Source: Spartinivicinus marinus (GTDB taxonomy: Bacteria > Pseudomonadota > Gammaproteobacteria > Pseudomonadales > Zooshikellaceae). Taken from it: a stretch of DNA of 64,000 nt. Within the stretch, counting starts at the first letter, position 1, and every line of letters begins with the position of its first letter. The notes below the pieces were generated by a model. The model was not told where the DNA came from, searched no databases, and saw nothing but the letters and a program-made list of their open reading frames with translations. The DNA lies in the NCBI RefSeq assembly GCF_026309355.1, contig NZ_JAPJZK010000001.1:5166501-5230500 (forward strand), in the 5' to 3' direction. Position numbers and translations under genes: made by a program. Shown here piece after piece: positions 1-64,000 of this stretch.

Positions 1-507
1 TTTAACCTGTTCAAGTGACTCAACCGTTTGCTGACGCTGCTCAATCGTATGGCTTAGGTTTTTCTCACCTTTTTCCAGTTGCTCAATAAGGACTTTTTCC
101 TGGCCTTGCAAAATAGATACAATTTTATTTGACTGAACGATCAGGTCATTCAGGTTTTCACTGATATCAGCTTCTTTAATACGATCAGCCCGCATTTCAT
201 CGGCTTTCTGGCTGCTGAAAATACCAATGAATTTCTCCATTCCAGACTGTTCTCTAAGGGCATCAAAATCCGTACCCAGCTGGCAGGTGACTTGGTCTAG
301 CCCCATAATCAGAGAAGCGATATTGGCATTAAGCTTCTCTTGATTAGCCCATACTTCATTGAGCTTCGCATTTTCAATGTCAAGTGCTTGCTCGTCCAGG
401 CTGGTGTCCAAGGCAGAGGACAATTCAGCTGCAACAGAAGCTTGGCTTTTGGCCTGGGTGTCTAGCTCTTGCTCAACTTCCTTGATTTGGTTTTCTAAAT
501 CGTACAT
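1..507 (-). CDS. Coiled-coil protein of unknown function (partial)
   Basis: Reading frame open from an ATG at 507 to the window edge, so the C-terminus is missing; 169 codons are visible. A good ribosome binding site (GGAGAAG) lies 7 bases upstream. The protein starts MYDLENQIKEVEQELDTQ and is rich in Glu, Gln, Lys, Ala and Leu with heptad-like spacing throughout, which suggests a long coiled coil. No signal peptide or membrane segment is visible. I do not recognise the family. It could be a structural or cell-envelope scaffold protein, or the start of a larger ATPase-like coiled-coil protein, but nothing here decides this. Confidence 0.75.
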   Translation of the reverse strand, partial: MYDLENQIKEVEQELDTQAKSQASVAAELSSALDTSLDEQALDIENAKLNEVWANQEKLNANIASLIMGLDQVTCQLGTDFDALREQSGMEKFIGIFSSQKADEMRADRIKEADISENLNDLIVQSNKIVSILQGQEKVLIEQLEKGEKNLSHTIEQRQQTVESLEQVK

Positions 508-608
508 CACTTACTTCTCCGTCTAAATCGAGCTGTTTTAATAACAGACTATAGCCCCATGAATCAATGGGTGCATACCACATTTAGTAATAATCGATAG
601 TGCTTTTA

Positions 609-982
609 TTAAGGGCACCTCTAATCATTGTTTGCTGTCTCTGTTCTTCTTAGTATTAGTAGAGATTGCTTGTTGAGTTACTATTCTTGAATAATGTTGG
701 TAGGAGAGATTCAAGTACACTCTTTTATGGCCATTAACGTTTGTAGATCAATGACTAATTATATGAGATACCCTTCACATTGGGTATATATTTATAGATA
801 CACTCGACTACCAGATACAAGGCCATTATCAAATACACCCAGTGTGTGAAAATAAGGGAAAAATACTGCAAAATCCATTCATAAACTATATAATCAGTGC
901 CGAGATATAGAGCATTGTGCTGATATTATTACAGATAAGTAATACTACTTTAGTATATTATTTGTATTAGAGGTGCCCTTAA
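609..982. repeat. MITE-like element with 17-bp perfect terminal inverted repeats
   Basis: The ends TTAAGGGCACCTCTAAT (609-625) and ATTAGAGGTGCCCTTAA (966-982) are exact inverted repeats bounding 374 bp with no useful reading frame. Outer TTAA on both sides could be a target duplication or part of the terminal repeat. This is the form expected for a non-autonomous transposable element. No transposase is present in the window, so the family is not assigned. Confidence 0.6.
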
Positions 983-1065
983 GTGTATCGACGACGCTTT
1001 GGGTGTAAATATAACTTTTCAAAAAATTTACACTAAATACAAATGATCACCGTCTTGATTTAGTA

Positions 1066-1170
1066 GACCCGTCGCGAATCATTTTTAGGTTTTGTTATCA
1101 TTGCTTCTCACCCCAGTCACCTATTTCAATGGGCTTCGTCACTAAAACCCTTCGCATTGGGTATATAAGC
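1066..1170. repeat. Dispersed intergenic repeat, family B, copy 1
   Basis: Contains TCGCGAATCATTTTTAGG followed by a segment ending in TTCTCACCCCA, then a degenerate inverted copy ending in CCCTTCGCATTGGGTATA. The same order of motifs occurs at 14440-14569. Both are non-coding and sit between genes, so they look like members of one dispersed palindromic family. Confidence 0.5.
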
Positions 1171-1269
1171 TCTAATATTGATGGCTGGCTTCAGGCTAAT
1201 CAGCAAAAATGATGAGTATGTAAAACTACGTAAGCTAAAATAAAATAATTATTGTATAGAAAAAAATGC

Positions 1270-1297
1270 TTGACATAACTTTAAGTAGTATTAGAAT
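1270..1297 (+). promoter_or_regulatory. Sigma70-type promoter of a short transcript
   Basis: TTGACA at 1270-1275 and TAGAAT at 1292-1297 with a 16-bp spacer. It is followed by a short peptide frame and a strong terminator, so it probably drives a transcript of about 220 nt. Confidence 0.6.
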
Positions 1298-1407
1298 TAT
1301 CAACTCTGCACTGAGTTAAGAACGTTGCTGTTACACAATTCTTGTTACAGTTACGGTGCTAGTCAATGAAATTGAAGATTTTTTGAATGAATATAGGAGG
1401 TGTACTC

Positions 1408-1446
1408 ATGATTAAGTTTACAGGTTGCGATCAGTCAGCTTTGTGA
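1408..1446 (+). CDS. Possible 12-residue peptide
   Basis: ATG at 1408 is preceded by the near-perfect Shine-Dalgarno sequence AGGAGGTG at good spacing. The frame encodes MIKFTGCDQSAL and stops at TGA 1444-1446. The peptide has one cysteine and no recognisable family. The strong ribosome binding site inside a dedicated promoter-terminator unit is the only support for translation. Confidence 0.35.
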   Translation: MIKFTGCDQSAL

Positions 1447-1500
1447 TTGCTTGAGTACATCTTTGTGCTTGGGCGGTAACAGTAACTGCCCAAGCCAGAA

Positions 1501-1525
1501 AACCTGGCCAAGGCCAGGTTTTTTT
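1501..1525 (+). terminator. Rho-independent terminator
   Basis: AACCTGGCC (1501-1509) pairs with GGCCAGGTT (1512-1520) and a T-run follows to 1525. It ends the small transcript upstream. Confidence 0.85.
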
Positions 1526-2070
1526 ATGTCTTAAATTTAAGGCAAGTAGCAAGTGTCGGTCTAGATGACCTTAGCAATTAAAACTGCTAGTTGGTGGCAG
1601 TGTTTACTTGTCTTTATCTTGTCATTAAGCAATCTGGGCATTAGCGGTTTAGGCTTTGATGTAGCTACTTTTTGCTGGGTATTTTTAATACTCATGTTTT
1701 AGGTATACATTAGAATGTCAACTGTTGTTTATATAAGCTAAAAAATAGCTGATTAAAATCTCCACAGTCATTAGGCTGAGTTTTCTAAAACTGCTTTTTA
1801 TGTGAAAAGGCTAAGGAAGCATATGCCTTTAATTTTTCAAGGCCATAATACAGGGTTGAACATCTTCGGTTTGTAATAAACGGTTGTATGTATCGAAGCC
1901 TAATTTAACCGTTTGGGGTTATAGTTTTTTAAACCCTAATGGATTTGTTTTGCCTTAAATTTATGGTCTGAAAAGAAGTAATCATAACGGTCATTATTTT
2001 TATGAAGTTATGATTAATATGTCGTATCAGTCGGTAAACAATTAATCCTTAAAGTGAAGAGGGAAACACA
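1526..2070. other. Gene-free interval
   Basis: About 545 bp, AT-rich. I see no credible coding frame, RNA gene or strong inverted repeat. It probably includes the promoter of the following small gene. Confidence 0.5.
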
Positions 2071-2304
2071 ATGGCTAAACGAAAAATTAGCTGGCGAAAT
2101 CCTATTGCAATATCGCCTTTATTGAAAAAAGGTGGTGTTCATGAAAAATCTAATAAAGCAAAACGGGCTAGTAAAAAAAGACAAACCCAACGAGTGGTGT
2201 CGGAGTGGTCTGGTGGCTCCGATAACCACCGTGCTTTTGGCAGCTCACCCATAGCAAGTTTATGGTGCCCTTTAGGTGAATATACTCAATTTAAGTTAAA
2301 GTAA
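2071..2304 (+). CDS. Small basic protein of unknown function
   Basis: 77 residues from ATG 2071, with an AGAGGG-type ribosome binding site 8-9 bases upstream. The first half is strongly basic and contains LLKKGGVHEKSNKAKR followed by more Lys/Arg. The C-terminal half (WSGGSDNHRAFGSS and onward) has a different composition. There is no signal peptide. The basic, nucleic-acid-binding-like N-terminal half resembles small ribosome- or RNA-associated proteins in composition only; I do not recognise a family. A second small frame follows 14 bp downstream and ends in a hairpin terminator, so the two may be cotranscribed. Confidence 0.5.
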   Translation: MAKRKISWRNPIAISPLLKKGGVHEKSNKAKRASKKRQTQRVVSEWSGGSDNHRAFGSSPIASLWCPLGEYTQFKLK

Positions 2305-2318
2305 GCAGGGGAGCGTCA

Positions 2319-2408
2319 ATGCAACTCTATTTGTCTGTCGCTAATCTTGCTGGCTTTATTGTGAGTAATGTCAAACTAGTTTATATAACACTAACCTGGC
2401 AGTTATAG
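2319..2408 (+). CDS. Possible 29-residue hydrophobic peptide
   Basis: ATG 2319 to TAG 2408, with GGGGAG about 5 bases upstream. The peptide MQLYLSVANLAGFIVSNVKL is mostly hydrophobic and would form a short membrane segment. It sits 14 bp after the 77-residue basic protein, and its stop codon overlaps the terminator hairpin. It is short enough to be chance; the spacing and ribosome binding site are the only support. Confidence 0.3.
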   Translation: MQLYLSVANLAGFIVSNVKLVYITLTWQL

Positions 2409-2422
2409 GTTAGTGTATATTT
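2388..2422 (+). terminator. Hairpin terminator after the small-ORF pair
   Basis: ACACTAACCT (2388-2397) pairs perfectly with AGGTTAGTGT (2407-2416) across a 9-nt loop. ATATTTT follows. It may also act on the minus-strand lipoprotein gene that ends at 2481. Confidence 0.65.
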
Positions 2423-2480
2423 TCCCCGCCTTATATTGCTATATCGCACTTACTTAACAAACAGCTTTTCTATTAAATTT

Positions 2481-3050
2481 TTATTGATTTATAGCAGTTA
2501 ATTTTCCATCTGGTGTTGTTTGTAATTGATGAACGCCTTGTTGTGATTCTATTTGATAGCGATAACCGATAGCTTGAATGTTATTTTTGCTGTTGCCTAA
2601 CATAACCCCATATTTGGCTTCTTCACTGGAATCACCCCGCTTAGCCAGGCAACTCCAACGATTAAATTGCTTGTTATACCAAGGGTAATGGGTCACAGTA
2701 CCATCAGGAGTAATCGTATAAATACCTTCATAAGGGTCAAGTGGACGATTAGGCTGCTGGCTTATTAATTGTCTTGATGGACATACTTCAATAATCAAAT
2801 AGTTTTCTAAATGGTCACTATAAGCAAATCCGCATAGTTGGGTTTGACCTGTTTGAATGGTGCAGGTTTGAATATACTCTAATACTGGGGCTTGGTTGCT
2901 ATATTGATTGAGCTGCTGGTTAAGTAGTACTCGTTGATTAAGGTGAAGAAAGATTGTTTCGCTTGAGCTGAGTTGGGAGGGGAGTTGAGAGCACCCGGCG
3001 AGAGTAGCTAACGCGGTGAGAGATAAGAACCTTAATCCAACACTATTCAC
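2481..3050 (-). CDS. Putative lipoprotein of unknown function
   Basis: 189 residues. The N-terminus has a short charged start, a hydrophobic stretch and the lipobox LAGC at about residues 17-20, so the mature protein probably begins at Cys20 and is membrane-anchored in the periplasm. The mature part is about 170 residues with four further cysteines (near CTIQTGQTQLCG, EVCPSR and WSCLAK), which may form disulfides. No family is recognised. It is transcribed alone on the minus strand, and a plus-strand small-gene unit converges on its 3' end. Confidence 0.65.
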   Translation of the reverse strand: MNSVGLRFLSLTALATLAGCSQLPSQLSSSETIFLHLNQRVLLNQQLNQYSNQAPVLEYIQTCTIQTGQTQLCGFAYSDHLENYLIIEVCPSRQLISQQPNRPLDPYEGIYTITPDGTVTHYPWYNKQFNRWSCLAKRGDSSEEAKYGVMLGNSKNNIQAIGYRYQIESQQGVHQLQTTPDGKLTAINQ

Positions 3051-3276
3051 AATTTACATCCTGACTTTTTAACTTGTCGCTTATTATAGCCAAAGCGCAT
3101 TACTTATTTATAACTCAGTAGTTAGTTTTTAACCATCAGCCCTATTGATGGGCAATCTTTAAACTCAGTTATTATATCACACTGGCTGATTTGAGTTGTG
3201 AATCGGCTTTAGAACTGGCAACTGTATAGTGGTCTATGAGGAGTGATGGTGACTTTAGCGGATATCGTCGCAATTG

Positions 3277-3316
3277 TGAGATACTGCTAAGAACTTAGAT
3301 TATTAGCAGTATCTCA
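3277..3316. terminator. Strong inverted repeat downstream of the response regulator
   Basis: GAGATACTGCTAA (3278-3290) is perfectly complementary to TTAGCAGTATCTC (3303-3315), extended by one flanking T-A pair, with a 12-nt loop. It lies 33 bp past the stop of the minus-strand regulator, in the gene's terminator position. No T-run follows on that strand, so termination is not certain. Confidence 0.45.
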
Positions 3317-3348
3317 AATAGTCAAAAGAGTTGGCTGAAGCGTATTAT

Positions 3349-4023
3349 TTAAGCAGTTTGAAATGAAGGCCTATTGATCAAATAGCTTTGTAATATCTTC
3401 ATTGTAATGATTGCTTGAGTGCGATTTCGTACACCTAATTTTTTGAAAATACTGGTTAGATGGGCTTTAACTGTCGCTTCTGCAACACCAAGTACTTGCG
3501 CTATTTGTTTGTTAACTTTGCCTGCAGTGAGTAATATCAGCACTTTGTACTGTTGGATAGACAACAATTTTAGCCGATCACAAATAAAGCTGAGTTGTTC
3601 TCGTTCTTCTGGCGTAATTTGTTGATTATAGTTAGGGGTGGGCCCATGGTTTTTAATATTATGCATAAGTTGGATGAGCTGGGTTGCCCCTGATTTTTTT
3701 GGGAAAATACCATTAGCGCCTAACCAGTAGGCTTTTGCTGCCGTTGAATCGGCATTATTGGTCGGGGTCATAGCAATAATTTTTATTTGTGGAGAATAGC
3801 GTTTCAGGTAATAAATATGAGCTAGCCCATAGCCTCCATCGGCTAAGATATCCAATAACAGTAGCTTATTGCCTGGCAAACGCTTAATTTTACTAAGCCA
3901 TAGTAATGGATTATCAACTTCATATAAGGTTGTTTGGGTCAGTTGTGACTTGATGACGCGAATAAGTTCAGCTCGGAATAATGGGTGGTTATCATGAATA
4001 AATATCTGGTAATGTTTAGCCAT
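3349..4023 (-). CDS. LuxR/NarL-family response regulator
   Basis: 224 residues. The receiver domain covers about residues 4-120, with Asp11-Asn12 in the acidic pocket, a likely phospho-acceptor Asp58 (LLLLDILADGG), Thr86 (AMTPTN) and Lys109 (FPKKSG). A LuxR-type helix-turn-helix occupies about 150-215, with the recognition-helix region AEATVKAHLTSIFKKLGVRN. It should bind DNA as a dimer when phosphorylated by a histidine kinase. No kinase is adjacent, so it is an orphan regulator here. The start ATG at 4023 has only a weak ribosome binding site. The family call is secure; the target genes are unknown. Confidence 0.9.
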   Translation of the reverse strand: MAKHYQIFIHDNHPLFRAELIRVIKSQLTQTTLYEVDNPLLWLSKIKRLPGNKLLLLDILADGGYGLAHIYYLKRYSPQIKIIAMTPTNNADSTAAKAYWLGANGIFPKKSGATQLIQLMHNIKNHGPTPNYNQQITPEEREQLSFICDRLKLLSIQQYKVLILLTAGKVNKQIAQVLGVAEATVKAHLTSIFKKLGVRNRTQAIITMKILQSYLINRPSFQTA

Positions 4024-4393
4024 AGTGTTGGGGCCTTTTGTTATTATTTTTTTAAGTGATCATTTTCACCCAATGCCATACGTTTCTATATGATTGAGCA
4101 CGATATTACAAGCCCTTTTACTATTTGAAAAGAATTGGTCTGGCTGATGTTGTTTGCTTTGATGAGAATATTTACAAAATAACAGATTAACGATTTTTCT
4201 AGATAAAAAGTCAGGCAGTTTAACCACCTGACGATGTACCAGTAATTAGAGTAATACAGGAGCAATTACTGAGGGGGATTTAACTACCCTTATCTCAATC
4301 ATCTATTATTTATAGTTTCATGGCGCTTCTTGATTCAAAGTTATGCCTAAAAATCATTTTAATTGGATATTAATAGAGTATTTGATTAAATTT
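4024..4393. other. Intergenic region with two short hairpins
   Basis: 370 bp between two minus-strand genes. GTCAGG (about 4210) pairs with CCTGAC (about 4227), and AGTAATT (about 4240) pairs with AATTACT (about 4265). These could form the 3' end of the RNase Z transcript. The promoter of the response regulator must also lie here. No coding frame is seen. Confidence 0.35.
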
Positions 4394-5407
4394 TCAGCAG
4401 TTAATGGCGGGAGTGTTATTTGGTTTTTGAATGAGCTGAGTCAACAGTAGTTTACCTTCAGTGGTGAGAGTGTACTGTTGCCAGTCTTCTGCTAAAAACA
4501 GTTGGCCATGAAAGTGCTTACTGGCTTCTTGTCGGATATCGTTGATCGTTAGCTTTCCTTGGTTACTTGAATCTCTATAACGAGCGCTAAAGTGGGTTAA
4601 AATTAAATTAGCTAATTTAGCTTGATTGGCTACTTTGGCGACAGCCGCAGCGGTTGAGTGATGAATAGTGGTTGCCAACCTCAGCAATTCTGGTTCGGTT
4701 AAAGTTGACTCGTGTATTAATAGTGAGACTGACTTGAGCCAAGGTAATAGTTGTTGTGGATTAGCATTATCCCCAGCAATCAGCACTTTGGGGGCCGGTG
4801 TTGTAGGAGAAAGCAAATCACTACCATCAATTTCTCGTCCATCCTCAAGTATGACTTGTTTGCCTTGTTTCAGTTGTTGATAAATTGGTCCAGGAGGGAT
4901 ACCAAGTGCTTTAGCTTTGGCCGCATCAAGATGACCGGGAATATCGGGCGGAGAAATCAAATAACCGTAGCTGGTAATGTTATGTTCCATGGGTACTACA
5001 TCAATTTGATGTTGATCGATTGTTAATGTCGTTGGAATTGAGTTGACTTCAATAATAGTGAGTGGATAGTTAAGGTATAGCTGGGTATGGTGGCAGATTC
5101 CCTCTATTAATGCTTTTATCCCAGCAGGACCAATGAGTGTCAGAGGTATATTTTGGCTACCCCCTTGTAACGCTCGTGTGGCTAACAAACCAGGTAAACC
5201 ATAGCAATGATCGCCATGTAAATGGGTGATAAAAATCGTTGTCAATCGGCTCAGACTAAGTGAGGTATGCAACAATTGGTGCTGGGTGCCTTCCCCACAG
5301 TCCACTAGCCACCAGTCTGCTTGCTGATGTGGTTGTACAGCAATAGCTGTTACATTTCGCTGCTTGGTGGGAATTCCGGCTGAGGTGCCTAAAAAAGTGA
5401 TTTTCAT
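4394..5407 (-). CDS. rnz: Ribonuclease Z
   Basis: 337 residues, close to the usual length of the short-form enzyme. It begins MKITFLGTSAGIPTKQRN, the typical RNase Z N-terminus. The metallo-beta-lactamase signature HLHGDH places zinc ligands at His62, His64, Asp66 and His67. Further ligands fit MEHN (about 147), AGDNA (about 212) and LTHFSARY (about 271). The enzyme is a cytoplasmic zinc endonuclease that removes 3' trailers from tRNA precursors. It stands alone on the minus strand. The ribosome binding site is weak, but the start matches the family. Confidence 0.93.
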   Translation of the reverse strand: MKITFLGTSAGIPTKQRNVTAIAVQPHQQADWWLVDCGEGTQHQLLHTSLSLSRLTTIFITHLHGDHCYGLPGLLATRALQGGSQNIPLTLIGPAGIKALIEGICHHTQLYLNYPLTIIEVNSIPTTLTIDQHQIDVVPMEHNITSYGYLISPPDIPGHLDAAKAKALGIPPGPIYQQLKQGKQVILEDGREIDGSDLLSPTTPAPKVLIAGDNANPQQLLPWLKSVSLLIHESTLTEPELLRLATTIHHSTAAAVAKVANQAKLANLILTHFSARYRDSSNQGKLTINDIRQEASKHFHGQLFLAEDWQQYTLTTEGKLLLTQLIQKPNNTPAINC

Positions 5408-5462
5408 ATGAGCTACTTCAGGTCAATTGGCTACAGGGGTACTATTAGAATACTGCACTAGA

Positions 5463-5632
5463 GCCTGTTAACACTATTTGAACTTTTACAGCCATAACCC
5501 TTCGGGCCGAGATTATTTTTTCGCCCAGCCGTGCTACAAGTCATTTATGTAGAGTGACTACACAGCACTCATTGTGCCTTGCTGGACAAAAAATAGTCTC
5601 CGGCAGTGGTGATTCAAATAGTGTTAACAGGC
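5463..5632. repeat. MITE-like palindromic element with 20-bp inverted ends
   Basis: GCCTGTTAACACTATTTGAA (5463-5482) and TTCAAATAGTGTTAACAGGC (5613-5632) are exact inverted repeats. The inner parts are also roughly complementary (TTTTTTCGCCCAGC near 5516 against GCTGGACAAAAAAT near 5581), so the 170-bp unit could fold into one long hairpin. It has no coding frame. It sits between the divergently transcribed rnz and alkB-like genes, in their shared upstream region. Confidence 0.65.
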
Positions 5633-5669
5633 CCTAGCCTACGATTATGAACTTAGCGATAATAGTGAA

Positions 5670-6311
5670 ATGAAACCGTTGTCACTTGCTTTAACCAGCC
5701 CTAATATTATCTCGCTCCCTCTTATTGATGCCGGTGTGTGGTATATTCCTACGTTATTTTCTCAGGCACTGGCAGCGGACTATTTTCAACAACTGTCGTC
5801 AATGAATCATATCCAGTGGCAGCAAACACAAATCAAGCTATTTGGTCGTGAGTGTTATCAGCCTAGATTAACTGCCTGGTATGGAGATGAGCAGGCTGAA
5901 TATAGTTATTCTGGGTTGCAACTTAAACCGTTAACCTGGTGTCCGGTTTTATTAGACATTAAGCGGGTGGTAGAGCACGCCATTGATACTTCATTTAATA
6001 GTGTGCTGTTAAACTACTACCGAGATGGGGCTGACAGCATGGGATGGCATAGTGATGATGAGCCAGAACTAGGTCCACGGCCATTAATTGCTTCCGTTAG
6101 CTTTGGTGCTGAGCGTGACTTTGTTATGCGTCATAAGCACTATAAATCCAATGGACTTAAACCCGTGGTGATGACTTTAGCCGCTGGGAGTTGTCTGGTC
6201 ATGGCGGGAACCACCCAGCAATATTGGCAACACCAAGTACCCAAGCGTTCGATAAAAAAAATCCCTGATGGCAGAATTAATCTGACTTTCAGGTCAATCA
6301 TCACTCCATAA
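5670..6311 (+). CDS. AlkB-like 2-oxoglutarate/Fe(II)-dependent dioxygenase
   Basis: 213 residues, similar in size to AlkB and its ALKBH2/3-like bacterial relatives. The iron-binding triad is visible as HxD in GWHSDDE (His127, Asp129) and His188 in YWQHQVPK. The 2-oxoglutarate-binding arginines fit RINLTFR (about 202-208). The segment PLIASVSFGAERDFVMRHK is characteristic of the family. Such enzymes remove methyl groups from alkylated bases by oxidative demethylation. An HNH-domain gene follows after 11 bp and is likely cotranscribed. The start ATG at 5670 has no strong ribosome binding site. Confidence 0.88.
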   Translation: MKPLSLALTSPNIISLPLIDAGVWYIPTLFSQALAADYFQQLSSMNHIQWQQTQIKLFGRECYQPRLTAWYGDEQAEYSYSGLQLKPLTWCPVLLDIKRVVEHAIDTSFNSVLLNYYRDGADSMGWHSDDEPELGPRPLIASVSFGAERDFVMRHKHYKSNGLKPVVMTLAAGSCLVMAGTTQQYWQHQVPKRSIKKIPDGRINLTFRSIITP

Positions 6312-6322
6312 AATCTACAATT

Positions 6323-6661
6323 ATGAATCAGGTTGTTAGCCAATTTTTAAGTAAACCATCGCATTGTGAGTTATGTGAGCGAGCAGAAACACTCACTCGG
6401 CATCATTTAATTCCCCGTACCCATCATCGCCGAAAAATTTTTGTTAAGCGTTTTAGCCGCCAGGAAATGACGAACCGTATATTGTGGTTATGTCGCCCTT
6501 GTCACTCCCATATTCATACCTCTTTTAGTGAACGGGATTTAGGCTTGCAATACAATAGCCGGGAAGCACTATTAAACTGCCAGGAGATTACCGGGTTTAT
6601 TGATTGGATTAAAGACAAGCCTGCTGGCTTTAAACCCAAAAGCAATCGCAAGCGTTGGTAA
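6323..6661 (+). CDS. HNH endonuclease-type protein
   Basis: 112 residues. Two CxxC pairs (CELC at 16-19 and CRPC) flank the motif TRHHLIPRTHH and the later CHSHIH, which together fit a zinc-stabilised HNH (beta-beta-alpha-metal) nuclease fold. The C-terminus is basic (KPKSNRKRW). No target-recognition or restriction domain is attached. It starts 11 bp after the AlkB-like gene, suggesting one transcript and perhaps a role in DNA damage processing. That link is inference from position only. Confidence 0.75.
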   Translation: MNQVVSQFLSKPSHCELCERAETLTRHHLIPRTHHRRKIFVKRFSRQEMTNRILWLCRPCHSHIHTSFSERDLGLQYNSREALLNCQEITGFIDWIKDKPAGFKPKSNRKRW

Positions 6662-6839
6662 CTTGTTTGTAGAGAGTGATAGATCAAGAAAACATAGCCG
6701 CTTATACTTTTCGAAAAAATGATTGGCGGTGCCTTTAGTGCTGCTACTGCTAGCCTTGCATTAATGGGCCCAGCTAAAAAATAGTCATGTTAACGAATAG
6801 TTGAAGCCTGATTGAGAAAAAACAATAGTGTAATTGAGC

Positions 6840-7484
6840 ATGTTAAAATACCAAATTCACCCTGTAACACCTTTTCAGCAAAATTGTTCACTGGTTATTT
6901 GTGAAGCGACCAGTAAAGCAGCACTTATTGATCCAGGCGGTGAGACAGAACGATTAATTGCCGCTGTAGCAAAAGCTGGCGTCACGCTGGAAAAAGTATT
7001 ATTAACCCATGGGCATCTGGATCATGTAGGAGCTACTCAACAGATTGCTCGCCATTTTCAAGTACCTGTTATTGGTCCTCATATTGCGGATAAATTTTGG
7101 TTAGATGGTTTACCTGAGCAAAGCCAAATGTTTGGTTTTCCACCAGTGGAAGCATTTACCCCTGACCAGTGGTTACAGCAGGGTGATCAAGTAACAGTGG
7201 GGGAAGAAAAACTGAATGTACTGCATTGCCCCGGTCATACGCCTGGGCATGTCGTGTTTTATCACCAGCCTACGGCGCTAGCCTTTGTCGGCGATGTTAT
7301 TTTTGCTGACTCGATTGGCCGAACTGACTTTCCTCAAGGCAATCATGAAGCATTGATTCACTCTATAACACAAATATTATTTCCACTGGGTGATGAGGTG
7401 GAGTTTATTCCTGGTCATGGTCCTAATTCAACATTTGGTCAGGAAAAATGCACGAATCCATTTGTTAGTGGACAATTTGGTTAG
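6840..7484 (+). CDS. gloC: Metallo-beta-lactamase-fold hydrolase, YcbL/glyoxalase II type
   Basis: 214 residues from ATG 6840. An in-frame TTG lies two codons upstream, but the N-terminus MLKYQIHPVTPFQQNCSLV lines up with the Escherichia coli YcbL start from memory, so the ATG is preferred. Zinc ligands are HGHLDH at about 59-64, HCPGHTPGH (about 130-138), GDVIFADS and PGHGP near the C-terminus. YcbL-type proteins hydrolyse S-lactoylglutathione, the second step of methylglyoxal detoxification. The protein is cytoplasmic. The gene is apparently monocistronic. Confidence 0.85.
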   Translation: MLKYQIHPVTPFQQNCSLVICEATSKAALIDPGGETERLIAAVAKAGVTLEKVLLTHGHLDHVGATQQIARHFQVPVIGPHIADKFWLDGLPEQSQMFGFPPVEAFTPDQWLQQGDQVTVGEEKLNVLHCPGHTPGHVVFYHQPTALAFVGDVIFADSIGRTDFPQGNHEALIHSITQILFPLGDEVEFIPGHGPNSTFGQEKCTNPFVSGQFG

Positions 7485-7624
7485 CCTGCTCTTTATCTTT
7501 ACTACATCATCTACACAGCCCGTGTGAGCTAGCAGCGGAGGGGCTCGCAAACTCATGGGGTTCGTCTATTCTAAAGTCATCAGTCAGTGATTTTGTCACT
7601 TTTGAGTAGAAGGTGTAGTGGACG

Positions 7625-9952
7625 ATGAAAAGTATTCGCATGAAATTAACACTCATAATCATGAGTGTTACTTTAATTCCCCTCATCGTGTTAGCCTCTA
7701 TATTAGGTTTTCAAAGTTATCAGTCTGCGCGTCATGCATTGGAGGTCCAGGCTCACGGGCAATTGGTTTCTATTAGGGAAATAAAGAAACAACAGATTGA
7801 ACGGTATTTTGGTACCATCCGTAATCAAGTGCTGAGTTTTGCTAATGATCGGATGATTATTGATGCAATGGCGGAGTTTAAAACGGCCTTTGCCAATTAC
7901 CGTAGTGAGGTTGGAGAGTTAGAGATTAATAAACTTAAATCTGAACTCAAGCAGTATTATGATGGTGACTATAATAACCAATATGCAAGCCGAAATAGTG
8001 GTACAAAAAAAGAAATTGGCAGTTTATTTAATCAATTAGATGATGATTCTATAGCATTACAACATGCTTTTATTAAAGCAAATCCAAACCCCCTAGGCGA
8101 GAAGGATAGCTTGATTAAGCTGGATGGAAATACTAACTATGCAACAGCTCATGCTAAATACCATCCTCATATTCGTGAATTTCTCCAGCGTTTTGAATAT
8201 TACGATATTTTTTTAGTAGACTCAGAGACAGGCGATATTGTTTATTCTGTTTTTAAAGAATTAGATTACACCACTTCTCTTAAAAGTGGGCCTTATGCTA
8301 ATTCAGGTATAGGAGAAGCATTTAAAGGTGTAGTTAATACCAGTGATCGAAAAGTGCATTTAACGGACTTTGCCAGTTATACACCCTCTTATGAAGATCC
8401 TGCATCATTTATTGCGACTTCTATTTATGATCAAGGTAAAAAGCTGGGCGTGTTAATTTTTCAGATGCCCATTGATCGCATTAATTTAATTATGACCCAT
8501 GAAAAACATTGGAAGGAAACAGGATTGGGAAACTCAGGGGAAACCTATTTAGTAGGTGCTGATTATACCATGCGGAGTATGAGTCGGTTTTTAATTGAGG
8601 ATGCAAAAGGCTATGAAGCTGCGCTGGTCGCGGCAAAAATCGACCGTAAAATTATTGATACTATTTTATCCAAGGGAACAACCATAGGGCTGCAACCGGT
8701 AAAAACAGTAGGCACCCAAGCGGCGATTGCTGGCAAAAAAGATTTTCAAATTTTTCCTGATTATCGCAATGTACCTGTATTGTCTGCTTATAGCCCTTTA
8801 GCCATAGAGGGGTTGAACTGGGCAATCATGAGTGAAATTGATGAAGAGGAGGCCTTTGAACAGGCCGATGAATTACAGGTTTTTATTACTCAAGTCAGTA
8901 TTGGTGTGGTAGTGGTGTTTTTTATCCTTGCCTATTTGTTGAGTATGGTGGTTTCTAAATTATTCACTTACCCCATTACTAAGTTAGAAGATAATATTTT
9001 ATCTATTCAACAAGACGCGGATTTAACCAAACAAATAAAACTGGATGTTAAGGATGAGGTGGGCCGAATTGCCAGTGCTATTAACGGTATGTTGAGTAAG
9101 TTTAATCATACGGTAAAACATATTACTGATGCAGTGGTGGACTTGCAGCAGTCGGCTAATAAAATGGCTAGCTTAAGTGCAAGTACTGCTGATGGCGTTA
9201 TGCAACAGCAGTCTGAATCACAACAAGTGGCAACTGCTTCAACAGAGATGAATGCTACTGCACAAACGGTTGCATCCAATGCGGCTTCAGCAGCGCAATC
9301 AACGGATCGGGCAAACTTGTTGAGTGAAGAGGGTATTCAAATTGCCAACGAAACTAACGTGTCTTCTGAAGCACTGGTTAAGGAAGTATCGGAAACAGCC
9401 AGTACTATGGAACGAGTAGAGGCAGATAGCGATAAAGTCGGTTCTGTGTTGGATGTGATTCGTAGTATCGCAGAGCAAACCAATCTTCTGGCATTAAATG
9501 CGGCTATTGAGGCTGCTCGTGCAGGTGAGCAGGGGCGTGGCTTTGCGGTGGTTGCTGATGAAGTCAGAACCTTAGCCCAGCGTACTCAGGATGCAACCCA
9601 AGAAATTCAGCAAATGATAGAAAGTTTACAAACAGGCTCTCGTGAGGCAGTGGCAATGATGAATCGTTCTGTTGAGCGAGCAACAGGCAATAAAAGTCAG
9701 GTTGAACGGCTGAGTGAAGCTTTAAGTGAAATTAGTAACTCTGTTTCAGAAATTAATGAAATGAATACTCAAATGGCGGCGGCGGCAGAAGAACAGCAAA
9801 TGGTAGCCGATGGTATTAATAGCAGTATTGTCCGAATTAATGACATTTCTTCGAGTACTGCAAGTGATGCACAAAGTAGCTTAGATACAGGACAGCATGT
9901 AGAGCGATTAGCCAAACGCCTGGAGTCGTTGGTTAGTGAATTTAAAGTGTAA
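7625..9952 (+). CDS. Methyl-accepting chemotaxis protein
   Basis: 775 residues. Membrane segments are at about 7-29 and 415-440. The roughly 385 periplasmic residues between them fit a double Cache-type sensor, and [14 protein letters not shown] (about 307-320) is typical of such receptors. A HAMP domain follows (about 440-495), then a long cytoplasmic coiled coil. The hairpin tip that contacts CheA/CheW is near 617 ([20 protein letters not shown]). The C-terminus lacks an NWETF-like CheR/CheB tether. The ligand cannot be read from sequence. It stands alone, with no chemotaxis kinase genes beside it. Confidence 0.95.
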
Positions 9953-10354
9953 AACAACTGCAATAAAATAGACGTTTTATTAGGCTCAGTATGTAGTCAC
10001 TGTGTAAAAGTTATTTTTGTAGCAGGTGGTATTTTCTGTGTAGCAAACACAAAAACAGCTTTTCTCGCATGTTTTTTTACTGGCATAATGTACCTATATT
10101 AAACAAGCTGTACAGTTAGTGAATAAGGGATAAAATAAGGGAAAACTGTTGCTTTATGTTGGTACATGGACTATGAGGCCTCCCTTTTGTAAAAATCGGA
10201 AGAATAACTACTTCTAAGGACTTTCCATAATCACTCAATTAAATATTTCATTATTTTTGATCTGTTTCATAAACTGAAGAATTATGCCCGGAAAAAAGAC
10301 GTGGCATCAGTAAAATGCTTTCACTGATGTAACTAACCAGGGTGATTTTTCACA
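9953..10354. other. Intergenic region with one small hairpin
   Basis: About 400 bp. CATCAGT (near 10306) pairs with ACTGATG (near 10325), just upstream of the L,D-transpeptidase gene, and could affect its translation. No coding frame or terminator with a T-run was found. Confidence 0.35.
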
Positions 10355-11410
10355 ATGCAAAGCGTAAGCATTGTTTGTCAACAAGTGAAACATATTAATC
10401 GCTTGATCATACCAATCAGGGTCTGGATTGGTCGGTTAAAAAGCATTGGGCGCTTCAAAGCCTGGCGGCGAGCTATGACTGCCTGGTGGTTGATACTATT
10501 GCCCCAGCTCGGTGCCTGCCTGACTTTTCCTTTACCTGAAAATGGTGATGACGTTGTAGGTGATCAGCGAATTATTAGAACGACTTATACTGATACATTT
10601 GCTGATTTAGCCTTAAAAGAAGGAGTGGGCTTTTTAGCATTAATAGCAGCTAATCCTAAAGTGGATGCTTGGGTTCCTGGCGATGGAACGGAAGTCGTGT
10701 TACCAACACAAATGATTTTGCCGCCAGGCCCACGTAAAGGAATAGTCATTAACCTGGCAGAACTCCGGCTTTACTATTATCCGCCGAATGATCCAGTCGT
10801 GATGGTTTACCCTATTGGAATTGGGCGTAAGGGTTGGGAAACACCACTAGGTAAAACGAGGATTACCCAGAAAAAACCTAACCCCTCCTGGCGACCTCCT
10901 GAGTCAATTCGTCAAGAGCGGGCAATGAAAGGAGAGTTTTTGCCTGATGTCATTCCACCAGGCCCGAATAACCCTTTAGGCAAATTTGCTTTGCGATTGG
11001 GATTTCGTGGTAGTTATTTAATCCATGGGACCAACTTGGATTTTGGTGTGGGGATGCGGGTAAGCCATGGCTGTATCCGACTGTTTCCTGATGATATTGA
11101 AGAGTTATTTTACTGGGTCGACCGAGGTGCGCCTGTTAGGGTGATGCATGAGCCTTATAAAATTGGCAAGCTAAATGGTGAATTTTATGTGGAAGCCCAC
11201 GAGCCTCTGTCTGAAAAAAAACAGCATCATCAAGCAGCACCCTATCGCGCCTTGGAAAGCTGGTTTGAAGTGATTGATGAGCAAAAGGCAACGGTTGATC
11301 AGCGAAAGATTTTAGATGTTCTCACTGAGCAACAAGGTATGCCAGTGAAAGTATCTGCTGACTTAAAGACATCTGCTACAAAAGTAAACCACGTACCACC
11401 TCTTCCTTAA
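10355..11410 (+). CDS. L,D-transpeptidase (YkuD domain)
   Basis: 351 residues from ATG 10355. A second in-frame ATG at 10475 would give a more usual signal peptide (MTAWWLILLPQLGAC) and could be the true start. A LysM-like segment lies at about 75-125 and the YkuD catalytic domain at about 130-270. The active-site motif HGTN is followed by SHGCIRL, with the nucleophile Cys at about 239. Such periplasmic enzymes make 3-3 peptidoglycan crosslinks or attach Braun-type lipoprotein to peptidoglycan. The next gene, convergent at 11726-11944, is just such a lipoprotein, which favours the anchoring role. Confidence 0.9.
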   Translation: MQSVSIVCQQVKHINRLIIPIRVWIGRLKSIGRFKAWRRAMTAWWLILLPQLGACLTFPLPENGDDVVGDQRIIRTTYTDTFADLALKEGVGFLALIAANPKVDAWVPGDGTEVVLPTQMILPPGPRKGIVINLAELRLYYYPPNDPVVMVYPIGIGRKGWETPLGKTRITQKKPNPSWRPPESIRQERAMKGEFLPDVIPPGPNNPLGKFALRLGFRGSYLIHGTNLDFGVGMRVSHGCIRLFPDDIEELFYWVDRGAPVRVMHEPYKIGKLNGEFYVEAHEPLSEKKQHHQAAPYRALESWFEVIDEQKATVDQRKILDVLTEQQGMPVKVSADLKTSATKVNHVPPLP

Positions 11411-11675
11411 AGACTTTCCTGGGTACTCTAAAGCACCTCATCGTAGGTGCTCTTATCTTTTCTCTTTCTTGTGTGCCTCTATTAATAATCTATGAGGGGT
11501 ACAGCCTTTCATTTTTTATTGGCTCTCTTGAACATTTTCCTGAACGTATTATTACGGTTGAGCTGAAATAGGCTTGGGCAAGTTTTAGCTAGATGAGAAT
11601 GTTGCTTGCTGGTGTAAGCAGGAGAAATTCTGCCTATAAGGCTGTCAGATGATAATGGCGTGGTTTCTGGAAGGG

Positions 11676-11705
11676 TTTTAAGGCTACCTACTGGTAGCCT
11701 TAAAA
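11676..11705. terminator. Bidirectional hairpin terminator
   Basis: TTTTAAGGCTACC (11676-11688) pairs perfectly with GGTAGCCTTAAAA (11693-11705) across a TACT loop, giving an A-tract/T-tract stem usable in both directions. It lies 21 bp past the stop of the minus-strand lipoprotein gene. Confidence 0.8.
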
Positions 11706-11725
11706 GTATCACTAACGGGTGCTGA

Positions 11726-11944
11726 TTACTTGCTGTAGTGAGAACGATTCATACGATCTAATTTCTCTAAAATCTGATCAGCTTTAGCGTCAGCACTGTT
11801 TGCAGTTGCCTCAACACGACCTAAGCGATCTTTCACGTCAGCAAGATCAGCTTCGATAGCATCAACACGACTGCTAGAAGCACAACCAGTCATAATGGCC
11901 ATTGTTGTGACAACTAGAGCTGCCTTTAACATTTTAGTGTGCAT
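11726..11944 (-). CDS. Lpp/OprI-like major outer-membrane lipoprotein
   Basis: 72 residues. The signal peptide ends in lipobox MTGC, so Cys21 would be lipidated. The mature part is a short, charged heptad helix (IEADLADVKDRLGRVEATAN) of the kind that trimerises in Lpp. The final residue is lysine (RSHYSK), the position through which Escherichia coli Lpp is linked to peptidoglycan by L,D-transpeptidases. The length and composition resemble Pseudomonas OprI. It has an AAGGGG ribosome binding site, an unusually structured leader and a strong terminator, consistent with high expression. Confidence 0.88.
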   Translation of the reverse strand: MHTKMLKAALVVTTMAIMTGCASSSRVDAIEADLADVKDRLGRVEATANSADAKADQILEKLDRMNRSHYSK

Positions 11945-12375
11945 TTTATGCCCCTTATTCTCGTTGAGTTAAGGTAAATGGATACGATCAAATCCTTGGG
12001 TATTAATGACTGGTGCCTAAGCACCGACCATGCCTGACGCCCCCGTTAGGCATACAGCTTTTGACCACAAGGTTAAAAGCCACTCAACAACTCAGTATGG
12101 ACGACAATTAGCATTGCGCAAATTCCAACTAAGCGCCAAGCTCAAGCTTAGGATTTGAGAAGCGCTAGGATAATTAATTTGCCCCGTTTGAAAAGCCAAG
12201 CTTTAGGCATTTTTGAAAAAAAATGATGATGAAACACTGTTTTAAATATCGATCAGTAGAATATCTGAGGTCGAATTTTGACCAAATTTATTTGGGCGTA
12301 GTTATTTTTTATTATGCTGAGTAAGCATTCTATAATTTCCTAGAAAATGACAACGAGTGTAGTCATTTTCTAATA
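11945..12375. other. Structured leader and promoter region of the Lpp-like gene
   Basis: 430 bp without genes. On the minus strand, close upstream of the lipoprotein start, are the hairpins GGTGC/GCACC (12010-12024) and GCCTAAC/GTCAGGC-type pairing (12030-12055). They may stabilise the abundant mRNA. A precise promoter could not be chosen. Confidence 0.35.
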
Positions 12376-12975
12376 CTAATGTTGTGCTTTGTCAGCATGA
12401 ATAATAAGACTGAATCGGTCTAAAATCGTATTAAATAAATCCCCTCTGTCTAGTGCTGAGAGTTCTTGCATACTGGCAATGTCTGCTCGATGCAGGTGTA
12501 GGTAGGGGGCTGTAGTTTTGAAGGCTTGCAAATCACCCTTCAGGATTATAGGAAGAAATGGTGCACCAGTATTTTCCATAAAGGTTTGATTAAGAAACTC
12601 AATACCTTTGGTAAGAGAAAAGTGTTTTAAACATTCATCTTTATGAATGGGTATGCCTAGGTAATATCCATTACGATGTAAGTACTTCCCTGAATACAAA
12701 ATGATACCTGTATTTTTAATACTGTTCGGTGTAATGAATTGATAGGTATTGTCATAAGCACAAGGGGTTGGCTCAATGATGAGACGACCACCATCATCAA
12801 CAGACTCAACATTAAAGTGACTGTAGAGTTTGTGGCTTGCTGGGCTGTAAATACAAAAGCTATGTGAGATTTGTAGGAAAAAATCACTGGCTAACTGGCT
12901 GTTAGCTAAGTGAGATAAATCCCACATAAGGTCTGGATTATAGGTCGACTCTTGTCGTAATTGTGCTGCCATCAT
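12376..12975 (-). CDS. Hypothetical cytoplasmic protein
   Basis: 199 residues, starting MMAAQLRQESTYNPDLMWDL. No signal peptide, membrane segment or known motif is seen. The middle contains IPIHKDECLKHFSLTKGIEF, and the end is rich in Leu and His. It is monocistronic on the minus strand between the Lpp-like gene and the NRDE/DinB pair. It reads as a folded globular protein with ordinary composition, so it is probably real. I do not recognise the family. Confidence 0.6.
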   Translation of the reverse strand: MMAAQLRQESTYNPDLMWDLSHLANSQLASDFFLQISHSFCIYSPASHKLYSHFNVESVDDGGRLIIEPTPCAYDNTYQFITPNSIKNTGIILYSGKYLHRNGYYLGIPIHKDECLKHFSLTKGIEFLNQTFMENTGAPFLPIILKGDLQAFKTTAPYLHLHRADIASMQELSALDRGDLFNTILDRFSLIIHADKAQH

Positions 12976-13095
12976 AATTTAAATTTACACGTCAGAAAAA
13001 TGCATTTCTAAAGTAACACTACTCTGACTAATTATAGTTCATAGTTTCAAATTATGATTACTTTCTCGTCATAAAATTGTAGTGTTTTGTATACC

Positions 13096-13893
13096 TTACG
13101 CATTGGGAATATCAGCAACCTGGCATTTTAGTTGAAATCGTTGCGGCTCATGGGGTTGGCAGGGAGAATCAGGGTAATAGTCAAACTCAGTTTGCTGCTG
13201 ATTGATTTTGATATGGCTAAAACTAACGGTTTGGGCATCTTCTCGATGCATACAAATGGAATAGGCCGATGCGCTGGGTTGATGACTCCGGTGTAATTGT
13301 AATAAATCTCTAGTGGTTAATGGGGATGACTTACTTTGAATAGGAGTTGGGGTGCCTGAAGCATACCCTAGTGCTTTATAGCAAGCATGGCGGTTAGCTA
13401 AAACGGCTTGGGTGGCAACGGAAGACGAACTAAAAAAGGGTTGTTTAGGCTGCTGTTGCTGAAGGGTTTGGTTATCCCAGTCGAACTGATGAACTAGCAG
13501 TTGTTTTAGTTGCTTGTTACTGTGCCAGGTAGGAGTAAAAATAAATAAGCTAAAAGGGCGATATAAATTGTAATCAAGTTGCCTTAACCAGAGTTGTTGT
13601 GCTTGCCAATTAGTAAAGCTGGCTAATTGATGAACCAACAGGCCACGGCTTTGCTGTTCTGATGATATTTCCCCTATATCTGCCTGATAGAGGTTGAGTA
13701 GTGCGATAACTTGTCCATACTCCGTTGTTGCTAGCCAGCTACCCCCTCCTACAGGATCAATGGGCATTAAGCTAAGGGTGGGGGAGTGATTAACGAGCTG
13801 AGGGGGCAGTGCGGCAACACGACTTTTTTGTTCGTCTCGATTAAAAAAAACTTCGTAGTGGTCGTTATGAACTAGCCAACTTATTGTGCACAT
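13096..13893 (-). CDS. NRDE (TANGO2-like) family protein
   Basis: 265 residues. The N-terminus MCTISWLVHNDHYEVFFNRDE carries the defining Cys2 and the NRDE motif, here at about 17-20. PIDPVGGGSWLATTEYGQV is the second conserved block. The fold is of the Ntn-hydrolase type, with Cys2 as a possible nucleophile. Eukaryotic TANGO2 is tied to heme and lipid handling, while bacterial members are poorly characterised. It starts 5 bp after the DinB-like gene, so the two are almost certainly cotranscribed. Confidence 0.85.
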   Translation of the reverse strand: MCTISWLVHNDHYEVFFNRDEQKSRVAALPPQLVNHSPTLSLMPIDPVGGGSWLATTEYGQVIALLNLYQADIGEISSEQQSRGLLVHQLASFTNWQAQQLWLRQLDYNLYRPFSLFIFTPTWHSNKQLKQLLVHQFDWDNQTLQQQQPKQPFFSSSSVATQAVLANRHACYKALGYASGTPTPIQSKSSPLTTRDLLQLHRSHQPSASAYSICMHREDAQTVSFSHIKINQQQTEFDYYPDSPCQPHEPQRFQLKCQVADIPNA

Positions 13894-13898
13894 TGAAT

Positions 13899-14411
13899 TT
13901 ACAACTTTCGCAACGGCTGTTGCTGATATTCTAAAGTAGCAGGGGCTACACCAAAAGCCTCGTCAACAGGAATTTTTTTTAGCTTCAGAATAACGCTGAT
14001 TAACGCGTAATGATGCACCGCGTGACTGGCACTGAATAAGAGCTCTCGTTGAAAACTGGTTGCGCAGCTGATCGGAGAGGGGTTATCAACAACCAAACTA
14101 CGTAAAGTCATAGACTGATTTTCTAAATCCAATAAGCGATTGAGCCATTCTTGCAGGCAAACAATCTGTGTTAAGGCTGCAGCTGGATTAGATTCAATCT
14201 CAGTACCTCGTTTGCGTTGATCATAATCCAGCACGCTGCCTGGCTCCCAGTGTTGTAAGTGAGCGTAGTGATCAAGTACATGACGAATATGCTGACCAAT
14301 GGAGCTGTTTAAGGGGGCTATTGGGGTTTGGTAGTCATCAATGGACAACTGTTGGATTAGGCTAAATGCCTGGTTTAATACGGCAAGACTACCTTGAATT
14401 GTTGCCTTCAT
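13899..14411 (-). CDS. DinB-family four-helix protein
   Basis: 170 residues. The two histidine-rich helices IGQHIRHVLDHYAHL (about 37-51) and SHAVHHYALISVIL (about 130-143) supply the three metal-binding histidines of DinB/YfiT-like proteins. Such proteins often act as metal-dependent thiol transferases, but the substrate is unknown. It heads a two-gene unit with the NRDE protein, five bases apart. The ribosome binding site AGGAG lies a few bases before ATG 14411. Confidence 0.75.
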   Translation of the reverse strand: MKATIQGSLAVLNQAFSLIQQLSIDDYQTPIAPLNSSIGQHIRHVLDHYAHLQHWEPGSVLDYDQRKRGTEIESNPAAALTQIVCLQEWLNRLLDLENQSMTLRSLVVDNPSPISCATSFQRELLFSASHAVHHYALISVILKLKKIPVDEAFGVAPATLEYQQQPLRKL

Positions 14412-14439
14412 AGCACTCCTTGAGACAGTTTAGTGTTGC

Positions 14440-14569
14440 TATACCCTTCGCGAATGACTTTTAGGGTTTGTTGTCGTCGCTCTTCACCCCAAGCATTTAT
14501 AAAAAAACATAAACTCATGGTGCTTCATTGTTCGACGGTCGCCCCTAAAAGCCATTCGCTTTGGCTATA
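14440..14569. repeat. Dispersed intergenic repeat, family B, copy 2
   Basis: The ends TATACCCTTCGCGAATGACT (from 14440) and the reverse complement of the right end (TATAGCCAAAGCGAATGGCT) match at most positions and continue into a shared TTTTAGGG. The 130-bp unit is thus an imperfect palindrome. Its left half matches the repeat at 1066-1170. It is non-coding. Confidence 0.6.
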
Positions 14570-15079
14570 AAAAGTTATTGCTTCACATCTTGCTATTAAC
14601 AAAATGTGTATTAAAAAATTAAAATAGTAGTGTTGTTGCTTCTCAAGGTTATTAATCAGAATAGTGTCTGGTTAATTTGATGATCAGCTTAGTATTGTCC
14701 GCCAACTTACCTACTGAGACCTAAAAATGAATCAAAATATTTCAACTCACTATGCATTTTATATAGGCTGCTAATGGTTCATGCGTAAAAAAGTAGTTAC
14801 CTTATTTTGTGTGTGCATCACTCTAGTCTAGCTTTATTTAGCACTTCCAACGAGAACGTCAGCCAAGAAATGCTGTGGTTATAGCTAAAATTGCATATAA
14901 TAACTCACTACTTTCATAACTCTGTGAAATAATTTGCATATTAGTTTGGTCTGTATAACTAGTGAGGCATTTGTAACCGCTGTGGGTAATTCACTTCTTA
15001 TGCATTTGAGGTTACTACTCATAGACAGATTTAAAGTGAATATCTATTGTTGGCACAGGCAATTTGAAGGTTTGTTTCC
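14570..15079. other. Gene-free upstream region of the DedA operon
   Basis: About 510 bp, AT-rich. No coding frame longer than chance, no RNA gene and no strong hairpin was seen. It should include promoters for the divergent DinB-like and DedA units. Confidence 0.4.
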
Positions 15080-15652
15080 ATGCTAGAAACACTATTAGCT
15101 ATCTCTCAGCAGCCGCTAACACTTGCTATTTTGCTCGTGCTGATCAGTTATTTACTAGAAGATGTAGCAATTATTTTAGCGGCGTTGTTAGCACTGGATG
15201 GCTATCTTCCTATCAGTTGGGGAATGACGGCTGCATTTATTGGGATCTGGAGTGGTGACTTAGGCTTATATGGACTAGGGCGTTTAGCCCGTCGTTATCA
15301 ATGGGCACAACGGTATGTTGCAAGCCGCCCGAGAGTGAAGCAGTTTGGCAGTTGGTTGGCTGATCAGCTATTAGTAAAAATTTTAATTTGTCGTTTATTG
15401 CCTGGATTACGTTTTCCTGGCTATGTGGCTTGTGGGTTGTATCAATTATCATTGGCAACCTTTTGTCTGGCAATTTCACTGGCTACCTTGGCATGGACGG
15501 TATTGATATTTGCTGGCTTTTATTTATTTGGTGAATTATTTGAAGGCTGGTTTGAGCACGCAAAGTGGGGGCTGATTCCAATCGCACTACTATTAATTTG
15601 GTGGTCGCGCCGGAAATCCCAACAAACGATGATTAAGGAGCTGGTTTCGTGA
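15080..15652 (+). CDS. DedA/VTT-family membrane protein
   Basis: 190 residues with about five hydrophobic segments. The VTT-type core is visible in SGDLGLYGLGRLARR and in the arginine-containing motif CRLLPGLRFPGYVACG (about 116-131). DedA proteins are inner-membrane proteins linked to lipid-carrier recycling or lipid scrambling, membrane potential and envelope stress. GAAGG lies upstream of ATG 15080. The stop overlaps the start of the ATP-grasp gene by four bases (GTGA), so the two are translationally coupled. The coupling hints that the membrane protein and the ligase act on the same substrate. Confidence 0.85.
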   Translation: MLETLLAISQQPLTLAILLVLISYLLEDVAIILAALLALDGYLPISWGMTAAFIGIWSGDLGLYGLGRLARRYQWAQRYVASRPRVKQFGSWLADQLLVKILICRLLPGLRFPGYVACGLYQLSLATFCLAISLATLAWTVLIFAGFYLFGELFEGWFEHAKWGLIPIALLLIWWSRRKSQQTMIKELVS

Positions 15653-16812
15653 CGAATGCGCCGGTTTATGAAAATGCCCTGATTGAACAGGCTGTGAACC
15701 CTACCTTTTCGAATCGACCTGTGCATCCTGGGATGCCTCCCTTAGATTTATCAGGCAAAGCGACATCATTTTTTGAGTTTTGGCCTACTCAGCTGGTTTA
15801 TTTACCGGTAGTGGTACAATGGTTGTTATTAGCCGCTCGGTACCGTTCGGTGAATTTACCACTCATTGCCAATCCAAAAATTCCATTGGGTGGTATGGTA
15901 GGTGAGGCGAAAAGTGATGTATTTAAATTAGCTAAAGGGGAAGCGAAACCATTTATTGCGCCAGCTGTTTCTAGCATCATCGATAAAGAAATAGCCACGA
16001 GTGAGCAGGCAGCACAGATAGTTGACATGTTGGCTGATCAAGGAATGCCATTTCCATTAATTGCCAAACCGGATATTGGCTGTCGAGGCGTTGGAGTGAG
16101 AATTGTCAGGAACCAACAACAGTTAGCGGATTATATAGAGGGCTTTCCCAACCAAGCTAGCTTAATTTTACAAGAACTTGTGCCTTATGAAGCTGAAGCT
16201 GGCATATTTTATATCCGTTATCCAGGCGAAGAAAAAGGGCAGATTTTTTCTATTACCTTAAAATATGCACCTTATGTTTTTGGGAATGGCACGGATAATT
16301 TACGCACGCTAATTGAATCGGACCCGCGTGCGGGTAAAATTGCTCATCTTTATTTGACTCGACATCAACAGCATCTTGATAAAATATTACCTAAGGGGCA
16401 ACCATTTCGTTTAGCATTTGCTGGAAGTCATAGTCGTGGCTCAATTTTTCGGGATGGTAAACAGTTAATTACCCCTGAGTTAACGACCAAACTGGATGAA
16501 ATAACCAAGGATATTGATGAGTTTTATTATGGTCGGCTTGACGTACGCTTCAAAGATGCTGAGTTACTTAAGCAAGGCCGTGATTTTAAGATTGTGGAAA
16601 TTAATGGTGCCAGTAGTGAGGCAACCCATATCTGGGACCGTAGCGCTAGCTTAAAGGATGTCTATAAAGCCCTTTTTTATCAGTATAAAACCCTGTTTAA
16701 AATAGGCGCGATTAATCGGCAACGAGGCTTTAAAACGCCAAGCCTGAAAGCTTTATGGCAAGCTTATAAAAAAGAAAAAATGCTGGTAGCTAATTATCCA
16801 GCAACTGAATAA
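15649..16812 (+). CDS. ATP-grasp ligase, D-Ala-D-Ala-ligase-like
   Basis: 387 residues from GTG 15649, overlapping the DedA stop codon. The ATP-grasp fold is visible: PLIAKPDIGCRGVGVRIV (about 130-147, ATP-lysine and glycine loop), LILQELVPYEAEAGIFYIR (hinge and metal region) and FKIVEINGASSEATHIWD (about 323-340, the Glu/Asn magnesium ligands). The first 70 residues include an aromatic hydrophobic stretch that may touch the membrane. The substrate is unknown; a carboxylate-amine ligation is expected. The tight link to DedA suggests modification of an envelope or lipid substrate. Confidence 0.8.
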   Translation: MTNAPVYENALIEQAVNPTFSNRPVHPGMPPLDLSGKATSFFEFWPTQLVYLPVVVQWLLLAARYRSVNLPLIANPKIPLGGMVGEAKSDVFKLAKGEAKPFIAPAVSSIIDKEIATSEQAAQIVDMLADQGMPFPLIAKPDIGCRGVGVRIVRNQQQLADYIEGFPNQASLILQELVPYEAEAGIFYIRYPGEEKGQIFSITLKYAPYVFGNGTDNLRTLIESDPRAGKIAHLYLTRHQQHLDKILPKGQPFRLAFAGSHSRGSIFRDGKQLITPELTTKLDEITKDIDEFYYGRLDVRFKDAELLKQGRDFKIVEINGASSEATHIWDRSASLKDVYKALFYQYKTLFKIGAINRQRGFKTPSLKALWQAYKKEKMLVANYPATE

Positions 16813-16972
16813 TTATTCTTTTCAGACATGAGCTATTTTTAGGTATAAAAATTACTAGGTATGTACTCACAGCGAAGGATAACTTAGGCGAGGCCATCGA
16901 GTGATGAGGCCCTAGGGGTATAAAAATCATTCGCGAAGTGTAGGTTTTATCAACGTAAAGAGAGGTAACGAC

Positions 16973-17413
16973 ATGAAACGATGGCTAGTAGTGCTTTTTA
17001 GCTTATGGATTAATTCTGCACTGGCAGGGGATGCTATTTACACTGGATTTTTTAGTAATAAAGCGGTAAGCGGCTATGATACAGTGGCTTATTTCACCCA
17101 AGGAAAACCAGTAAAAGGTAAAAGTCAGTATAAGTATACCTATCAAGGTGCAGATTGGTTTTTTGCTAGTCAGGAACATCTTGATTTATTTAAACAAAGC
17201 CCAGAAAAATATGCTCCCCAATATGGTGGATTTTGTGCGTGGGCAGTAGCAGCAAAAAATTCACGAGCTTCTGCTGATCCTAAAAACTGGAAAATTGTAG
17301 ATGGTAAGCTGTATCTGAACTACGATGATGATGTACAACAGAAGTGGCTGAAAGATATCCCAGGTTTTGTTGTCAAAGGCGATAAAAACTGGCCTAAACT
17401 ACTTGCAGAATAA
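16973..17413 (+). CDS. Secreted YHS-domain protein
   Basis: 146 residues. A cleavable signal peptide ends near SALAGD (residue 19). The YHS domain follows: VSGYDTVAYFTQGKPVKGK, then FASQEHLDLFKQSPEKYAPQ and YGGFCAWAV, with one cysteine. YHS domains are associated with metal binding or copper/heme enzymes, and periplasmic stand-alone versions are common in marine Proteobacteria. An AGAGAGG ribosome binding site precedes ATG 16973. It is monocistronic. The exact function is unknown. Confidence 0.8.
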   Translation: MKRWLVVLFSLWINSALAGDAIYTGFFSNKAVSGYDTVAYFTQGKPVKGKSQYKYTYQGADWFFASQEHLDLFKQSPEKYAPQYGGFCAWAVAAKNSRASADPKNWKIVDGKLYLNYDDDVQQKWLKDIPGFVVKGDKNWPKLLAE

Positions 17414-17514
17414 AATTACCCTTCGAGCAGACATCAACAGGCTTGAGCTCGGATATTAAAGATCATTGATATTTGATGAACTATTCGAGCTAGCACCAAA
17501 ATTTATTAATTCAC

Positions 17515-17544
17515 ACCATGGTTAAGTGATACCTTAACCATGGT
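17515..17544. terminator. Perfect 12-bp inverted repeat
   Basis: ACCATGGTTAAG (17515-17526) pairs with CTTAACCATGGT (17533-17544) across TGATAC. There is no T-run, so it could be a factor-binding dyad rather than a terminator of the YHS gene. Confidence 0.35.
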
Positions 17545-17648
17545 TCACAAATAACAGAAAGTCACGAGTCTAATTAGCGGCACTCTCTCAAGCGAGAACT
17601 GTTTAGCCAATAACCTGTTAATACACCGAGAATCAGTTGGAATATTTT

Positions 17649-18089
17649 ATGAAACGTCACTACATCAAATGGTTACTATGTGGATATATTGCTTTCATAT
17701 TTGTGCAATCTTTATTTTTTAAATTCTCAGATGCCTATGAGACGCAACATATTTTTGGTGTGCTAGGTGAATGGTCAGGGTTTCAGTGGTTTGCAGATTT
17801 TGGTGCATATGGGGTGGGTATCGCAGAATTGATTGCTTCGATTATGTTATTTATCCCTGCCATCAGGCTGTTAGGTGCTGGGCTGGCAGCGGGAGTGATG
17901 TCTGGCGCGATCTTTTTTCACCTGTTTACACCGTTAGGTATATATATGCCAGAGTTTAATGCCCAGGGAGACGTGATTGGTAATGATGGTGGATTACTGT
18001 TTATTAATGCATGTATCGTATTTACTTGCGCCATTATCGTTGCGATCTGGGAATGGATTGAAGGCAATCATCTGTTTGCCAAGCATTGA
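17649..18089 (+). CDS. Small integral membrane protein, DoxX-like
   Basis: 146 residues from ATG 17649; an in-frame TTG at 17637 adds four residues but has no better ribosome binding site. Four hydrophobic segments are seen, at about 8-22, 48-72, 74-94 and 118-140. The first contains LFFKFSDA and the second GIAELIASIMLFIPAIRLLGAG, an arrangement like DoxX/DoxD membrane proteins. Role and substrate are not known. It lies 60 bp before the OlsF-like gene on the same strand and may share its transcript. Confidence 0.6.
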   Translation: MKRHYIKWLLCGYIAFIFVQSLFFKFSDAYETQHIFGVLGEWSGFQWFADFGAYGVGIAELIASIMLFIPAIRLLGAGLAAGVMSGAIFFHLFTPLGIYMPEFNAQGDVIGNDGGLLFINACIVFTCAIIVAIWEWIEGNHLFAKH

Positions 18090-18149
18090 TAACTGTTGTA
18101 TGGATAGTGACCTGCTGGTTAGCAAGTTGCTCTCCAGGGAGGAGAAATC

Positions 18150-19937
18150 ATGACGCAGCAAGTGACACCTTTTCAGCTGCCTAAGCTGACTCGGTTAGGA
18201 ATTGTGGAAGGTGTATTAGAGCGCCTGTCTGGACTACGTTATTTAGATACGCTTTATCAGCGCCGCCATCAGCAACTGCACTCTGCTGACCCTGTTGCAT
18301 TTGCAGGTTATACCCTTGATGCACTGGGGGTAGACTACAGTGTAGTGGAAGGACAAATTGAAAGTATTCCCTGTGAAGGTGCTGGCATTGTAGTCGCTAA
18401 CCATCCGTTTGGTGCGATTGAAGGGGTGATTTTAGCGCATTTACTGCTGCGTTATCGGCCTGATGTAAAGATTATGGCTAACCACTGGTTGCAACAAATC
18501 CCAGAGTTAGCAGAGGCTTTTATTGGTGTGGATGTGTTTGCCACTGCTGATAGCCAACGGCGTAACCGTAAAGGATTAAAAGCGGCTTTGGACTGGGTGC
18601 GCCAGGGCGGCTTGTTGATGATCTTTCCCGCAGGTGAAGTGTCTACGTTTAACGTCAGAGAGCGGCAAGTAGTTGATCGGCCATGGAACCGATTAGTGGC
18701 GACTATTATGCGGCGCACTCAAGCACCGGTGACCCCAATTTATATTTCAGGTAAAAACAGTTGGCTGTTTCATGCCGCAGGAATGATAAATGCTAATTTA
18801 CGAACGGGCTTGTTAGTTCGTGAAATGATTAATAAGAAAAACCGCACCATTGAATTACATATTGGCCAGCAAATTCCCTTTAAAGAGGTTACTGCACTGG
18901 ACTCTGACCAAGCGCTTACTGAGTATTTGCGAATGAATACCTATTTGTTGGCGCATACACATGCTCGTGCTAGCCAAATAGATAAACAACCTGCTCATAG
19001 CCCTCAGCCTATTGCTCAACCCCAAGCTAGAGCAGCTTTAGCACAGAATGTGGCGGCACTGCCTGATAGCTGCCTGCTGATAGATAATGGAGAGTTTACA
19101 GTCTATTGTGCTTCAGCCGATCAGCTACCAACAGTTTTACCAGAAATTGGCCGGTTACGAGAGCTAACCTTTCGAGCGGTTGGTGAAGGAACTGGAGAGT
19201 CAGCCGATCTCGATGAGTATGATCAATACTACTTGCATTTGTTTATTTGGTATCCAGAGCAGCAGGCAATCGTTGGCGCTTATCGATTAGGCCGGTTAGA
19301 TCAACTGAGAGAAAAACAAGGTTTGGCAGGCCTTTATACCCGCAGTTTATTCAAGTATGACCAACGGTTTTTGGATAAGCTAGGTCAAGCTCTGGAAGTT
19401 GGGCGATCTTTTGTTTGTGCTGAATACCAAAAAAGTTTGGCTCCCTTGTTTTTATTATGGAAAGGTATCGCCACCTATGTAGCACATAATCCTCAATATA
19501 AAACCTTGTTTGGCCCGGTCAGTATCAGCAGTGATTACCAAGAATTTTCACGTCATTTAATGGCTCGCTGTCTTTCTGCATTCCATAAACATGAAGTGAT
19601 GGCAGGATTTGTTAAACCGACCAATCCTTTACCCAAGTATAAGTCAAACTGCTGGCAACCAGCTTTACTAAAAGGGCTGGCAGATATTCAGCAATTATCT
19701 AAGTTGATTAATCGCATTGAGGGAGATAAAGGCATTCCTGTTTTACTCAGACAATACCTGAAATTGAATGGCCAACTGGTTTGTTTTAATGTGGATAAAG
19801 ATTTTAATGACGCGCTGGATGGCTTGATTATTGTCGATTTACTGGCAGTACCTGAAAAAACCTTACAACGATACATGGGCAAAACAGGAATCCGCCAGTT
19901 TTATGATTATCATCAGCGTTTACCCCAAGTCAGCTAA
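18150..19937 (+). CDS. olsF: Bifunctional acyltransferase, OlsF-like ornithine lipid synthase
   Basis: 595 residues with two domains. The N-terminal half (about 30-280) is a PlsC-like acyltransferase with the variant block ANHPFGAIEG at about 83-92 and a second block IFPAGEVS. The C-terminal half (about 300-590) is an OlsB/GNAT-like N-acyltransferase, with YLHLFIWYPEQQAIVGAYRL and EVGRSFVCAEYQ. This order matches OlsF of Serratia and relatives, which makes ornithine lipid by N-acylating ornithine and then O-acylating it. A GGGAGGAG site precedes ATG 18150. Ornithine lipids are phosphorus-free membrane lipids, often induced by phosphate limitation; no Pho box was identified here. Confidence 0.75.
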   Translation: MTQQVTPFQLPKLTRLGIVEGVLERLSGLRYLDTLYQRRHQQLHSADPVAFAGYTLDALGVDYSVVEGQIESIPCEGAGIVVANHPFGAIEGVILAHLLLRYRPDVKIMANHWLQQIPELAEAFIGVDVFATADSQRRNRKGLKAALDWVRQGGLLMIFPAGEVSTFNVRERQVVDRPWNRLVATIMRRTQAPVTPIYISGKNSWLFHAAGMINANLRTGLLVREMINKKNRTIELHIGQQIPFKEVTALDSDQALTEYLRMNTYLLAHTHARASQIDKQPAHSPQPIAQPQARAALAQNVAALPDSCLLIDNGEFTVYCASADQLPTVLPEIGRLRELTFRAVGEGTGESADLDEYDQYYLHLFIWYPEQQAIVGAYRLGRLDQLREKQGLAGLYTRSLFKYDQRFLDKLGQALEVGRSFVCAEYQKSLAPLFLLWKGIATYVAHNPQYKTLFGPVSISSDYQEFSRHLMARCLSAFHKHEVMAGFVKPTNPLPKYKSNCWQPALLKGLADIQQLSKLINRIEGDKGIPVLLRQYLKLNGQLVCFNVDKDFNDALDGLIIVDLLAVPEKTLQRYMGKTGIRQFYDYHQRLPQVS

Positions 19938-20135
19938 TATCGAAATTTAGTGTATGATTATGCTAACAGGGTCTGTTGACAGGCTCTGTGCTGATCTCTT
20001 CCAACCCCATTACTTATTTCACTCCAGAACTTTCCTCATACACCGCTAGCTGCGACTGCTACAATTAGTGGAATCTGTCAGACAGTAAAATAGATTGAGT
20101 GACTATCGATTAAATTGCTATAAATTAAGTTACCT

Positions 20136-21122
20136 ATGCATAGCATGTGCCGCATTACAGCAGTAATTGTTCGGTGGCTGTGGCTACTGCTACCCTTATT
20201 TTTATTGTTAGCCTGCAAACCACCTCAGACTCACCTTCGAGTAGGTACGACGGTGGATATTGGTAATGAGACATTATTTCTTGCGCGAGAACTGGGGTAT
20301 TTTGATCAAGCGCCTATTCATTTAGTTGAGTTAACTTCACGAAGCCAGGTAATGAACGCATTGCGTTCTGAAACCATTGAAGCGGCCATTCTTTATTTAG
20401 ACGAAGTGATTAAACTGCTGCAATCGGAGCTAGCCGTAAAAGTGGTATTAGTACTATCCGTTTCTCATGGGGCAAATGCCTTAGTCACTCGACCTTCTAT
20501 TAAGCAAATAGCTGACTTAAAAGGGCGGCGGATTGGTTCCAGCCAAAGTGCTGAAAGTATCTGGCTGCTTGAGCAAGCCTTAGTGAAAGCGGGTATTGAT
20601 TTTAAAGAAATCAGTTTAATCCCCATTAACCAGAATGAACATATTAATGCTTATAACCGCCATTTAGTGGATGGAGTGGTAACCTTTGAGCCGTTACTTT
20701 CTCGATTAGAGCGACTTGGAGCAACGGTGCAGTTTGATAGTTCGCAAATGGCAAATAAGATTATGCAAGTATTGGTGGTTCGGGAAAATGTGATTGACCG
20801 ATACCAGCAGTCTATTGAGCACTTATTAGCAGGCTATTTTAAAGCGGTGGAGTATCTTACTTATAATCAACGGCATGCTATTAATTTAATTGCCCCTCGA
20901 ATGACGATTTCCACTGGTACAATTGAGCAGCTCTATAAAAAAACCAAAATAATGGGCTTGGAAGACAACCAGCGTTTACTGATTGGTGAGCCGCCCATTG
21001 TCAGACTTACCGTAGAGTCATTACAAAGGGTTATGTTAAGCCATGGGTTAAGCCAAAGAATCTTGCTGATTGATCAAATTATTGATAGTCGATGGCTAGG
21101 AGCCACAGACGATGTTCACTAG
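20136..21122 (+). CDS. NMT1/THI5-like substrate-binding lipoprotein
   Basis: 328 residues. The hydrophobic signal ends in lipobox LLAC (Cys about 27), so the protein should be lipid-anchored in the periplasm. The mature part resembles the NMT1/SsuA class of periplasmic binding proteins: LRVGTTVDIGNETLFLAREL, then a switch region AILYLDEVIK and SSQSAESIWLLEQALVKAG. No permease or ATPase is adjacent. Instead its last ten bases overlap the start of a membrane PAS-GGDEF-EAL protein, so it probably senses a ligand for c-di-GMP signalling rather than feeding a transporter. The ligand is unknown. Confidence 0.8.
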   Translation: MHSMCRITAVIVRWLWLLLPLFLLLACKPPQTHLRVGTTVDIGNETLFLARELGYFDQAPIHLVELTSRSQVMNALRSETIEAAILYLDEVIKLLQSELAVKVVLVLSVSHGANALVTRPSIKQIADLKGRRIGSSQSAESIWLLEQALVKAGIDFKEISLIPINQNEHINAYNRHLVDGVVTFEPLLSRLERLGATVQFDSSQMANKIMQVLVVRENVIDRYQQSIEHLLAGYFKAVEYLTYNQRHAINLIAPRMTISTGTIEQLYKKTKIMGLEDNQRLLIGEPPIVRLTVESLQRVMLSHGLSQRILLIDQIIDSRWLGATDDVH

Positions 21123-24100
21123 TGCCCAGTTATTATCATTACGTTTGGTCATTCCTCTATTTGTGATGGTTTTATTCGGCATTTTAATAACCGGTATTTT
21201 ATTGTGGAATGCTCGTGATGCACTGGATCAGAAAGAAGCAGAAGTTTTAGGTCAGGTTAAGCGAGAAATTACCTTACTGCAGCAAAAAATGTCAGAAGCA
21301 TTTGTTGATGGTGACTGGCGGGAAGCAGAAGAGTTTTTAGTTTATTTTGGTATTTACCCTGAATTTAATAGTTTAGCGCTGATAACACCCAGCAAAGAAA
21401 TTTTGTATGCCACACGTTTTGCTTGGAAAGATCAATTGGTGATGTCGGTATTACCTAACTTTGATATTAGTCAGTTCGCAATGGTGCAACTGCAATATAA
21501 ACCAGTTTATGTGAAAAATGAAAAAAAACGTTTATTGCAAGGGTATGTACCAGTTGAGTTGGGGTTGCGGGACCATGAATTGCGTTCCAACCATTTAGCC
21601 GTTCTGTATGTAGAGTATGATTTAAACCAGCTCCATCAAGAAGTTTGGTATAACTTTTGGACGCATGCTGTCGTATTATTGTTGGCTGGCCTACTGACGG
21701 CACTGGCATTGTTATGGGGGTTGTCTTATTGGGTTATTCATCCAATCAGAGTGTTAGTTGAAGCGGCAAAGCGAGTGGGTAAAGGTAACTATGATGTTCA
21801 TGTACAATTAAATGAAAGCCGAGAGTTTAATAAACTGGGGCGCACCTTAAATTTATTAGCCCATGAAGTGCGTCGGAACATGACAGAATTGGCAGAGCGA
21901 AAAGTTCGATTTGATGATTTTTTACAATCGGGGCTGATCGGGATGGCAATTATTAAACCCAATATGCACTGGCAAGAATTTAATAATCGCTTATGTGAAA
22001 TTCTTCATTATCAACCCGAGCAAATGATGGAGCAAGATTGGTTTGAGTTAACCCATCCAGATGACCGAGAAACAGAGCGTCAATTATTACGCAAGGTATT
22101 AGCAGGAGAGTGGGAAAGTTATACTTTAGACAAGCGCATGTGCTGTAGTGGTGATGAGGTGGTTTATGTCTCAGTGAATACTAAATGTGTCAGGACATTA
22201 TCGGGTAAACCAGATTATTTCGTGGTATTTGCGCAAGATATCACTGAGCGAAAAAATTCTGAAATTGCATTAATGGAAGAACAGGCATTATTTAATACAA
22301 TTTTAGATAATATTGTAGATGGCATAGCGGTATGCAACCGAGAAGGCATTTTAACATTATTTAATAAAAGCTTGCAGAATAACTATGGGTTGTCTTTTAA
22401 ACGGCTGCCGCCAGAAAAATGGTTAGAGCATTACCCAGTGTATCAGGCTGATGGCAAAACGCCTATGGAATTAAGTCAGTTGCCGTTATTTCGCGCTTTG
22501 CATGGTGAACAGGTCAATGATTTAGAAATGGTTTTTGCTGGGAATAGTCAGCAACCCATTGTGGTATTGGCCAGTAGTAATCCACTCATTAATGCCGCAG
22601 GAAAAAAATTAGGGGCTGTTGCCTCTTATCATAATATTACCCAGCGGGTTCATGCTGAATCTGAAATGCGGTTGGCTGCTATTGCGTTTGAAACGCATGA
22701 AGCAATTATGATTACTGATCATCAACATAAAATTTTGCGGGTTAACAATGCATTTACTGAAATTACTGGCTATGACAGTGAAGAGGTGACTGGCTGTAGC
22801 CCAAACATATTATCATCTGGCCAACATGATGATCAGTTTTTTCAAACCATTGATAAATCTCTGGCAGAGCAAGGCTATTGGGAGGGAGAAATTTGGAATC
22901 GACGAAAAAATAGAGAAATATATCCGCAGTGGGAAACGATAACAGCAGTAAAAAATAAATATGATCAAATAACCCATTATGTGTCGACATTTGAAGATTT
23001 AACAGAGCGATTGAAATCTGAAGCGGAGATTCAGCGCCTGGCATTTTTTGATAGTTTAACGGGATTGCCTAATCGTCGGTATTTGAACGAACAGTTACAA
23101 AGCGAGTGTTTAAAATCCTTAAGTACACGTTTAGTGGGCGCTTTACTAATAGTTGATTTAGACCACTTTAAAACGATTAATGATTCCCGTGGTCACCAGA
23201 TTGGTGATGAGTTACTCAAACAAGTGGCAGAACGTTTAACTTTGGTCATGGAAGAAGATCATACCCTTGCGAGACAAGGAGGGGATGAATTTGTCATTTT
23301 ATTGGAAGGCTTTTCAACCGATAGTGATTATGCGGTTCAACAGGTAACAGAATTAGCGATTGGTTTACTGGAACAGTTGCATAATCCTTTTATTATTGAA
23401 GGTGAAAACTTTCATATTACAGGCAGCATTGGTATAGCCACCTATCCATTTACTGCAGATAATCCTATTGATTTAATGAAGCGAGCTGATGCAGCGTTGC
23501 ACCGTGCTAAAGAGGCTGGTCGTAACACCATCCAATTTTTCTCAGATGATATGCAACAAGAAGCAGATAAACGCTTACAGTTGCATAATGAATTGCGCCA
23601 AGCAATTAAAACGGAGCAGTTAATTTTATACTTTCAACCTCAAGTGTCGGTTGATAATGGGCATGTGGTGGGAGCAGAGGTATTAGTCAGATGGCTACAC
23701 CCGGAGCGAGGGATTGTCTCACCCGTTGATTTTATTCCTTATGCTGAAGAAACAGGACTTATTTACCCACTAGGTATGTGGGTGATTCGACAAATGTGCC
23801 AGTTAGTCCATTTTTGGCAAGCCGAGTCTACGGGATGTTCTGTAGAACACTTTTCGGTTAATATTAGCCCTTATCAATTTTATCACCCTGACTTTATTCC
23901 AGAGGTAATCAATATCCTTGAGTTAACCCAGGTGCCAGGTAATTGTTTAATGTTTGAAATAACAGAAGGTTTGGTATTGGATAATTTGCAAGACACCGTG
24001 CAGAAAATGGAAAAACTTAGGGAGTTAGGGATTCGTTTTTCAATCGATGATTTTGGCACGGGGTATTCTTCGTTAAGTTATTTGCGTAAGCTGCCTTTGG

Positions 24101-24363
24101 ACGAGTTAAAGGTAGATAAGTCATTTATCGACCAGGTATTGCATGACAATAGTAATCAAGTGATTGTGGAGACGATTATTTCTATGGCTCGACATTTACA
24201 ACTAAAAATTGTGGCAGAAGGGGTTGAGACGTCAGGGCAGCTCGCTTTTTTAAAGGAGCATCAGTGTGATCTATACCAGGGCTATTATTTTTCACCGCCT
24301 TTACCTTATGCAGAATTTCGGCAGCGCTGTGCTAAAGAGATTAAGCCGATCGACCAAGAGTAA
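21112..24363 (+). CDS. Membrane PAS-GGDEF-EAL c-di-GMP enzyme
   Basis: 1083 residues. Membrane segments at about 10-32 and 186-208 enclose a periplasmic sensor of about 150 residues; a HAMP domain and about three PAS domains (260-640) follow. The GGDEF motif is intact at about 723 (RQGGDEFVIL), but the RxxD inhibitory site is absent (EEDH at that position). The EAL domain has the signature variant EVLVRW (about 855), and IDDFGTGYSSLSYLRKLPL and VAEGVET keep the other catalytic residues. It could make or degrade c-di-GMP. The gene overlaps the upstream binding-lipoprotein gene by 11 bases. Confidence 0.95.
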   Translation: MFTSAQLLSLRLVIPLFVMVLFGILITGILLWNARDALDQKEAEVLGQVKREITLLQQKMSEAFVDGDWREAEEFLVYFGIYPEFNSLALITPSKEILYATRFAWKDQLVMSVLPNFDISQFAMVQLQYKPVYVKNEKKRLLQGYVPVELGLRDHELRSNHLAVLYVEYDLNQLHQEVWYNFWTHAVVLLLAGLLTALALLWGLSYWVIHPIRVLVEAAKRVGKGNYDVHVQLNESREFNKLGRTLNLLAHEVRRNMTELAERKVRFDDFLQSGLIGMAIIKPNMHWQEFNNRLCEILHYQPEQMMEQDWFELTHPDDRETERQLLRKVLAGEWESYTLDKRMCCSGDEVVYVSVNTKCVRTLSGKPDYFVVFAQDITERKNSEIALMEEQALFNTILDNIVDGIAVCNREGILTLFNKSLQNNYGLSFKRLPPEKWLEHYPVYQADGKTPMELSQLPLFRALHGEQVNDLEMVFAGNSQQPIVVLASSNPLINAAGKKLGAVASYHNITQRVHAESEMRLAAIAFETHEAIMITDHQHKILRVNNAFTEITGYDSEEVTGCSPNILSSGQHDDQFFQTIDKSLAEQGYWEGEIWNRRKNREIYPQWETITAVKNKYDQITHYVSTFEDLTERLKSEAEIQRLAFFDSLTGLPNRRYLNEQLQSECLKSLSTRLVGALLIVDLDHFKTINDSRGHQIGDELLKQVAERLTLVMEEDHTLARQGGDEFVILLEGFSTDSDYAVQQVTELAIGLLEQLHNPFIIEGENFHITGSIGIATYPFTADNPIDLMKRADAALHRAKEAGRNTIQFFSDDMQQEADKRLQLHNELRQAIKTEQLILYFQPQVSVDNGHVVGAEVLVRWLHPERGIVSPVDFIPYAEETGLIYPLGMWVIRQMCQLVHFWQAESTGCSVEHFSVNISPYQFYHPDFIPEVINILELTQVPGNCLMFEITEGLVLDNLQDTVQKMEKLRELGIRFSIDDFGTGYSSLSYLRKLPLDELKVDKSFIDQVLHDNSNQVIVETIISMARHLQLKIVAEGVETSGQLAFLKEHQCDLYQGYYFSPPLPYAEFRQRCAKEIKPIDQE

Positions 24364-24390
24364 GCTCACTATAGTGAGCTTACTCTTGGT
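24353..24390. terminator. Perfect 38-bp palindrome over the stop codon
   Basis: Bases 24353-24371 are the exact reverse complement of 24372-24390. The arm begins ACCAAGAGTAAGCTCACTA and includes the TAA stop of the GGDEF-EAL gene. The other end lies 5 bp from the stop of pntB, which converges from the right. As RNA this gives a very stable hairpin from either strand. There is no clear T-run, so it is probably a bidirectional barrier or mRNA 3' stabiliser. Confidence 0.65.
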
Positions 24391-24395
24391 ATCAA

Positions 24396-25802
24396 TTAAA
24401 CTCCTGTTGCTAAATCCCTTAATACGGCCTGTACACTATCTTTAGCATCGCCAAATAGCATTCGGGCGTTGTCTTTGACAAACAGTGGGTTGGCTACCCC
24501 GGCATAACCAGAAGCCATTGAACGCTTTAAGACAACAACTTTTCTTGCCTTCCACACTTCTAATACTGGCATACCAGCGATGGGAGAGCTTGGTTTTTCA
24601 ACGGCATCTGGGTTAACAGTATCATTAGCACCAATCACTAATACGACATCTGTTTCTGGAAAGTCGCTGTTAATTTCATTCATATCCAGAACAATATCAT
24701 AAGGGACATCCGCTTCTGCCAGTAATACATTCATATGACCAGGTAGCCGACCTGCGACAGGATGAATCCCAAAGCGGACACTTTTACCTTGTTTACGAAG
24801 CTTTTCAGTCAGCTCACTAACAGCCATTTGGGCATGGGCAACGGCCATACCAAAGCCTGGTACAATAATGATATTTTTAGCTTCAGCTAGGTAATCTGCT
24901 ACTTCGGCATGACTAATGGAAACTGGGTCACCTTGATCATTTTCAACACTGGCTACCATCGCCCCTTCATCAGTACCAAAACCACCTAAAATAACGCTAA
25001 TAAAGGAGCGGTTCATACCACGACACATGATGTAACTCAAAATAGCACCCGATGAGCCAACCAGGGCACCGGTAACAATCAACAAATTGTTTGCCAGCAT
25101 AAATCCTGTCGCCGCTGCCGCCCAGCCTGAATAACTATTTAACATTGAAATGACCACAGGCATATCAGCCCCACCAATGGCAGCTACCAGGTGAATTCCT
25201 AGCAGTAATGCAATGATGGTCATAATCAACAAATAGAAAGTGCTGGTACCGCTGTAACCGGCAGGCACAAACTCCATACCTAACCAAATGGTAATCAGCA
25301 ATGCGCCTAAGTTCAGTAAATGGCGAAAGGGAAGCATTAAGGGTTTACCAGAAATCGTGCCCTGTAATTTACCAAAGGCGACAATTGAGCCGGTAAATGT
25401 AATTGCTCCAATAAAAATGCCTAAATAAAGTTCTATATTATGAATCACATGCGCAGCACCGCTAAATGTGGTTTTATCTGATACCAAATAGCCGGACCAG
25501 CCGATTAACACCGCTGCTAACCCCACAAAGCTGTGTAATAAAGCGACCATTTGCGGCATGGCAGTCATTTGTACTTTTTTTGCTAATACAAACCCTATTG
25601 AGGAACCAACTAACATGGCAAAGATAATCAGGCCATAGGATTCAACATAAGCACTCATGGCTGTTGCCAAAATAGCAACAGCCATACCAATCATGCCGTA
25701 TATATTTCCGCGCTTGGCGGTTTCCTGAGCACTTAAACCACCTAGGCTTAAAATAAACATCACGGCCGCAAATAAATAGGCCATTGCAATCATTCCAGTC
25801 AT
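24396..25802 (-). CDS. pntB: NAD(P) transhydrogenase subunit beta
   Basis: 468 residues, the usual PntB length. About nine membrane helices occupy 1-265, followed by a soluble NADP-binding domain III. That domain contains [27 protein letters not shown] and [12 protein letters not shown], all characteristic of PntB. With PntA it forms the proton-translocating transhydrogenase that makes NADPH from NADH at the inner membrane. It lies 16 bp downstream of pntA in the same operon. A perfect palindrome marks its 3' end. Confidence 0.96.
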
Positions 25803-25818
25803 TTTTATCGCCTCTTGA

Positions 25819-27387
25819 TTATTTGCGGAACATTTTTAACATACGGTGGGTAACAAAAAAGCCACCTGCAATATTAATAGTGGCAATGAGTACAGCGACA
25901 AATGCTAGAAAAGTGACCACACCAGACCCTGAGCCAGTAATTTGTAATAACGCACCTATGACGATAATGCCTGAAATAGCATTAGTGACGCTCATTAATG
26001 GTGTGTGCAACGAGTGACTGACATTCCAGATAACTTGCCAGCCAATAAAAATAGATAAGATAAACACAGTAAAGTGGGTAACAAACTCTGGGGGGGCTGA
26101 TTTGCCAATACCGAGTAAACATAAGCCAGCAACCAGCCAAAAGGCAATCAATTGTTTGGTGCTAGTTTTTTTGTCTTGATCTTTGTTAGTTGCTGGTTGA
26201 GGGGGAACCGCTGTTGATGGCTTTGCTTGTGGTTGAGCGGTTACTGGGGGTGGGGCTGTTGGCTGTATGGGGGGAGGGGGCCAGGTAATGTTACCTTCTT
26301 TAACGACAGTTGTTGCCCGAATGACTTCATCATCAAAGTTAATGTTAATGGTGCCATCTTTCTCAGGACTTAGTTCCGACAGTAGATGTACTAAGTTAGT
26401 GGCATATAAAGTTGATGATTGGGTAGGTGAAAGGCTGGGTAAATTGGTGTAGCCAATGATGGTAACACCGTGTTTGACAACTTTTTTTTCTGGCTCGGTT
26501 AATTCACAGTTGCCGCCTTGCTGAGAGGCTAAATCAACAATGACGGACCCCTCTTTCATGGTCTCTACCATATCCGCTAGCCATAGTTTAGGCGCTGGTT
26601 TACCAGGAATGAGAGCGGTAGTAATCACAATATCAACATCTTTTGCCTGTTCTCTAAACAAGGCCATTTCAGCATCAATAAAGGCTTGGGACATTTCTTT
26701 GGCATAGCCACCACCACCACTACCATCCTCTTCGATTTCAACCGTTAAAAACTCCCCGCCTAGAGACTCTACCTGTTCTTTAACAATAGGGCGCGTATCA
26801 AATGCTTTAACAATAGCGCCCATACTTTTTGCAGTGCCTACCGCTGCCAGCCCAGCAACACCAGCACCAATCACTAAAATTTTGGCTGGTGGAATTTTTC
26901 CTGCTGCAGTAATTTGCCCAGTAAAAAATCGACCAAAGTTATGAGCCGCTTCTATCACTGCACGATAACCGGCAATATTGGCCATTGAACTCAGCACATC
27001 AAGCTTTTGGGCTCTGGAGATTCTAGGCACACAGTCAATCGCAAGGGTATTAATTTGTTTATCAGCTAAGGTGGCTAGATAATCTTCGTTTTGTGCTGGA
27101 GAAATAAAACAAATAAGGGTTGTATTCGGCTTAATATGGTTTAACTCGTCAGTAGAGGGGGCTTCTACTTTTAGAATGATGTTGGCATTAGCTAATAGCT
27201 TGGCTCGATCACTCTCAAGAATAGCGCCTGCCGTTTCGTATTGGTTGTCAGGAAACTTAGCAGCAGCACCGGCATTATTTTCAATGGAAACACTAAAACC
27301 CATTTGAATAAGTTGTTGAACACTGGCGGGCGTAGCTGCCACCCTGGATTCCAGTGGGTTGGATTCCTTTGGTATGGCAATGTGCAT
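25819..27387 (-). CDS. pntA: NAD(P) transhydrogenase subunit alpha
   Basis: 522 residues. The N-terminal NAD-binding region (about 1-365) has the alanine-dehydrogenase-like start [20 protein letters not shown] and the Rossmann motif [20 protein letters not shown] (about 172-191). A proline-rich linker (about 370-400, [13 protein letters not shown]) leads to three to four membrane helices (about 415-520), so this is the fused form. It pairs with PntB in the proton-driven reduction of NADP. A strong AAGGAG site precedes ATG 27387. The linker is longer than I remember for enteric PntA. Confidence 0.96.
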
Positions 27388-27686
27388 GATGTTTTACTCC
27401 TTCCTAATGATGGACGACTGAAAATAGTTGCTGCACTTGTTATTTTTTGAGTAATACGACACTATTTTGACATACTTATCAGGCAAACAGGGTTACAAAC
27501 GACTTACGTTTTTATAACGATAAGATGTCTTTTAAATGTCGTTTTTAAGCAAACAGGCTTATGTAGTGTATATGTTTCACCGCTAGACGAATTTATACCT
27601 AATTTCCGAAGAATTGAAATGGCTATTTGCGACACCCTTTTAGGGTATAACCATTGGAGGTGGGGCTGACTGTGGCAGTTGATTTA

Positions 27687-28493
27687 TTAGTTTGATTGTC
27701 TTTGCGTATCATAAAAACCACTGGTGAGCTGTTCATATAAACGAGAATAGGTGCCATTTTGTTTAATGATCTTTAAGCCTTTATTAAATTGTTTGATCAG
27801 TTGTTTATTACCAGGTAGCTTTTTATTAATCATTAAAGAGTACTCACGGGTTTGAATAACTTTGGGGGCGCTGGTAATTAATGCATTTTGTTGTGGTGTA
27901 TATTGAGTTCTCAAATAATACTGGCCAACCTGTTTTACTTGAGGTATTGCATCAATTCGTTTGCCGAGTAAGCGATTAAATAAGTCAAAATAATTGCCAG
28001 CACGCTCTAAACGCAAAATGCCTTTTTGCTCGGCATTTTCAAAGAAGGGATATGCCGTATGCCGAGTGCCACCAATCACTTGCCCTTTTAAGTCATCTAC
28101 ATGTTGCCATCCTTGCAGTGGGGTATTTTTCAAGTGGAACAACACTTCTTCATCTTTCACAACAGGGTCAGAATAGATAAAGTGATTGGCTCGATCAGAG
28201 GTATATACCCAAACCAATGTTCCATGCCAGGTTTGGTTGATACCTGTGCCAGCAAGTGCATAATGATAGGCGCGTGGCCAAGGAAAGAAACTATAATGCA
28301 CTTTAATGCCAACACTAGAGAAGGCCTTACTGACAATATGGGAAGCAAAGCCATGATGAGGCAGTAACTGACCAAGATAAGGTGGCCATTCACCATTCGT
28401 TAAATTGATAGTTGTAATGGCGGTCTTTTCAGCAAAGCTTTGAGTCGAAAGTAACCATAGGGTTATAGTGTATATATAGGGCTTAAACATCAT
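27687..28493 (-). CDS. Family-3 periplasmic solute-binding protein (paralogue 1)
   Basis: 268 residues. A signal peptide ends near QSFAEK (residue 22). The mature protein has the family-3 binding-protein pattern: NGEWPPYLG, FFPWPRAYHYALAG, then DLKGQVIGGTRHTAYPF in the second lobe and RLLGKRIDAIPQ. Such proteins bind amino acids or similar small solutes. No permease or ATPase gene is nearby. It is divergent from the next paralogue, with 66 bp between starts, so the two may share a control region. Confidence 0.85.
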   Translation of the reverse strand: MMFKPYIYTITLWLLSTQSFAEKTAITTINLTNGEWPPYLGQLLPHHGFASHIVSKAFSSVGIKVHYSFFPWPRAYHYALAGTGINQTWHGTLVWVYTSDRANHFIYSDPVVKDEEVLFHLKNTPLQGWQHVDDLKGQVIGGTRHTAYPFFENAEQKGILRLERAGNYFDLFNRLLGKRIDAIPQVKQVGQYYLRTQYTPQQNALITSAPKVIQTREYSLMINKKLPGNKQLIKQFNKGLKIIKQNGTYSRLYEQLTSGFYDTQRQSN

Positions 28494-28559
28494 TGCCTGA
28501 ACATTAGAAGTTTATACTTATGCTTTAAGTCTTAAGTCTAATCGTCTTTGGGGCAGCAT

Positions 28560-29357
28560 ATGAAATTCTGTACCAGCAAGTCGCTGTTGTTACTAATTGT
28601 ATATACGTTAACTATCTTACCAATCTATATAATATATGTAGAAAGTGTTTTAAGTTGTGAGTTAACGATATTTGGTAACTCTAATAAACCTCCTAAATAT
28701 TACCTAGATCAAGAGGGTAAGCCCCAAGGGATCTTAGTGGATATGATGGTTTATCTAGGTGAGCAAATGGATTGTAAATTTAACATTCGGCTTTACCCCT
28801 GGAAGCGAGCTTATAAATATGCGCTAGCAGGAGAAGGTGGAATCATAGGTTTTTCAAAGAACTCTCAGCGGCTCAAGCTATTTGATTACTCTGAGGTTAT
28901 GTATTATGACGATATGATTTTGGTGACTACCCGACGAGGTAAATTTGATTATCAAACCATTAAAGATCTTCGCGGAAAAACCTTAAGTGTCACTTTGGGA
29001 GCAAGCTTTGGAGATGATTATGATAATGCTGTTGCTAGTAAGTTATTTAGTGTACGAGCAGCTCCCTTTCCAGAGGATAGATTATTGCAATTATTATCAG
29101 GCCAGGTCGATGTAGTGTTATTAGGGCCTGGCAAACTTGGCTTGCAAGCAGCAATTGCACGAAATAAAAAGCTGAATCAACAGCAAGATCAATTTGTCAT
29201 TTTACCCAAGCCTTTTAAACGAGATCCTAATTTTTTAGGTATTGCAAAAACTTTGAACATGCAGCCATTTATTAAGCGCTTTAATCAAGCATTGCATGAA
29301 GGAGTTAGGTCAGGCAAGTTTGATGCAATTTTATTACACTATTTAACTGAGAAGTAA
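28560..29357 (+). CDS. Family-3 periplasmic solute-binding protein (paralogue 2)
   Basis: 265 residues from ATG 28560, chosen over TTG 28548 because GGGG stands just before it. The hydrophobic N-terminus (about 8-32) is a signal peptide or anchor. The mature part shows NKPPKYYLDQEGKPQGILVD, YPWKRAYKYALAGEGG and DLRGKTLSVTLGASFGDDYD. The PWKRAYKYALAG block is nearly the same as in paralogue 1, showing common descent. No transporter genes are adjacent. Confidence 0.85.
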   Translation: MKFCTSKSLLLLIVYTLTILPIYIIYVESVLSCELTIFGNSNKPPKYYLDQEGKPQGILVDMMVYLGEQMDCKFNIRLYPWKRAYKYALAGEGGIIGFSKNSQRLKLFDYSEVMYYDDMILVTTRRGKFDYQTIKDLRGKTLSVTLGASFGDDYDNAVASKLFSVRAAPFPEDRLLQLLSGQVDVVLLGPGKLGLQAAIARNKKLNQQQDQFVILPKPFKRDPNFLGIAKTLNMQPFIKRFNQALHEGVRSGKFDAILLHYLTEK

Positions 29358-29556
29358 TTTAACTGAAAAATAATGTTTGATCGAAAGCCTCTATCAGCTT
29401 GCAACTTCTGTACCTATTGTTTACCCCGTGTTTTTTACTATTACTTTAAATTAATAAATTACCAATTTTTTTCAATCTTATGATGTTTTTTTGTAAAGCA
29501 GTGCTAGACTTGAAATCAGCTTTAGTTTATGTACTTGCTGCTGAAGGGGTTTAACC

Positions 29557-30312
29557 ATGAAAGCACTAATTGGTTTGATTTTTACTGTATTCGCTTTACC
29601 TATATGGGCAGACCCAACCCAAGGAATCACCTATATCACGGAAGAATTCCCACCCTATAATTTTAAAGGGGATGGCGGTGAAGCGGTTGGGATGAATAGC
29701 GATATACTCGTGGCTGTGCTGAAAAAAATGGGCAGTAGTCAGTCAAGAAAAGATATTAAAATACAACCTTGGGTGAGAGGCTATCGAACTACCCAGGAGC
29801 CAGGTAACTTAAATGTGCTCTATTCAACTACCCGCACTAAAAAAAGAGAGGACTTATTCAAGTGGGTAGGACCTCTTTCAAAAGGATCAAATGATTTAAT
29901 CGTACTTAAAGGCAATCCAAAGAAAGTAATGATTAATGCTGATGAAGACTATAAAAAGTTTAAGTATGCAGCCATTCGTGATGATTTAGGTGAATTGCTA
30001 CTAAAAGAACGGGGTGTCCCTAAAAAGAATATCTCTCAATCAACTAACTTTTTTGCCATGATCAAAAAACTGCAAGATGGTAAAGTCGATGCCATCTCAT
30101 ATAATGGCACAGTAGCCAAATGGTTGATAAAAAAAGAAGGGTTAAGTCCAGCCGACTTTGAAAGTGCCTTGTCTACTCCAATTGGTGAGCATTATTTTGC
30201 TTTCAACAAAACCATTGATGATGAAGTGGTAAAAGCCCATCAGAAAGCACTGGAAGAGGTGATGGCAGATACGGCTTTTGTTCAGTCTGTACAAGATAAG
30301 TATCTAAAATAA
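29557..30312 (+). CDS. Family-3 periplasmic solute-binding protein (paralogue 3)
   Basis: 251 residues. The signal peptide ends near PIWADP (residue 19). Recognisable blocks are EEFPPYNFKGDGGEAVGMNS, IQPWVRGYRT, STTRTKKREDLFKWVGPL and LQDGKVDAISYNGTVAKW. AAGGGG precedes ATG 29557. The TRTKKREDLFKWVGP block recurs in paralogue 4, so these two form a subgroup. A rho-independent terminator follows at 30368, so the gene is transcribed independently of paralogue 4. Confidence 0.88.
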   Translation: MKALIGLIFTVFALPIWADPTQGITYITEEFPPYNFKGDGGEAVGMNSDILVAVLKKMGSSQSRKDIKIQPWVRGYRTTQEPGNLNVLYSTTRTKKREDLFKWVGPLSKGSNDLIVLKGNPKKVMINADEDYKKFKYAAIRDDLGELLLKERGVPKKNISQSTNFFAMIKKLQDGKVDAISYNGTVAKWLIKKEGLSPADFESALSTPIGEHYFAFNKTIDDEVVKAHQKALEEVMADTAFVQSVQDKYLK

Positions 30313-30367
30313 TATGTCTATACAACACATGAAATGGGTTGTTATACAACGGTTAATACTGTCACTG

Positions 30368-30398
30368 AATGCCCTTAGCAATAAGGGCATTTATTTTT
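30368..30398 (+). terminator. Rho-independent terminator after paralogue 3
   Basis: AATGCCCTTA (30368-30377) pairs with TAAGGGCATT (30382-30391) across GCAA, followed by TATTTTTG. It ends the binding-protein transcript. Confidence 0.85.
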
Positions 30399-30663
30399 GT
30401 AAATGTTGTTAGAGATGACTAATTTAGTGATGAATGTTTAACTGGGTTGATGGATAGACTCAATATAAGTCATATGCTAGCACTAAAGGATAATAGATAA
30501 GATGGGTTAGGGTGGAAGTAAAGCAGTTATTAGTTTTGCTTGCAATAAACAGCATTTAAATAATACTATGGTATCTAATGGTACGTAAAAAGTACTGCCC
30601 ATAAAATAACTCGCGACTGGTATAAACATAATAGCTATCAATATAAAGTGAGGGCGTAGTAAA
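30399..30663. other. Intergenic promoter region of paralogue 4
   Basis: About 265 bp, AT-rich, between the terminator and the next binding-protein gene. No coding frame or hairpin was found. Confidence 0.35.
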
Positions 30664-31440
30664 ATGGCAGTCAAGCTAAAACGACACAGTAGTTATGTCG
30701 CTATCTTTTTGAGTTTTTTGCTCTTGTTTTCTTCAATGCTCTCTGTAGCAGAAGTTACTCCCAATTTTAGAGTCATTTTACTGACTGAAAATTATCCTCC
30801 CTATAACATGAGTGTTGATGATAAGAACTTTGCCAGGGGGGATAATGTGGATGGACTGGCCACTGATATTGTTCGGGAAATGTTTAAGCGGGCTGGTGTT
30901 AAGTATTCGTTAAGCCTTCGTTTTCCTTGGAAACGAATTTTTGAACTAACTGTTCAAAAAAGACGATATGGACTTTTCTCTACATCTCGTACCCCAGAAA
31001 GGGAAGACTTATTTAAGTGGGTAGGGCCTATTGCTTCTAGCGACTGGGTGTTTATGACCTTGAAAAATAAACCCATCAAAATTAACAATCTGGATGAAGC
31101 GAGACCCTATCGGATAGGAGGGTATAAGGGGGATGCTAAAGCCAAATATCTAGAGTCACAAAACTTTAAGTTACACTTGTCCTTTAGAGATAATGAAAAT
31201 ATTAAAAAGCTTCAAGCAGGTAAAATAGACCTTTGGGCAACAGGTGATTTATCCGGCCGTTATTTAGCCGCTCAAGGAAATTTTAGAGACCTGAAAAAAG
31301 TATTTACCTTTAAGAAAAGCCAGCTGTATTTAGCCATGAATAAAGAAACACCTAATGCGATAATAGAAGCATTACAAAAGGCGTTAGATTCCATGGAACA
31401 GGATGGTACTAAAGAAAAAATTACCAATGATTATTTATAA
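30664..31440 (+). CDS. Family-3 periplasmic solute-binding protein (paralogue 4)
   Basis: 258 residues. The signal peptide ends near SVAEVT (about 28-33). Conserved blocks are TENYPPYNMSVDDKN, RFPWKRIFELTVQKRRYG, STSRTPEREDLFKWVGPI and KLQAGKIDLWATGDLSGRYL. GAGGG lies upstream of ATG 30664. It is closest to paralogue 3. As with the others, no ABC permease or ATPase accompanies it. It may supply a distant transporter, act as an extracytoplasmic sensor, or be a secreted binding protein. Confidence 0.88.
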   Translation: MAVKLKRHSSYVAIFLSFLLLFSSMLSVAEVTPNFRVILLTENYPPYNMSVDDKNFARGDNVDGLATDIVREMFKRAGVKYSLSLRFPWKRIFELTVQKRRYGLFSTSRTPEREDLFKWVGPIASSDWVFMTLKNKPIKINNLDEARPYRIGGYKGDAKAKYLESQNFKLHLSFRDNENIKKLQAGKIDLWATGDLSGRYLAAQGNFRDLKKVFTFKKSQLYLAMNKETPNAIIEALQKALDSMEQDGTKEKITNDYL

Positions 31441-31605
31441 GCATTATTGACCTATCGATCAGATTTTCTACCAAAGCAAGGATGCTTCAGCCCTTGGTCG
31501 TCATCTCACTCACTTTCAAGCCTACTTACCTCAAATAGCATTTACTACTATACGTCGGAAGCATTATAATCGTGAAATTTTCTTAACACGAAGTATAGTG
31601 ACTGC

Positions 31606-32289
31606 ATGAGTAAAGCAATTGTCTCTTGGAGCGGTGGTAAAGACAGCTGCCTAGCATTATACCAGGCATTAAGGCAAGGGTATGAGATTGTGGCTTTGTT
31701 GGTCATGATGAACGATAAAATGCCTTTTTCTCGGTCAAATGGGGCATCAAAAACGGTTTTGGTGAGTCAAGCTAAGGCAATAGACATTCCCATTCACTTT
31801 GTATACTCCTCTTGGACTGATTATGAGACTTCTCTTCTTGCTGGCCTGAAAGAATTAAAACAACAATATCAAGCAGAAGCTTGTATTTTTGGTGATATTG
31901 ATATTATCGAACATAGGAAGTTTGAAGAAAAAGTCGTCAAGGCAGCAGGTATGACTGCTCACCTACCATTATGGGAGCAAACCCGAGCAGTTGTATCAAA
32001 TGCTATTATCGCTTCAGGCATTAAAGCCAAAATATCCGTAGTAAGAACCACTGTAATGCCAAATAGTTTTTTAGGTGAAGATTACCACCTACTGCCGTTT
32101 AACCAGCTTGAAGCAATGAATATTGATGTGTGCGGTGAAAATGGGGAGTTTCACACCATTGTGTATGATGCACCATTCTTTAGTAGGCCGATTGAGTTAG
32201 GGGTTAAGGAAAGGCATACGATTGGTGATGTGGAATTGTGTGAGTTTGTTGTCCTTAAAGGTGCCGCGAAAAAGGGTATTGGAGAATAA
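31606..32289 (+). CDS. PP-loop ATP pyrophosphatase, diphthine-ammonia-ligase-like
   Basis: 227 residues. The N-terminus MSKAIVSWSGGKDSCLALYQ carries the PP-loop SGGKDS (about 9-14) that binds ATP. GDIDIIEHRKFEE and the C-terminal DVCGENGEFHTIVYDAPFF are typical of the Dph6/MJ0570 family. Bacteria lack diphthamide, so the true substrate is uncertain; an adenylating amidation is expected. It converges on the cobO-btuB genes, 72 bp away. A role linked to cobalamin or nucleotides is possible but rests only on position. Confidence 0.85.
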   Translation: MSKAIVSWSGGKDSCLALYQALRQGYEIVALLVMMNDKMPFSRSNGASKTVLVSQAKAIDIPIHFVYSSWTDYETSLLAGLKELKQQYQAEACIFGDIDIIEHRKFEEKVVKAAGMTAHLPLWEQTRAVVSNAIIASGIKAKISVVRTTVMPNSFLGEDYHLLPFNQLEAMNIDVCGENGEFHTIVYDAPFFSRPIELGVKERHTIGDVELCEFVVLKGAAKKGIGE

Positions 32290-32296
32290 ATATCAG

Positions 32297-32311
32297 GTAA
32301 CAGGGTATTCT
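32297..32311. repeat. Dispersed repeat family A, copy 1 (one arm)
   Basis: GTAACAGGGTATTCT matches an arm of the 96-bp element at 40961-41056 and, in reverse, 35163-35177. A GCTCTT-rich hairpin follows in this copy and in the 40961 copy, so the unit probably runs to about 32347. Confidence 0.55.
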
Positions 32312-32317
32312 TCCACC

Positions 32318-32347
32318 GCTCTTAAGGCCATCCATGGCCTTAAGAGC
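32318..32347. terminator. Long hairpin between convergent genes
   Basis: GCTCTTAAGGCCAT (32318-32331) pairs perfectly with ATGGCCTTAAGAGC (32334-32347) with a 2-nt loop as written. A short T-run follows on the plus strand. It lies between the convergent PP-loop and cobO genes and seems to be part of a repeat-family A copy reused as a terminator. Confidence 0.65.
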
Positions 32348-32361
32348 TTTAGCTCGGTCTT

Positions 32362-32967
32362 CTACCAATCAATCCCCTGTTGGGCTTTAATTCCTGCATC
32401 AAAAGCATGCTTCACTGGTTTTATTTCACTTACTGTATCAGCCAATTCAATTAATGCTTTCGGGCAGCCACGGCCGGTGATTATAACCGACTGCTGTTTA
32501 GGCCGGTTTTGTAAGGCGGTAATGACTTCACTTTCATCCAAATAGCCATAACGGATCATATAAGTCAGTTCATCTAACAACACCAGTCGTAGTTCTGGAT
32601 TAGTAAGCATGGCTTTGCCGGATTGCCAGACCGCCTGGGCGGCGGCGGTGTCTTTTGCTTTATCCTGAGTATCCCAGGTAAAGCCGGTGGCCATAACATG
32701 ACATTCCACCCCATGCTGCTCCAGTAAATCCCTTTCTCCACAAGCCCAGGTGCCTTTAATAAACTGGATGACACCGGCTTTAAACCCATGGCCCACACAG
32801 CGGGCCACATTGCCAAAACCGGCGGTACTTTTACCTTTGCCATTACCCGTTAGCACAATAATAATGCCACGCTCTTCTGTTGCTTCAGCCACTTTTTGAT
32901 CAATATGGGCTTTTTTCTTCGCCATTCGGGCTTGGTAGCGAGCTTTTTCTTCGTCGGTTTGAGTCAT
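32362..32967 (-). CDS. cobO: Cob(I)yrinic acid a,c-diamide adenosyltransferase
   Basis: 201 residues, the length of CobO/BtuR. The P-loop GNGKGKSTAGFGN is at about 42-54. Other family blocks are FIKGTWACGERDLLEQ, LVLLDELTYMIRYGYLDESE and VIITGRGCPKALIELAD. It transfers the adenosyl group from ATP to cob(I)alamin or corrinoid precursors in the cytoplasm. It starts 18 bp after btuB in the same orientation. Both are likely controlled by the upstream cobalamin riboswitch, giving an uptake-plus-activation unit for salvaged corrinoids. Confidence 0.95.
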   Translation of the reverse strand: MTQTDEEKARYQARMAKKKAHIDQKVAEATEERGIIIVLTGNGKGKSTAGFGNVARCVGHGFKAGVIQFIKGTWACGERDLLEQHGVECHVMATGFTWDTQDKAKDTAAAQAVWQSGKAMLTNPELRLVLLDELTYMIRYGYLDESEVITALQNRPKQQSVIITGRGCPKALIELADTVSEIKPVKHAFDAGIKAQQGIDW

Positions 32968-32985
32968 AATATACGGCGTTAGTGG

Positions 32986-34818
32986 TTAGTTAGGTCGATA
33001 AATCAAGGATATTAACGTATTGATTCCATCTTCTTCAAAGCCTTTATTGGTTTCGTAATCTTTATCAAAGATATTATTGATTTTCCATTGCAGGGTAATG
33101 TCGTCTGACAGTTTATATGACTGTAATAAGTTGACAGTACCAAAGCCAGGTAAATCGTCTCTGCTATTAAAACTAGCATTGTGCCGTTTACCTTGTAAAA
33201 ACCATTCAACACCTAAGGTATAGCGATTCCAGGTTTTATTAAGACTCATATTGACTAATTGTTTGCTGCGGGCGCGTAGGGTAGAGTCAGTGTCTTTATC
33301 CTTGGGATCAAGTAAGGTCAAACTGGTTGTATAGTTCCAGCCTAATAGCTCAGTAGTTAGTTCAGCTTCAATGCCATGAATTTCTGCTTGATTAACATTC
33401 TCTCGTATGAATCCACTACTAGGAAATGGTTTGTTAATAATTAAATCTTCTATCTGAGTTTCAAATATTCCTACTCGCCACCTTCCGGATTGAGAAAAGC
33501 CTTTTAACGCTAGCTCATAGTGTTTGGCCTGCTCAGGTTTTAGGTTTGGGTTACTGCGGTAGAAAGTGTCTTGAGAATATAAATCATTAAAATTTGGAGC
33601 GGCAAAAGACTCGCCATAACTGGCAATAACTTGTAAATCATCATTAATCCAATAACCATAGGAAAACTGTTTACTAGTGTGATGACCAAATTGCTCGTTA
33701 TCTTCATGACGTAGACCAATGATAATGTCGTGATTGCCGTAGGTTATTTGGTCTTGAATAAAATAGGCATGATTATAACGGGAGCGTTTTGTTAGACTAG
33801 TACTACCTACAATATGGTCATCAATGTACTCATAACCTGTTGTTAATAAATGGTGCTCATTAAGCTTCCAGTTAAGCTGAGCAACACGAGAATAGCTTTT
33901 AATATCTAATTGTGAGGGAAAGCTGTTATCTTCATTTAAAAAGTCGGCAAAATCTTTTGATTGACTAACCCCTAGTTTTAGATCTAAGGAATCATTAAAT
34001 TGATGGGTAAGCTCGGTGCCAATAGTTTGTATGGTAAACTCAGTAAACTGGTTATTCTGACCACCGAAGTCAAGCTCAGTTTCTCCTTTATTCTGAAACA
34101 AGTAGGCTGAGAGTGAGGTTTTTTCTGAAAAATTATGTTTTAAGTAGGCATTAATACTGTTATTCCGATAACCATCATTCTCTTTTCGAGAGTCGTCTGT
34201 TCTTCTATTAAACCCTTCTGTATTGTGATAACCCAGTTTTAAACTATAAAAAGTATCTTCAATTTTACCGCTAATGCCGCCAGCATATTTTTCAGTTTTA
34301 TGGGAGCCTCGGGTGATTTTTAACTCAGGGGCTAAGGTTTTGTCCGTATCCTTGCGGGTAATAATATTAATCACTGCGCCCATGGCGGCTGCACCATAAA
34401 TAGCGGCTTTAGGACCACGAACAATTTCCACTCGCTCAACTGAATCCAGGTCAATTAAGCTAATTTGGCCTTGTCCACTAGTAGGCTGATTAATTCGTAT
34501 ACCATCAATCAGTACTAAAGTGTGTCTAGTTGCCGTGCCGCGGCTAAAAATTCTTGTCGTAGAACCAGTGCCTCCCGATTGTTGTACATCCAACCCAGGT
34601 ACCCGTTTAAGCAATTCCGGTAAATCCTGTGCCTGGCTTTTTTCGATGGCCTCACGGGTAAATAACGTAACGGGGGCCAGGCTGTTGGCGACTGTGGTGG
34701 GGGTAAGGGTGGGGGTGACTACAATTTCATCCAGTACGACAGGTGCTTCATTAGCGGCAATAGCCTGTCCAGCAATGAATAAACTGACAAACAGTGGCTT
34801 GGGGGTAAAGTGTGGCAT
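32986..34818 (-). CDS. btuB: TonB-dependent vitamin B12 receptor
   Basis: 610 residues. A signal peptide ends near AIAANE (about 22). A TonB-box-like LDEIVVTPT follows, then the plug domain (about 45-150, with LVLIDGIRINQPTSGQG and VERVEIVRGPKAAIYGAAAM) and a 22-strand outer-membrane barrel. The C-terminus ends ISLIYRPN rather than in an aromatic residue, which is unusual. The BtuB assignment rests on the similar plug, the neighbouring cobO and the cobalamin riboswitch 170 bp upstream. No BtuFCD genes lie in this window. Confidence 0.92.
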   Translation of the reverse strand: MPHFTPKPLFVSLFIAGQAIAANEAPVVLDEIVVTPTLTPTTVANSLAPVTLFTREAIEKSQAQDLPELLKRVPGLDVQQSGGTGSTTRIFSRGTATRHTLVLIDGIRINQPTSGQGQISLIDLDSVERVEIVRGPKAAIYGAAAMGAVINIITRKDTDKTLAPELKITRGSHKTEKYAGGISGKIEDTFYSLKLGYHNTEGFNRRTDDSRKENDGYRNNSINAYLKHNFSEKTSLSAYLFQNKGETELDFGGQNNQFTEFTIQTIGTELTHQFNDSLDLKLGVSQSKDFADFLNEDNSFPSQLDIKSYSRVAQLNWKLNEHHLLTTGYEYIDDHIVGSTSLTKRSRYNHAYFIQDQITYGNHDIIIGLRHEDNEQFGHHTSKQFSYGYWINDDLQVIASYGESFAAPNFNDLYSQDTFYRSNPNLKPEQAKHYELALKGFSQSGRWRVGIFETQIEDLIINKPFPSSGFIRENVNQAEIHGIEAELTTELLGWNYTTSLTLLDPKDKDTDSTLRARSKQLVNMSLNKTWNRYTLGVEWFLQGKRHNASFNSRDDLPGFGTVNLLQSYKLSDDITLQWKINNIFDKDYETNKGFEEDGINTLISLIYRPN

Positions 34819-34984
34819 TGTTAAAACTCAAAACCTTATGGTGTAACAGCTTAGTTATTGGTTTTGAGAGGGATCAGGAAGTAAACAACATTTAGTGATC
34901 TTTTTATCAATTACAAGTCGTTTATTCCCCTGGTGGAGCCCTCCGCATGACCAGGTTTTAATAGGTTTAATCTATTGTCTATTT

Positions 34985-35210
34985 GTTGGCCGGTATCGGG
35001 CTTATAGTAATTTGTCTTTTAACAGGGGCATAAATGCGTATTAACAAGACAAATGACTACTTACCGTTGCGGGGGCAGCGTTGGCTTTACACCAATCTTC
35101 CCGTTTAACCCAGTAATATCACTTCTCAACGCTCTCGTTAGATGGGGTTCTGAAGCGGCAGAAGAATACCCTATTACTCCATCTGCTACTTAGTATCACT
35201 AGGCACCAAC
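34985..35210 (-). promoter_or_regulatory. Cobalamin (B12) riboswitch
   Basis: On the minus strand the hallmarks occur in order: GGTGCC (35207-35202), AACGGGAAG (35105-35097), the core GCTGCCCCCGCAACGG (35079-35064) and the B12 box AAGCCCGATACCGGCC (35003-34988). Downstream, CCTGGT and ACCAGG near 34930-34960 could form the expression-platform hairpin. It leads into btuB-cobO, so both should be repressed when cobalamin is plentiful. The first two motifs are about 95 nt apart because a repeat lies between them; the 5' limit is therefore uncertain. Confidence 0.9.
35163..35177. repeat. Dispersed repeat family A, copy 2, inside the riboswitch leader
   Basis: AGAATACCCTATTAC is the exact inverse of GTAATAGGGTATTCT. 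It matches the right arm of the element at 40961-41056. Flanking CTGAAGCGGCAGA resembles the CCGCTCTT part of the other copies. It sits between GGTGCC and CGGGAA of the riboswitch. Confidence 0.5.
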
Positions 35211-35362
35211 AAACCGGTGACTGTAAGTTGGGGAGTTGGTTGAGTCAAATTAATCAAATTCAAGTAGGTGTTGAAAAAAATTCATATTAAAAACTGGCGA
35301 ATCACTCAATGAATGCAGGATAATTAAAATTATCAGCTAACTTATTGATTTTATTGAAACTA

Positions 35363-36238
35363 ATGGAAATTCAAAATACAAATGACAATACGTTTTGGTT
35401 GCGTTTCGCTAGTGCAGCCTCAGTGATTACGGCAGTGATTTTGATCCTGGTGAAAGCCGTTGCTTGGTTTTTTACCGGGTCGGTCAGTTTACTGGCATCA
35501 TTGGTTGATTCTGTGCTGGATGGCCTAGCTTCAGTGATTAATTGGGTAGCTATTCGTTATTCACTGAAGCCGGCAGATAAAGAGCATCGATTTGGTCATG
35601 GCAAAGCAGAATCATTAGCGGGCTTGGTGCAAGCAGCCTTTATTTTAGTGTCTGGCATATTTTTGGTGTTAAATGCCATTCATCACCTTAAGCGACAGTT
35701 TGTGCTTGAATCTGAATGGTTGGGGATTGGGGTTATTGTATTCGCTATTCTAGCTACTTTGGGGTTATTAACCATTCAGTACACCGCCATAAAAAAAACA
35801 GGCTCTGTAGCAATAAAAGCAGACTCACTTCATTATCGGGCAGACTTATTAAGCAATACGGCAGTATTAGTTGCTCTAGGGTTAACCGCCTGGGGCTGGC
35901 CACAAGCGGATGCACTCATTGCTATAGGTATTGCAGGGTATATGGTCTACAGTGCTCGGGACATATTAATTGAAGCCATTAATTTACTGATGGATCATGA
36001 GTTACCAGATGTGACTCGCCAGCAAATTACTCAATTAATATTGCAGGTAGAGGGAGTCAAAGGGGTGCATCAGTTAAGAACGCGCCGCTCTGGCATGACG
36101 CCGATTATTCAGCTACACCTGGAGCTAGATAAACATTTAACGTTAGAAGCTGCCCATCAAATTTCTGATCAGGTGGATGCTGCTATTTTAAATCAATTTC
36201 CTGATGCGGATATTCTTATTCACCAAGATCCTGTTTAA
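35363..36238 (+). CDS. fieF: Cation diffusion facilitator, FieF-like
   Basis: 291 residues from ATG 35363; in-frame TTG codons upstream would add six residues but have no better ribosome binding site. Six membrane helices span about 15-205. Metal-site motifs are LLASLVDSVLDG (Asp in helix 2), HRFGHGKAESLAG and LHYRADLLSNTAV (helix 5). A cytoplasmic ferredoxin-like domain follows, with ELPDVTRQQI and a His-Asp-containing end. Such proteins export Zn(II), Fe(II) or Cd(II) against protons. Its 3' end overlaps the AraC regulator gene tail-to-tail by 23 bp. Confidence 0.88.
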   Translation: MEIQNTNDNTFWLRFASAASVITAVILILVKAVAWFFTGSVSLLASLVDSVLDGLASVINWVAIRYSLKPADKEHRFGHGKAESLAGLVQAAFILVSGIFLVLNAIHHLKRQFVLESEWLGIGVIVFAILATLGLLTIQYTAIKKTGSVAIKADSLHYRADLLSNTAVLVALGLTAWGWPQADALIAIGIAGYMVYSARDILIEAINLLMDHELPDVTRQQITQLILQVEGVKGVHQLRTRRSGMTPIIQLHLELDKHLTLEAAHQISDQVDAAILNQFPDADILIHQDPV

Positions 36239-37238
36239 CCCGGTATTCACTAGGTGATAATCCTGTCCATTGTTTAAAGCGGCGACGAAATGACCGAACA
36301 TCATGAAAGCCCACGGCATGTGCGGTTTGTTCAATGGTCGATTGAGTATTGGTCAGAATTTGCTTCGCTGTGACTAGTCGAACCTTATCAAGTAGTGCTT
36401 GATAATGCGTGTTTTTTTGTTGCAATCGCCTTTGTAAGGTGCGTGCTGAGATACCTAATTGCGCGGCTACTTCTGCTGGTTTAGGAATATTAGGCATCAT
36501 TTGTTGGATAGTGGCCGACACCTGTTGGCTGATATCCTGGCTGTTTAATTGACTGATTAATTGATTGGCATGTTGTTCTAGGGTTTGTAGTAACCCAGGG
36601 TCGGCTTGGCGCAACGGTACTTGTAAATGTTCATGGGAAATCCACACGGCATTTTGCTGGGCCTGAAATACAACTGGGCACTGAAATATTTGTTGGTATT
36701 CCGCTTGAGCTGACAGATTAGGGGCTGCACGGGTTAGCTCAATTTTTTGTGGGTTTTCATTTCTATCAGTAATCCAACGTCCATAATTCACCCAAGAGGC
36801 CAAACAGTGATCAACCATATGTTGGTGTACTAATGGGTCGGTAAACTGGCAGTGCCAGTTTAAAACCAGTCCTTTTGCATTTGGCTTCAATTGGGAGCAT
36901 CCCATATCCCCCACCAACGCTTCATAACGTTGAATTCTATTAACGGCTTCAGCCAGCGTAGCGCAATTCATGGCGATATACCCCAGCACATGGTAGGAAC
37001 CAGGCTGAACAAATTGCGCTGCGTGCAGGCCAAACAAGGGGTCATTACTCAGTTGAATAAACTGGTGTAACAGTTTTTCCATCGCCGCTAACGATACCCT
37101 TGAGCTGCTAGACGATAACTGATTTGGATTAATACCTGCTTGTTTGGCCAATGGTTCAACAGCTAGGCCATAATGCTCTGCCAGCTTAATAAATTGGCTT
37201 AAGGCTGCGGTTGAGGTTGATCCGATAGTACTTGTCAT
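36216..37238 (-). CDS. AraC-family transcriptional regulator
   Basis: 340 residues. The first about 200 residues fit the Arabinose_bd type ligand domain (GLAVEPLAKQAGINPNQL and FGLHAAQFVQPGSYHVLGYI). Two helix-turn-helix motifs occupy about 235-335, with PAEVAAQLGISARTLQRRLQ and QTAHAVGFHDVRSFRRRFKQW. It is divergent from the AGPS-like/GlpD-like/FGGY-kinase set, with 182 bp between starts, and is its most likely regulator. The ligand may be a substrate or product of that pathway. Confidence 0.9.
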   Translation of the reverse strand: MTSTIGSTSTAALSQFIKLAEHYGLAVEPLAKQAGINPNQLSSSSSRVSLAAMEKLLHQFIQLSNDPLFGLHAAQFVQPGSYHVLGYIAMNCATLAEAVNRIQRYEALVGDMGCSQLKPNAKGLVLNWHCQFTDPLVHQHMVDHCLASWVNYGRWITDRNENPQKIELTRAAPNLSAQAEYQQIFQCPVVFQAQQNAVWISHEHLQVPLRQADPGLLQTLEQHANQLISQLNSQDISQQVSATIQQMMPNIPKPAEVAAQLGISARTLQRRLQQKNTHYQALLDKVRLVTAKQILTNTQSTIEQTAHAVGFHDVRSFRRRFKQWTGLSPSEYRVKQDLGE

Positions 37239-37420
37239 AAACAGTGTTCTGGCATGTCAGGATTAGCCCCTTAAATCGGCGTTAATGGTCAGTGACGTTG
37301 GCAATACAAACGTTAGTATAAAATAGGAACACTCAAGAATTAACTTGAATTTTTATCACTAATCCATCCCGCCTGGCCGTGCTGCAAACGCTTGACATAG
37401 GCCCAAAAAGGAGCAGGTTG

Positions 37421-39145
37421 ATGACAATACGCCGCTGGAACAGTTGGGGCTGGGAAACAGTCAGCTACCCTTTGCCTGAACAGGCAACTCATTTTTTAAT
37501 GGATCAATTAGGGGGAGCAACCCCGCTACCGGCTGCTTCATTAACGGATGTCCTTGCTAGTGTGCCTGAAACCAGGCTTGAAGCACATCCTTTGGTTGAC
37601 TGCTCCGCTGAGGTACGGGTTAACCATAGTCGGGGCCAGAGCCTGGCAGACTGGCTAGCATTAAAGTCTGGGCAGTTAGGTGTAATACCCGATGGAGTGG
37701 CTATGCCCACGACCAGTGAGCAAGTGGCAGAGTTATTACAATGGGCAAAGCAGCATCAATATAAAATTATCCCTTATGGTGGCGGTACTTCAGTGGCTGG
37801 CCACATCACTCCCCAGGCTGCAGAACAGCCTATCCTGACGTTAAGCCTAGCTCGGCTCAACCAGCTGATTAATGTTGATAAAGATAGCCTTCTAGCTACC
37901 ATCGGTGCAGGTGCCACAGGCCCACAAGTAGAAGCACAACTGCAAAGCCAGGGTTATACCTTGGGGCATTTCCCCCAATCATTTGAGTTTTCTACCTTAG
38001 GTGGCTGGATCGCGACCCGTTCCAGTGGTCAGCAGTCGCTCTACTATGGACGTATAGAACAATTATTTGCAGGCGGAAGAGTAGAAACGCTTGAGGGCGC
38101 TTTAAATATCCCCGCTTTTCCTGCATCTGCGGCTGGGCCGGATTTACGAGAGTGGGTATTGGGCTCCGAAGGGCGAATTGGCGTTATTACTGAAGCGATT
38201 ATGCGGGTGTCACCTTGTCCTTCATATGAGTCTTTCCGGGTAGTGGTATTACCCAGCTGGGAGCAAGCGATAGCACTGCTCAAAAAGCTCGTGCGGTTGC
38301 GGTTAGGGTTATCCATGTTGCGCTTAAGTGACGGGGTAGAAACTGATACTCACCTGCAGCTGGCTGGCCATCCTCGTTCGATTAATGCCCTGCGTTGGTA
38401 TTTGCAAAAGCGTGGCTGTGGGCAAGGGATGTGTATGCTGACAGTGGGTTTTACTGGGCAACAAAAAAGTCAGTATCAAAACAAAATTAAATTATGTAAA
38501 CAGCTGGTCGCGCAACATAAAGGAGTCAGTACTGGGGAGTGGCTAGGGAAAAAATGGGCTGCTGGGCGGTTTCGTTTACCTTATTTAAGAGAGGCATTAT
38601 GGCAGCGTGGTTTTTTAGTCGATACAGTGGAAACAGCTATTGCCTGGTCGCAAATTAATTTATTGAAGGAACAACTAGAAAATGCTGTGGCTAATGCCCT
38701 GGTGGATGAAGGGGAAAAAACTTGGGTGTTTACTCATATTTCTCACTGTTACCCGCAAGGGGCCAGTTTATATACCACATTTTTATTCCGTCAGGCGGAT
38801 AATTACACAACAACTTATGCACGTTGGCAGAAGTTAAAACAAGCCGCTTGTGAGGCCATTGTTAAAGTCGGGGGAACCATTAGCCACCATCATGGTGTGG
38901 GAAAAGATCATGCTCCTTATTTAAAGGCTGAAAAAGGTGAACTAGGCATTCAGCAAATAAAAAACTGGCTAATAAATTTTGATCCCAATCAACAATTAAA
39001 TCCGGGCACTTTACTACCAAATCCTTTATTACCGAGCACATTAACACCTGATTCAGACCAAGAAGACATAAGTCGTTTATCACAAGATGAACCAACAGAT
39101 AATCAGCTGAGTGTACATCATGATGCCTGTCAGCAAATGGCTTGA
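37421..39145 (+). CDS. FAD-binding alkyl-DHAP-synthase-like protein
   Basis: 574 residues. ATG 37421 is chosen because AGGAG precedes it at good spacing, and MTIRRWNSWGWE then matches the start of the alkylglycerone-phosphate synthase fold (human AGPS has KWNGWGYN). The FAD domain shows IPYGGGTSVAGHI (about 115-127) and SEFSTLGGWIATRSSGQQS-like spacing. The active-site triple histidine is in TISHHHGVGKDHAPYL (His 488-490). AGPS swaps the acyl group of acyl-DHAP for a fatty alcohol to make the ether bond. It overlaps the next gene by 26 bp. Confidence 0.85.
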   Translation: MTIRRWNSWGWETVSYPLPEQATHFLMDQLGGATPLPAASLTDVLASVPETRLEAHPLVDCSAEVRVNHSRGQSLADWLALKSGQLGVIPDGVAMPTTSEQVAELLQWAKQHQYKIIPYGGGTSVAGHITPQAAEQPILTLSLARLNQLINVDKDSLLATIGAGATGPQVEAQLQSQGYTLGHFPQSFEFSTLGGWIATRSSGQQSLYYGRIEQLFAGGRVETLEGALNIPAFPASAAGPDLREWVLGSEGRIGVITEAIMRVSPCPSYESFRVVVLPSWEQAIALLKKLVRLRLGLSMLRLSDGVETDTHLQLAGHPRSINALRWYLQKRGCGQGMCMLTVGFTGQQKSQYQNKIKLCKQLVAQHKGVSTGEWLGKKWAAGRFRLPYLREALWQRGFLVDTVETAIAWSQINLLKEQLENAVANALVDEGEKTWVFTHISHCYPQGASLYTTFLFRQADNYTTTYARWQKLKQAACEAIVKVGGTISHHHGVGKDHAPYLKAEKGELGIQQIKNWLINFDPNQQLNPGTLLPNPLLPSTLTPDSDQEDISRLSQDEPTDNQLSVHHDACQQMA

Positions 39146-40739
39146 AACAAAATCAATTACCCGGCAACAGCGGTGGCATCAGCTGCAACATCATCAATCG
39201 ATTGAGGTGGCCGTTATTGGTGGCGGTATTACGGGAGCCGCTATTTTTCGCGAGTTAGCGCGATATGGTGTTAAAGTGGTGCTATTTGAGCAAGGGGATT
39301 TTGCCTCAGGCACATCTAGTCGCTCATCCAAATTAATTCATGGTGGCTTACGTTATTTAGGCAAAGGACAGCTTTCGCTGGCTTTTCAGTCTATTCGTGC
39401 CAGACAATGGCTTAAACAACAACTGCCGGGTTTAGTTGAGCCACTGCATTTTATGATTCCCCATTATCAGGGGAATTTTCCAGGCCAGCATAGCTTTGGC
39501 TGGCTATTAAAAATTTATGACTCCCTAGCGAAAGAGTCTCAGGCATATTCGCTAAGTGCCCATCAAGTATTGACCAGACAACCACTGGTCAATTTACAAG
39601 GCTTGCAAGGTGGCTCTGTTTTTACCGATTGTATTAGTGATGATGCACGATTAGTGATGCGATTAATGACTGAAGGGGAGGCGGATGGAGGCATTGCTCT
39701 CAATTATACCAAAGTGACATCCATCCAACAGGGAAGAGGAGGGGTTACCCTTGAAGTCCAGGATGCTGTGTCTAAACAGTCTACTTCACTTGCCGTAAAA
39801 GCGGTCGCTAATGCAGTTGGGGCTTGGGTTAATGGTCATGATTATCAGCAGCCTTCACTTTATCGGATAAGACCCTTGCGTGGTAGCCATGTATTAATCC
39901 CTGGTTGGCGGTTACCAGTGAGTGGTGCGCTGAGTTTTTTTCATCCTGAAGACAGGCGACCTATTTTTATTATTCCCTGGCAGGGGGCCACGGTAATTGG
40001 TACCACCGATGTGGATCATACAGCACCTTTAACCAATGATTTGGCAATCACTAGCAGTGAAATTGACTATTTATTATCGGCTTGTAATCAATTATTACCT
40101 GAGCTTCAATTAACTCATTATGATATTCAAGCCAGTTGGTCGGGGGTGCGACCAGTGCTGGCAGGTAAGGATAAAGATGCCCCCTCTGCGTTAAGTCGAG
40201 AACATGTTTTGTGGCGTCGGGGAGCGATAGTGAATGTCACAGGTGGTAAGCTAACGACATTTAAGTCTATTGCTGAACAAGCCTTGGCTCTGTTAAGAGA
40301 GAGTGTGCAATTACCTGTCTCTCCCGTTAATCCTCATTGGTTTCGTCAAGTAACAAGACAGCCTTTGTTGCCTTTTACTCAGCTGTCTTTTACTACTCAA
40401 CAGCGCTTATACGGCACTTATGGTACTTGGTTAAGTCTATGGCCATTGCAAAATAAGCGATCTCTACAACAATTTGCTCCAGCCCCCACACTTTATGCCG
40501 AGCTTGAATGGATTTTGCAACAGGAGCAGGTGGTACATTTAGATGATTTATTATTGCGTCGCACCCGCATCGGGTTATTATGCCCGTTGGGGGGAAGTCA
40601 CTGGTTATCCGAATTAAAGCCATTATGTTGTCAGTGGCTAGGCTGGAATGAAGCTAAATGGCAGGCTGAAGTTGACCGCTATCTAACTATCTGGCAACAG
40701 TCTTATAGTCATCCTGAGTTGTTAGCGGAAGTAGCTTGA
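39120..40739 (+). CDS. FAD-dependent glycerol-3-phosphate dehydrogenase-like protein
   Basis: 539 residues, from ATG 39120 inside the end of the AGPS-like gene. The N-terminal dinucleotide fold VAVIGGGITGAAIFRELARY (about 28-47) and GTSSRSSKLIHGGLRYL (about 65-81) are the GlpD signature. ATVIGTTDVDHTAP and TGGKLTTFKSIAEQAL support the same family. GlpD oxidises sn-glycerol 3-phosphate to DHAP and passes electrons to quinone. In this context the substrate could be an alkylated glycerol phosphate. The C-terminal region (about 400-540) is typical in length. Confidence 0.88.
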   Translation: MMPVSKWLETKSITRQQRWHQLQHHQSIEVAVIGGGITGAAIFRELARYGVKVVLFEQGDFASGTSSRSSKLIHGGLRYLGKGQLSLAFQSIRARQWLKQQLPGLVEPLHFMIPHYQGNFPGQHSFGWLLKIYDSLAKESQAYSLSAHQVLTRQPLVNLQGLQGGSVFTDCISDDARLVMRLMTEGEADGGIALNYTKVTSIQQGRGGVTLEVQDAVSKQSTSLAVKAVANAVGAWVNGHDYQQPSLYRIRPLRGSHVLIPGWRLPVSGALSFFHPEDRRPIFIIPWQGATVIGTTDVDHTAPLTNDLAITSSEIDYLLSACNQLLPELQLTHYDIQASWSGVRPVLAGKDKDAPSALSREHVLWRRGAIVNVTGGKLTTFKSIAEQALALLRESVQLPVSPVNPHWFRQVTRQPLLPFTQLSFTTQQRLYGTYGTWLSLWPLQNKRSLQQFAPAPTLYAELEWILQQEQVVHLDDLLLRRTRIGLLCPLGGSHWLSELKPLCCQWLGWNEAKWQAEVDRYLTIWQQSYSHPELLAEVA

Positions 40740-40779
40740 AATATAAAAACGTATCTTTAATTCCCACTTCCTCATGCCG

Positions 40780-40816
40780 TCCCCCCCTTTGAAAAAGGGG
40801 GGGCTAGGGGGGATTT
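40780..40816. repeat. C-run/G-run palindromic repeat
   Basis: CCCCCCCTTTGAAAAAGGGG begins a palindrome that continues into GGGCTAGGGGGGATTTA. Similar sequences occur as dispersed repeats in many bacterial genomes. It lies 40 bp after the GlpD-like gene. Confidence 0.6.
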
Positions 40817-40960
40817 AAAATTGTTAAGTTTTTATTCTGCCTTAAATGTAAAAAACAGCGGGTTGTTTGGGGTGCTTTGAGTTGGTTTTCATGAAATTTC
40901 CCCTTTTTAACGAGTTTACGGTAAAAGGGTGTTGAAAGTAATTTGAGTGTTTGATACGAA

Positions 40961-41056
40961 GTAACAGGATATTCTTCCTCCGCTCTTGAAGTGCCGTCCC
41001 TGGCCCATCAAGAGCTAAAAAGGCATCCATGCCTTAGCTACAGAATACCCTATTAC
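40961..41056. repeat. Dispersed repeat family A, copy 3 (complete)
   Basis: GTAACAGGATATTCT (40961-40975) and AGAATACCCTATTAC (41042-41056) are inverted arms matching at 13 of 15 positions. Between them is a GCTCTTGA/TCAAGAGC hairpin (about 40981-41015). The 96-bp unit is the best-preserved member; other copies are at 32297 and 35163. It is non-coding. Confidence 0.65.
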
Positions 41057-41178
41057 CCCATATCTACTAGCTTTTTGATAGCCTGATAGGTAGGAGGGAG
41101 TAATGATTTGCTCCGAAAAAACCTCGTTTGAGGAGAAAAAACTAAAAGTAGTTTGCTGATTGACCTAGGAGATTAGTT

Positions 41179-42732
41179 ATTACTCAAGATCCATTAATTC
41201 TGGCCATTGATAATGGTACCCAAAGTGTACGTGCTTTGGTGTTTAACCTGGCTGGACAGTTGCAGTATAAAACCAAAATACCTTTACAGCCGTATTTTTC
41301 TCCTAAACCAGGCTGGGCAGAGCAGCAACCGGAATATTATTGGCAGTCTGTCGTGGCAGCATGCCAGCAATTATGGCAGCTAGATTCCAGTATTAAACAA
41401 CGCTTGGCTGGGGTAACGGTGACGACCCAGCGGGGCACTGTGATTGCCATGAATAAACAGGGGCGCCCGTTACGTCCAGCGATTTTATGGCTAGACCAAC
41501 GGCGAGCTGAATTACGTGGCAAGGTACCTCAACCCTGGCGTCTGTTATTTGCCGGGTTAGGATTAAATTCAACGGTTAATTACTTTCGGTCAAAAGCACA
41601 AGCTAATTGGTTAGTTCAGTATGAGCCTGAGTTATGGGAGCAAACCGATAAATTTTTATTATTATCAGGCTATTTAAATTATCAGCTCACAGGTGAATGG
41701 GTAGATTCAATTGGCTCTATGGTGGGCTATTTGCCCTTTGATTATAAAAGGCTGGCCTGGGCCAGGCCCAAAGACTGGAAGTGGATGTGCAGTGGTGTAG
41801 CACCTGAGCAATTACCACGACTGGTGGCACCTACTACTATTATGGGGCAGATTACTCAGCAAGCAGCGGAACAAACAGGGATTCCTGCTGGTTTACCCGT
41901 TATTGCTTCTGCCTCTGATAAAGCCTGTGAAGTATTAGGCTCGGGGGGTATAACCCCAGATATTGGTTGTTTAAGTTATGGCACTACCGCTACCATTAAT
42001 ACGACAAATGCTAAGTACATTGAACCTATACGGTTTATTCCTCCTTACCCTGCAGCAGTACCCACAGCTTATAATACGGAAGTGATGATTTATCGTGGCT
42101 ACTGGATGGTCAGCTGGTTTAAAGAACAGTTTGGCTTAAAAGAACAACAGTTGGCGGAAGTACAGGGTACCGAACCAGAAACATTATTTGATGAACTAGT
42201 TGAGTCAGTTCCGGCCGGTTCTATGGGGCTAATGCTGCAACCTTACTGGTCTCCTGGTTTAAAAGAACCGGCTGCTAAAGGCGCTATTTTAGGTTTTGGT
42301 GATGTGCATACTCGCGCCCATATGTATCGAGCCATTTTAGAAGGGCTGACTTATGCCCTAAGAGAAGGTAAAGAAACTATCGAGCGCCGAGCTAAAACCC
42401 CCATTACACAACTACGGGTGTCCGGTGGTGGTGCCCAAAGCCAGGCCGCCATGCAAATCACCGCCGATATTTTTAATATGCCTGCAGTCAGGCCCCATAC
42501 CTTTGAAACCTCTGGGCTAGGAGCTGCCATCGACGCAGCCGTTGGCTTAAAATTACATTCCACAATCGAAACTGCAGTACAACAGATGGTACATACAGGC
42601 GATGTATTTGAGCCAATTAAGGAAAATGCTGACCGGTATAATGCCCTGTATAATGAAGTCTATTTAAAAATGTACCGACAGCTTAAACCTTTTTACCAAA
42701 CCATCAGAAAAATCACTGGCTACCCAGAGTAG
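41179..42732 (+). CDS. FGGY-family carbohydrate/glycerol kinase, ATT start
   Basis: 517 residues if it starts at ATT 41179. No ATG, GTG or TTG exists between the upstream stop (TGA 41161) and TTG 41236. Starting at 41236 would lose LAIDNGTQSVRALVFN, the phosphate-binding motif needed for activity. TAGGAG (41166-41171) stands 7 bases before the ATT, a good ribosome binding site. FGGY features are DQRRAEL, GYLPFDYKR, SYGTTATINT and SGGGAQSQAAMQITADIF. It should phosphorylate glycerol, a sugar or an alkylglycerol. It is the third gene of the AraC-controlled set. Confidence 0.85.
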   Translation: MTQDPLILAIDNGTQSVRALVFNLAGQLQYKTKIPLQPYFSPKPGWAEQQPEYYWQSVVAACQQLWQLDSSIKQRLAGVTVTTQRGTVIAMNKQGRPLRPAILWLDQRRAELRGKVPQPWRLLFAGLGLNSTVNYFRSKAQANWLVQYEPELWEQTDKFLLLSGYLNYQLTGEWVDSIGSMVGYLPFDYKRLAWARPKDWKWMCSGVAPEQLPRLVAPTTIMGQITQQAAEQTGIPAGLPVIASASDKACEVLGSGGITPDIGCLSYGTTATINTTNAKYIEPIRFIPPYPAAVPTAYNTEVMIYRGYWMVSWFKEQFGLKEQQLAEVQGTEPETLFDELVESVPAGSMGLMLQPYWSPGLKEPAAKGAILGFGDVHTRAHMYRAILEGLTYALREGKETIERRAKTPITQLRVSGGGAQSQAAMQITADIFNMPAVRPHTFETSGLGAAIDAAVGLKLHSTIETAVQQMVHTGDVFEPIKENADRYNALYNEVYLKMYRQLKPFYQTIRKITGYPE

Positions 42733-43040
42733 ACCCTAACGCGGTATACCTTTTCTGATCAGGATCATTTCACTTCCTTTATAGCAGCATTTCAACGGCC
42801 GTACTCCTAGTTAGGGGCGATGTTGTCCTTCACTTTTAGTGAGAATTTGTTAACAATATCCGCTAAGCAATTCATCGAAAGCATACAGCAGGTTGTGTGC
42901 TTTCAAATCAGTGTAGTGATGAAAAATATAAGCTGCAAAGAAGTGTGTGGTTACTAAAATTGGGTGTGCTCAAGGGCGGTAGCGTAGCAAATTGTATTGA
43001 AGGGGCTTGTCTAACAATATGTTGTATTTTACGAGTAAGG
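42733..43040. other. Intergenic region at the start of the accessory zone
   Basis: About 308 bp. A GTG at 42897 is in frame with the next gene, but the residues before 43041 are not protein-like for the family. No repeat or terminator with a T-run was identified. Confidence 0.35.
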
Positions 43041-43718
43041 ATGGTGTGCACTTTGAGTGTTGAAGAAAACGGATTTGAGATCCATCCTGGCTTTCTAGAC
43101 AATGATTCAATAAATAAAATCATTGATGAAATTGAAGCTTTAGATTCTGATTTTCCAAAGCATGGAATTCGTAATGCAGAGAAAAAATTAGCCTCTGTCA
43201 AAAAACTCGTTGACTCAAACTTACTTCGAAACAAAGCTGAAAGCTACTTATCAGGCAATCCTGAAGTGGTTCGAGTTATGGTCTTTGATAAAACCCCCGA
43301 TAAAAACTGGCTTGTCACTTGGCATCAAGATAAGACAATTTCAGTAAATGATAAGAAAGCAATACCCGGTTGGGGGCCATGGACCTTAAAGGATGGCATT
43401 AATCATGTTCAGCCAAATTTGAAAGTTTTAGAAGATATGGTGACTTTCCGCATACATCTTGATGATGCAAATGAGAGTAATGGTTGCTTAAAGGTTATTC
43501 CCAAAAGCCATAGCTTGGGCATTCTTAGTAAAAATGAACAAGATCGAGTGGTGAGAGAGTCAGAAGAATATACCTGTCTAGCAAAGCCTGGAGATTTATT
43601 AATCATGAGGCCTCTGTTACTTCACTCTTCAAGTAAAGGGACAACACCGCATCATCGCCGTATTGTTCATATTGAGTACAGCGGCTTTAAGTTACCACAG
43701 GGCTTAACATGGGCTTAA
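43041..43718 (+). CDS. Phytanoyl-CoA dioxygenase (PhyH) family protein
   Basis: 225 residues from ATG 43041; a GTG at 42897 would give an N-terminal extension that looks non-native. Fe(II) and 2-oxoglutarate site: TWHQDKT (His and Asp at about 93-95), a distal His in LLHSSSKG and a basic HHRRIVHIEY block. WHQDKTISV is close to bacterial PhyH proteins that hydroxylate small molecules. It is the first gene of the AT-rich accessory region. Its stop is directly followed by a REP-like repeat. Confidence 0.8.
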   Translation: MVCTLSVEENGFEIHPGFLDNDSINKIIDEIEALDSDFPKHGIRNAEKKLASVKKLVDSNLLRNKAESYLSGNPEVVRVMVFDKTPDKNWLVTWHQDKTISVNDKKAIPGWGPWTLKDGINHVQPNLKVLEDMVTFRIHLDDANESNGCLKVIPKSHSLGILSKNEQDRVVRESEEYTCLAKPGDLLIMRPLLLHSSSKGTTPHHRRIVHIEYSGFKLPQGLTWA

Positions 43719-43749
43719 ACACCTGGGGTCAAGTCTTGTTTTGCCATAT
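43717..43749. repeat. REP-like repeat, copy 1
   Basis: Contains GGGGTCAAGTCTTGTTTTGC and is identical over 33 bp to 44757-44789. It starts at the stop codon of the PhyH gene. The GGGGTCA(A/G)GTCTTG core is characteristic of repeats linked to REP-associated Y1 transposases; none is present in the window. Confidence 0.6.
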
Positions 43750-43772
43750 TAGTTAGTTTTCCGGAAACTATA

Positions 43773-44417
43773 ATGGATATAACTAACCTAGAGAAAAGAC
43801 TGAGTTTATCGGTTCCACCTGAATATTCAGAAATACTATATTCTGGGAAAATGCCTACTGGATTTGATGTCAAAACACTGTGTGTACTTAATCTCGAATT
43901 ATGGTCAAACTTGAATGAGTCAGAAATAAAGAATAGGTTCTTTTTGTCAGGCGATGGTTGTGGAAACTACTATTTTGTAGAAACAAATCGAGATGCTGAG
44001 GTTTTTCTTCTTTCCCACGATCCAGTGGGCATAGAAAAGACTGGTATGGTGTTGGACCAATTCCTTAAGAATGCTGTGCAAGAGTGTCCAATCATGCAAG
44101 ATCTGGAACAAGGAGAGTTAGCGATCTGTCGGACAGATATTCCAGGTGAGTCAATACTAAACCCAATAATGTTAGATGAATGGTTACAAGCTATCGAAAA
44201 CGTTCAAGGTATTAATCACCTTGGATATCGAGAAGGCAAAAATCCCTTTACTGGAGAAGTACACCGATTTGATATTCCTGGTTATGCAGTAGCTGAAACG
44301 AGTGAATACAGCTTATGCTTGGGAAGAGTACTTACAATGGAGTCTATTGGTAACAATGAACTAGCTTTTAAACTTGCTGAAGAATTAGAAGCTAATTTAA
44401 TTAAAGGTAAAAGCTAA
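43773..44417 (+). CDS. SMI1/KNR4 (SUKH) family protein
   Basis: 214 residues. The N-terminal SUKH fold is visible: MDITNLEKRLSLSVPPEYSE, then FFLSGDGCGNYYFVETNRD and HDPVGIEKTGMVLDQFL. SUKH proteins are often immunity proteins against secreted nuclease or other toxins, but stand-alone cytoplasmic members exist. No toxin gene is adjacent, so it may be an orphan immunity gene. It lies between two identical REP-like repeats (43717 and 44757). Confidence 0.7.
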   Translation: MDITNLEKRLSLSVPPEYSEILYSGKMPTGFDVKTLCVLNLELWSNLNESEIKNRFFLSGDGCGNYYFVETNRDAEVFLLSHDPVGIEKTGMVLDQFLKNAVQECPIMQDLEQGELAICRTDIPGESILNPIMLDEWLQAIENVQGINHLGYREGKNPFTGEVHRFDIPGYAVAETSEYSLCLGRVLTMESIGNNELAFKLAEELEANLIKGKS

Positions 44418-44642
44418 CTATTGAGCCTCAGGTTAGGTACAACAATAGTTGTTGAATAATTGGGTTCCAGTAAACTGCAGCAAGTTGTGGTGAGACCAGA
44501 GCAAAATATAAACATGAGTGGTGCTGAAAGTTCACCCTCTAACCAGTCACTAAACCTGGATTGCCATAAGCTCAGCTACTTCACGCTCCACTTTTGGCAA
44601 CCAGTTAGCATTTGTCTTTATATTTCAGTAGGAATTATCTAA
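44418..44642. other. Intergenic region after the SUKH gene
   Basis: About 225 bp. A 60-codon frame in this interval has no family resemblance and an unlikely composition, so it is not called. TAACTATTGAGCC just after the SUKH stop has a weak resemblance to an attC 5' core. Confidence 0.3.
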
Positions 44643-44795
44643 ATGAGTCACCTGGAGTTTACAATTGTGATAAAGATTAAAAGTGATGACCCTTCTGTTG
44701 CTGAATTAAAGATGATTCGAAAATTTGATGAGACAGTTGCCGAAGTACCAGTAGCAAAACACCTGGGGTCAAGTCTTGTTTTGCCATATAATTGA
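44643..44795 (+). pseudogene. Truncated ORF ending in a REP-like repeat
   Basis: ATG 44643 has AGGA about 9 bases upstream. The first 37 codons (FTIVIKIKSDDPSVAELKMI is the characteristic stretch) look like a normal protein N-terminus. From codon 39 the frame runs through the REP-like repeat (44757 on) and ends at 44795, so its last dozen residues are encoded by repeat DNA. Probably the original gene was cut by insertion or recombination at the repeat. The parent family is not recognised. Confidence 0.5.
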
Positions 44796-44870
44796 AATTT
44801 TACTATCTTCAATTAACCATGGTTAAGCTCTTTTGAGTAGAGGTTAAGTGGCAAAGCAAGACCTGACCCC
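44765..44870. repeat. REP/BIME-like hairpin element, copy 2
   Basis: GGGGTCAAGTCTTGTTTTGC starts the left arm (44765-44786). The right arm (44849-44870) ends GACCTGACCCC and is its near-perfect inverse (two mismatches in 22). The spacer of about 60 bp includes AACCATGGTT. The form and sequence fit Y1-transposase (RAYT) associated repeats. Confidence 0.65.
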
Positions 44871-44981
44871 AATTAATTTTGACCCTAATTAATTTCTTTT
44901 ATGTTGAATCACTCAGTCATGGTCCTTGTGCGTTATGAAAAACTGTGCTGTTTTCTTAGCTATATAACACCTACTGATATT

Positions 44982-45689
44982 ATGAAATATCTACTATCAT
45001 TTTTAGTTCTCACTTTTTCAGTAATTTTGAATGTCATTTTTTTGCCTTTCAGAATGCTGCTATCTTTATTTGGAGTTTTTTCTCGATCACCAAAAGGCTC
45101 TTATACAGAAGGCAAAGATGTCATAAAAATGCGTTGTGAAGGGGATGTTTTAAATGTGAACTGCGATTCTCTAAATGAGGAAGAACAGGCAGAGTTCCGA
45201 GCGGTGATAACAGCGGGAATGGATTTTCCAAGATATGATGGAAAAGTGAAGCACGCTTATGAGTTAAAATATGTTAAAAATTCCAAAACTTGTCCCCGAT
45301 GCCAACTAGAAGTTCGACAATATTATGCAAATTTTATTTATGCAACTCAGGTTGCACCACGAGTTATGTTTGCACCAGCGGGTTTTTTCTGTATAGAATG
45401 TCCAACGGTAATTATTGATCATGAAATGATAAAAAAAGGCGTTGCCAAAGAATTTCAACTTCAGGGAGTTGTTGGAATTGATTATGATACACAGAGGCAA
45501 CCAGACATATTCCAGACTTGGAATGGTAACGAAACCATTCATATTGTTGACGAAGGTCAAAAAATACCTGGATTAAGCATGGCCCAAATCAAGTCGCATT
45601 CGCATAGTAATAAAAAAGAAAAAAGTCAGAGAAGAAAACATATAGCAAAACAAAAACAATCGAGAAGAAAAAACCGAAGAAAAAATTAA
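44982..45689 (+). CDS. Membrane-anchored protein with CxxC pairs, unknown
   Basis: 235 residues from ATG 44982, chosen because MKYLLSFLVLTFSVILNVIF is a natural membrane segment; an earlier ATG at 44901 adds 27 unlikely residues. After the anchor comes a region with two CxxC pairs, TCPRCQLEV and FFCIECPTVI (about 110-155), a likely zinc ribbon. The C-terminus (about 210-235) is very rich in Lys, Arg and Ser. The soluble part is probably cytoplasmic and could bind nucleic acid. The family is not recognised. Confidence 0.6.
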   Translation: MKYLLSFLVLTFSVILNVIFLPFRMLLSLFGVFSRSPKGSYTEGKDVIKMRCEGDVLNVNCDSLNEEEQAEFRAVITAGMDFPRYDGKVKHAYELKYVKNSKTCPRCQLEVRQYYANFIYATQVAPRVMFAPAGFFCIECPTVIIDHEMIKKGVAKEFQLQGVVGIDYDTQRQPDIFQTWNGNETIHIVDEGQKIPGLSMAQIKSHSHSNKKEKSQRRKHIAKQKQSRRKNRRKN

Positions 45690-45734
45690 ATGAGAGAAAG
45701 TGCTTAACAATATACATAAAAAGGAAGATTTACA

Positions 45735-46133
45735 GTGATAAAAGGAAGTTGTTGTTGTGGGACGGTTAAGTTTGAGTTAACCGAAATGTCTAGTATGATG
45801 GGTACGTGCCATTGCACCAGATGCCGAAAAGTTGGCGCAAGCACTCTCGTATTTGTCAAAGCTGAAGCGTTTCGGATAACTCAGGGTCGTGATCAAATAT
45901 CCACGTATTATGCTGAGCCTCCCTATAATTACGATAGGTGTTTTTGCTCGATATGCGGCACTGCACTTGGAGAGATTTTGTCAAAAGAAGAATCATTTCC
46001 TTTGGCGGTCAATTGCATAGATGGGGATATTGAGCTGGAAAATAAATTTCACGAGCTTGTTTCAGAGAAACCGGACTGGCTCAAAATTGGCGATTCAGCA
46101 AAACAATTCGATGAGCATCCGTTCGAGTCGTAA
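45735..46133 (+). CDS. GFA (CENP-V/GFA) domain protein
   Basis: 132 residues from GTG 45735, with AAGGAAG upstream. The zinc-binding cysteines are in GSCCCGTVKFEL (about 4-15), TCHCTRCRKVGAST and CFCSICGTALGE, as in glutathione-dependent formaldehyde-activating-like proteins. Most members have no proven catalytic role. Length is normal. The gene ends just before an attC-like palindrome (46141), as expected if it had been a gene cassette. Confidence 0.85.
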   Translation: MIKGSCCCGTVKFELTEMSSMMGTCHCTRCRKVGASTLVFVKAEAFRITQGRDQISTYYAEPPYNYDRCFCSICGTALGEILSKEESFPLAVNCIDGDIELENKFHELVSEKPDWLKIGDSAKQFDEHPFES

Positions 46134-46140
46134 GTTAAAT

Positions 46141-46227
46141 GTATAACAATGCGCCCCACACTGACACACTAAAGCACTGCTTAAAAAGCAGTAATCCTTT
46201 AGTGTGCAGGTGAGCTTAGCGTTAGCT
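46141..46227 (+). other. attC-like imperfect palindrome
   Basis: It starts GTATAACAATGCGCC and ends GCTTAGCGTTAGC, resembling the R'' (YTAACAA) and R' (CGTTAG) ends of integron attC sites. In between CACACTAAAG (about 46165) pairs with CTTTAGTGTG (about 46197) around a CTGCTT/AAGCAG tip. The last core GTTAGCT deviates from GTTRRRY at one base. No integrase is seen. If real, it is a cassette attC following the GFA gene. Confidence 0.45.
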
Positions 46228-46259
46228 TGAGCAAATCGAAACTTGATGAAAACAAAACA

Positions 46260-46634
46260 ATGAGTAAAGTAGAGTTTAATGTAATACTGAGAAATCCAGT
46301 TTATCCGGTAATAATCATTTCCGTCGATCGACTGTATTCAGCCTTCAATATTAATCAGCTAGCAGAAAATTGCTTGAAGTCTATTCCTGCTGAAAAAAGT
46401 GAGATTATTAAGGCCATTGATTCTACTGGTAAGGAATTCTGGTATTCAGCAAGTAGACACACAATCTCTCCTGGCTTTTCATTTAAAAAAACAACTAAAA
46501 AACAAATAATTGAAATGTATAACAAAAGCCAAGGCGTTAATAAATCCGACCTAGAATATTCTGTAAAATCATTATCAAACAAGAGATTAGATAGAATTAT
46601 TATAGAAATTTGTGAAAGGCTGAAAGCGATTTAA
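46260..46634 (+). CDS. Hypothetical small protein
   Basis: 124 residues from ATG 46260; TTG 46227 lies inside the attC-like site and is less likely. The protein starts MSKVEFNVILRNPVYPVIII and contains STGKEFWYSASRHTISPGF and a basic, helical C-terminus. No motif, signal peptide or membrane segment is clear. The stop is followed by TTTAACAATGG, again similar to an attC 5' core. The family is not recognised. Confidence 0.5.
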   Translation: MSKVEFNVILRNPVYPVIIISVDRLYSAFNINQLAENCLKSIPAEKSEIIKAIDSTGKEFWYSASRHTISPGFSFKKTTKKQIIEMYNKSQGVNKSDLEYSVKSLSNKRLDRIIIEICERLKAI

Positions 46635-46839
46635 CAATGGAATAAAAGTTCAAAAGCGTGATGGGCATCTAACTAGCGGTATGGCTTTTCACTCGACAAA
46701 AAATTGAATTTAGAAAAGACAACCAGATATATATTATTGAACAATAGAAACATCGCGTACTCAAAATGTTAATTTATTCTCATTGTTATACAGTCATCAA
46801 TTCATAGTTATATTGCAGTTGTATATAAAGGAAACATCA

Positions 46840-47664
46840 GTGAAGTCAGTAATATTTATTTTCCTTGCTGTTTTTAGTTATCTTGCGAACGCTGATAAGG
46901 CGTTTGAGATTCCAAGAAGCGAAGTAATTGAGCTTCAGGAACCTACAATTAAAAGGGTTTACCCCTTATTTGTTAAGCTTCCCCGTTCCTACAATTCAAG
47001 TGCTGACAAAAAATACCCTGTAATTTATTTAATGGATGCATGGTACAGCTTTCAAATCGTCTCAGGGGCAACACGTTTTCCAATGAATAGAGGGGGAATG
47101 GAAGAGGCTATTATTGTGGGAATTTCATATTCAAAAGGATCAACGGATAATTCGAGTAGAGTTAGAGACTATACACCAGTTAAGGATGAAGGTTGGAAGC
47201 GAGAAACAGGCAATGCTAATGGATATTCAAAATTTATTAAAGAAGTTGTTTTCCCTTATATAGAAAATAACTACCGAGCAGCCCCATCACGACGTACTTT
47301 TGTGGGAAACTCGTTAGGTGGTTTACTGGGTGCCTATATTTTGTTTAATTCCCCAGACATGTTTGATAGCTATATTATTGGCAGCCCTTCTGTTTGGTAT
47401 AAAAATAACTACATATTGTCGCAACCAATGAAAATGCCCCGTACCCCAGTTAAGGTTTATTTATCAGTTGGTAGTTTAGAAATGCCAACATTTGGTGCGA
47501 GAAATGATATGGTCGCGGGAGCTAAAGCCCTAGCAATAAAGCTTAATAAACAGCTTAAAAGTAGAGTTGATCTTAAGCTGTCTATAATCAAAGATGCAAG
47601 CCATGCAACAGCATTTCCAACGACAGCAATACAGGGTTTAGATTGGATTTATGGTAAGAAATGA
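46840..47664 (+). CDS. Secreted alpha/beta-hydrolase, esterase D/Fes-like
   Basis: 274 residues from GTG 46840, chosen because AAGGAA lies 8 bases upstream and the resulting N-terminus (MKSVIFIFLAVFSYLANADK) is a proper signal peptide. The fold shows YPVIYLMDAWYSFQ, a nucleophile elbow FVGNSLGGLLGAYI (Ser at about 158) and a catalytic His in ASHATAFP near the end. It resembles the putative-esterase family that includes enterochelin esterase and IroE-like hydrolases. The expected site is the periplasm. The substrate is unknown. Confidence 0.8.
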   Translation: MKSVIFIFLAVFSYLANADKAFEIPRSEVIELQEPTIKRVYPLFVKLPRSYNSSADKKYPVIYLMDAWYSFQIVSGATRFPMNRGGMEEAIIVGISYSKGSTDNSSRVRDYTPVKDEGWKRETGNANGYSKFIKEVVFPYIENNYRAAPSRRTFVGNSLGGLLGAYILFNSPDMFDSYIIGSPSVWYKNNYILSQPMKMPRTPVKVYLSVGSLEMPTFGARNDMVAGAKALAIKLNKQLKSRVDLKLSIIKDASHATAFPTTAIQGLDWIYGKK

Positions 47665-47844
47665 AAAAATTAGCAACCCTAACCGTTGACGAGGTATAAA
47701 TCTTTTAGGCTTTGCATTGATGGAAGTTAGAGAAAAGCTTAGGGGATAAATTTCATAACAAAGCTATCCAGCTAATAATATTAAGGATAGTTTTTAATAT
47801 TTATCTACCCTGAATTTTGTCAGTTATAACCTAATAGAGATCAT

Positions 47845-48330
47845 ATGCAATTAGTTCCTTTTACATCAGTAAGCTATTCTTTATTGATAGAATGGATTGA
47901 CAATGCAGAACTAAATTACCTTTGGGGTGGGCCTGTATATGTTTTCCCTTTATCAATTGAGCAAATTGACGCTCATCTTTCAAAAGCAGGTGTGTACCCA
48001 TTTTTATTTAAAGTTGACTCTAAAGAAGTTGGTTTCATTGAGTTGGTGAAAGAGTCAGAGGAGTGTGTACGTCTGTGTCGTATTTTCATTGCCCCAGCTT
48101 TTCGAGGCTTAGGTTACGCTTCTCACCTGATTAAGTTAGCAATCGAGTATGCAAAGGGTGAGCTGAAAGCTCGTGAAATTACTTTAGCTGTTTTTGCTCA
48201 TAATCACTCAGCAGTGAAATGCTATCAATCACTTGGATTTAACACTTACGAAGTTGATGAAAACTCACGACAGTTTCATGCTCAAAAGTGGTCTCTTTTA
48301 AAAATGAAACTCGGGATTATAACGAAATAA
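47845..48330 (+). CDS. GNAT-family N-acetyltransferase
   Basis: 161 residues. Acetyl-CoA binding motif A is IFIAPAFRGLGYASHLIKLA (about 85-104), followed by EITLAVFAHNHSAVKCYQSL (motif B). The N-terminus has WIDNAELNYLWGGP, similar to aminoglycoside- or ribosomal-protein-type acetyltransferases. The substrate cannot be told. It is one of three GNATs in the accessory region (others at 49226 and 51336). Confidence 0.85.
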   Translation: MQLVPFTSVSYSLLIEWIDNAELNYLWGGPVYVFPLSIEQIDAHLSKAGVYPFLFKVDSKEVGFIELVKESEECVRLCRIFIAPAFRGLGYASHLIKLAIEYAKGELKAREITLAVFAHNHSAVKCYQSLGFNTYEVDENSRQFHAQKWSLLKMKLGIITK

Positions 48331-48398
48331 TCAAGCCAATATTTTACATTTTTCAGTACTCTCTATGTGGCAATATTAGAGGTTACCTTTATAGTATA

Positions 48399-48608
48399 GG
48401 CAATCAGTCGGGTGGCCGTGTTTTTCTATTTCTAAACACAGATGACTTTTGGCGTGATTATCATCGAATGGTATCTGCGGGGGTAAATTTTGTAAGGCCT
48501 CCAACAGAGCAAGCATATGGTTTAGTGGCAGTTTTCGAAGATCTTTACGGAAATCTGTGGGACTTATTGCAACTGAACCCCAGTCATCCAATAGCTGAGA
48601 GGGAATAA
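48399..48608 (+). pseudogene. C-terminal fragment of a VOC/glyoxalase-family protein
   Basis: About 70 codons (GNQSGGRVFLFLNTDDFW ... FEDLYGNLWDLLQL) match the C-terminal half of glyoxalase/bleomycin-resistance-like VOC proteins. The N-terminal half is absent; upstream bases in all frames do not resemble it, and the fragment runs into the end of the GNAT gene. It is best read as the remnant of a broken gene. The longest open frame here starts at 48288 inside the GNAT gene. Confidence 0.75.
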
Positions 48609-48692
48609 TAGACGCTTTAAGAGCGAACGCAAAAAATATGGCTTACGCTCGTTCCTTGCTTAACTCATTTAGTAAAACATAAGGAGTATAAA

Positions 48693-49172
48693 ATGATAAA
48701 AGAAGAGGATTCAAGGCCACCACTTCCACCGTTTAACTTAGAGACCGCTACTCAAAAAGTACGGATGGCAGAAAATGCCTGGAATAGTCGAGACCCTAAA
48801 AAAGTATCTCAATCCTATACTAACGCAAGTGTCTGGAGAAATAGATCAGAGTTTATTTCTGGTCGTGATCAAATAGTGGAATTCCTTACTAAGAAGTGGA
48901 ATAGAGAACTTGAGTATAGATTAGTGAAGGAACTTTGGGTATATAATGAAAACCGTATCGCTGTTAGATTTGCATATGAATGGCATGATGATTCTGGAAA
49001 TTGGTTTAGGTCGTATGGTAATGAGAATTGGCAGTTTGATAAATTTGGGCTTATGGAGCACCGAATTGCTAGTATTAATGATCTTCCAATAGCAATTAGT
49101 GAACGTAAATTGCATTGGCCGTTAGGCATGAGGCCACTTGGTCATCCAGGTTTAAGTGAGATGGGGTTGTAA
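48693..49172 (+). CDS. DUF1348 (NTF2-like) family protein
   Basis: 159 residues. AAGGAG lies about 10 bases before ATG 48693. The family's conserved blocks are [18 protein letters not shown] (about 27-44), [20 protein letters not shown] and [20 protein letters not shown], ending in a conserved Pro/Gly-rich tail. The fold is NTF2/SnoaL-like, and the function is unknown. Length is normal and the gene looks intact. Confidence 0.85.
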
Positions 49173-49225
49173 AAATAGGTTTAGGTAGCTGTCATTAATC
49201 AGGTAATTAATTGGTTGGAACACTT

Positions 49226-49681
49226 ATGAATTATCAATTTCTCTCATTAGATGAAGATGATCTTGTTGAATGCGCTCAATTATATGTGAATACTTTTAAA
49301 GATGAGCCTTGGAATGAAGATTGGGATCTTGAGGATGCTTTTAATCGGTTACATAACTTTTTGACTCCACCATACTCTATTGGTTTAAAAGTAGTGAATG
49401 AAAGTGAGATTCAAGGTTTTCTGATTGGTGAAATTGAACAATGGCGTGGGTCTCAAAGTTTCTATTTGAGAGAAATATGTATTTCAAAAAAAATGCAAGG
49501 ACTAGGGCTGGGGAAAAAGCTGATGCATACTCTTAATAATGAGCTAATAGCAAAAAATGTTTCAAGAGTTTACCTAGTTACGCAGAGGGATACGACTCCT
49601 GAAAGTTTTTATAGGGCATTGGGTTTTAAAACAAATGATAAGCTTATTGTAATGGGTAAGTCTGTTAATATAAATAGTTAA
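49226..49681 (+). CDS. GNAT-family N-acetyltransferase
   Basis: 151 residues from ATG 49226 (TTG 49211 would add five). The cofactor motif is REICISKKMQGLGLGKKLMH (about 85-104), and YRALGF is near the end. FKDEPWNEDWDLEDAFNRL in the N-terminal half is typical of a subgroup of uncharacterised GNATs. The substrate is unknown. It lies 54 bp downstream of the DUF1348 gene and 54 bp upstream of the LysR gene, all on the same strand. Confidence 0.82.
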   Translation: MNYQFLSLDEDDLVECAQLYVNTFKDEPWNEDWDLEDAFNRLHNFLTPPYSIGLKVVNESEIQGFLIGEIEQWRGSQSFYLREICISKKMQGLGLGKKLMHTLNNELIAKNVSRVYLVTQRDTTPESFYRALGFKTNDKLIVMGKSVNINS

Positions 49682-49734
49682 CGGGTGTTTAAACTATACT
49701 CCTGTTGCTTACTTTTACTAGCCAGAGGTGTTAT

Positions 49735-50595
49735 TTGAAACCCACTTTTGATGATTTGAACTATTTTTTAGAAGTAGCCAATACCAAAAATCTCTCTCGT
49801 GCAGCTGAGCGACAAGGGATTACTCAGCCCAGTATCAGTGCCGCGATGAAACGCTTAGAGCTAAGCTTTGGTACGGCTTTATTAATTAGAAGTCGCAATG
49901 GTGTACAACTTACTAAAGCAGGGGTTGAGCTTCAGACTCTAAGTAAAAAATTCATGTCTGACTGGGATCAACTTAAATCAAGTGTTATCCGAGCGAGTAC
50001 TGAAATGGGTGGTAGTTTTACAATTGGCTGTCATCCCTCTGTGGCACTTTATACACTGCCTACTATTGTGCCTAAACTAAAAGCTAAATACCCTTTGTTG
50101 ACCCTTAACTTTGTTCATGATTTATCCCGAAAAATTACTGAGCAAGTGATTAGCCATGAAATAGATTTTGGATTAGTGATCAACCCGGTTCGTCATCCTG
50201 ATTTAGTCATTCAAAGATTATTTTTTGATGAGGTGACTATTTGGGGTAATAGAGACATAATATCTATTCAAAATGTACTTGATAAAAATTTCACTTTATA
50301 TTGTGATCCGAATCTTAAGCAAACGAAGGAGCTACTTAAAAAAATACCTCATCTGTTCAAAATAGAGTTTTCAAATAGCCTTGAAGTGATCGCTGCACTG
50401 GTTGCAAACGGGGCGGGATTGGGTATTTTGCCTAAACGTGTTGCTAAAGTAAGCCATAAACCGTTGCGTAAACTCGACGACGTAAATGCAACGGTTATAG
50501 ATGAGTTATGTTTGGTTTATCGTGCCGATGCTCAAAGTAATGCAATTAGTCAGAAGTTAAGGCATGAGATTAGAATGATATTATCTGAACACTAG
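49735..50595 (+). CDS. LysR-family transcriptional regulator
   Basis: 286 residues from TTG 49735, chosen because AGAGGTG lies just upstream and the N-terminus MKPTFDDLNYFLEVANTKNL then fits the family; TTG 49705 would add ten non-family residues. The winged helix-turn-helix covers about 5-62 (LSRAAERQGITQPSISAAMK). The effector domain covers about 90-285. Target and ligand are unknown. LysR regulators often control a divergent neighbour; here the next gene is convergent, so an adjacent target is less likely. Confidence 0.9.
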   Translation: MKPTFDDLNYFLEVANTKNLSRAAERQGITQPSISAAMKRLELSFGTALLIRSRNGVQLTKAGVELQTLSKKFMSDWDQLKSSVIRASTEMGGSFTIGCHPSVALYTLPTIVPKLKAKYPLLTLNFVHDLSRKITEQVISHEIDFGLVINPVRHPDLVIQRLFFDEVTIWGNRDIISIQNVLDKNFTLYCDPNLKQTKELLKKIPHLFKIEFSNSLEVIAALVANGAGLGILPKRVAKVSHKPLRKLDDVNATVIDELCLVYRADAQSNAISQKLRHEIRMILSEH

Positions 50596-50604
50596 TCCGA
50601 GAGC

Positions 50605-51126
50605 TTATTTTTGGGTGTCAAGTTGTTTACAACTCACTGCGCTTGCTAGGGCATGCACATTATCAAATGCTGATAACGAATCAAATACTTCACCAAATGT
50701 TTTACTGCCTTTAGTGCTTATTGTAACAATTGTGCCGTAGTATTGAGCGTCAAAATTAAAAGCGAATGTAGCGCCTTTGTTACTAACAGATACAGGTGTT
50801 AGCTCGCCTGTTTCTGAGTCAGTAGGATAAATATTAGAAACGGTAATTTTTTTTATAAGCTTTTGATAAATTTTTGTATAACTATTTCTACGATTAAGCG
50901 CTAGACCAATACCACAGTTACCGCCTCTAAGTTGGGGGTAATGAACAAAAAACTCAACTTGTTTTGCTGAGCGGTCTAAGGTAACAAAGTCACCACTTTG
51001 TTTTATCCAGTCACCAGAATTGATATAGACGTTATTATCTGAATTGGCATGAATATTAGTTGAGGCTAAAGTTGTTAACCCTAAAGCTACTGAAAAAAAC
51101 AGTTTATTTATTATCTTTAGTTTCAT
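50605..51126 (-). CDS. Secreted hypothetical protein
   Basis: 173 residues from ATG 51126, chosen over a 27-residue longer start because MKLKIINKLFFSVALGLTTL begins a clear signal peptide ending near IHANSD. The mature protein has two cysteines (GGNCGIG and AVSCKQL), which could pair, and is beta-rich. It should be periplasmic or exported. The family is not recognised. It converges with the LysR gene, whose stop is 10 bp away. Confidence 0.65.
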   Translation of the reverse strand: MKLKIINKLFFSVALGLTTLASTNIHANSDNNVYINSGDWIKQSGDFVTLDRSAKQVEFFVHYPQLRGGNCGIGLALNRRNSYTKIYQKLIKKITVSNIYPTDSETGELTPVSVSNKGATFAFNFDAQYYGTIVTISTKGSKTFGEVFDSLSAFDNVHALASAVSCKQLDTQK

Positions 51127-51335
51127 TGATGTGCTCTTTTTTTGGTTTAGTTTGATCCTAATCGGTATTGGGAAGAAAAGAAAATAGGTGTGAACGATAT
51201 ATACCATAGGGGGAATCTATGGGTAAGTATTTAATTTAAAGAGTGCTAAAATTTGAGTGATATTGGTATATTTCGTTGAGCAGGTTTGGTGTTTGCTTAA
51301 ACAGTATTTTTTTGCACTGAAGTGGAAAGAAAGTC

Positions 51336-51755
51336 ATGGAAATTATTAATTATATTAAATCCTACGATGATTTATACAGTTTATTTAAAGAAGTAAAGTT
51401 AGGAAGTCGGAATAAAGATGAGATAAAGAAAGCATTCGAATCGAGTAAATATATTTCAGCAATATATAAAAAAGGAAAAATAATTGGTGTAGGTAGAGCC
51501 TTTGGCGATGAGATTGACTGTGCTGTAATATGTGACCTGGCAGTATCACTAAATCATCAATCCAAAGGTGTAGGCTCTAAAATACTTCAAAGTTTAGTTA
51601 AGCAAGTAAATCATCATTTGCGTATTATTCTTTATGCAGAACCAGGAAAGTCTGACTTTTATGAAAAAAATAACTTTCACACAATGAAAACAGCGATGAT
51701 GACATCAAGTAAATTACCACTAGAGTTAGGTAGGCAAATTGGCTTTATCGAGTAG
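51336..51755 (+). CDS. GNAT-family N-acetyltransferase
   Basis: 139 residues. The acetyl-CoA loop lies in DLAVSLNHQSKGVGSKILQS (about 67-86), with YEKNNFHTM near the end. The protein is short but complete for the family. A GGAAAGAAAG site lies before ATG 51336. The base composition is AT-rich like the rest of the accessory region. The substrate is unknown. Confidence 0.8.
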   Translation: MEIINYIKSYDDLYSLFKEVKLGSRNKDEIKKAFESSKYISAIYKKGKIIGVGRAFGDEIDCAVICDLAVSLNHQSKGVGSKILQSLVKQVNHHLRIILYAEPGKSDFYEKNNFHTMKTAMMTSSKLPLELGRQIGFIE

Positions 51756-51845
51756 ATGTCTATCAAGTTAATGGTGCATTGTGATTATACGGTTGTAACC
51801 ATTAAGGCTCACTGTATAATATGCATACAAGGTGTTGTCTACAAT

Positions 51846-52175
51846 TTATAGTTTATCCATATATTTTTCTATTTCCCTAGGATTAAGGCCAACTGTCACC
51901 TGATCACCAATGAGTATCGTTGGAACACCTTGCGTACCTAAACGTTTATAATAGTCATAAGCAACAGAGTCTTTTTCAATATCTACTTCGCAATATTTGT
52001 AGTTTTTTCGATCAAGGTATTCTCCTGCACTTTTACAAACAGGGCACCAGCTTGTTGAAAACATAATGATGTCGCAGGTAGGGTTTACCTCTCTCGCTGT
52101 AAATGGAGCACTACCAGGCTTTAGGGCAAAAAATGCCGCTACTAGAACAATGAAAACCAACAAAAACTTACCCAT
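51846..52175 (-). CDS. Membrane-anchored glutaredoxin-like protein
   Basis: 109 residues from ATG 52175 (TTG 52187 would add four). The N-terminal segment (about 3-20, KFLLVFIVLVAAFFAL) anchors it in the inner membrane. The glutaredoxin/thioredoxin fold follows with the active site CPVC in FSTSWCPVCKSAGEYL (about 43-58) and the cis-proline loop TQGVPTILIG. The soluble part should face the periplasm or cytoplasm, which cannot be decided here. The partner is unknown. Confidence 0.8.
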   Translation of the reverse strand: MGKFLLVFIVLVAAFFALKPGSAPFTAREVNPTCDIIMFSTSWCPVCKSAGEYLDRKNYKYCEVDIEKDSVAYDYYKRLGTQGVPTILIGDQVTVGLNPREIEKYMDKL

Positions 52176-52343
52176 TAGAACGACCAATTTTAGATATAAG
52201 CTGAGTGTGTATAAAACTTATTATAGCTTGGAATAAATAGTGCCGACTATTCACAGATTTTATAAAGGCTTATTTGTCTCAAACTAAACAAGGTCAATGA
52301 TTAATAGGGTAAGTTCAGACTACCCATTGCAGGGTAGATTTAT

Positions 52344-53141
52344 TTAAAGCCTAAAAAATGCTTTTGCTGTTTCGGTGGTTTCTTTAGCCATTTGCTCAAA
52401 GGGTTTATTGACGTGTTTAGCGATGGTTTTTACTACTTCTGGTAAATAACAAGGCTCATTGCGTCGATTAGCTGGTTTTTTTTCTAAACTCCTGGGTAGC
52501 AAATAAGGTGCATCCGTTTCAACCATAAGACGGTTGTCGGGGATATCTTTTAATAATGGATGTAAATGATAGCCCCGTCGTTCATCACATACCCAGCCAG
52601 TAATACCAATATGGCAGTCTAAATCTAAGTAGCCGTATAAAGATGATTTTTCTCCAGTAAAACAATGAATTACTATATCTACTAAGTGATCACGAAAGTC
52701 TTTTAAAATATCTCGCTGACGTTCGAAGGCGTCTCGTTCATGACAAAAAACCGGTAGTTTAAGTTCTACGGCCAGCTCAAGTTGCTGGATAAAGACTTGC
52801 TCTTGTATAGGGCGAGGTGAAAAGTTTCGGTTAAAATCTAATCCCATTTCCCCTAGTGCTTTTATCTGGGGCTCTTTAGCTAATCCTTTCAGGGTATTGA
52901 TTTGGCTGGTATGAAAATCCTTTGCGTAATGTGGATGAACCCCTGCTGTACTGAAGCAATATTCTGGCCATTGCTGACATAGGCTAAGGGCTGCTTCAGA
53001 CTCGGCTAAGTCAGTGCCGGTGAGTACTAAAGTGGTAACACCCACGTTGATAGCGCGTTCGATGACTGCCTCACGATCACTGTCAAAACGGCTGTTGGTT
53101 AAGTTAACACCAATATCAATTAAATTAAGCTGCTCACTCAT
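52344..53141 (-). CDS. tatD: TatD-family metal-dependent hydrolase
   Basis: 265 residues. Family features are [17 protein letters not shown] at the start (with NLT in place of the more usual HxH), [10 protein letters not shown] (about 65-74), [20 protein letters not shown] and [15 protein letters not shown]. The missing N-terminal HxH is known in the TatD subgroup proper, which has DIGVNL. TatD is a 3'-5' DNA/RNA exonuclease active on single-stranded ends and linked to oxidative damage repair. It lies 37 bp downstream of the EAL-HDOD gene. Confidence 0.9.
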
Positions 53142-53178
53142 AAGAACGTTTATTTACTCAGTGTAAATAGTGAGTAGC

Positions 53179-54390
53179 TTACAGATTTTGTAAGGCTTGT
53201 GCAGCCTTTAAACTGTTGCAATAGGCATCACGCATAGCATAGTCAGTGATGTTATGCTCTGATAGTTGGTTCCAATTGATTTTTTGCCAGGCACCTTGTT
53301 CATAAAGCATGGTGTTGATCAAAATGGTACCCATTAATCCATTAAAGTTGATAATGGCTTCTTTGTAGCTGTCTGGAACGGGCATAGAGTCGATCAGCGC
53401 ATCTAACGGCTGGTCCATAAAGGCATCCAGGGTGGAGAGCAAGCCGACAAGAAATGAACCTCCTGGGTCGGTTCCAGTGGTGTTTTTAGCTAATAGCTGG
53501 CACATCATGGCACGAACCAGAGCGGTAATGGTTAACTCGTTAGGTTTGTCCGTGAGTTTGCTCAGCATTAAGATGGTTACTAAATTACGTACTTGGGTGA
53601 GGCCAAGAATGGTGATCGCTTGGCGAATGGACTCCACATTTTTTCCTCGATGATAAAAAGAGGAGTTCACCAATTTCAATAGCTTATAGGCAATGCTGGG
53701 ATCTTTATCAATAATGCCAGCCAGGTCATCAAAGTCGATTTCAGGGTTTTGCAACTTTGTGACTAACTCCATGACCACCAGTTTATTGGACTCCATCTTT
53801 TTGCCGCTGAGTACTTCAGGCTTACACAAAAAATACCCTTGAAATAGCTCAAATCCGAGTTGTTTGCAGTACTCGAACATTTGGTAGTTTTCAACTTTTT
53901 CTGCAAGTAGTTTAACTTTATGTTGCTTGAGGGTATTAAAGAGGCTGGCAATTTCTTCCTTGTTGTGTTGAAGCACATCAATTTTAATGATATCAACAAA
54001 TGGAATGGCTTTGATGGTTTGACTGTCTAACTCAAAATCATCAAGGGCGATAGTAAAGCCCTCATCTCTAAGTTTTTTCAGGCAGACCAGTAGCTCTTTA
54101 TCTAATTTAACATCTTCCAGCACTTCTAAAACAAAGCGATCAGGGTTTATCAGCGTTTTTTGTAATAGTAAATTTCGAGTACAGTTGATGTAGGCTGGAT
54201 TGTCTCCAACCAGTTCATCAAGATCAAAGGCGCTGAATACATTGTCCAACAACTCAGAGGTAACCCGGTCTCCATCAGCTGCCTGAAGCGCATCGGGGGT
54301 ATCAGAGCGAAATAATAGCTCATACCCTTGCAATTTTTTACTCTGGTCGACGATGGGCTGTCTGGCCAGTAATGCGGCAATTTCTGTCAT
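53179..54390 (-). CDS. EAL-HDOD signalling protein
   Basis: 403 residues. The N-terminal EAL-like domain (about 5-195) starts ALLARQPIVDQSKKLQGYEL. The signature is ELL (YELLFR), and IALDDFELDSQ keeps one of the acidic pair, so c-di-GMP hydrolysis is unlikely. The HDOD domain (about 200-400) is seen in YKLLKLVNSSFYHRGKNVES and LTQVRNLVTILMLSKL. Such proteins bind c-di-GMP or relay signals to chemotaxis, pili and stress systems. The Escherichia coli YuxH-type architecture is the closest known. It is upstream of tatD. Confidence 0.9.
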   Translation of the reverse strand: MTEIAALLARQPIVDQSKKLQGYELLFRSDTPDALQAADGDRVTSELLDNVFSAFDLDELVGDNPAYINCTRNLLLQKTLINPDRFVLEVLEDVKLDKELLVCLKKLRDEGFTIALDDFELDSQTIKAIPFVDIIKIDVLQHNKEEIASLFNTLKQHKVKLLAEKVENYQMFEYCKQLGFELFQGYFLCKPEVLSGKKMESNKLVVMELVTKLQNPEIDFDDLAGIIDKDPSIAYKLLKLVNSSFYHRGKNVESIRQAITILGLTQVRNLVTILMLSKLTDKPNELTITALVRAMMCQLLAKNTTGTDPGGSFLVGLLSTLDAFMDQPLDALIDSMPVPDSYKEAIINFNGLMGTILINTMLYEQGAWQKINWNQLSEHNITDYAMRDAYCNSLKAAQALQNL

Positions 54391-54540
54391 GATAGGCTGA
54401 TACTTAATAGCTGCACACCTGCTTTTCAGTGTAGAACAGTTAGATTGAATCGTTTACTTACTGTTGAAAAAATTATAAGAAGTGCCTTACAACTATGTTG
54501 AGCCTGTATGTTAAGTCTGTATGTTAAGCCTGCGGCTTTC

Positions 54541-55194
54541 TTACTGGTTAATGACCAATAAGTACTTTTCCGTCGCAGTAGGTTTATTAATGCGATGACT
54601 GACCATTTTAGCATTAAACTGAGCCTGACAACGTTCACTAAGACGCCAGAAAGGGCTGCGGCCAGGATCAGCAATGATGATTTGTTGAACATCAGCATGC
54701 AATGCTCGCCGAATTAAATTATATAAGGTCTCATCCATTGACTCCCAAAAGCAAATATCAGAGCCAACTAAGGTATGTTGGCCTTTTAATTGCCTGGTAG
54801 TGATTTTTTCAAACCGATTACGTTTAAATTCAACTTGCACTTGGTTTAAATTGGCATGCAGAGCTAAATAAGCAGCAACATGTTTATCAGCATCCACTGC
54901 GGTAACACTGGCATGATATTGTTTAGCTAAGAATACACTGGTAATGCCCCAACCACAGCCTAATTCCATGACCTTGGTTCGTTTAGGCAGAGGGTGCTTT
55001 TTTAAGTAATTCATTAATACGAAGCCAGATTGCCAGATTCTATGGCCATAGATTGCAGGCTGATACCCTTGGGCTTTTAAATCTTTAATATATTGATGGC
55101 TGCCTTTTAATATTTTAACGCCGCAGCTGGTTATTATGTGTTTTGAAGATTTTCTTGTTAATTTTGACATAATGTAAACTGAATTACTCTCCAT
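54541..55194 (-). CDS. Class I SAM-dependent methyltransferase
   Basis: 217 residues from ATG 55194; the second ATG at 55170 (MSKLTRKSSK) is also possible. The SAM-binding motif I is VMELGCGWGITSVFLAKQ (about 75-92), followed by the acidic VTAVDAD. LVGSDICFWESMDETLYN fits motif IV of the methyltransferase-16/ETFB-lysine-methyltransferase-like group. The substrate may be a protein lysine or a small molecule. It is monocistronic. The upstream bases show only a weak ribosome binding site. Confidence 0.8.
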   Translation of the reverse strand: MESNSVYIMSKLTRKSSKHIITSCGVKILKGSHQYIKDLKAQGYQPAIYGHRIWQSGFVLMNYLKKHPLPKRTKVMELGCGWGITSVFLAKQYHASVTAVDADKHVAAYLALHANLNQVQVEFKRNRFEKITTRQLKGQHTLVGSDICFWESMDETLYNLIRRALHADVQQIIIADPGRSPFWRLSERCQAQFNAKMVSHRINKPTATEKYLLVINQ

Positions 55195-55397
55195 TTATGC
55201 TCTTCGTGAGTGATTTATGTTAGTTATTTTAATACTTTGGCAAATAAATAAAAGAGTAATAGACCTGTTATTCTTCATTGCTAATAAATATGCGTAGTGG
55301 ACATATTTTGATTAGTTTATATTGGTATATTGAAGAAAATTATTAGCCATGTTAATAGAGTAGTATCTATCGAAGTAAGCCAGTAAGGATATACTCA

Positions 55398-56153
55398 ATG
55401 TTTGAGACGTTAAGCCTTGAAATAGGGCTATTATTATTTGCAATTGCCTGCTTGGCCGGCTGTATAGATGTGATTGCCGGTGGTGGTGGGTTATTGGTGT
55501 TGCCTACGTTATTATCTGTTGGTTTAAGTCCCGCTCAAGCATTGGCGACTAATAAATTACAAGCCAGCTTTGGTACAAGTACAGCTGTTATACATTTTAC
55601 CAGGAAAAGACAAGTCGATATTAAGTCGTTACTGTTTGCGATTGGCTGTACTTTTATTGGTGCTGCCGTGGGAACGGTAGTGGTGCAATTAATAGATAAC
55701 GCCATTCTTACCCAGTTAATACCTATTTTACTAATAGGGATTGCCATTTATATGTTGGTAAATCCTAATATCAATACTCATCAGCAACAACAAAAAATAA
55801 CAGGAAAAACCTTTGCTATGTTGATCGGAGTTGGTATTGGTTTTTATGATGGTTTTTTTGGCCCAGGAACAGGCACTTTTTTTACCATTGCTTATATGAC
55901 CTTAATGGGATTTAGCCTGACTCAAGCCACTATTCACAGCAAAGTACTGAATTGGGCAAGTAATATTGCATCGTTAGTGTTTTTTATTTTAGGCGGGCAG
56001 GTAGTGTGGGCAGTGGGATTGGTCATGGCGGCTGGTCAGGTGGTGGGTGCTTATTGTGGTTCTCATTTAGTGCTAAAACAAGGCAGTAAAATTATCAGGC
56101 CATTACTCGTCATTATTTGTGTAGTGATGAGTGTGAAGCTATTAATGGATTAG
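55398..56153 (+). CDS. TSUP-family sulfite/sulfonate exporter-like protein
   Basis: 251 residues with about eight membrane helices. The two internal-repeat signatures of TauE/SafE proteins are visible: AGGGGLLVLPTLLSVGLSPA (about 28-47) with NKLQASFGTS, and GFYDGFFGPGTGTFFTIA (about 150-167) with SKVLNWASN. The length is typical. The family exports or imports small anions such as sulfite, sulfoacetate or related organics. The substrate is not predictable here. It is monocistronic. Confidence 0.9.
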   Translation: MFETLSLEIGLLLFAIACLAGCIDVIAGGGGLLVLPTLLSVGLSPAQALATNKLQASFGTSTAVIHFTRKRQVDIKSLLFAIGCTFIGAAVGTVVVQLIDNAILTQLIPILLIGIAIYMLVNPNINTHQQQQKITGKTFAMLIGVGIGFYDGFFGPGTGTFFTIAYMTLMGFSLTQATIHSKVLNWASNIASLVFFILGGQVVWAVGLVMAAGQVVGAYCGSHLVLKQGSKIIRPLLVIICVVMSVKLLMD

Positions 56154-56312
56154 AGTGATTAGCTATTCACTTTGGAGTTAACATGAAAGAATCGTGAGGG
56201 TCATAAGGTCATCTAAAATAATGTAATTTAATAATGATGATAACAAAGCCTAGAAGTATTAGTGATGGGTATAGGTGTGGAAGAGTATAGGTATGGTAGT
56301 AGGAGGTAAGGT

Positions 56313-57032
56313 GTGAACGATGTAATCCGTTATTTTCTTTTAGTCATCACTGGGCTAGTCTCTCTCAACGCAATGGGGCAGCAATTTTCTCACCAAGGAC
56401 CACCTGCTCGTATTGTCGAGCTCTATACATCAGAAGGCTGTAGTAGTTGTCCGCCAGCTGATCGCAGTCTGTCAAAACTTACAGCTGCACCAGGGCTATG
56501 GCAAGACGTTATTCCTCTGGCATTTCATGTGGATTATTGGAATTGGCTGGGTTGGAAAGATCGCTTCAGTAAAGCCGAATTTTCAGCTCGGCAGCGGGCA
56601 TTAAGTGCTAATGGTAATGTTCGCTCGGTCTATACCCCTGGATGGGTGGTGGATGGTGCTGAATGGCGAGGCTGGTTTAAAGGACAGGGACTACCAAGAC
56701 AAAAATCTCAGCCAGCACCTGAGCTGACTATAGATTTAACTAATAATCAAGCTACCGTAACATTTGCTAAAACCGGCAACTGGCAAGCTAACTTTGCGCT
56801 GTTAGGGTTTAATTTACAAACGGCAATAAAATCCGGAGAAAATCGTGGTAAAAATCTGGCCCACGATTTTGTGGTATTAGACTTTCAACAGCAAGTGCGT
56901 GAACAATCCGTATGGCAATTTACTATACCGGTAGAACTGCTTAACAATCAAAAATTAGCCGTCGTTAGCTGGATAACCCGGCCTGAACGATTTCGACCTG
57001 TTCAGACCGTAGCAGGATGGTTAGAAAAATAA
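56313..57032 (+). CDS. DUF1223 thioredoxin-like exported protein
   Basis: 239 residues from GTG 56313, preceded by AGGAGG. The signal peptide (about 8-24) ends near NAMGQQ. The DUF1223 core follows: RIVELYTSEGCSSCPPADRS (about 35-54), with a CxxC pair, then FHVDYWNWLGWKDRFSK and YTPGWVVDG. The CSSC motif in a thioredoxin fold suggests redox activity in the periplasm. It converges with the M20 peptidase gene. Confidence 0.85.
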   Translation: MNDVIRYFLLVITGLVSLNAMGQQFSHQGPPARIVELYTSEGCSSCPPADRSLSKLTAAPGLWQDVIPLAFHVDYWNWLGWKDRFSKAEFSARQRALSANGNVRSVYTPGWVVDGAEWRGWFKGQGLPRQKSQPAPELTIDLTNNQATVTFAKTGNWQANFALLGFNLQTAIKSGENRGKNLAHDFVVLDFQQQVREQSVWQFTIPVELLNNQKLAVVSWITRPERFRPVQTVAGWLEK

Positions 57033-57081
57033 ACAACTTATTTTATTATACCCAAACCATAAAAACCATACGAGAAGGGTA

Positions 57082-58848
57082 TTACTCGTTTTTCATTACA
57101 TTCAATAGAGACTGCTGCAATATTTTAGCACTCGCTTTTAATTCATTAATGGGAGCACCTTCATTAACCCCATGGTAATTGACCGGAGGCCCCATTGTTC
57201 CACCTGCAAACATGGGCCCCACGGCAAGTAAGTTAGGATGCCCTTTGGCATCAGTACCTCCGCCAATAGCTAGTCGAGGACATTCTTCACCTTTCACTGA
57301 TTTATAAGCGGCATCGATATATTTAAATAAAGGGCCATCAACTCGGCGTATGTCTGGAGCGGTGGAGCGTTGAGTGAAAGATTTTATTTGGCTTCGATGT
57401 TGTTGGTTAAATGTATCGGTCAGCTCAGAAAATATCGCTTTAAAGCGACTATTGCCTGGTAAAAAGCCTTCAGTAACTCCATCCCACTGAGAGGTTTGAT
57501 GGCCTGTTGCATAACGAATGTCCACCCTTAGCCGTATTTGCTTATCATTAGCTTTTACTCGAGTGACTGCGTAAGTGGTACCATTATCCTTGTTGAAAAC
57601 ATCATCATAAGCTTGTAATAACTGTGGGTGTTTTTCGCCAAAAACATAAGTGCCCCACATCCACTCAATAAACTGGGTCATTTGGCTGAAATCATTCTGA
57701 GCGAGATAACCTTGATTAACCTTGCCTGCTAAATAGTTTGCAAGTGAGACCAGTGGGTTTGCACCTTCAGCTCGGTTTGCATGGGGCACTGAGCCATGCT
57801 GAGCACCTGCAACTTTGGTCGTTAGAATTAATTGATCACCTTCTAACATGACTTTTAATGTAGCAGGACGATAATTAGCATCATCAAATGTAAACTGTTT
57901 ATAGTCAGTCATGACTTGTTTTGCATAGGCTTTTAGTTGATGCCTAGGGCCTTTTATAATCGCAGTCGCAGTGTCTGGAATCTGGTTTGAAGGACCCGCA
58001 GGGGTAAATAAGTCTGCTATCCACAACTGGTTGTATGACTGTTGAGGCTGTCTTGGCAAAGTGAAAATGGGCCGTTCAATCCCTTTTTCAGCTCTGACAC
58101 ACCAAGCAGAATCAAATACGACACCTACAGTAGGAGGTTGCTGCCTAGGGTCTTTCATATAATGTGGCATACTCATCCCTGTTTCTTCAGAAGTATCAAA
58201 TAGAATTTCCAGTTGCCAGTCATCAAGTAAAGGGTTGCCATCAAGTTCTTTAGCAAGGGATTGTAACGTTAGTAGGCTGACCACCGCGGGCCCTTTATCA
58301 TCAATGGCGCCTCTCCCTACTAGAAAATCGGTCAGTTGACCACGGTATTGGTGTTGTTCGATTCTTGCTTCAAAAGGGTTCCAGTCGCTATTACCGGGTG
58401 GGACAGTATCTAAATGGGCGATAATAGATGCTTTTTTAGTTCCTCTGCCTATTCGATAGCCAAATAACCAGTAATCACGTCCTCTTATGTGCTTTTTCCA
58501 TTCAAAGGGTGAAAATTTATCTACTCTCTGTTGAGAGTTGAAATCATTCATTATGCCATTAATATGGTCGCGTAAATTAGCCATATTCTGTCGCATAACG
58601 GTTTCATTTGTGCGATCAGGCGTACGATAAGTGGCATATTTGATAAAAGCTTGAGTCGTGGGTAACAGCTGTTTATCAATTAGTTGATCAAGAGAAGTTG
58701 TATCGGATGGTGATGATTTTTGGAATAGTTGGCAGCCGCTAACGGACAACAGTCCAGCTAATAAACCAATAGCAGCTAATGATGAATAAAAAGATCGTTT
58801 TCCAGCAGGATTACTTGGGAATGATCGTTTTTGGTATGACTGGTTCAT
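57082..58848 (-). CDS. M20-family metallopeptidase lipoprotein
   Basis: 588 residues from ATG 58848, chosen because GGAGG precedes it; a longer frame to 58920 adds 24 unlikely residues. The signal peptide ends in SVSGC, a probable lipobox, so the protein is lipid-anchored. M20 zinc-site motifs are IIAHLDTVPPG, GRGAIDDKGPAVVSLL and LFDTSEETGMSM, with a C-terminal IGGGTDAKGHPNL. M20 enzymes cleave dipeptides or deacylate amino acids. The N-terminal 60 residues plus a long lid domain make it larger than most dipeptidases. It lies next to the chitinase, in the same direction. Confidence 0.85.
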   Translation of the reverse strand: MNQSYQKRSFPSNPAGKRSFYSSLAAIGLLAGLLSVSGCQLFQKSSPSDTTSLDQLIDKQLLPTTQAFIKYATYRTPDRTNETVMRQNMANLRDHINGIMNDFNSQQRVDKFSPFEWKKHIRGRDYWLFGYRIGRGTKKASIIAHLDTVPPGNSDWNPFEARIEQHQYRGQLTDFLVGRGAIDDKGPAVVSLLTLQSLAKELDGNPLLDDWQLEILFDTSEETGMSMPHYMKDPRQQPPTVGVVFDSAWCVRAEKGIERPIFTLPRQPQQSYNQLWIADLFTPAGPSNQIPDTATAIIKGPRHQLKAYAKQVMTDYKQFTFDDANYRPATLKVMLEGDQLILTTKVAGAQHGSVPHANRAEGANPLVSLANYLAGKVNQGYLAQNDFSQMTQFIEWMWGTYVFGEKHPQLLQAYDDVFNKDNGTTYAVTRVKANDKQIRLRVDIRYATGHQTSQWDGVTEGFLPGNSRFKAIFSELTDTFNQQHRSQIKSFTQRSTAPDIRRVDGPLFKYIDAAYKSVKGEECPRLAIGGGTDAKGHPNLLAVGPMFAGGTMGPPVNYHGVNEGAPINELKASAKILQQSLLNVMKNE

Positions 58849-58965
58849 TGAGCCTCCATGCACTTTGTTATTATTTTTTAATACAAAATAACAATTCAGG
58901 CTCAGAGAGTAAACCAACAAAGTAGCTAAAAGCAGTTGTTTAATAAGCAGATTAAGAAAATAAAG

Positions 58966-59005
58966 ACTAGTCAGTTTTTGATTACAGCTTCAAAAGCTGA
59001 CTAGT
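58966..59005 (-). terminator. Terminator after the chitinase gene
   Basis: ACTAGTCAG (58966-58974) pairs with CTGACTAGT (58997-59005), with an inner CAGCTT/AAGCTG stem-loop in the loop. On the minus strand it is followed by CTTTATTTTCTT. It lies 42 bp after the chitinase stop. Confidence 0.7.
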
Positions 59006-59046
59006 AAGAAACAATAGTATACCTTTCATACAAGGTTCTTGATCCA

Positions 59047-61680
59047 TTAATCAGCTACTAATAAACACTGATGCTTGCCTAACGATTGCCACACACTGGC
59101 TTTCCCAGGCTCTTCCCCTTTTGTCCACCATTTGGCTTTGTAACGGGTACCCTGATGGTGAATAGTGCTACCTGCTGGGTAAGCTTTATTGGCTTGCCAG
59201 CTTAATATCACTTTACTCAGTAGTTTCCATGCTTCTGTTTTGCCTGGTTCATTGCCAGAATTCCACCAGTTGGATTGCCAAACCAAAAAGTGATGGCTGA
59301 CTTTAGCGCCTGACTGATAGGTTTTATTAGGCTGCCAGGCAGGGTGGTTTTTGGCATTAGGGTCTTTATTACAATCATTGCCTGGGTCACCACTGGTTAC
59401 TTGCAAAGACCAAAGGCGTTGCACATGAGTTTGACCATCACTAACACTTAATCCAAATTTAAAAACGGTGTCTTGTTGTACAGCAGGTGTTGTAAAGCTG
59501 ATTTTATCACGCTGAGTATTATTAACTTTAATCCCATTAGGTATTTTCCATTCGAAGCTCAGCTGATCACCATCCGGGTCAGTTGATTGGCTGGCATCCA
59601 GGGTAACTGCTGTATTGGCTTTTGCTTGGGTAGGGCCCGAAATTTTAATTTGAGGTGCTCGGTTACCTGGGGTGGTTGCGTCACAAAAGGCTTTGCCATC
59701 AAACTGAAATACTTCAGCGCTATGCAGGGTTTCTTTGACTTTAGTGGGATTTCCCTTATTGTCAGTGGCAATCACTTCACTAGTCACTGTCCCTGCATAA
59801 GGCTGGTTAAACTGGTAATAACTGCCGTCTTGTAAAGGGTTACAGACGGCGGCATTCATGGCATTTAAAATTAAGCCATTATCTGTTTGAGCCTCCCAGG
59901 CGAAAATACCCCCTAAGCCGTATTTTTTAATTAATTCACCTTTGGCAATTACCGAGCGAGGGGAGTCAAAGGCCTCTACATGAGCATAATGATAATTGTC
60001 GTTATTCAGGTTGGTATGAGGTTGCCAAATATAGGCGGATTCTGCTTGTCGATCATAATACAAATGTTGTGTATCTTCTTGCATAAAATGATCGTAAACA
60101 TCACGAAAGTCACTAACGCCAAATTCAAAAGTGCCTTTGTTACCTAGCCCCTTACCATTACTGTTGCTCCATTGTTGGGCTTTACCATGCCAGTAAAACT
60201 TGGCATGTTTGGCTTTTGTTTTCACATATTGCCAGCCACGACTATAACTAGCAGCACCAATCGTTAATTTGGCCATCGGGAATTCAGGGTATAATTGCTG
60301 AACCGTTTTTACAGAACCTTCTACACTATAATTACGCATCACTTTGGCTACAGGTACTGGTTGGCCATTATGTAAAATAATATTTCCTAACTCGTCAGTG
60401 GCATTACCTTCAACATTATAGGCACCTGCAACCGGTTTGGCATAAACACCGGTATGATGCGCAGGGTCTTTTCCCCAAGCGCCATAAAGGTCATAGGTCA
60501 TTAAATTAATAAAGGTAAAGTCATTTTTAAGTGCATTTAAATCAACAGCGGCCAATTTAGCTGGAGAGGCTGAAAGTGCTGCTGTTAATTGAAAACTGTT
60601 ACCAAATTCGTTAGTCAGTGCTTGACGTAGAGCTTTTACAAAAACAGTAAAATTCTCTCGATCTTCTACATAACCTGCCGTTAAATTAGGACTTAACCCT
60701 GATCCACCCGGAAATTCCCAATCTAAATCGACACCATCAAATACCCCAGGATACGCTTTGATGGTATCAATAATGGATTGGATAAATGTCTGCTGCCGTT
60801 CTGGCGTTTTTACCATATCATAGAATGGATCACTCAATGTCCAGCCACCAACGGATAACATGCCTTTTAAATGAGGAAATTGCTGCTTCATGGCTTTAAT
60901 GGAATCGAGTAGGTGAGGATAAGCTAAATAATCATAAGGTGATATTTCAAAATCTTGTTGTTTTTTGGTTACGCCAATTTTAACTAAATCACCTTTTAAG
61001 TTGTCATGTTGATCGGGTGCTAAGCCTTGACCACAGCTGGCTCGCATGACTGCTTTGTTTCTTGAGTCTTTACCAAACTGAATGTCTAACCCATTATTTT
61101 CTGTGGCATTTGGCCGTTGATAATCGCAAATACCAACAAAAGAATAAAACAGGTGAGTAATATTATTAGCAGCAATATAGTCAGCGGTATAGGCTCGCTC
61201 CCAAACACCCCATTCACCCATATATAGCCCTACTATTTTGCCACTGTGGGTGACATTAAATGGCTGGTGATGTTCTTTGGTAGCAGTCCAGTTTCTGTCC
61301 TCTGATTTTACCAAGCGAATTTTTTTATATTGAATTTCATTTTTCCAGTTTAATCCGGTCCGTTCAGCCAGGTAAATGTGGTAGTCACCTGGACGAAAAC
61401 CTGCGTACTCTTTAAACGGGTCTTGTTCATCCCATTTCCAATCGTAAAATAATTTGAAATGGTTACGTTTGCCTGTATATTTACTGACTTTAAAATCATA
61501 AGGCACTGTCATCGTTTGGTCAGGTATATTACCTGACTCTGCTTGAGTTATTTCTACCGAGTTGGCGGTTGTCGATGTAGAGATGAAAAAACTAACCATA
61601 CCAGTAAATAATGAAGATGCAAAAAAATGGTTGTTATTTTTTGCATCAAATTGTCTTTTGCTTGTTAGGTGATCAACCAT
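59047..61680 (-). CDS. Secreted multi-domain GH18 chitinase
   Basis: 877 residues. A signal peptide (about 20-42) is followed by a ChiA-type N-terminal beta domain, then the GH18 barrel (about 150-640). The active-site motif DGVDLDWEFPG (about 313-323) has the catalytic Glu. LTIGAASYSRGW and FAWEAQTDNG are other family blocks. A PKD-like domain (DASQSTDPDGDQLSFEW, about 690-706) and two CBM5/12 modules (AWQPNKTYQSGAKV and SWQANKAYPAGSTI) bind chitin at the C-terminus. A GGGAGGG site precedes ATG 61680. The first 20 residues are an unusually long polar extension before the hydrophobic stretch. Confidence 0.95.
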   Translation of the reverse strand: MVDHLTSKRQFDAKNNNHFFASSLFTGMVSFFISTSTTANSVEITQAESGNIPDQTMTVPYDFKVSKYTGKRNHFKLFYDWKWDEQDPFKEYAGFRPGDYHIYLAERTGLNWKNEIQYKKIRLVKSEDRNWTATKEHHQPFNVTHSGKIVGLYMGEWGVWERAYTADYIAANNITHLFYSFVGICDYQRPNATENNGLDIQFGKDSRNKAVMRASCGQGLAPDQHDNLKGDLVKIGVTKKQQDFEISPYDYLAYPHLLDSIKAMKQQFPHLKGMLSVGGWTLSDPFYDMVKTPERQQTFIQSIIDTIKAYPGVFDGVDLDWEFPGGSGLSPNLTAGYVEDRENFTVFVKALRQALTNEFGNSFQLTAALSASPAKLAAVDLNALKNDFTFINLMTYDLYGAWGKDPAHHTGVYAKPVAGAYNVEGNATDELGNIILHNGQPVPVAKVMRNYSVEGSVKTVQQLYPEFPMAKLTIGAASYSRGWQYVKTKAKHAKFYWHGKAQQWSNSNGKGLGNKGTFEFGVSDFRDVYDHFMQEDTQHLYYDRQAESAYIWQPHTNLNNDNYHYAHVEAFDSPRSVIAKGELIKKYGLGGIFAWEAQTDNGLILNAMNAAVCNPLQDGSYYQFNQPYAGTVTSEVIATDNKGNPTKVKETLHSAEVFQFDGKAFCDATTPGNRAPQIKISGPTQAKANTAVTLDASQSTDPDGDQLSFEWKIPNGIKVNNTQRDKISFTTPAVQQDTVFKFGLSVSDGQTHVQRLWSLQVTSGDPGNDCNKDPNAKNHPAWQPNKTYQSGAKVSHHFLVWQSNWWNSGNEPGKTEAWKLLSKVILSWQANKAYPAGSTIHHQGTRYKAKWWTKGEEPGKASVWQSLGKHQCLLVAD

Positions 61681-62087
61681 TACATTCCCTCCCTGGAAAT
61701 AGTGGATATAAGTTAACTAAGACCTTTTTTTAAAGAGTTATTATTGTTGGTAAGTAACAGGTTAAGTATAGCGTAATATCACTTGATTTATAGGCCTTAC
61801 ATTAGTAGGCGATTGGTTTTAAAGTGGTTTGCTGCGATGAGCTGTGGCAGATAAAAGCTGCTGGGAAAAATGCCTTATTTTTAATGCGTTGCAATATATT
61901 AGTAAAAAGCTAATTAAAATTAATAGTATATAATAATAGTTATTTTTGCTGTGAGTAGTCGAGCGGATATTTCAAAATAAGACTTTTGTCTACTATTTAG
62001 TAGCAGTATGATTTTTATGATTGTGAGTCATGACGTAATGTGACAGGCAATTATTTTATACTTCTGAACTGCTTTCATTACTAAAGC
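61681..62087. other. Promoter region of the chitinase
   Basis: About 407 bp, AT-rich. I looked for a c-di-GMP or other riboswitch and for repeats and saw none. The chitinase promoter should be here. Confidence 0.4.
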
Positions 62088-62345
62088 TTGCGCAGAGGCC
62101 ATAAACAATTAGTAGAGGTGCCCTATGATGCGGATCAAGTCTTCATGCACGGTGATTTTCAGTGGCCTTATGGCACTCCTGATGGAGGGCATGATGGTAT
62201 AGAGTGGTCTTTAGTTGCTCAGCCAAACGATAATATTGGAATAAAGGCAGTTGATATTGGTGCAGGCCATTGGAAAGAATGGGTAGAAAATAGACCCTCA
62301 ATAGCCTTTAGACTCTTAATAGTCTTATCCCAGACTTTTGGGTAA
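62088..62345 (+). pseudogene. Probable gene fragment, unknown family
   Basis: 85 codons from TTG 62088, with an in-frame stop just upstream (62082). The middle part (VFMHGDFQWPYGTPDGGHDG and SLVAQPNDNIGIKAVDIGAG) reads like authentic protein, with Trp, Asp, Gly and Asn spaced as in a folded domain. There is no ribosome binding site, and the end overlaps the convergent LysR gene. It may be a fragment of a larger gene whose N-terminus has been lost. It could also be a small real gene. Confidence 0.35.
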
Positions 62346-63206
62346 ATGTTGGCTAAGATAATCTACAAACAGTCGTACTTTTGGAGACAGATGGCGGTTG
62401 TAAGGATAAACGGCCCACACTGCTGTTTGAGGCGGTTGGTATTGATCCAATAATACTCGCAGCTCACCTCGTTCAATTGCCGGCTTAACATAATAGTCTG
62501 GCAGTTGGGCGAGCCCCAGCCCTTTACTTACTGCGTTAAATAAAGCAGGACCACTGTTACAACGCCAACGTCCCTTGACTCGATACTCCTTTAACTTACC
62601 TTCCAGCTGGACCAGCCAGTAGTCAGTTGAGCCGATTAAGCAATTATGCTGCTGAAGCTCTGATAGGGTGTGAGGCGTACCAAACTGTTTTAAATAGCAG
62701 GGGGTTGCACAGATAAACAATCGACGGGGGCCAATTCGTTTAGCAATCAATGAGGAGTCTTTAAGAATGCCCATGCGAATCGCCAGGTCATAGCCTCCTT
62801 GAATAATATCTAGGTTTTGATTACTGAGGTTAACATCAATGGCAAGGGCTGGGTGCTCAGCTAAAAAGTCATTCAGCAGTGGAATAATAAATCGCTCGCC
62901 AAAGGTAGTGGCAACGGTCATTCTAAGCAAACCTTGTGGTGTAGTTTGCATATCTGACACAGAAAGCTCTGCTTGAAGGAAGCCACTAAGTAAGTGTTGG
63001 CACTGTTCAAAATAGACTCTGCCTACATCCGTTAAGGTGACTTTTCGGGTGGAGCGATACAATAGTTGAGCACCAAGTCTGGCCTCCAGGCGTGAGATCA
63101 GCCGACTTACATGGGAGTTAGAGACATTCAACTGCTCGGCAGCAGCTGAAAAGCTCCCTTGTTTAACCACTTCCACAAATGCTTCGATGCCATCCCAGCG
63201 ACTCAT
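62325..63206 (-). CDS. LysR-family transcriptional regulator
   Basis: 293 residues. The winged helix-turn-helix covers about 1-60 (GSFSAAAEQLNVSNSHVSRL). The effector domain follows (about 90-290) with GLLRMTVATTFGERFIIPLL and a DLAIRMG block typical of the AaeR/DmlR-like group. AGGAGCAA lies before ATG 63206. It is divergent from the GlxA-type AraC gene, with 344 bp between starts. Its own operator may be the dyad at 63278. Confidence 0.92.
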   Translation of the reverse strand: MSRWDGIEAFVEVVKQGSFSAAAEQLNVSNSHVSRLISRLEARLGAQLLYRSTRKVTLTDVGRVYFEQCQHLLSGFLQAELSVSDMQTTPQGLLRMTVATTFGERFIIPLLNDFLAEHPALAIDVNLSNQNLDIIQGGYDLAIRMGILKDSSLIAKRIGPRRLFICATPCYLKQFGTPHTLSELQQHNCLIGSTDYWLVQLEGKLKEYRVKGRWRCNSGPALFNAVSKGLGLAQLPDYYVKPAIERGELRVLLDQYQPPQTAVWAVYPYNRHLSPKVRLFVDYLSQHLPKSLG

Positions 63207-63550
63207 TATTGCTCCTCAGAAACAGACTTTTGTTATTCGCTTTGTTCTACAGCAAGATAGCTTTAATTAAACTGCAATATACCGCTGATAGGTGGTATAA
63301 GTGAAGCCCAACTCTTGGCTTTAAAAGGGTAAGGCTTCTTGTGTGAGTTTCAACCCAGTAAAGGGGTGTTAACGTCGTTCAGAAAATGCTAAAAAAAGTT
63401 GGTACTTAGACAAAATTTGTGCAAAAAATATACGGTCATAGAGTTTGTATAAAAGCAATAAAAAAATACAAGTTTATGACAAACAACAATAAATATAAGC
63501 AATCACAATAAATTGACTGCGATCTGTCTTGCCTTTGAGGAGTTAGCAAT
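63207..63550. other. Shared intergenic region of two divergent regulators
   Basis: 344 bp between LysR and AraC genes, AT-rich. It holds one strong dyad (63278-63299, listed separately). No other feature is clear. Confidence 0.4.
63278..63299. promoter_or_regulatory. Dyad operator candidate
   Basis: TATACC (63278-63283) and GGTATA (63294-63299) are inverted with 10 bp between, close to the T-N11-A pattern of LysR boxes. It lies 72-93 bp upstream of the LysR start, a typical autoregulatory position. Confidence 0.4.
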
Positions 63551-64000
63551 ATGACAATAAATAACTCTGCCTTTCGTACTATAGGTTTCGTGCTGGTGGA
63601 TAATTTCACCATGATTTCGCAGGCATCTGCAGTTGAAGCCTTACGAATGGCCAATCATATTTCTCAACAGCCCCTTTACCAGTGGAAGGTTCTCTCAAGT
63701 GATGGAGGGCCAGTAACAGCCAGTGATGGCGTCACGGTTCATACAGATGGAAGCTTTTACACCACAGATCAAGTATTTGATTGGATTATTGTTTGTGGAG
63801 GTTTAAACGTAAAGGAGCAGTGTAATAAAACATTGATCCAATGGTTACAACGCCAAGCAAAAAAGAAAGTAAAGCTGGGTGCTATTTGTACAGGCAGTTA
63901 TTTACTAGCTAAAGGAGGATTATTAGACGGCTATAGTTGTACAATACATTGGGAGCATATGGCCAGTTTTAAAGAGGAGTTTCCTAAACTTAATGTCTGT
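63551..64000 (+). CDS. GlxA-type AraC-family regulator (partial)
   Basis: 150 codons from ATG 63551 to the window edge; the DNA-binding end is missing. GAGGAG precedes the start at good spacing. The visible part is a DJ-1/PfpI-like domain: TIGFVLVDNFTMISQASAVE, then WIIVCGG and the nucleophile-elbow-like KLGAICTGSYLLAKGGLLDG, and TIHWEHMASFKEEFP. This is the ligand-sensing half of GlxA/CdhR/GbdR-type activators, which often respond to carnitine, betaine or related amines. The exact inducer is unknown. Confidence 0.85.
   Translation, partial: MTINNSAFRTIGFVLVDNFTMISQASAVEALRMANHISQQPLYQWKVLSSDGGPVTASDGVTVHTDGSFYTTDQVFDWIIVCGGLNVKEQCNKTLIQWLQRQAKKKVKLGAICTGSYLLAKGGLLDGYSCTIHWEHMASFKEEFPKLNVC

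What the first reader, a model, noticed from the sequence alone, without database searches (positions are those of the whole stretch)
36216..42732. Candidate ether-lipid or alkylglycerol pathway under a divergent AraC regulator
Three genes in a row encode an alkyl-DHAP-synthase-like flavoprotein (family triple histidine intact), a GlpD-like flavoprotein and an FGGY kinase. In biochemical order, a kinase could phosphorylate 1-O-alkylglycerol, the GlpD-like enzyme could oxidise it to alkyl-DHAP, and the AGPS-like enzyme could run in reverse to release a fatty alcohol. The opposite, synthetic direction is also possible. AGPS chemistry is established; its use with these partners in a bacterial operon is my inference.
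Basis: partly seen in the sequence, partly recalled or inferred. Interest (0 to 1): 0.75.

Follow-up and report, generated by a model that had tools for sequence, protein, structure and literature searches.

The report
Candidate bacterial alkylglycerol-degrading operon
Three neighbouring genes look like an enzyme line that could take apart ether-linked fats (alkylglycerols) by running a fat-making reaction backwards; the idea fits the sequences but is untested.

Summary
In detail: a divergent AraC gene, then AGPS-like, GlpD-like and FGGY-kinase genes (36216-42732). A published operon, GliR/PA3027 with PA3026-PA3024 of Pseudomonas aeruginosa, has this make-up (PMC8151288). Its authors proposed glycerol-to-alkyl-DHAP synthesis and saw no mutant phenotype; the sections I read report no test of alkylglycerols.

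Evidence: the trio recurs in 72 of 80 named loci. The kinase lacks the glycerol-kinase signature (E84 absent in 36 of 36 and 65 of 65), while 45 of 46 host genomes carry an ordinary GlpK. AGPS catalytic residues and fold are intact. In actinobacteria a related AGPS sits with another GlpD paralogue (11 of 12 close loci) and a YegS-type lipid kinase (9 of 12). The FAR/GNPAT partners of the Myxococcus synthetic operon are absent from the window operon.

Against: no biochemistry exists; three genomes have such kinases without AGPS; losing E84 shows "not glycerol", not "alkylglycerol". The "triple histidine" is HHH here but HQH in most gamma relatives.

Catabolic reading: about 0.55.

The parts
36216..37238 (-). 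AraC-family regulator, GliR-like (340 aa), divergent from the operon
   Evidence: Arabinose_bd + HTH_18; best NCBIfam model GliR NF050186, 373.7 bits, under its cut-off of 570; divergent AraC within two genes upstream of AGPS in 42 of 80 named loci
37239..37420 (.). divergent promoter region; a site resembling GliR motif A at 37276-37290 (2 mismatches)
   Evidence: 10 such sites in the 64-kb window, 7.2 expected by chance; motif-A-like sites in 13 of 42 AraC-linked upstream regions against a shuffled mean of 3.4 (largest of 20 shuffles: 8), and in 5 of 38 regions without AraC against 3.65; suggestive only
37421..39145 (+). AGPS-like flavoprotein (574 aa from ATG; GTG 37379 is a less likely start)
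   Evidence: best PDB sequence match Dictyostelium AGPS 2uuu, E 4.5e-80; model pLDDT 80.8, Foldseek ranks 1-37 all AGPS; catalytic R, R, Y and HHH present
39111..40739 (+). GlpD-like flavoprotein (up to 542 aa; exact start unsure); a paralogue, not the genome's canonical GlpD
   Evidence: DAO + DAO_C; R54, Y55, R317, R332, K354 of E. coli GlpD kept in 35 of 35 (roles of these residues recalled); canonical GlpD at 772.6 bits elsewhere in the genome
41179..42732 (+). FGGY kinase with altered glycerol pocket (517 aa from ATT start)
   Evidence: FGGY_N + FGGY_C; GlpK signature lost in 36 of 36 and 65 of 65 family members; ATT kept in the window and both congeners examined; model pLDDT 90.3

Best explanation
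The trio is a catabolic pathway for 1-O-alkylglycerols (or close 1-O-substituted glycerols) from ether lipids. Step 1 (inferred): the FGGY kinase, whose pocket has lost the glycerol signature, phosphorylates 1-O-alkylglycerol at C3. Step 2 (inferred; active-site residues shown kept): the GlpD-like enzyme, presumably quinone-linked, oxidises C2, giving alkyl-DHAP. Step 3 (inferred; catalytic residues shown kept): the AGPS-like flavoenzyme runs backwards. Alkyl-DHAP forms the N5-flavin adduct, a fatty alcohol leaves, and a fatty acid or water resolves the adduct to acyl-DHAP or DHAP. DHAP enters central metabolism and the alcohol is oxidised to a fatty acid. The GliR-like AraC protein activates the operon (inferred from GliR of P. 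aeruginosa).
For: Trio as conserved unit: GlpD-like and FGGY downstream in 72 of 80 named and 37 of 40 order-level loci; no other neighbour cluster reached more than 10 of 80 or 6 of 37. Kinase: GlpK E84 replaced and no aromatic at F270 in 36 of 36 and 65 of 65 (the sets overlap in part), with R83, W103 and the base D245 kept (signature from PMC3245297). A true GlpK is present in 45 of 46 genomes with the operon AGPS, and true GlpD + GlpK lie elsewhere in this genome, so the operon enzymes should not be needed for glycerol. AGPS: fold and residues. Second assembly: in actinobacteria the close AGPS relative sits with a GlpD paralogue (11 of 12) and a YegS/DAGK lipid kinase (9 of 12); gamma and actinobacterial module GlpDs are two separate clades. 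A lipid kinase there, and also beyond the trio in 9 of 80 named gamma loci, points to a lipid-like substrate. GliR of P. aeruginosa also activates a phospholipase C gene, PA3464 (PMC8151288). GlpD enzymes work in the oxidising direction in vivo (recalled), which suits breakdown and not ether-lipid synthesis.
Against: No activity or phenotype is known; deleting PA3026-PA3024 changed nothing in the conditions tested (PMC8151288). Reverse AGPS as a physiological reaction appears in none of the passages I read. Kinases with the same pocket occur in 3 genomes in which an AGPS profile found nothing. Four loci have the AGPS with neither partner in reach (L044, L066, L125, L130) and three have AGPS + GlpD-like without the FGGY kinase (L139, L145, L157). 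28 more distant actinobacterial AGPS loci show no such module, except L266, which carries the gamma-type trio. E84 is also absent from other kinases of the fold, e.g. the xylulokinase 3ifr as aligned, so its loss does not name the substrate. In 9 of 80 loci the lipid kinase stands beside the FGGY kinase and so does not simply replace it.
Confidence: 0.55

Rival explanations
1. Synthetic direction, as drawn by Kotecka et al. 2021: kinase and GlpD-like enzyme turn glycerol into DHAP, an unlinked acyltransferase makes acyl-DHAP, and AGPS makes alkyl-DHAP for ether lipids.
For: It is the textbook AGPS direction (PMC3509576). A Myxococcus AGPS, MXAN_1676, contributes a little to ether lipids (PMC9131029). 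In SAR86 and Porticoccaceae an SDR and an NAD-dependent epimerase precede the trio (L159, L161, L163; Pfam on L159), and the Myxococcus operon also holds an NAD-dependent epimerase; the L159 epimerase matches PF07993 weakly (68 bits, against 121.5 for Epimerase).
Against: The kinase lacks the glycerol signature; genuine GlpK is there anyway in 45 of 46 genomes. The four operon genes and two flanking genes of the window include no acyltransferase or fatty acyl reductase, unlike the Myxococcus operon, and none is among the 25 Pfam families shown for 82 co-directional neighbours from 43 of 80 loci (25 of 72 families shown). A GlpD-type enzyme runs against the reduction of alkyl-DHAP that synthesis needs (recalled). 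In this genome the two strong PF07993 (fatty-acyl-reductase-type) hits lie inside frames of 1466 and 4660 aa; nine weaker ones of 22-57 bits remain, and other reductase families were not searched.
Confidence: 0.13
2. Same catabolic logic, other substrate: another 1-O-substituted glycerol (1-O-aryl, alkenyl, or monoacylglycerol) or another polyol is phosphorylated, oxidised and cleaved; AGPS releases an alcohol, phenol or fatty acid from substituted DHAP.
For: Pocket changes only say that free glycerol is not the substrate. Hosts range from Endozoicomonas and Marinobacter to Pseudomonas and Janthinobacterium. Kinase relatives occur without AGPS.
Against: The AGPS-like enzyme is closest to AGPSs in sequence and model, and AGPS has a long-chain channel (PMC3509576); a lipid kinase accompanies the actinobacterial module.
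Confidence: 0.2
3. Salvage: exogenous alkylglycerol is phosphorylated for incorporation into membrane ether lipids; GlpD-like and AGPS only trim the excess.
For: Alkylglycerol kinase (EC 2.7.1.93) has this role in mammals (PMC9131029; PMC7911779).
Against: Two enzymes that lead away from alkyl-G3P are kept with the kinase as one unit; no acyltransferase among the neighbour families shown.
Confidence: 0.08
4. Redundant glycerol/G3P enzymes with an AGPS-like enzyme of unrelated role.
For: Family names alone would read so; NCBIfam gives only sub-cut-off hits for the four genes.
Against: Gene order kept across many genera, pocket change, true GlpK and GlpD elsewhere.
Confidence: 0.04

Closest known systems
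GliR (PA3027) and the PA3026-PA3024 operon of Pseudomonas aeruginosa (PMC8151288)
   Same: Divergent AraC regulator and three enzymes of the same kinds; described there as occurring in other gammaproteobacteria and one betaproteobacterium. Published primer sites for PA3027 lie in the AraC genes of L089 and L101, and those for PA3026 in the AGPS genes of L095 and L117 (all Pseudomonas), with 2-3 mismatches.
   Different: AraC protein is below the GliR equivalog cut-off (373.7 of 570 bits); the gene after the trio is a PhyH-family gene, not a PA3023-like lipid kinase; proposed direction and substrate differ. P. aeruginosa itself was not among my loci.
[quoted passage not shown]
   Same: Sequence, predicted fold, catalytic Arg/Arg/Tyr and His triad.
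   Different: Bacterial, with GlpD-like and kinase partners in place of FAR and GNPAT; most gamma relatives have HQH.
Myxococcus xanthus MXAN_1676-1674 ether-lipid operon (PMC9131029, passages)
   Same: Bacterial AGPS in a three-gene operon.
   Different: Partners there are a FAR-GNPAT fusion and an NAD-dependent epimerase, i.e. synthetic partners.
Alkylglycerol monooxygenase, AGMO (PMC3617469, PMC7911779, passages)
   Same: Would serve the same end: cleavage of the alkylglycerol ether bond.
   Different: AGMO is a tetrahydrobiopterin-dependent monooxygenase; the route proposed here would need neither O2 at the cleavage step nor biopterin.
Actinobacterial AGPS + GlpD-like + TetR + YegS lipid kinase cluster (L190, L192, most of L232-L243)
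   Same: Related AGPS (36.6% and 38.4% to the window over 88% and 76% of the query) with a GlpD paralogue and a kinase.
   Different: Lipid kinase of the DAGK family in place of FGGY; TetR in place of AraC; GlpD-like gene on the other strand and of a separate clade.

Membership tests
AGPS | VAO-type FAD domain plus FAD-oxidase_C | tested here: met
   PF01565 106.5 bits, PF02913 126.3 bits
AGPS | closest solved structures are AGPS, not other VAO enzymes | tested here: met
   2uuu E 4.5e-80, best non-AGPS E 1.1e-21; Foldseek ranks 1-37 AGPS, then D-lactate dehydrogenase
AGPS | catalytic residues Dictyostelium R352, R447, Y508 (PMC3509576) | tested here: met
   window R315, R404, Y465 (numbered from GTG 37379); chain positions 349, 444, 505, a constant offset of 3; invariant in 80 + 36 + 15 + 27 relatives
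AGPS | triple histidine HHH (label from the finding, recalled) | tested here: met
   HHH in window; HQH in 78 of 80 and 31 of 36 gamma relatives, HHH in 42 of 42 actinobacterial ones
AGPS | acyl-DHAP/alkyl-DHAP exchange activity | not testable with these tools
   needs enzyme assay
GlpD (glycerol-3-phosphate dehydrogenase) | DAO fold and catalytic/phosphate-binding residues R54, Y55, R317, R332, K354 (roles recalled) | tested here: met
   35 of 35 in the operon family; DAO + DAO_C
GlpD (glycerol-3-phosphate dehydrogenase) | NCBIfam equivalog cut-off (NF008899, 360 bits) | tested here: not met
   280.1 bits; the genome's own GlpD scores 772.6
Glycerol kinase GlpK | signature R83, E84, Y135, D245, F270 (PMC3245297) | tested here: not met
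   E84 and F270 lost in 36 of 36 and 65 of 65, Y135 kept in 2 of 36 and 0 of 65; R83 and D245 kept in all
Glycerol kinase GlpK | TIGR01311 cut-off 590.35 bits | tested here: not met
   167.6 bits
Xylulokinase XylB | TIGR01312 cut-off 380.25 bits | tested here: not met
   255.3 bits, the best NCBIfam hit; structural ranking does not separate XylB, LsrK and GlpK
Alkylglycerol kinase (EC 2.7.1.93) | phosphorylates 1-O-alkylglycerol | not testable with these tools
   needs enzyme assay
GliR | equivalog cut-off NF050186 (570 bits) | tested here: not met
   373.7 bits, best of the NCBIfam models listed
GliR | divergent position next to the AGPS-GlpD-FGGY operon | tested here: met
   20 of 37 and 42 of 80 relatives
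Synthetic bacterial AGPS operon (Myxococcus type) | FAR and GNPAT partners in the operon | tested here: not met
   the four operon genes and two flanking genes hold neither; partners described in PMC9131029

The most novel reading that the evidence does not exclude
A monooxygenase-independent pathway for cleaving the glyceryl ether bond: phosphorylate, oxidise, then run an AGPS backwards. It would be spread through Pseudomonas, Marinobacter, Endozoicomonas, Janthinobacterium, SAR86 and others, and assembled a second time in actinobacteria with a different kinase. It would be an alternative to AGMO, which the reviews I saw call the only enzyme known for this, and a physiological use of AGPS chemistry in reverse.
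Probability: 0.5. Interest if true: 0.85.

Novelty: new variant of a known kind. Interest (0 to 1): 0.63.

Why it matters
[quoted passage not shown]). A bacterial pathway that does this through phosphorylation, oxidation and a reversed AGPS would explain how bacteria could use ether lipids of animals, and would give the GliR regulon of Pseudomonas a substrate to test. The hypothesis is directly testable: three enzymes, one growth substrate, and operon deletion strains that PMC8151288 says were made.

Tried and rejected
Chance neighbourhood: rejected, the trio recurs. Redundant glycerol enzymes: rejected on pocket and on true GlpK/GlpD elsewhere. PMC8151288 found no glpD or glpK homologue in the few hosts outside Pseudomonas that it identified; that does not extend to this genome or to the 45 of 46 operon-bearing genomes with a GlpK here. 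Functional hints from further neighbours: weak. SDR and epimerase genes in SAR86 and Porticoccaceae, DUF1302 in 4 of 82 neighbours, PhoD-like phosphatase beside the kinase in L149 and L183, YegS lipid kinase downstream in 9 of 80 named and 4 of 40 order-level loci (my first count of 4 of 80 was too low because of frame calling); none is general. A more distant AGPS homologue in Polaromonas (28.3%) has none of these partners, and Nonomuraea (L191) has GlpD-like and TetR but no lipid kinase recognised. GliR motif: weak statistics. Kinase fold comparison: does not separate XylB, LsrK and GlpK, so no substrate from fold. P. aeruginosa itself was not found (25 genomes); near matches of its published primers only. 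Literature: searches (open-access library). Among the listed rows only PMC8151288 is about this operon, and none of the listed titles and abstract beginnings assigns it to alkylglycerol breakdown; the listings are cut (20 shown of 46, 85, 24 and 100).

The first GlpD tree used several wrong reading frames and is replaced. From I left out three distant rows (L286-L288) before the tree was built; L080, used, was also left out. My first neighbour counts missed genes in GC-rich loci; the six-frame recount is used where both exist. The change went in favour of the reading (68 to 72 of 80; 8 to 9 of 12) and I left the odds as they were.


Full report
What is there. The window carries a divergent AraC gene (36216-37238, -) and three genes on the + strand: AGPS-like (ends 39145), GlpD-like (frame 39111-40739) and an FGGY kinase (ends 42732). 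AGPS and GlpD-like overlap by up to 35 bases. AGPS most likely starts at ATG 37421, seven bases after AGGAG. The kinase frame opens at 41164 and has no ATG/GTG/TTG before 41236; a start there would remove its N-terminal motif. AGGAG followed by ATT (41179) is kept in G071, and GGGAG followed by ATT in G100, so I take ATT as the start. In G000 and G071 an insert of roughly 400 bases separates GlpD-like and kinase genes; in G100 the gap to the ATT is about 40 bases.

AGPS-like protein. The best PDB sequence match is Dictyostelium AGPS (E 4.5e-80), then mammalian AGPS; the next family follows at 1.1e-21. The model (pLDDT 80.8) gives AGPS chains at Foldseek ranks 1-37, then D-lactate dehydrogenases. 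The residues shown by mutagenesis to matter in Dictyostelium (R352, R447, Y508; passages of PMC3509576) match window R315, R404 and Y465 (numbered from GTG 37379) and are invariant in 80 named, 36 order-level, 15 close and 27 distant actinobacterial sequences. The histidine triad is HHH in the window and its near kin, but HQH in 78 of 80 named and 31 of 36 order-level relatives.

GlpD-like protein. It keeps the residues that I recall as catalytic and phosphate-binding in E. coli GlpD (R54, Y55, R317, R332, K354) in 35 of 35. It is not the genome's canonical GlpD: that (772.6 bits) and a GlpK lie close together at 4.67 Mb.

Kinase. Four GlpK signature residues hydrogen-bond glycerol (R83, E84, Y135, D245) and F270 packs on it (passages of PMC3245297; similar contacts in P. 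falciparum GK, where the Asp is the proposed base for the C3 hydroxyl, passages of PMC2680290). In the operon kinases E84 is never Glu (36: G17, A10, Y6, S2, T1; 65 named: G55, A6, Y3, S1), the F270 place is a gap with no aromatic beside it, and Q246 is Lys (36 of 36 and 64 of 65). R83, W103 and the base D245 are kept in all (the two sets overlap in part). So the pocket has lost one hydrogen-bonding contact and an aromatic wall while keeping the residue that activates the hydroxyl to be phosphorylated. That suits a 1-substituted glycerol but does not prove one. 45 of 46 genomes with the operon AGPS also have a GlpK above its curated cut-off; the miss is an 83%-complete genome. The kinase model (pLDDT 90.3) is about equally near xylulokinases, LsrK and glycerol kinases.

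Distribution. In the window's order 52 of 194 genomes matched; 46 of them form a clear group at 49-100% identity, then there is a gap to 37% and less. I fetched 40 of these 46 loci. In a six-frame recount GlpD-like and FGGY lie downstream on the same strand in 37 of 40; L044 and L066 have neither, L064 ends at a contig end. A divergent AraC stands before AGPS in 20 of the 37 loci where my gene caller found the AGPS frame (my count). A scan of named genomes kept the best 80 of at least 580 relatives (Pseudomonas, Marinobacter, Vreelandella, Endozoicomonas, Moritella, SAR86, Janthinobacterium, Massilia, Undibacterium, Rhodanobacter and MAGs labelled with other phyla). GlpD-like lies downstream in 77, FGGY in 72, both in 72 (73, 72 and 68 by the first gene calling), divergent AraC in 42. 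Of the 8 misses three are at contig ends (L111, L150, L151), L125 and L130 have neither partner, and L139, L145 and L157 have AGPS + GlpD-like without FGGY. No other neighbour cluster reached more than 10 of 80 loci or 6 of 37.

A second assembly. In Streptomyces fungicidicus and Tsukamurella the AGPS relative sits with a GlpD-like gene, a TetR gene and a YegS/DAGK lipid kinase; Nonomuraea has GlpD-like and TetR but no lipid kinase recognised. In a phylum-wide sample 49 of 296 genomes had a relative, with 58 matches in all. Of these I fetched 40 loci. Among the 12 closest, 11 have GlpD-like and 9 the lipid kinase (8), and 7 a TetR gene. Among the 28 others GlpD-like is near in 2, one of them L266, a gamma-type trio, and the lipid kinase in none. 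The gamma and actinobacterial module GlpDs form two separate, well supported clades, the latter beside the main actinobacterial GlpDs (26 rows, three distant rows left out beforehand; midpoint root). A GlpD paralogue and a kinase thus seem to have been joined to AGPS twice, with unrelated kinases. I take this as the best argument that the kinase acts on a lipid-like substrate of the same pathway. In 9 of 80 named loci, all Pseudomonas, a YegS lipid kinase follows the trio as well, as PA3023 does in P. aeruginosa; so the two kinases are not strict substitutes.

Direction. GlpD enzymes are quinone-linked and oxidise (recalled). From alkylglycerol, kinase, GlpD-like and AGPS-reverse form a closed three-step route to DHAP and a fatty alcohol. 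From glycerol, the first two steps duplicate GlpK and GlpD, an acyltransferase is missing, and alkyl-DHAP would still need a reductase. The Myxococcus AGPS operon brings FAR and GNPAT (passages of PMC9131029); the window operon has neither. GliR of P. aeruginosa activates PA3026-PA3024, a phospholipase C (PA3464) and PA3342 (PMC8151288: abstract, sections 2.1, 2.3-2.5 and Discussion read). Phospholipase C could feed such a pathway from ether phospholipids (inference). The authors proposed synthesis, found no phenotype on rich medium, citrate, glycerol, osmotic stress or their Biolog plates, and mention no test of alkylglycerols in the sections read.

Against. Three genomes (G511, G519, G530) carry kinases with the same pocket, and a search with the AGPS profile found nothing in them. 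Loss of E84 excludes glycerol better than it names the substrate. Reverse AGPS is chemically plausible but I saw no report of it as a physiological route. In SAR86 and Porticoccaceae an SDR and an NAD-dependent epimerase precede the trio, and the Myxococcus synthetic operon also has an NAD-dependent epimerase, which could be read for synthesis.

Verdict. The operon has a published relative, so its existence is not new. [quoted passage not shown]

Noticed in passing
window 41164-41240: The kinase gene seems to start at ATT (41179) behind AGGAG, a rare start codon, kept in both congeners examined; a start at the first ATG/GTG/TTG would cut off its N-terminal motif.
   Followed up: partly
window 40740-41178: An insert of roughly 400 bases with a G/C-rich palindrome (CCCCCCTTTGAAAAAGGGGGG, 40782-40802) lies between the GlpD-like and kinase genes in G000 and G071 and is absent in G100; its effect on operon expression is unknown.
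   Followed up: partly
window 42897-43718: PhyH-family dioxygenase gene right after the kinase, also after it in congener L038; role unknown.
   Followed up: no
window 32362-34818; L042, L054, L059: By eye, cobalamin-type genes (adenosyltransferase-like, BtuB-like receptor; CobS/CobQ-like elsewhere) lie near the operon in two families of the order; probably old synteny.
   Followed up: no
L185:9056-11487, L186:8975-11463: A sister group of the FGGY kinase with the same altered pocket sits beside a 3-hydroxyisobutyrate-dehydrogenase-like gene (by eye) in two genomes where no AGPS was found; its substrate could be a useful comparison.
   Followed up: partly
L118, L122 and other P. fluorescens-group loci, downstream of the kinase: A 429-aa protein (no Pfam match in L118), a DUF1302 protein and a third co-directional gene (DUF1329-like by eye) follow the trio; perhaps uptake of a hydrophobic substrate.
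   Followed up: partly
L149:13190-15541, L183:6306-8675: PhoD-like phosphatase (PhoD_N + PhoD) next to the kinase gene in two loci.
   Followed up: no
L139, L145, L157: MAGs labelled Gemmatimonadetes, Anaerolineaceae and Chloroflexota carry the gamma-type AGPS + GlpD-like pair without the FGGY kinase next to it; transfer, loss or binning error not examined.
   Followed up: no
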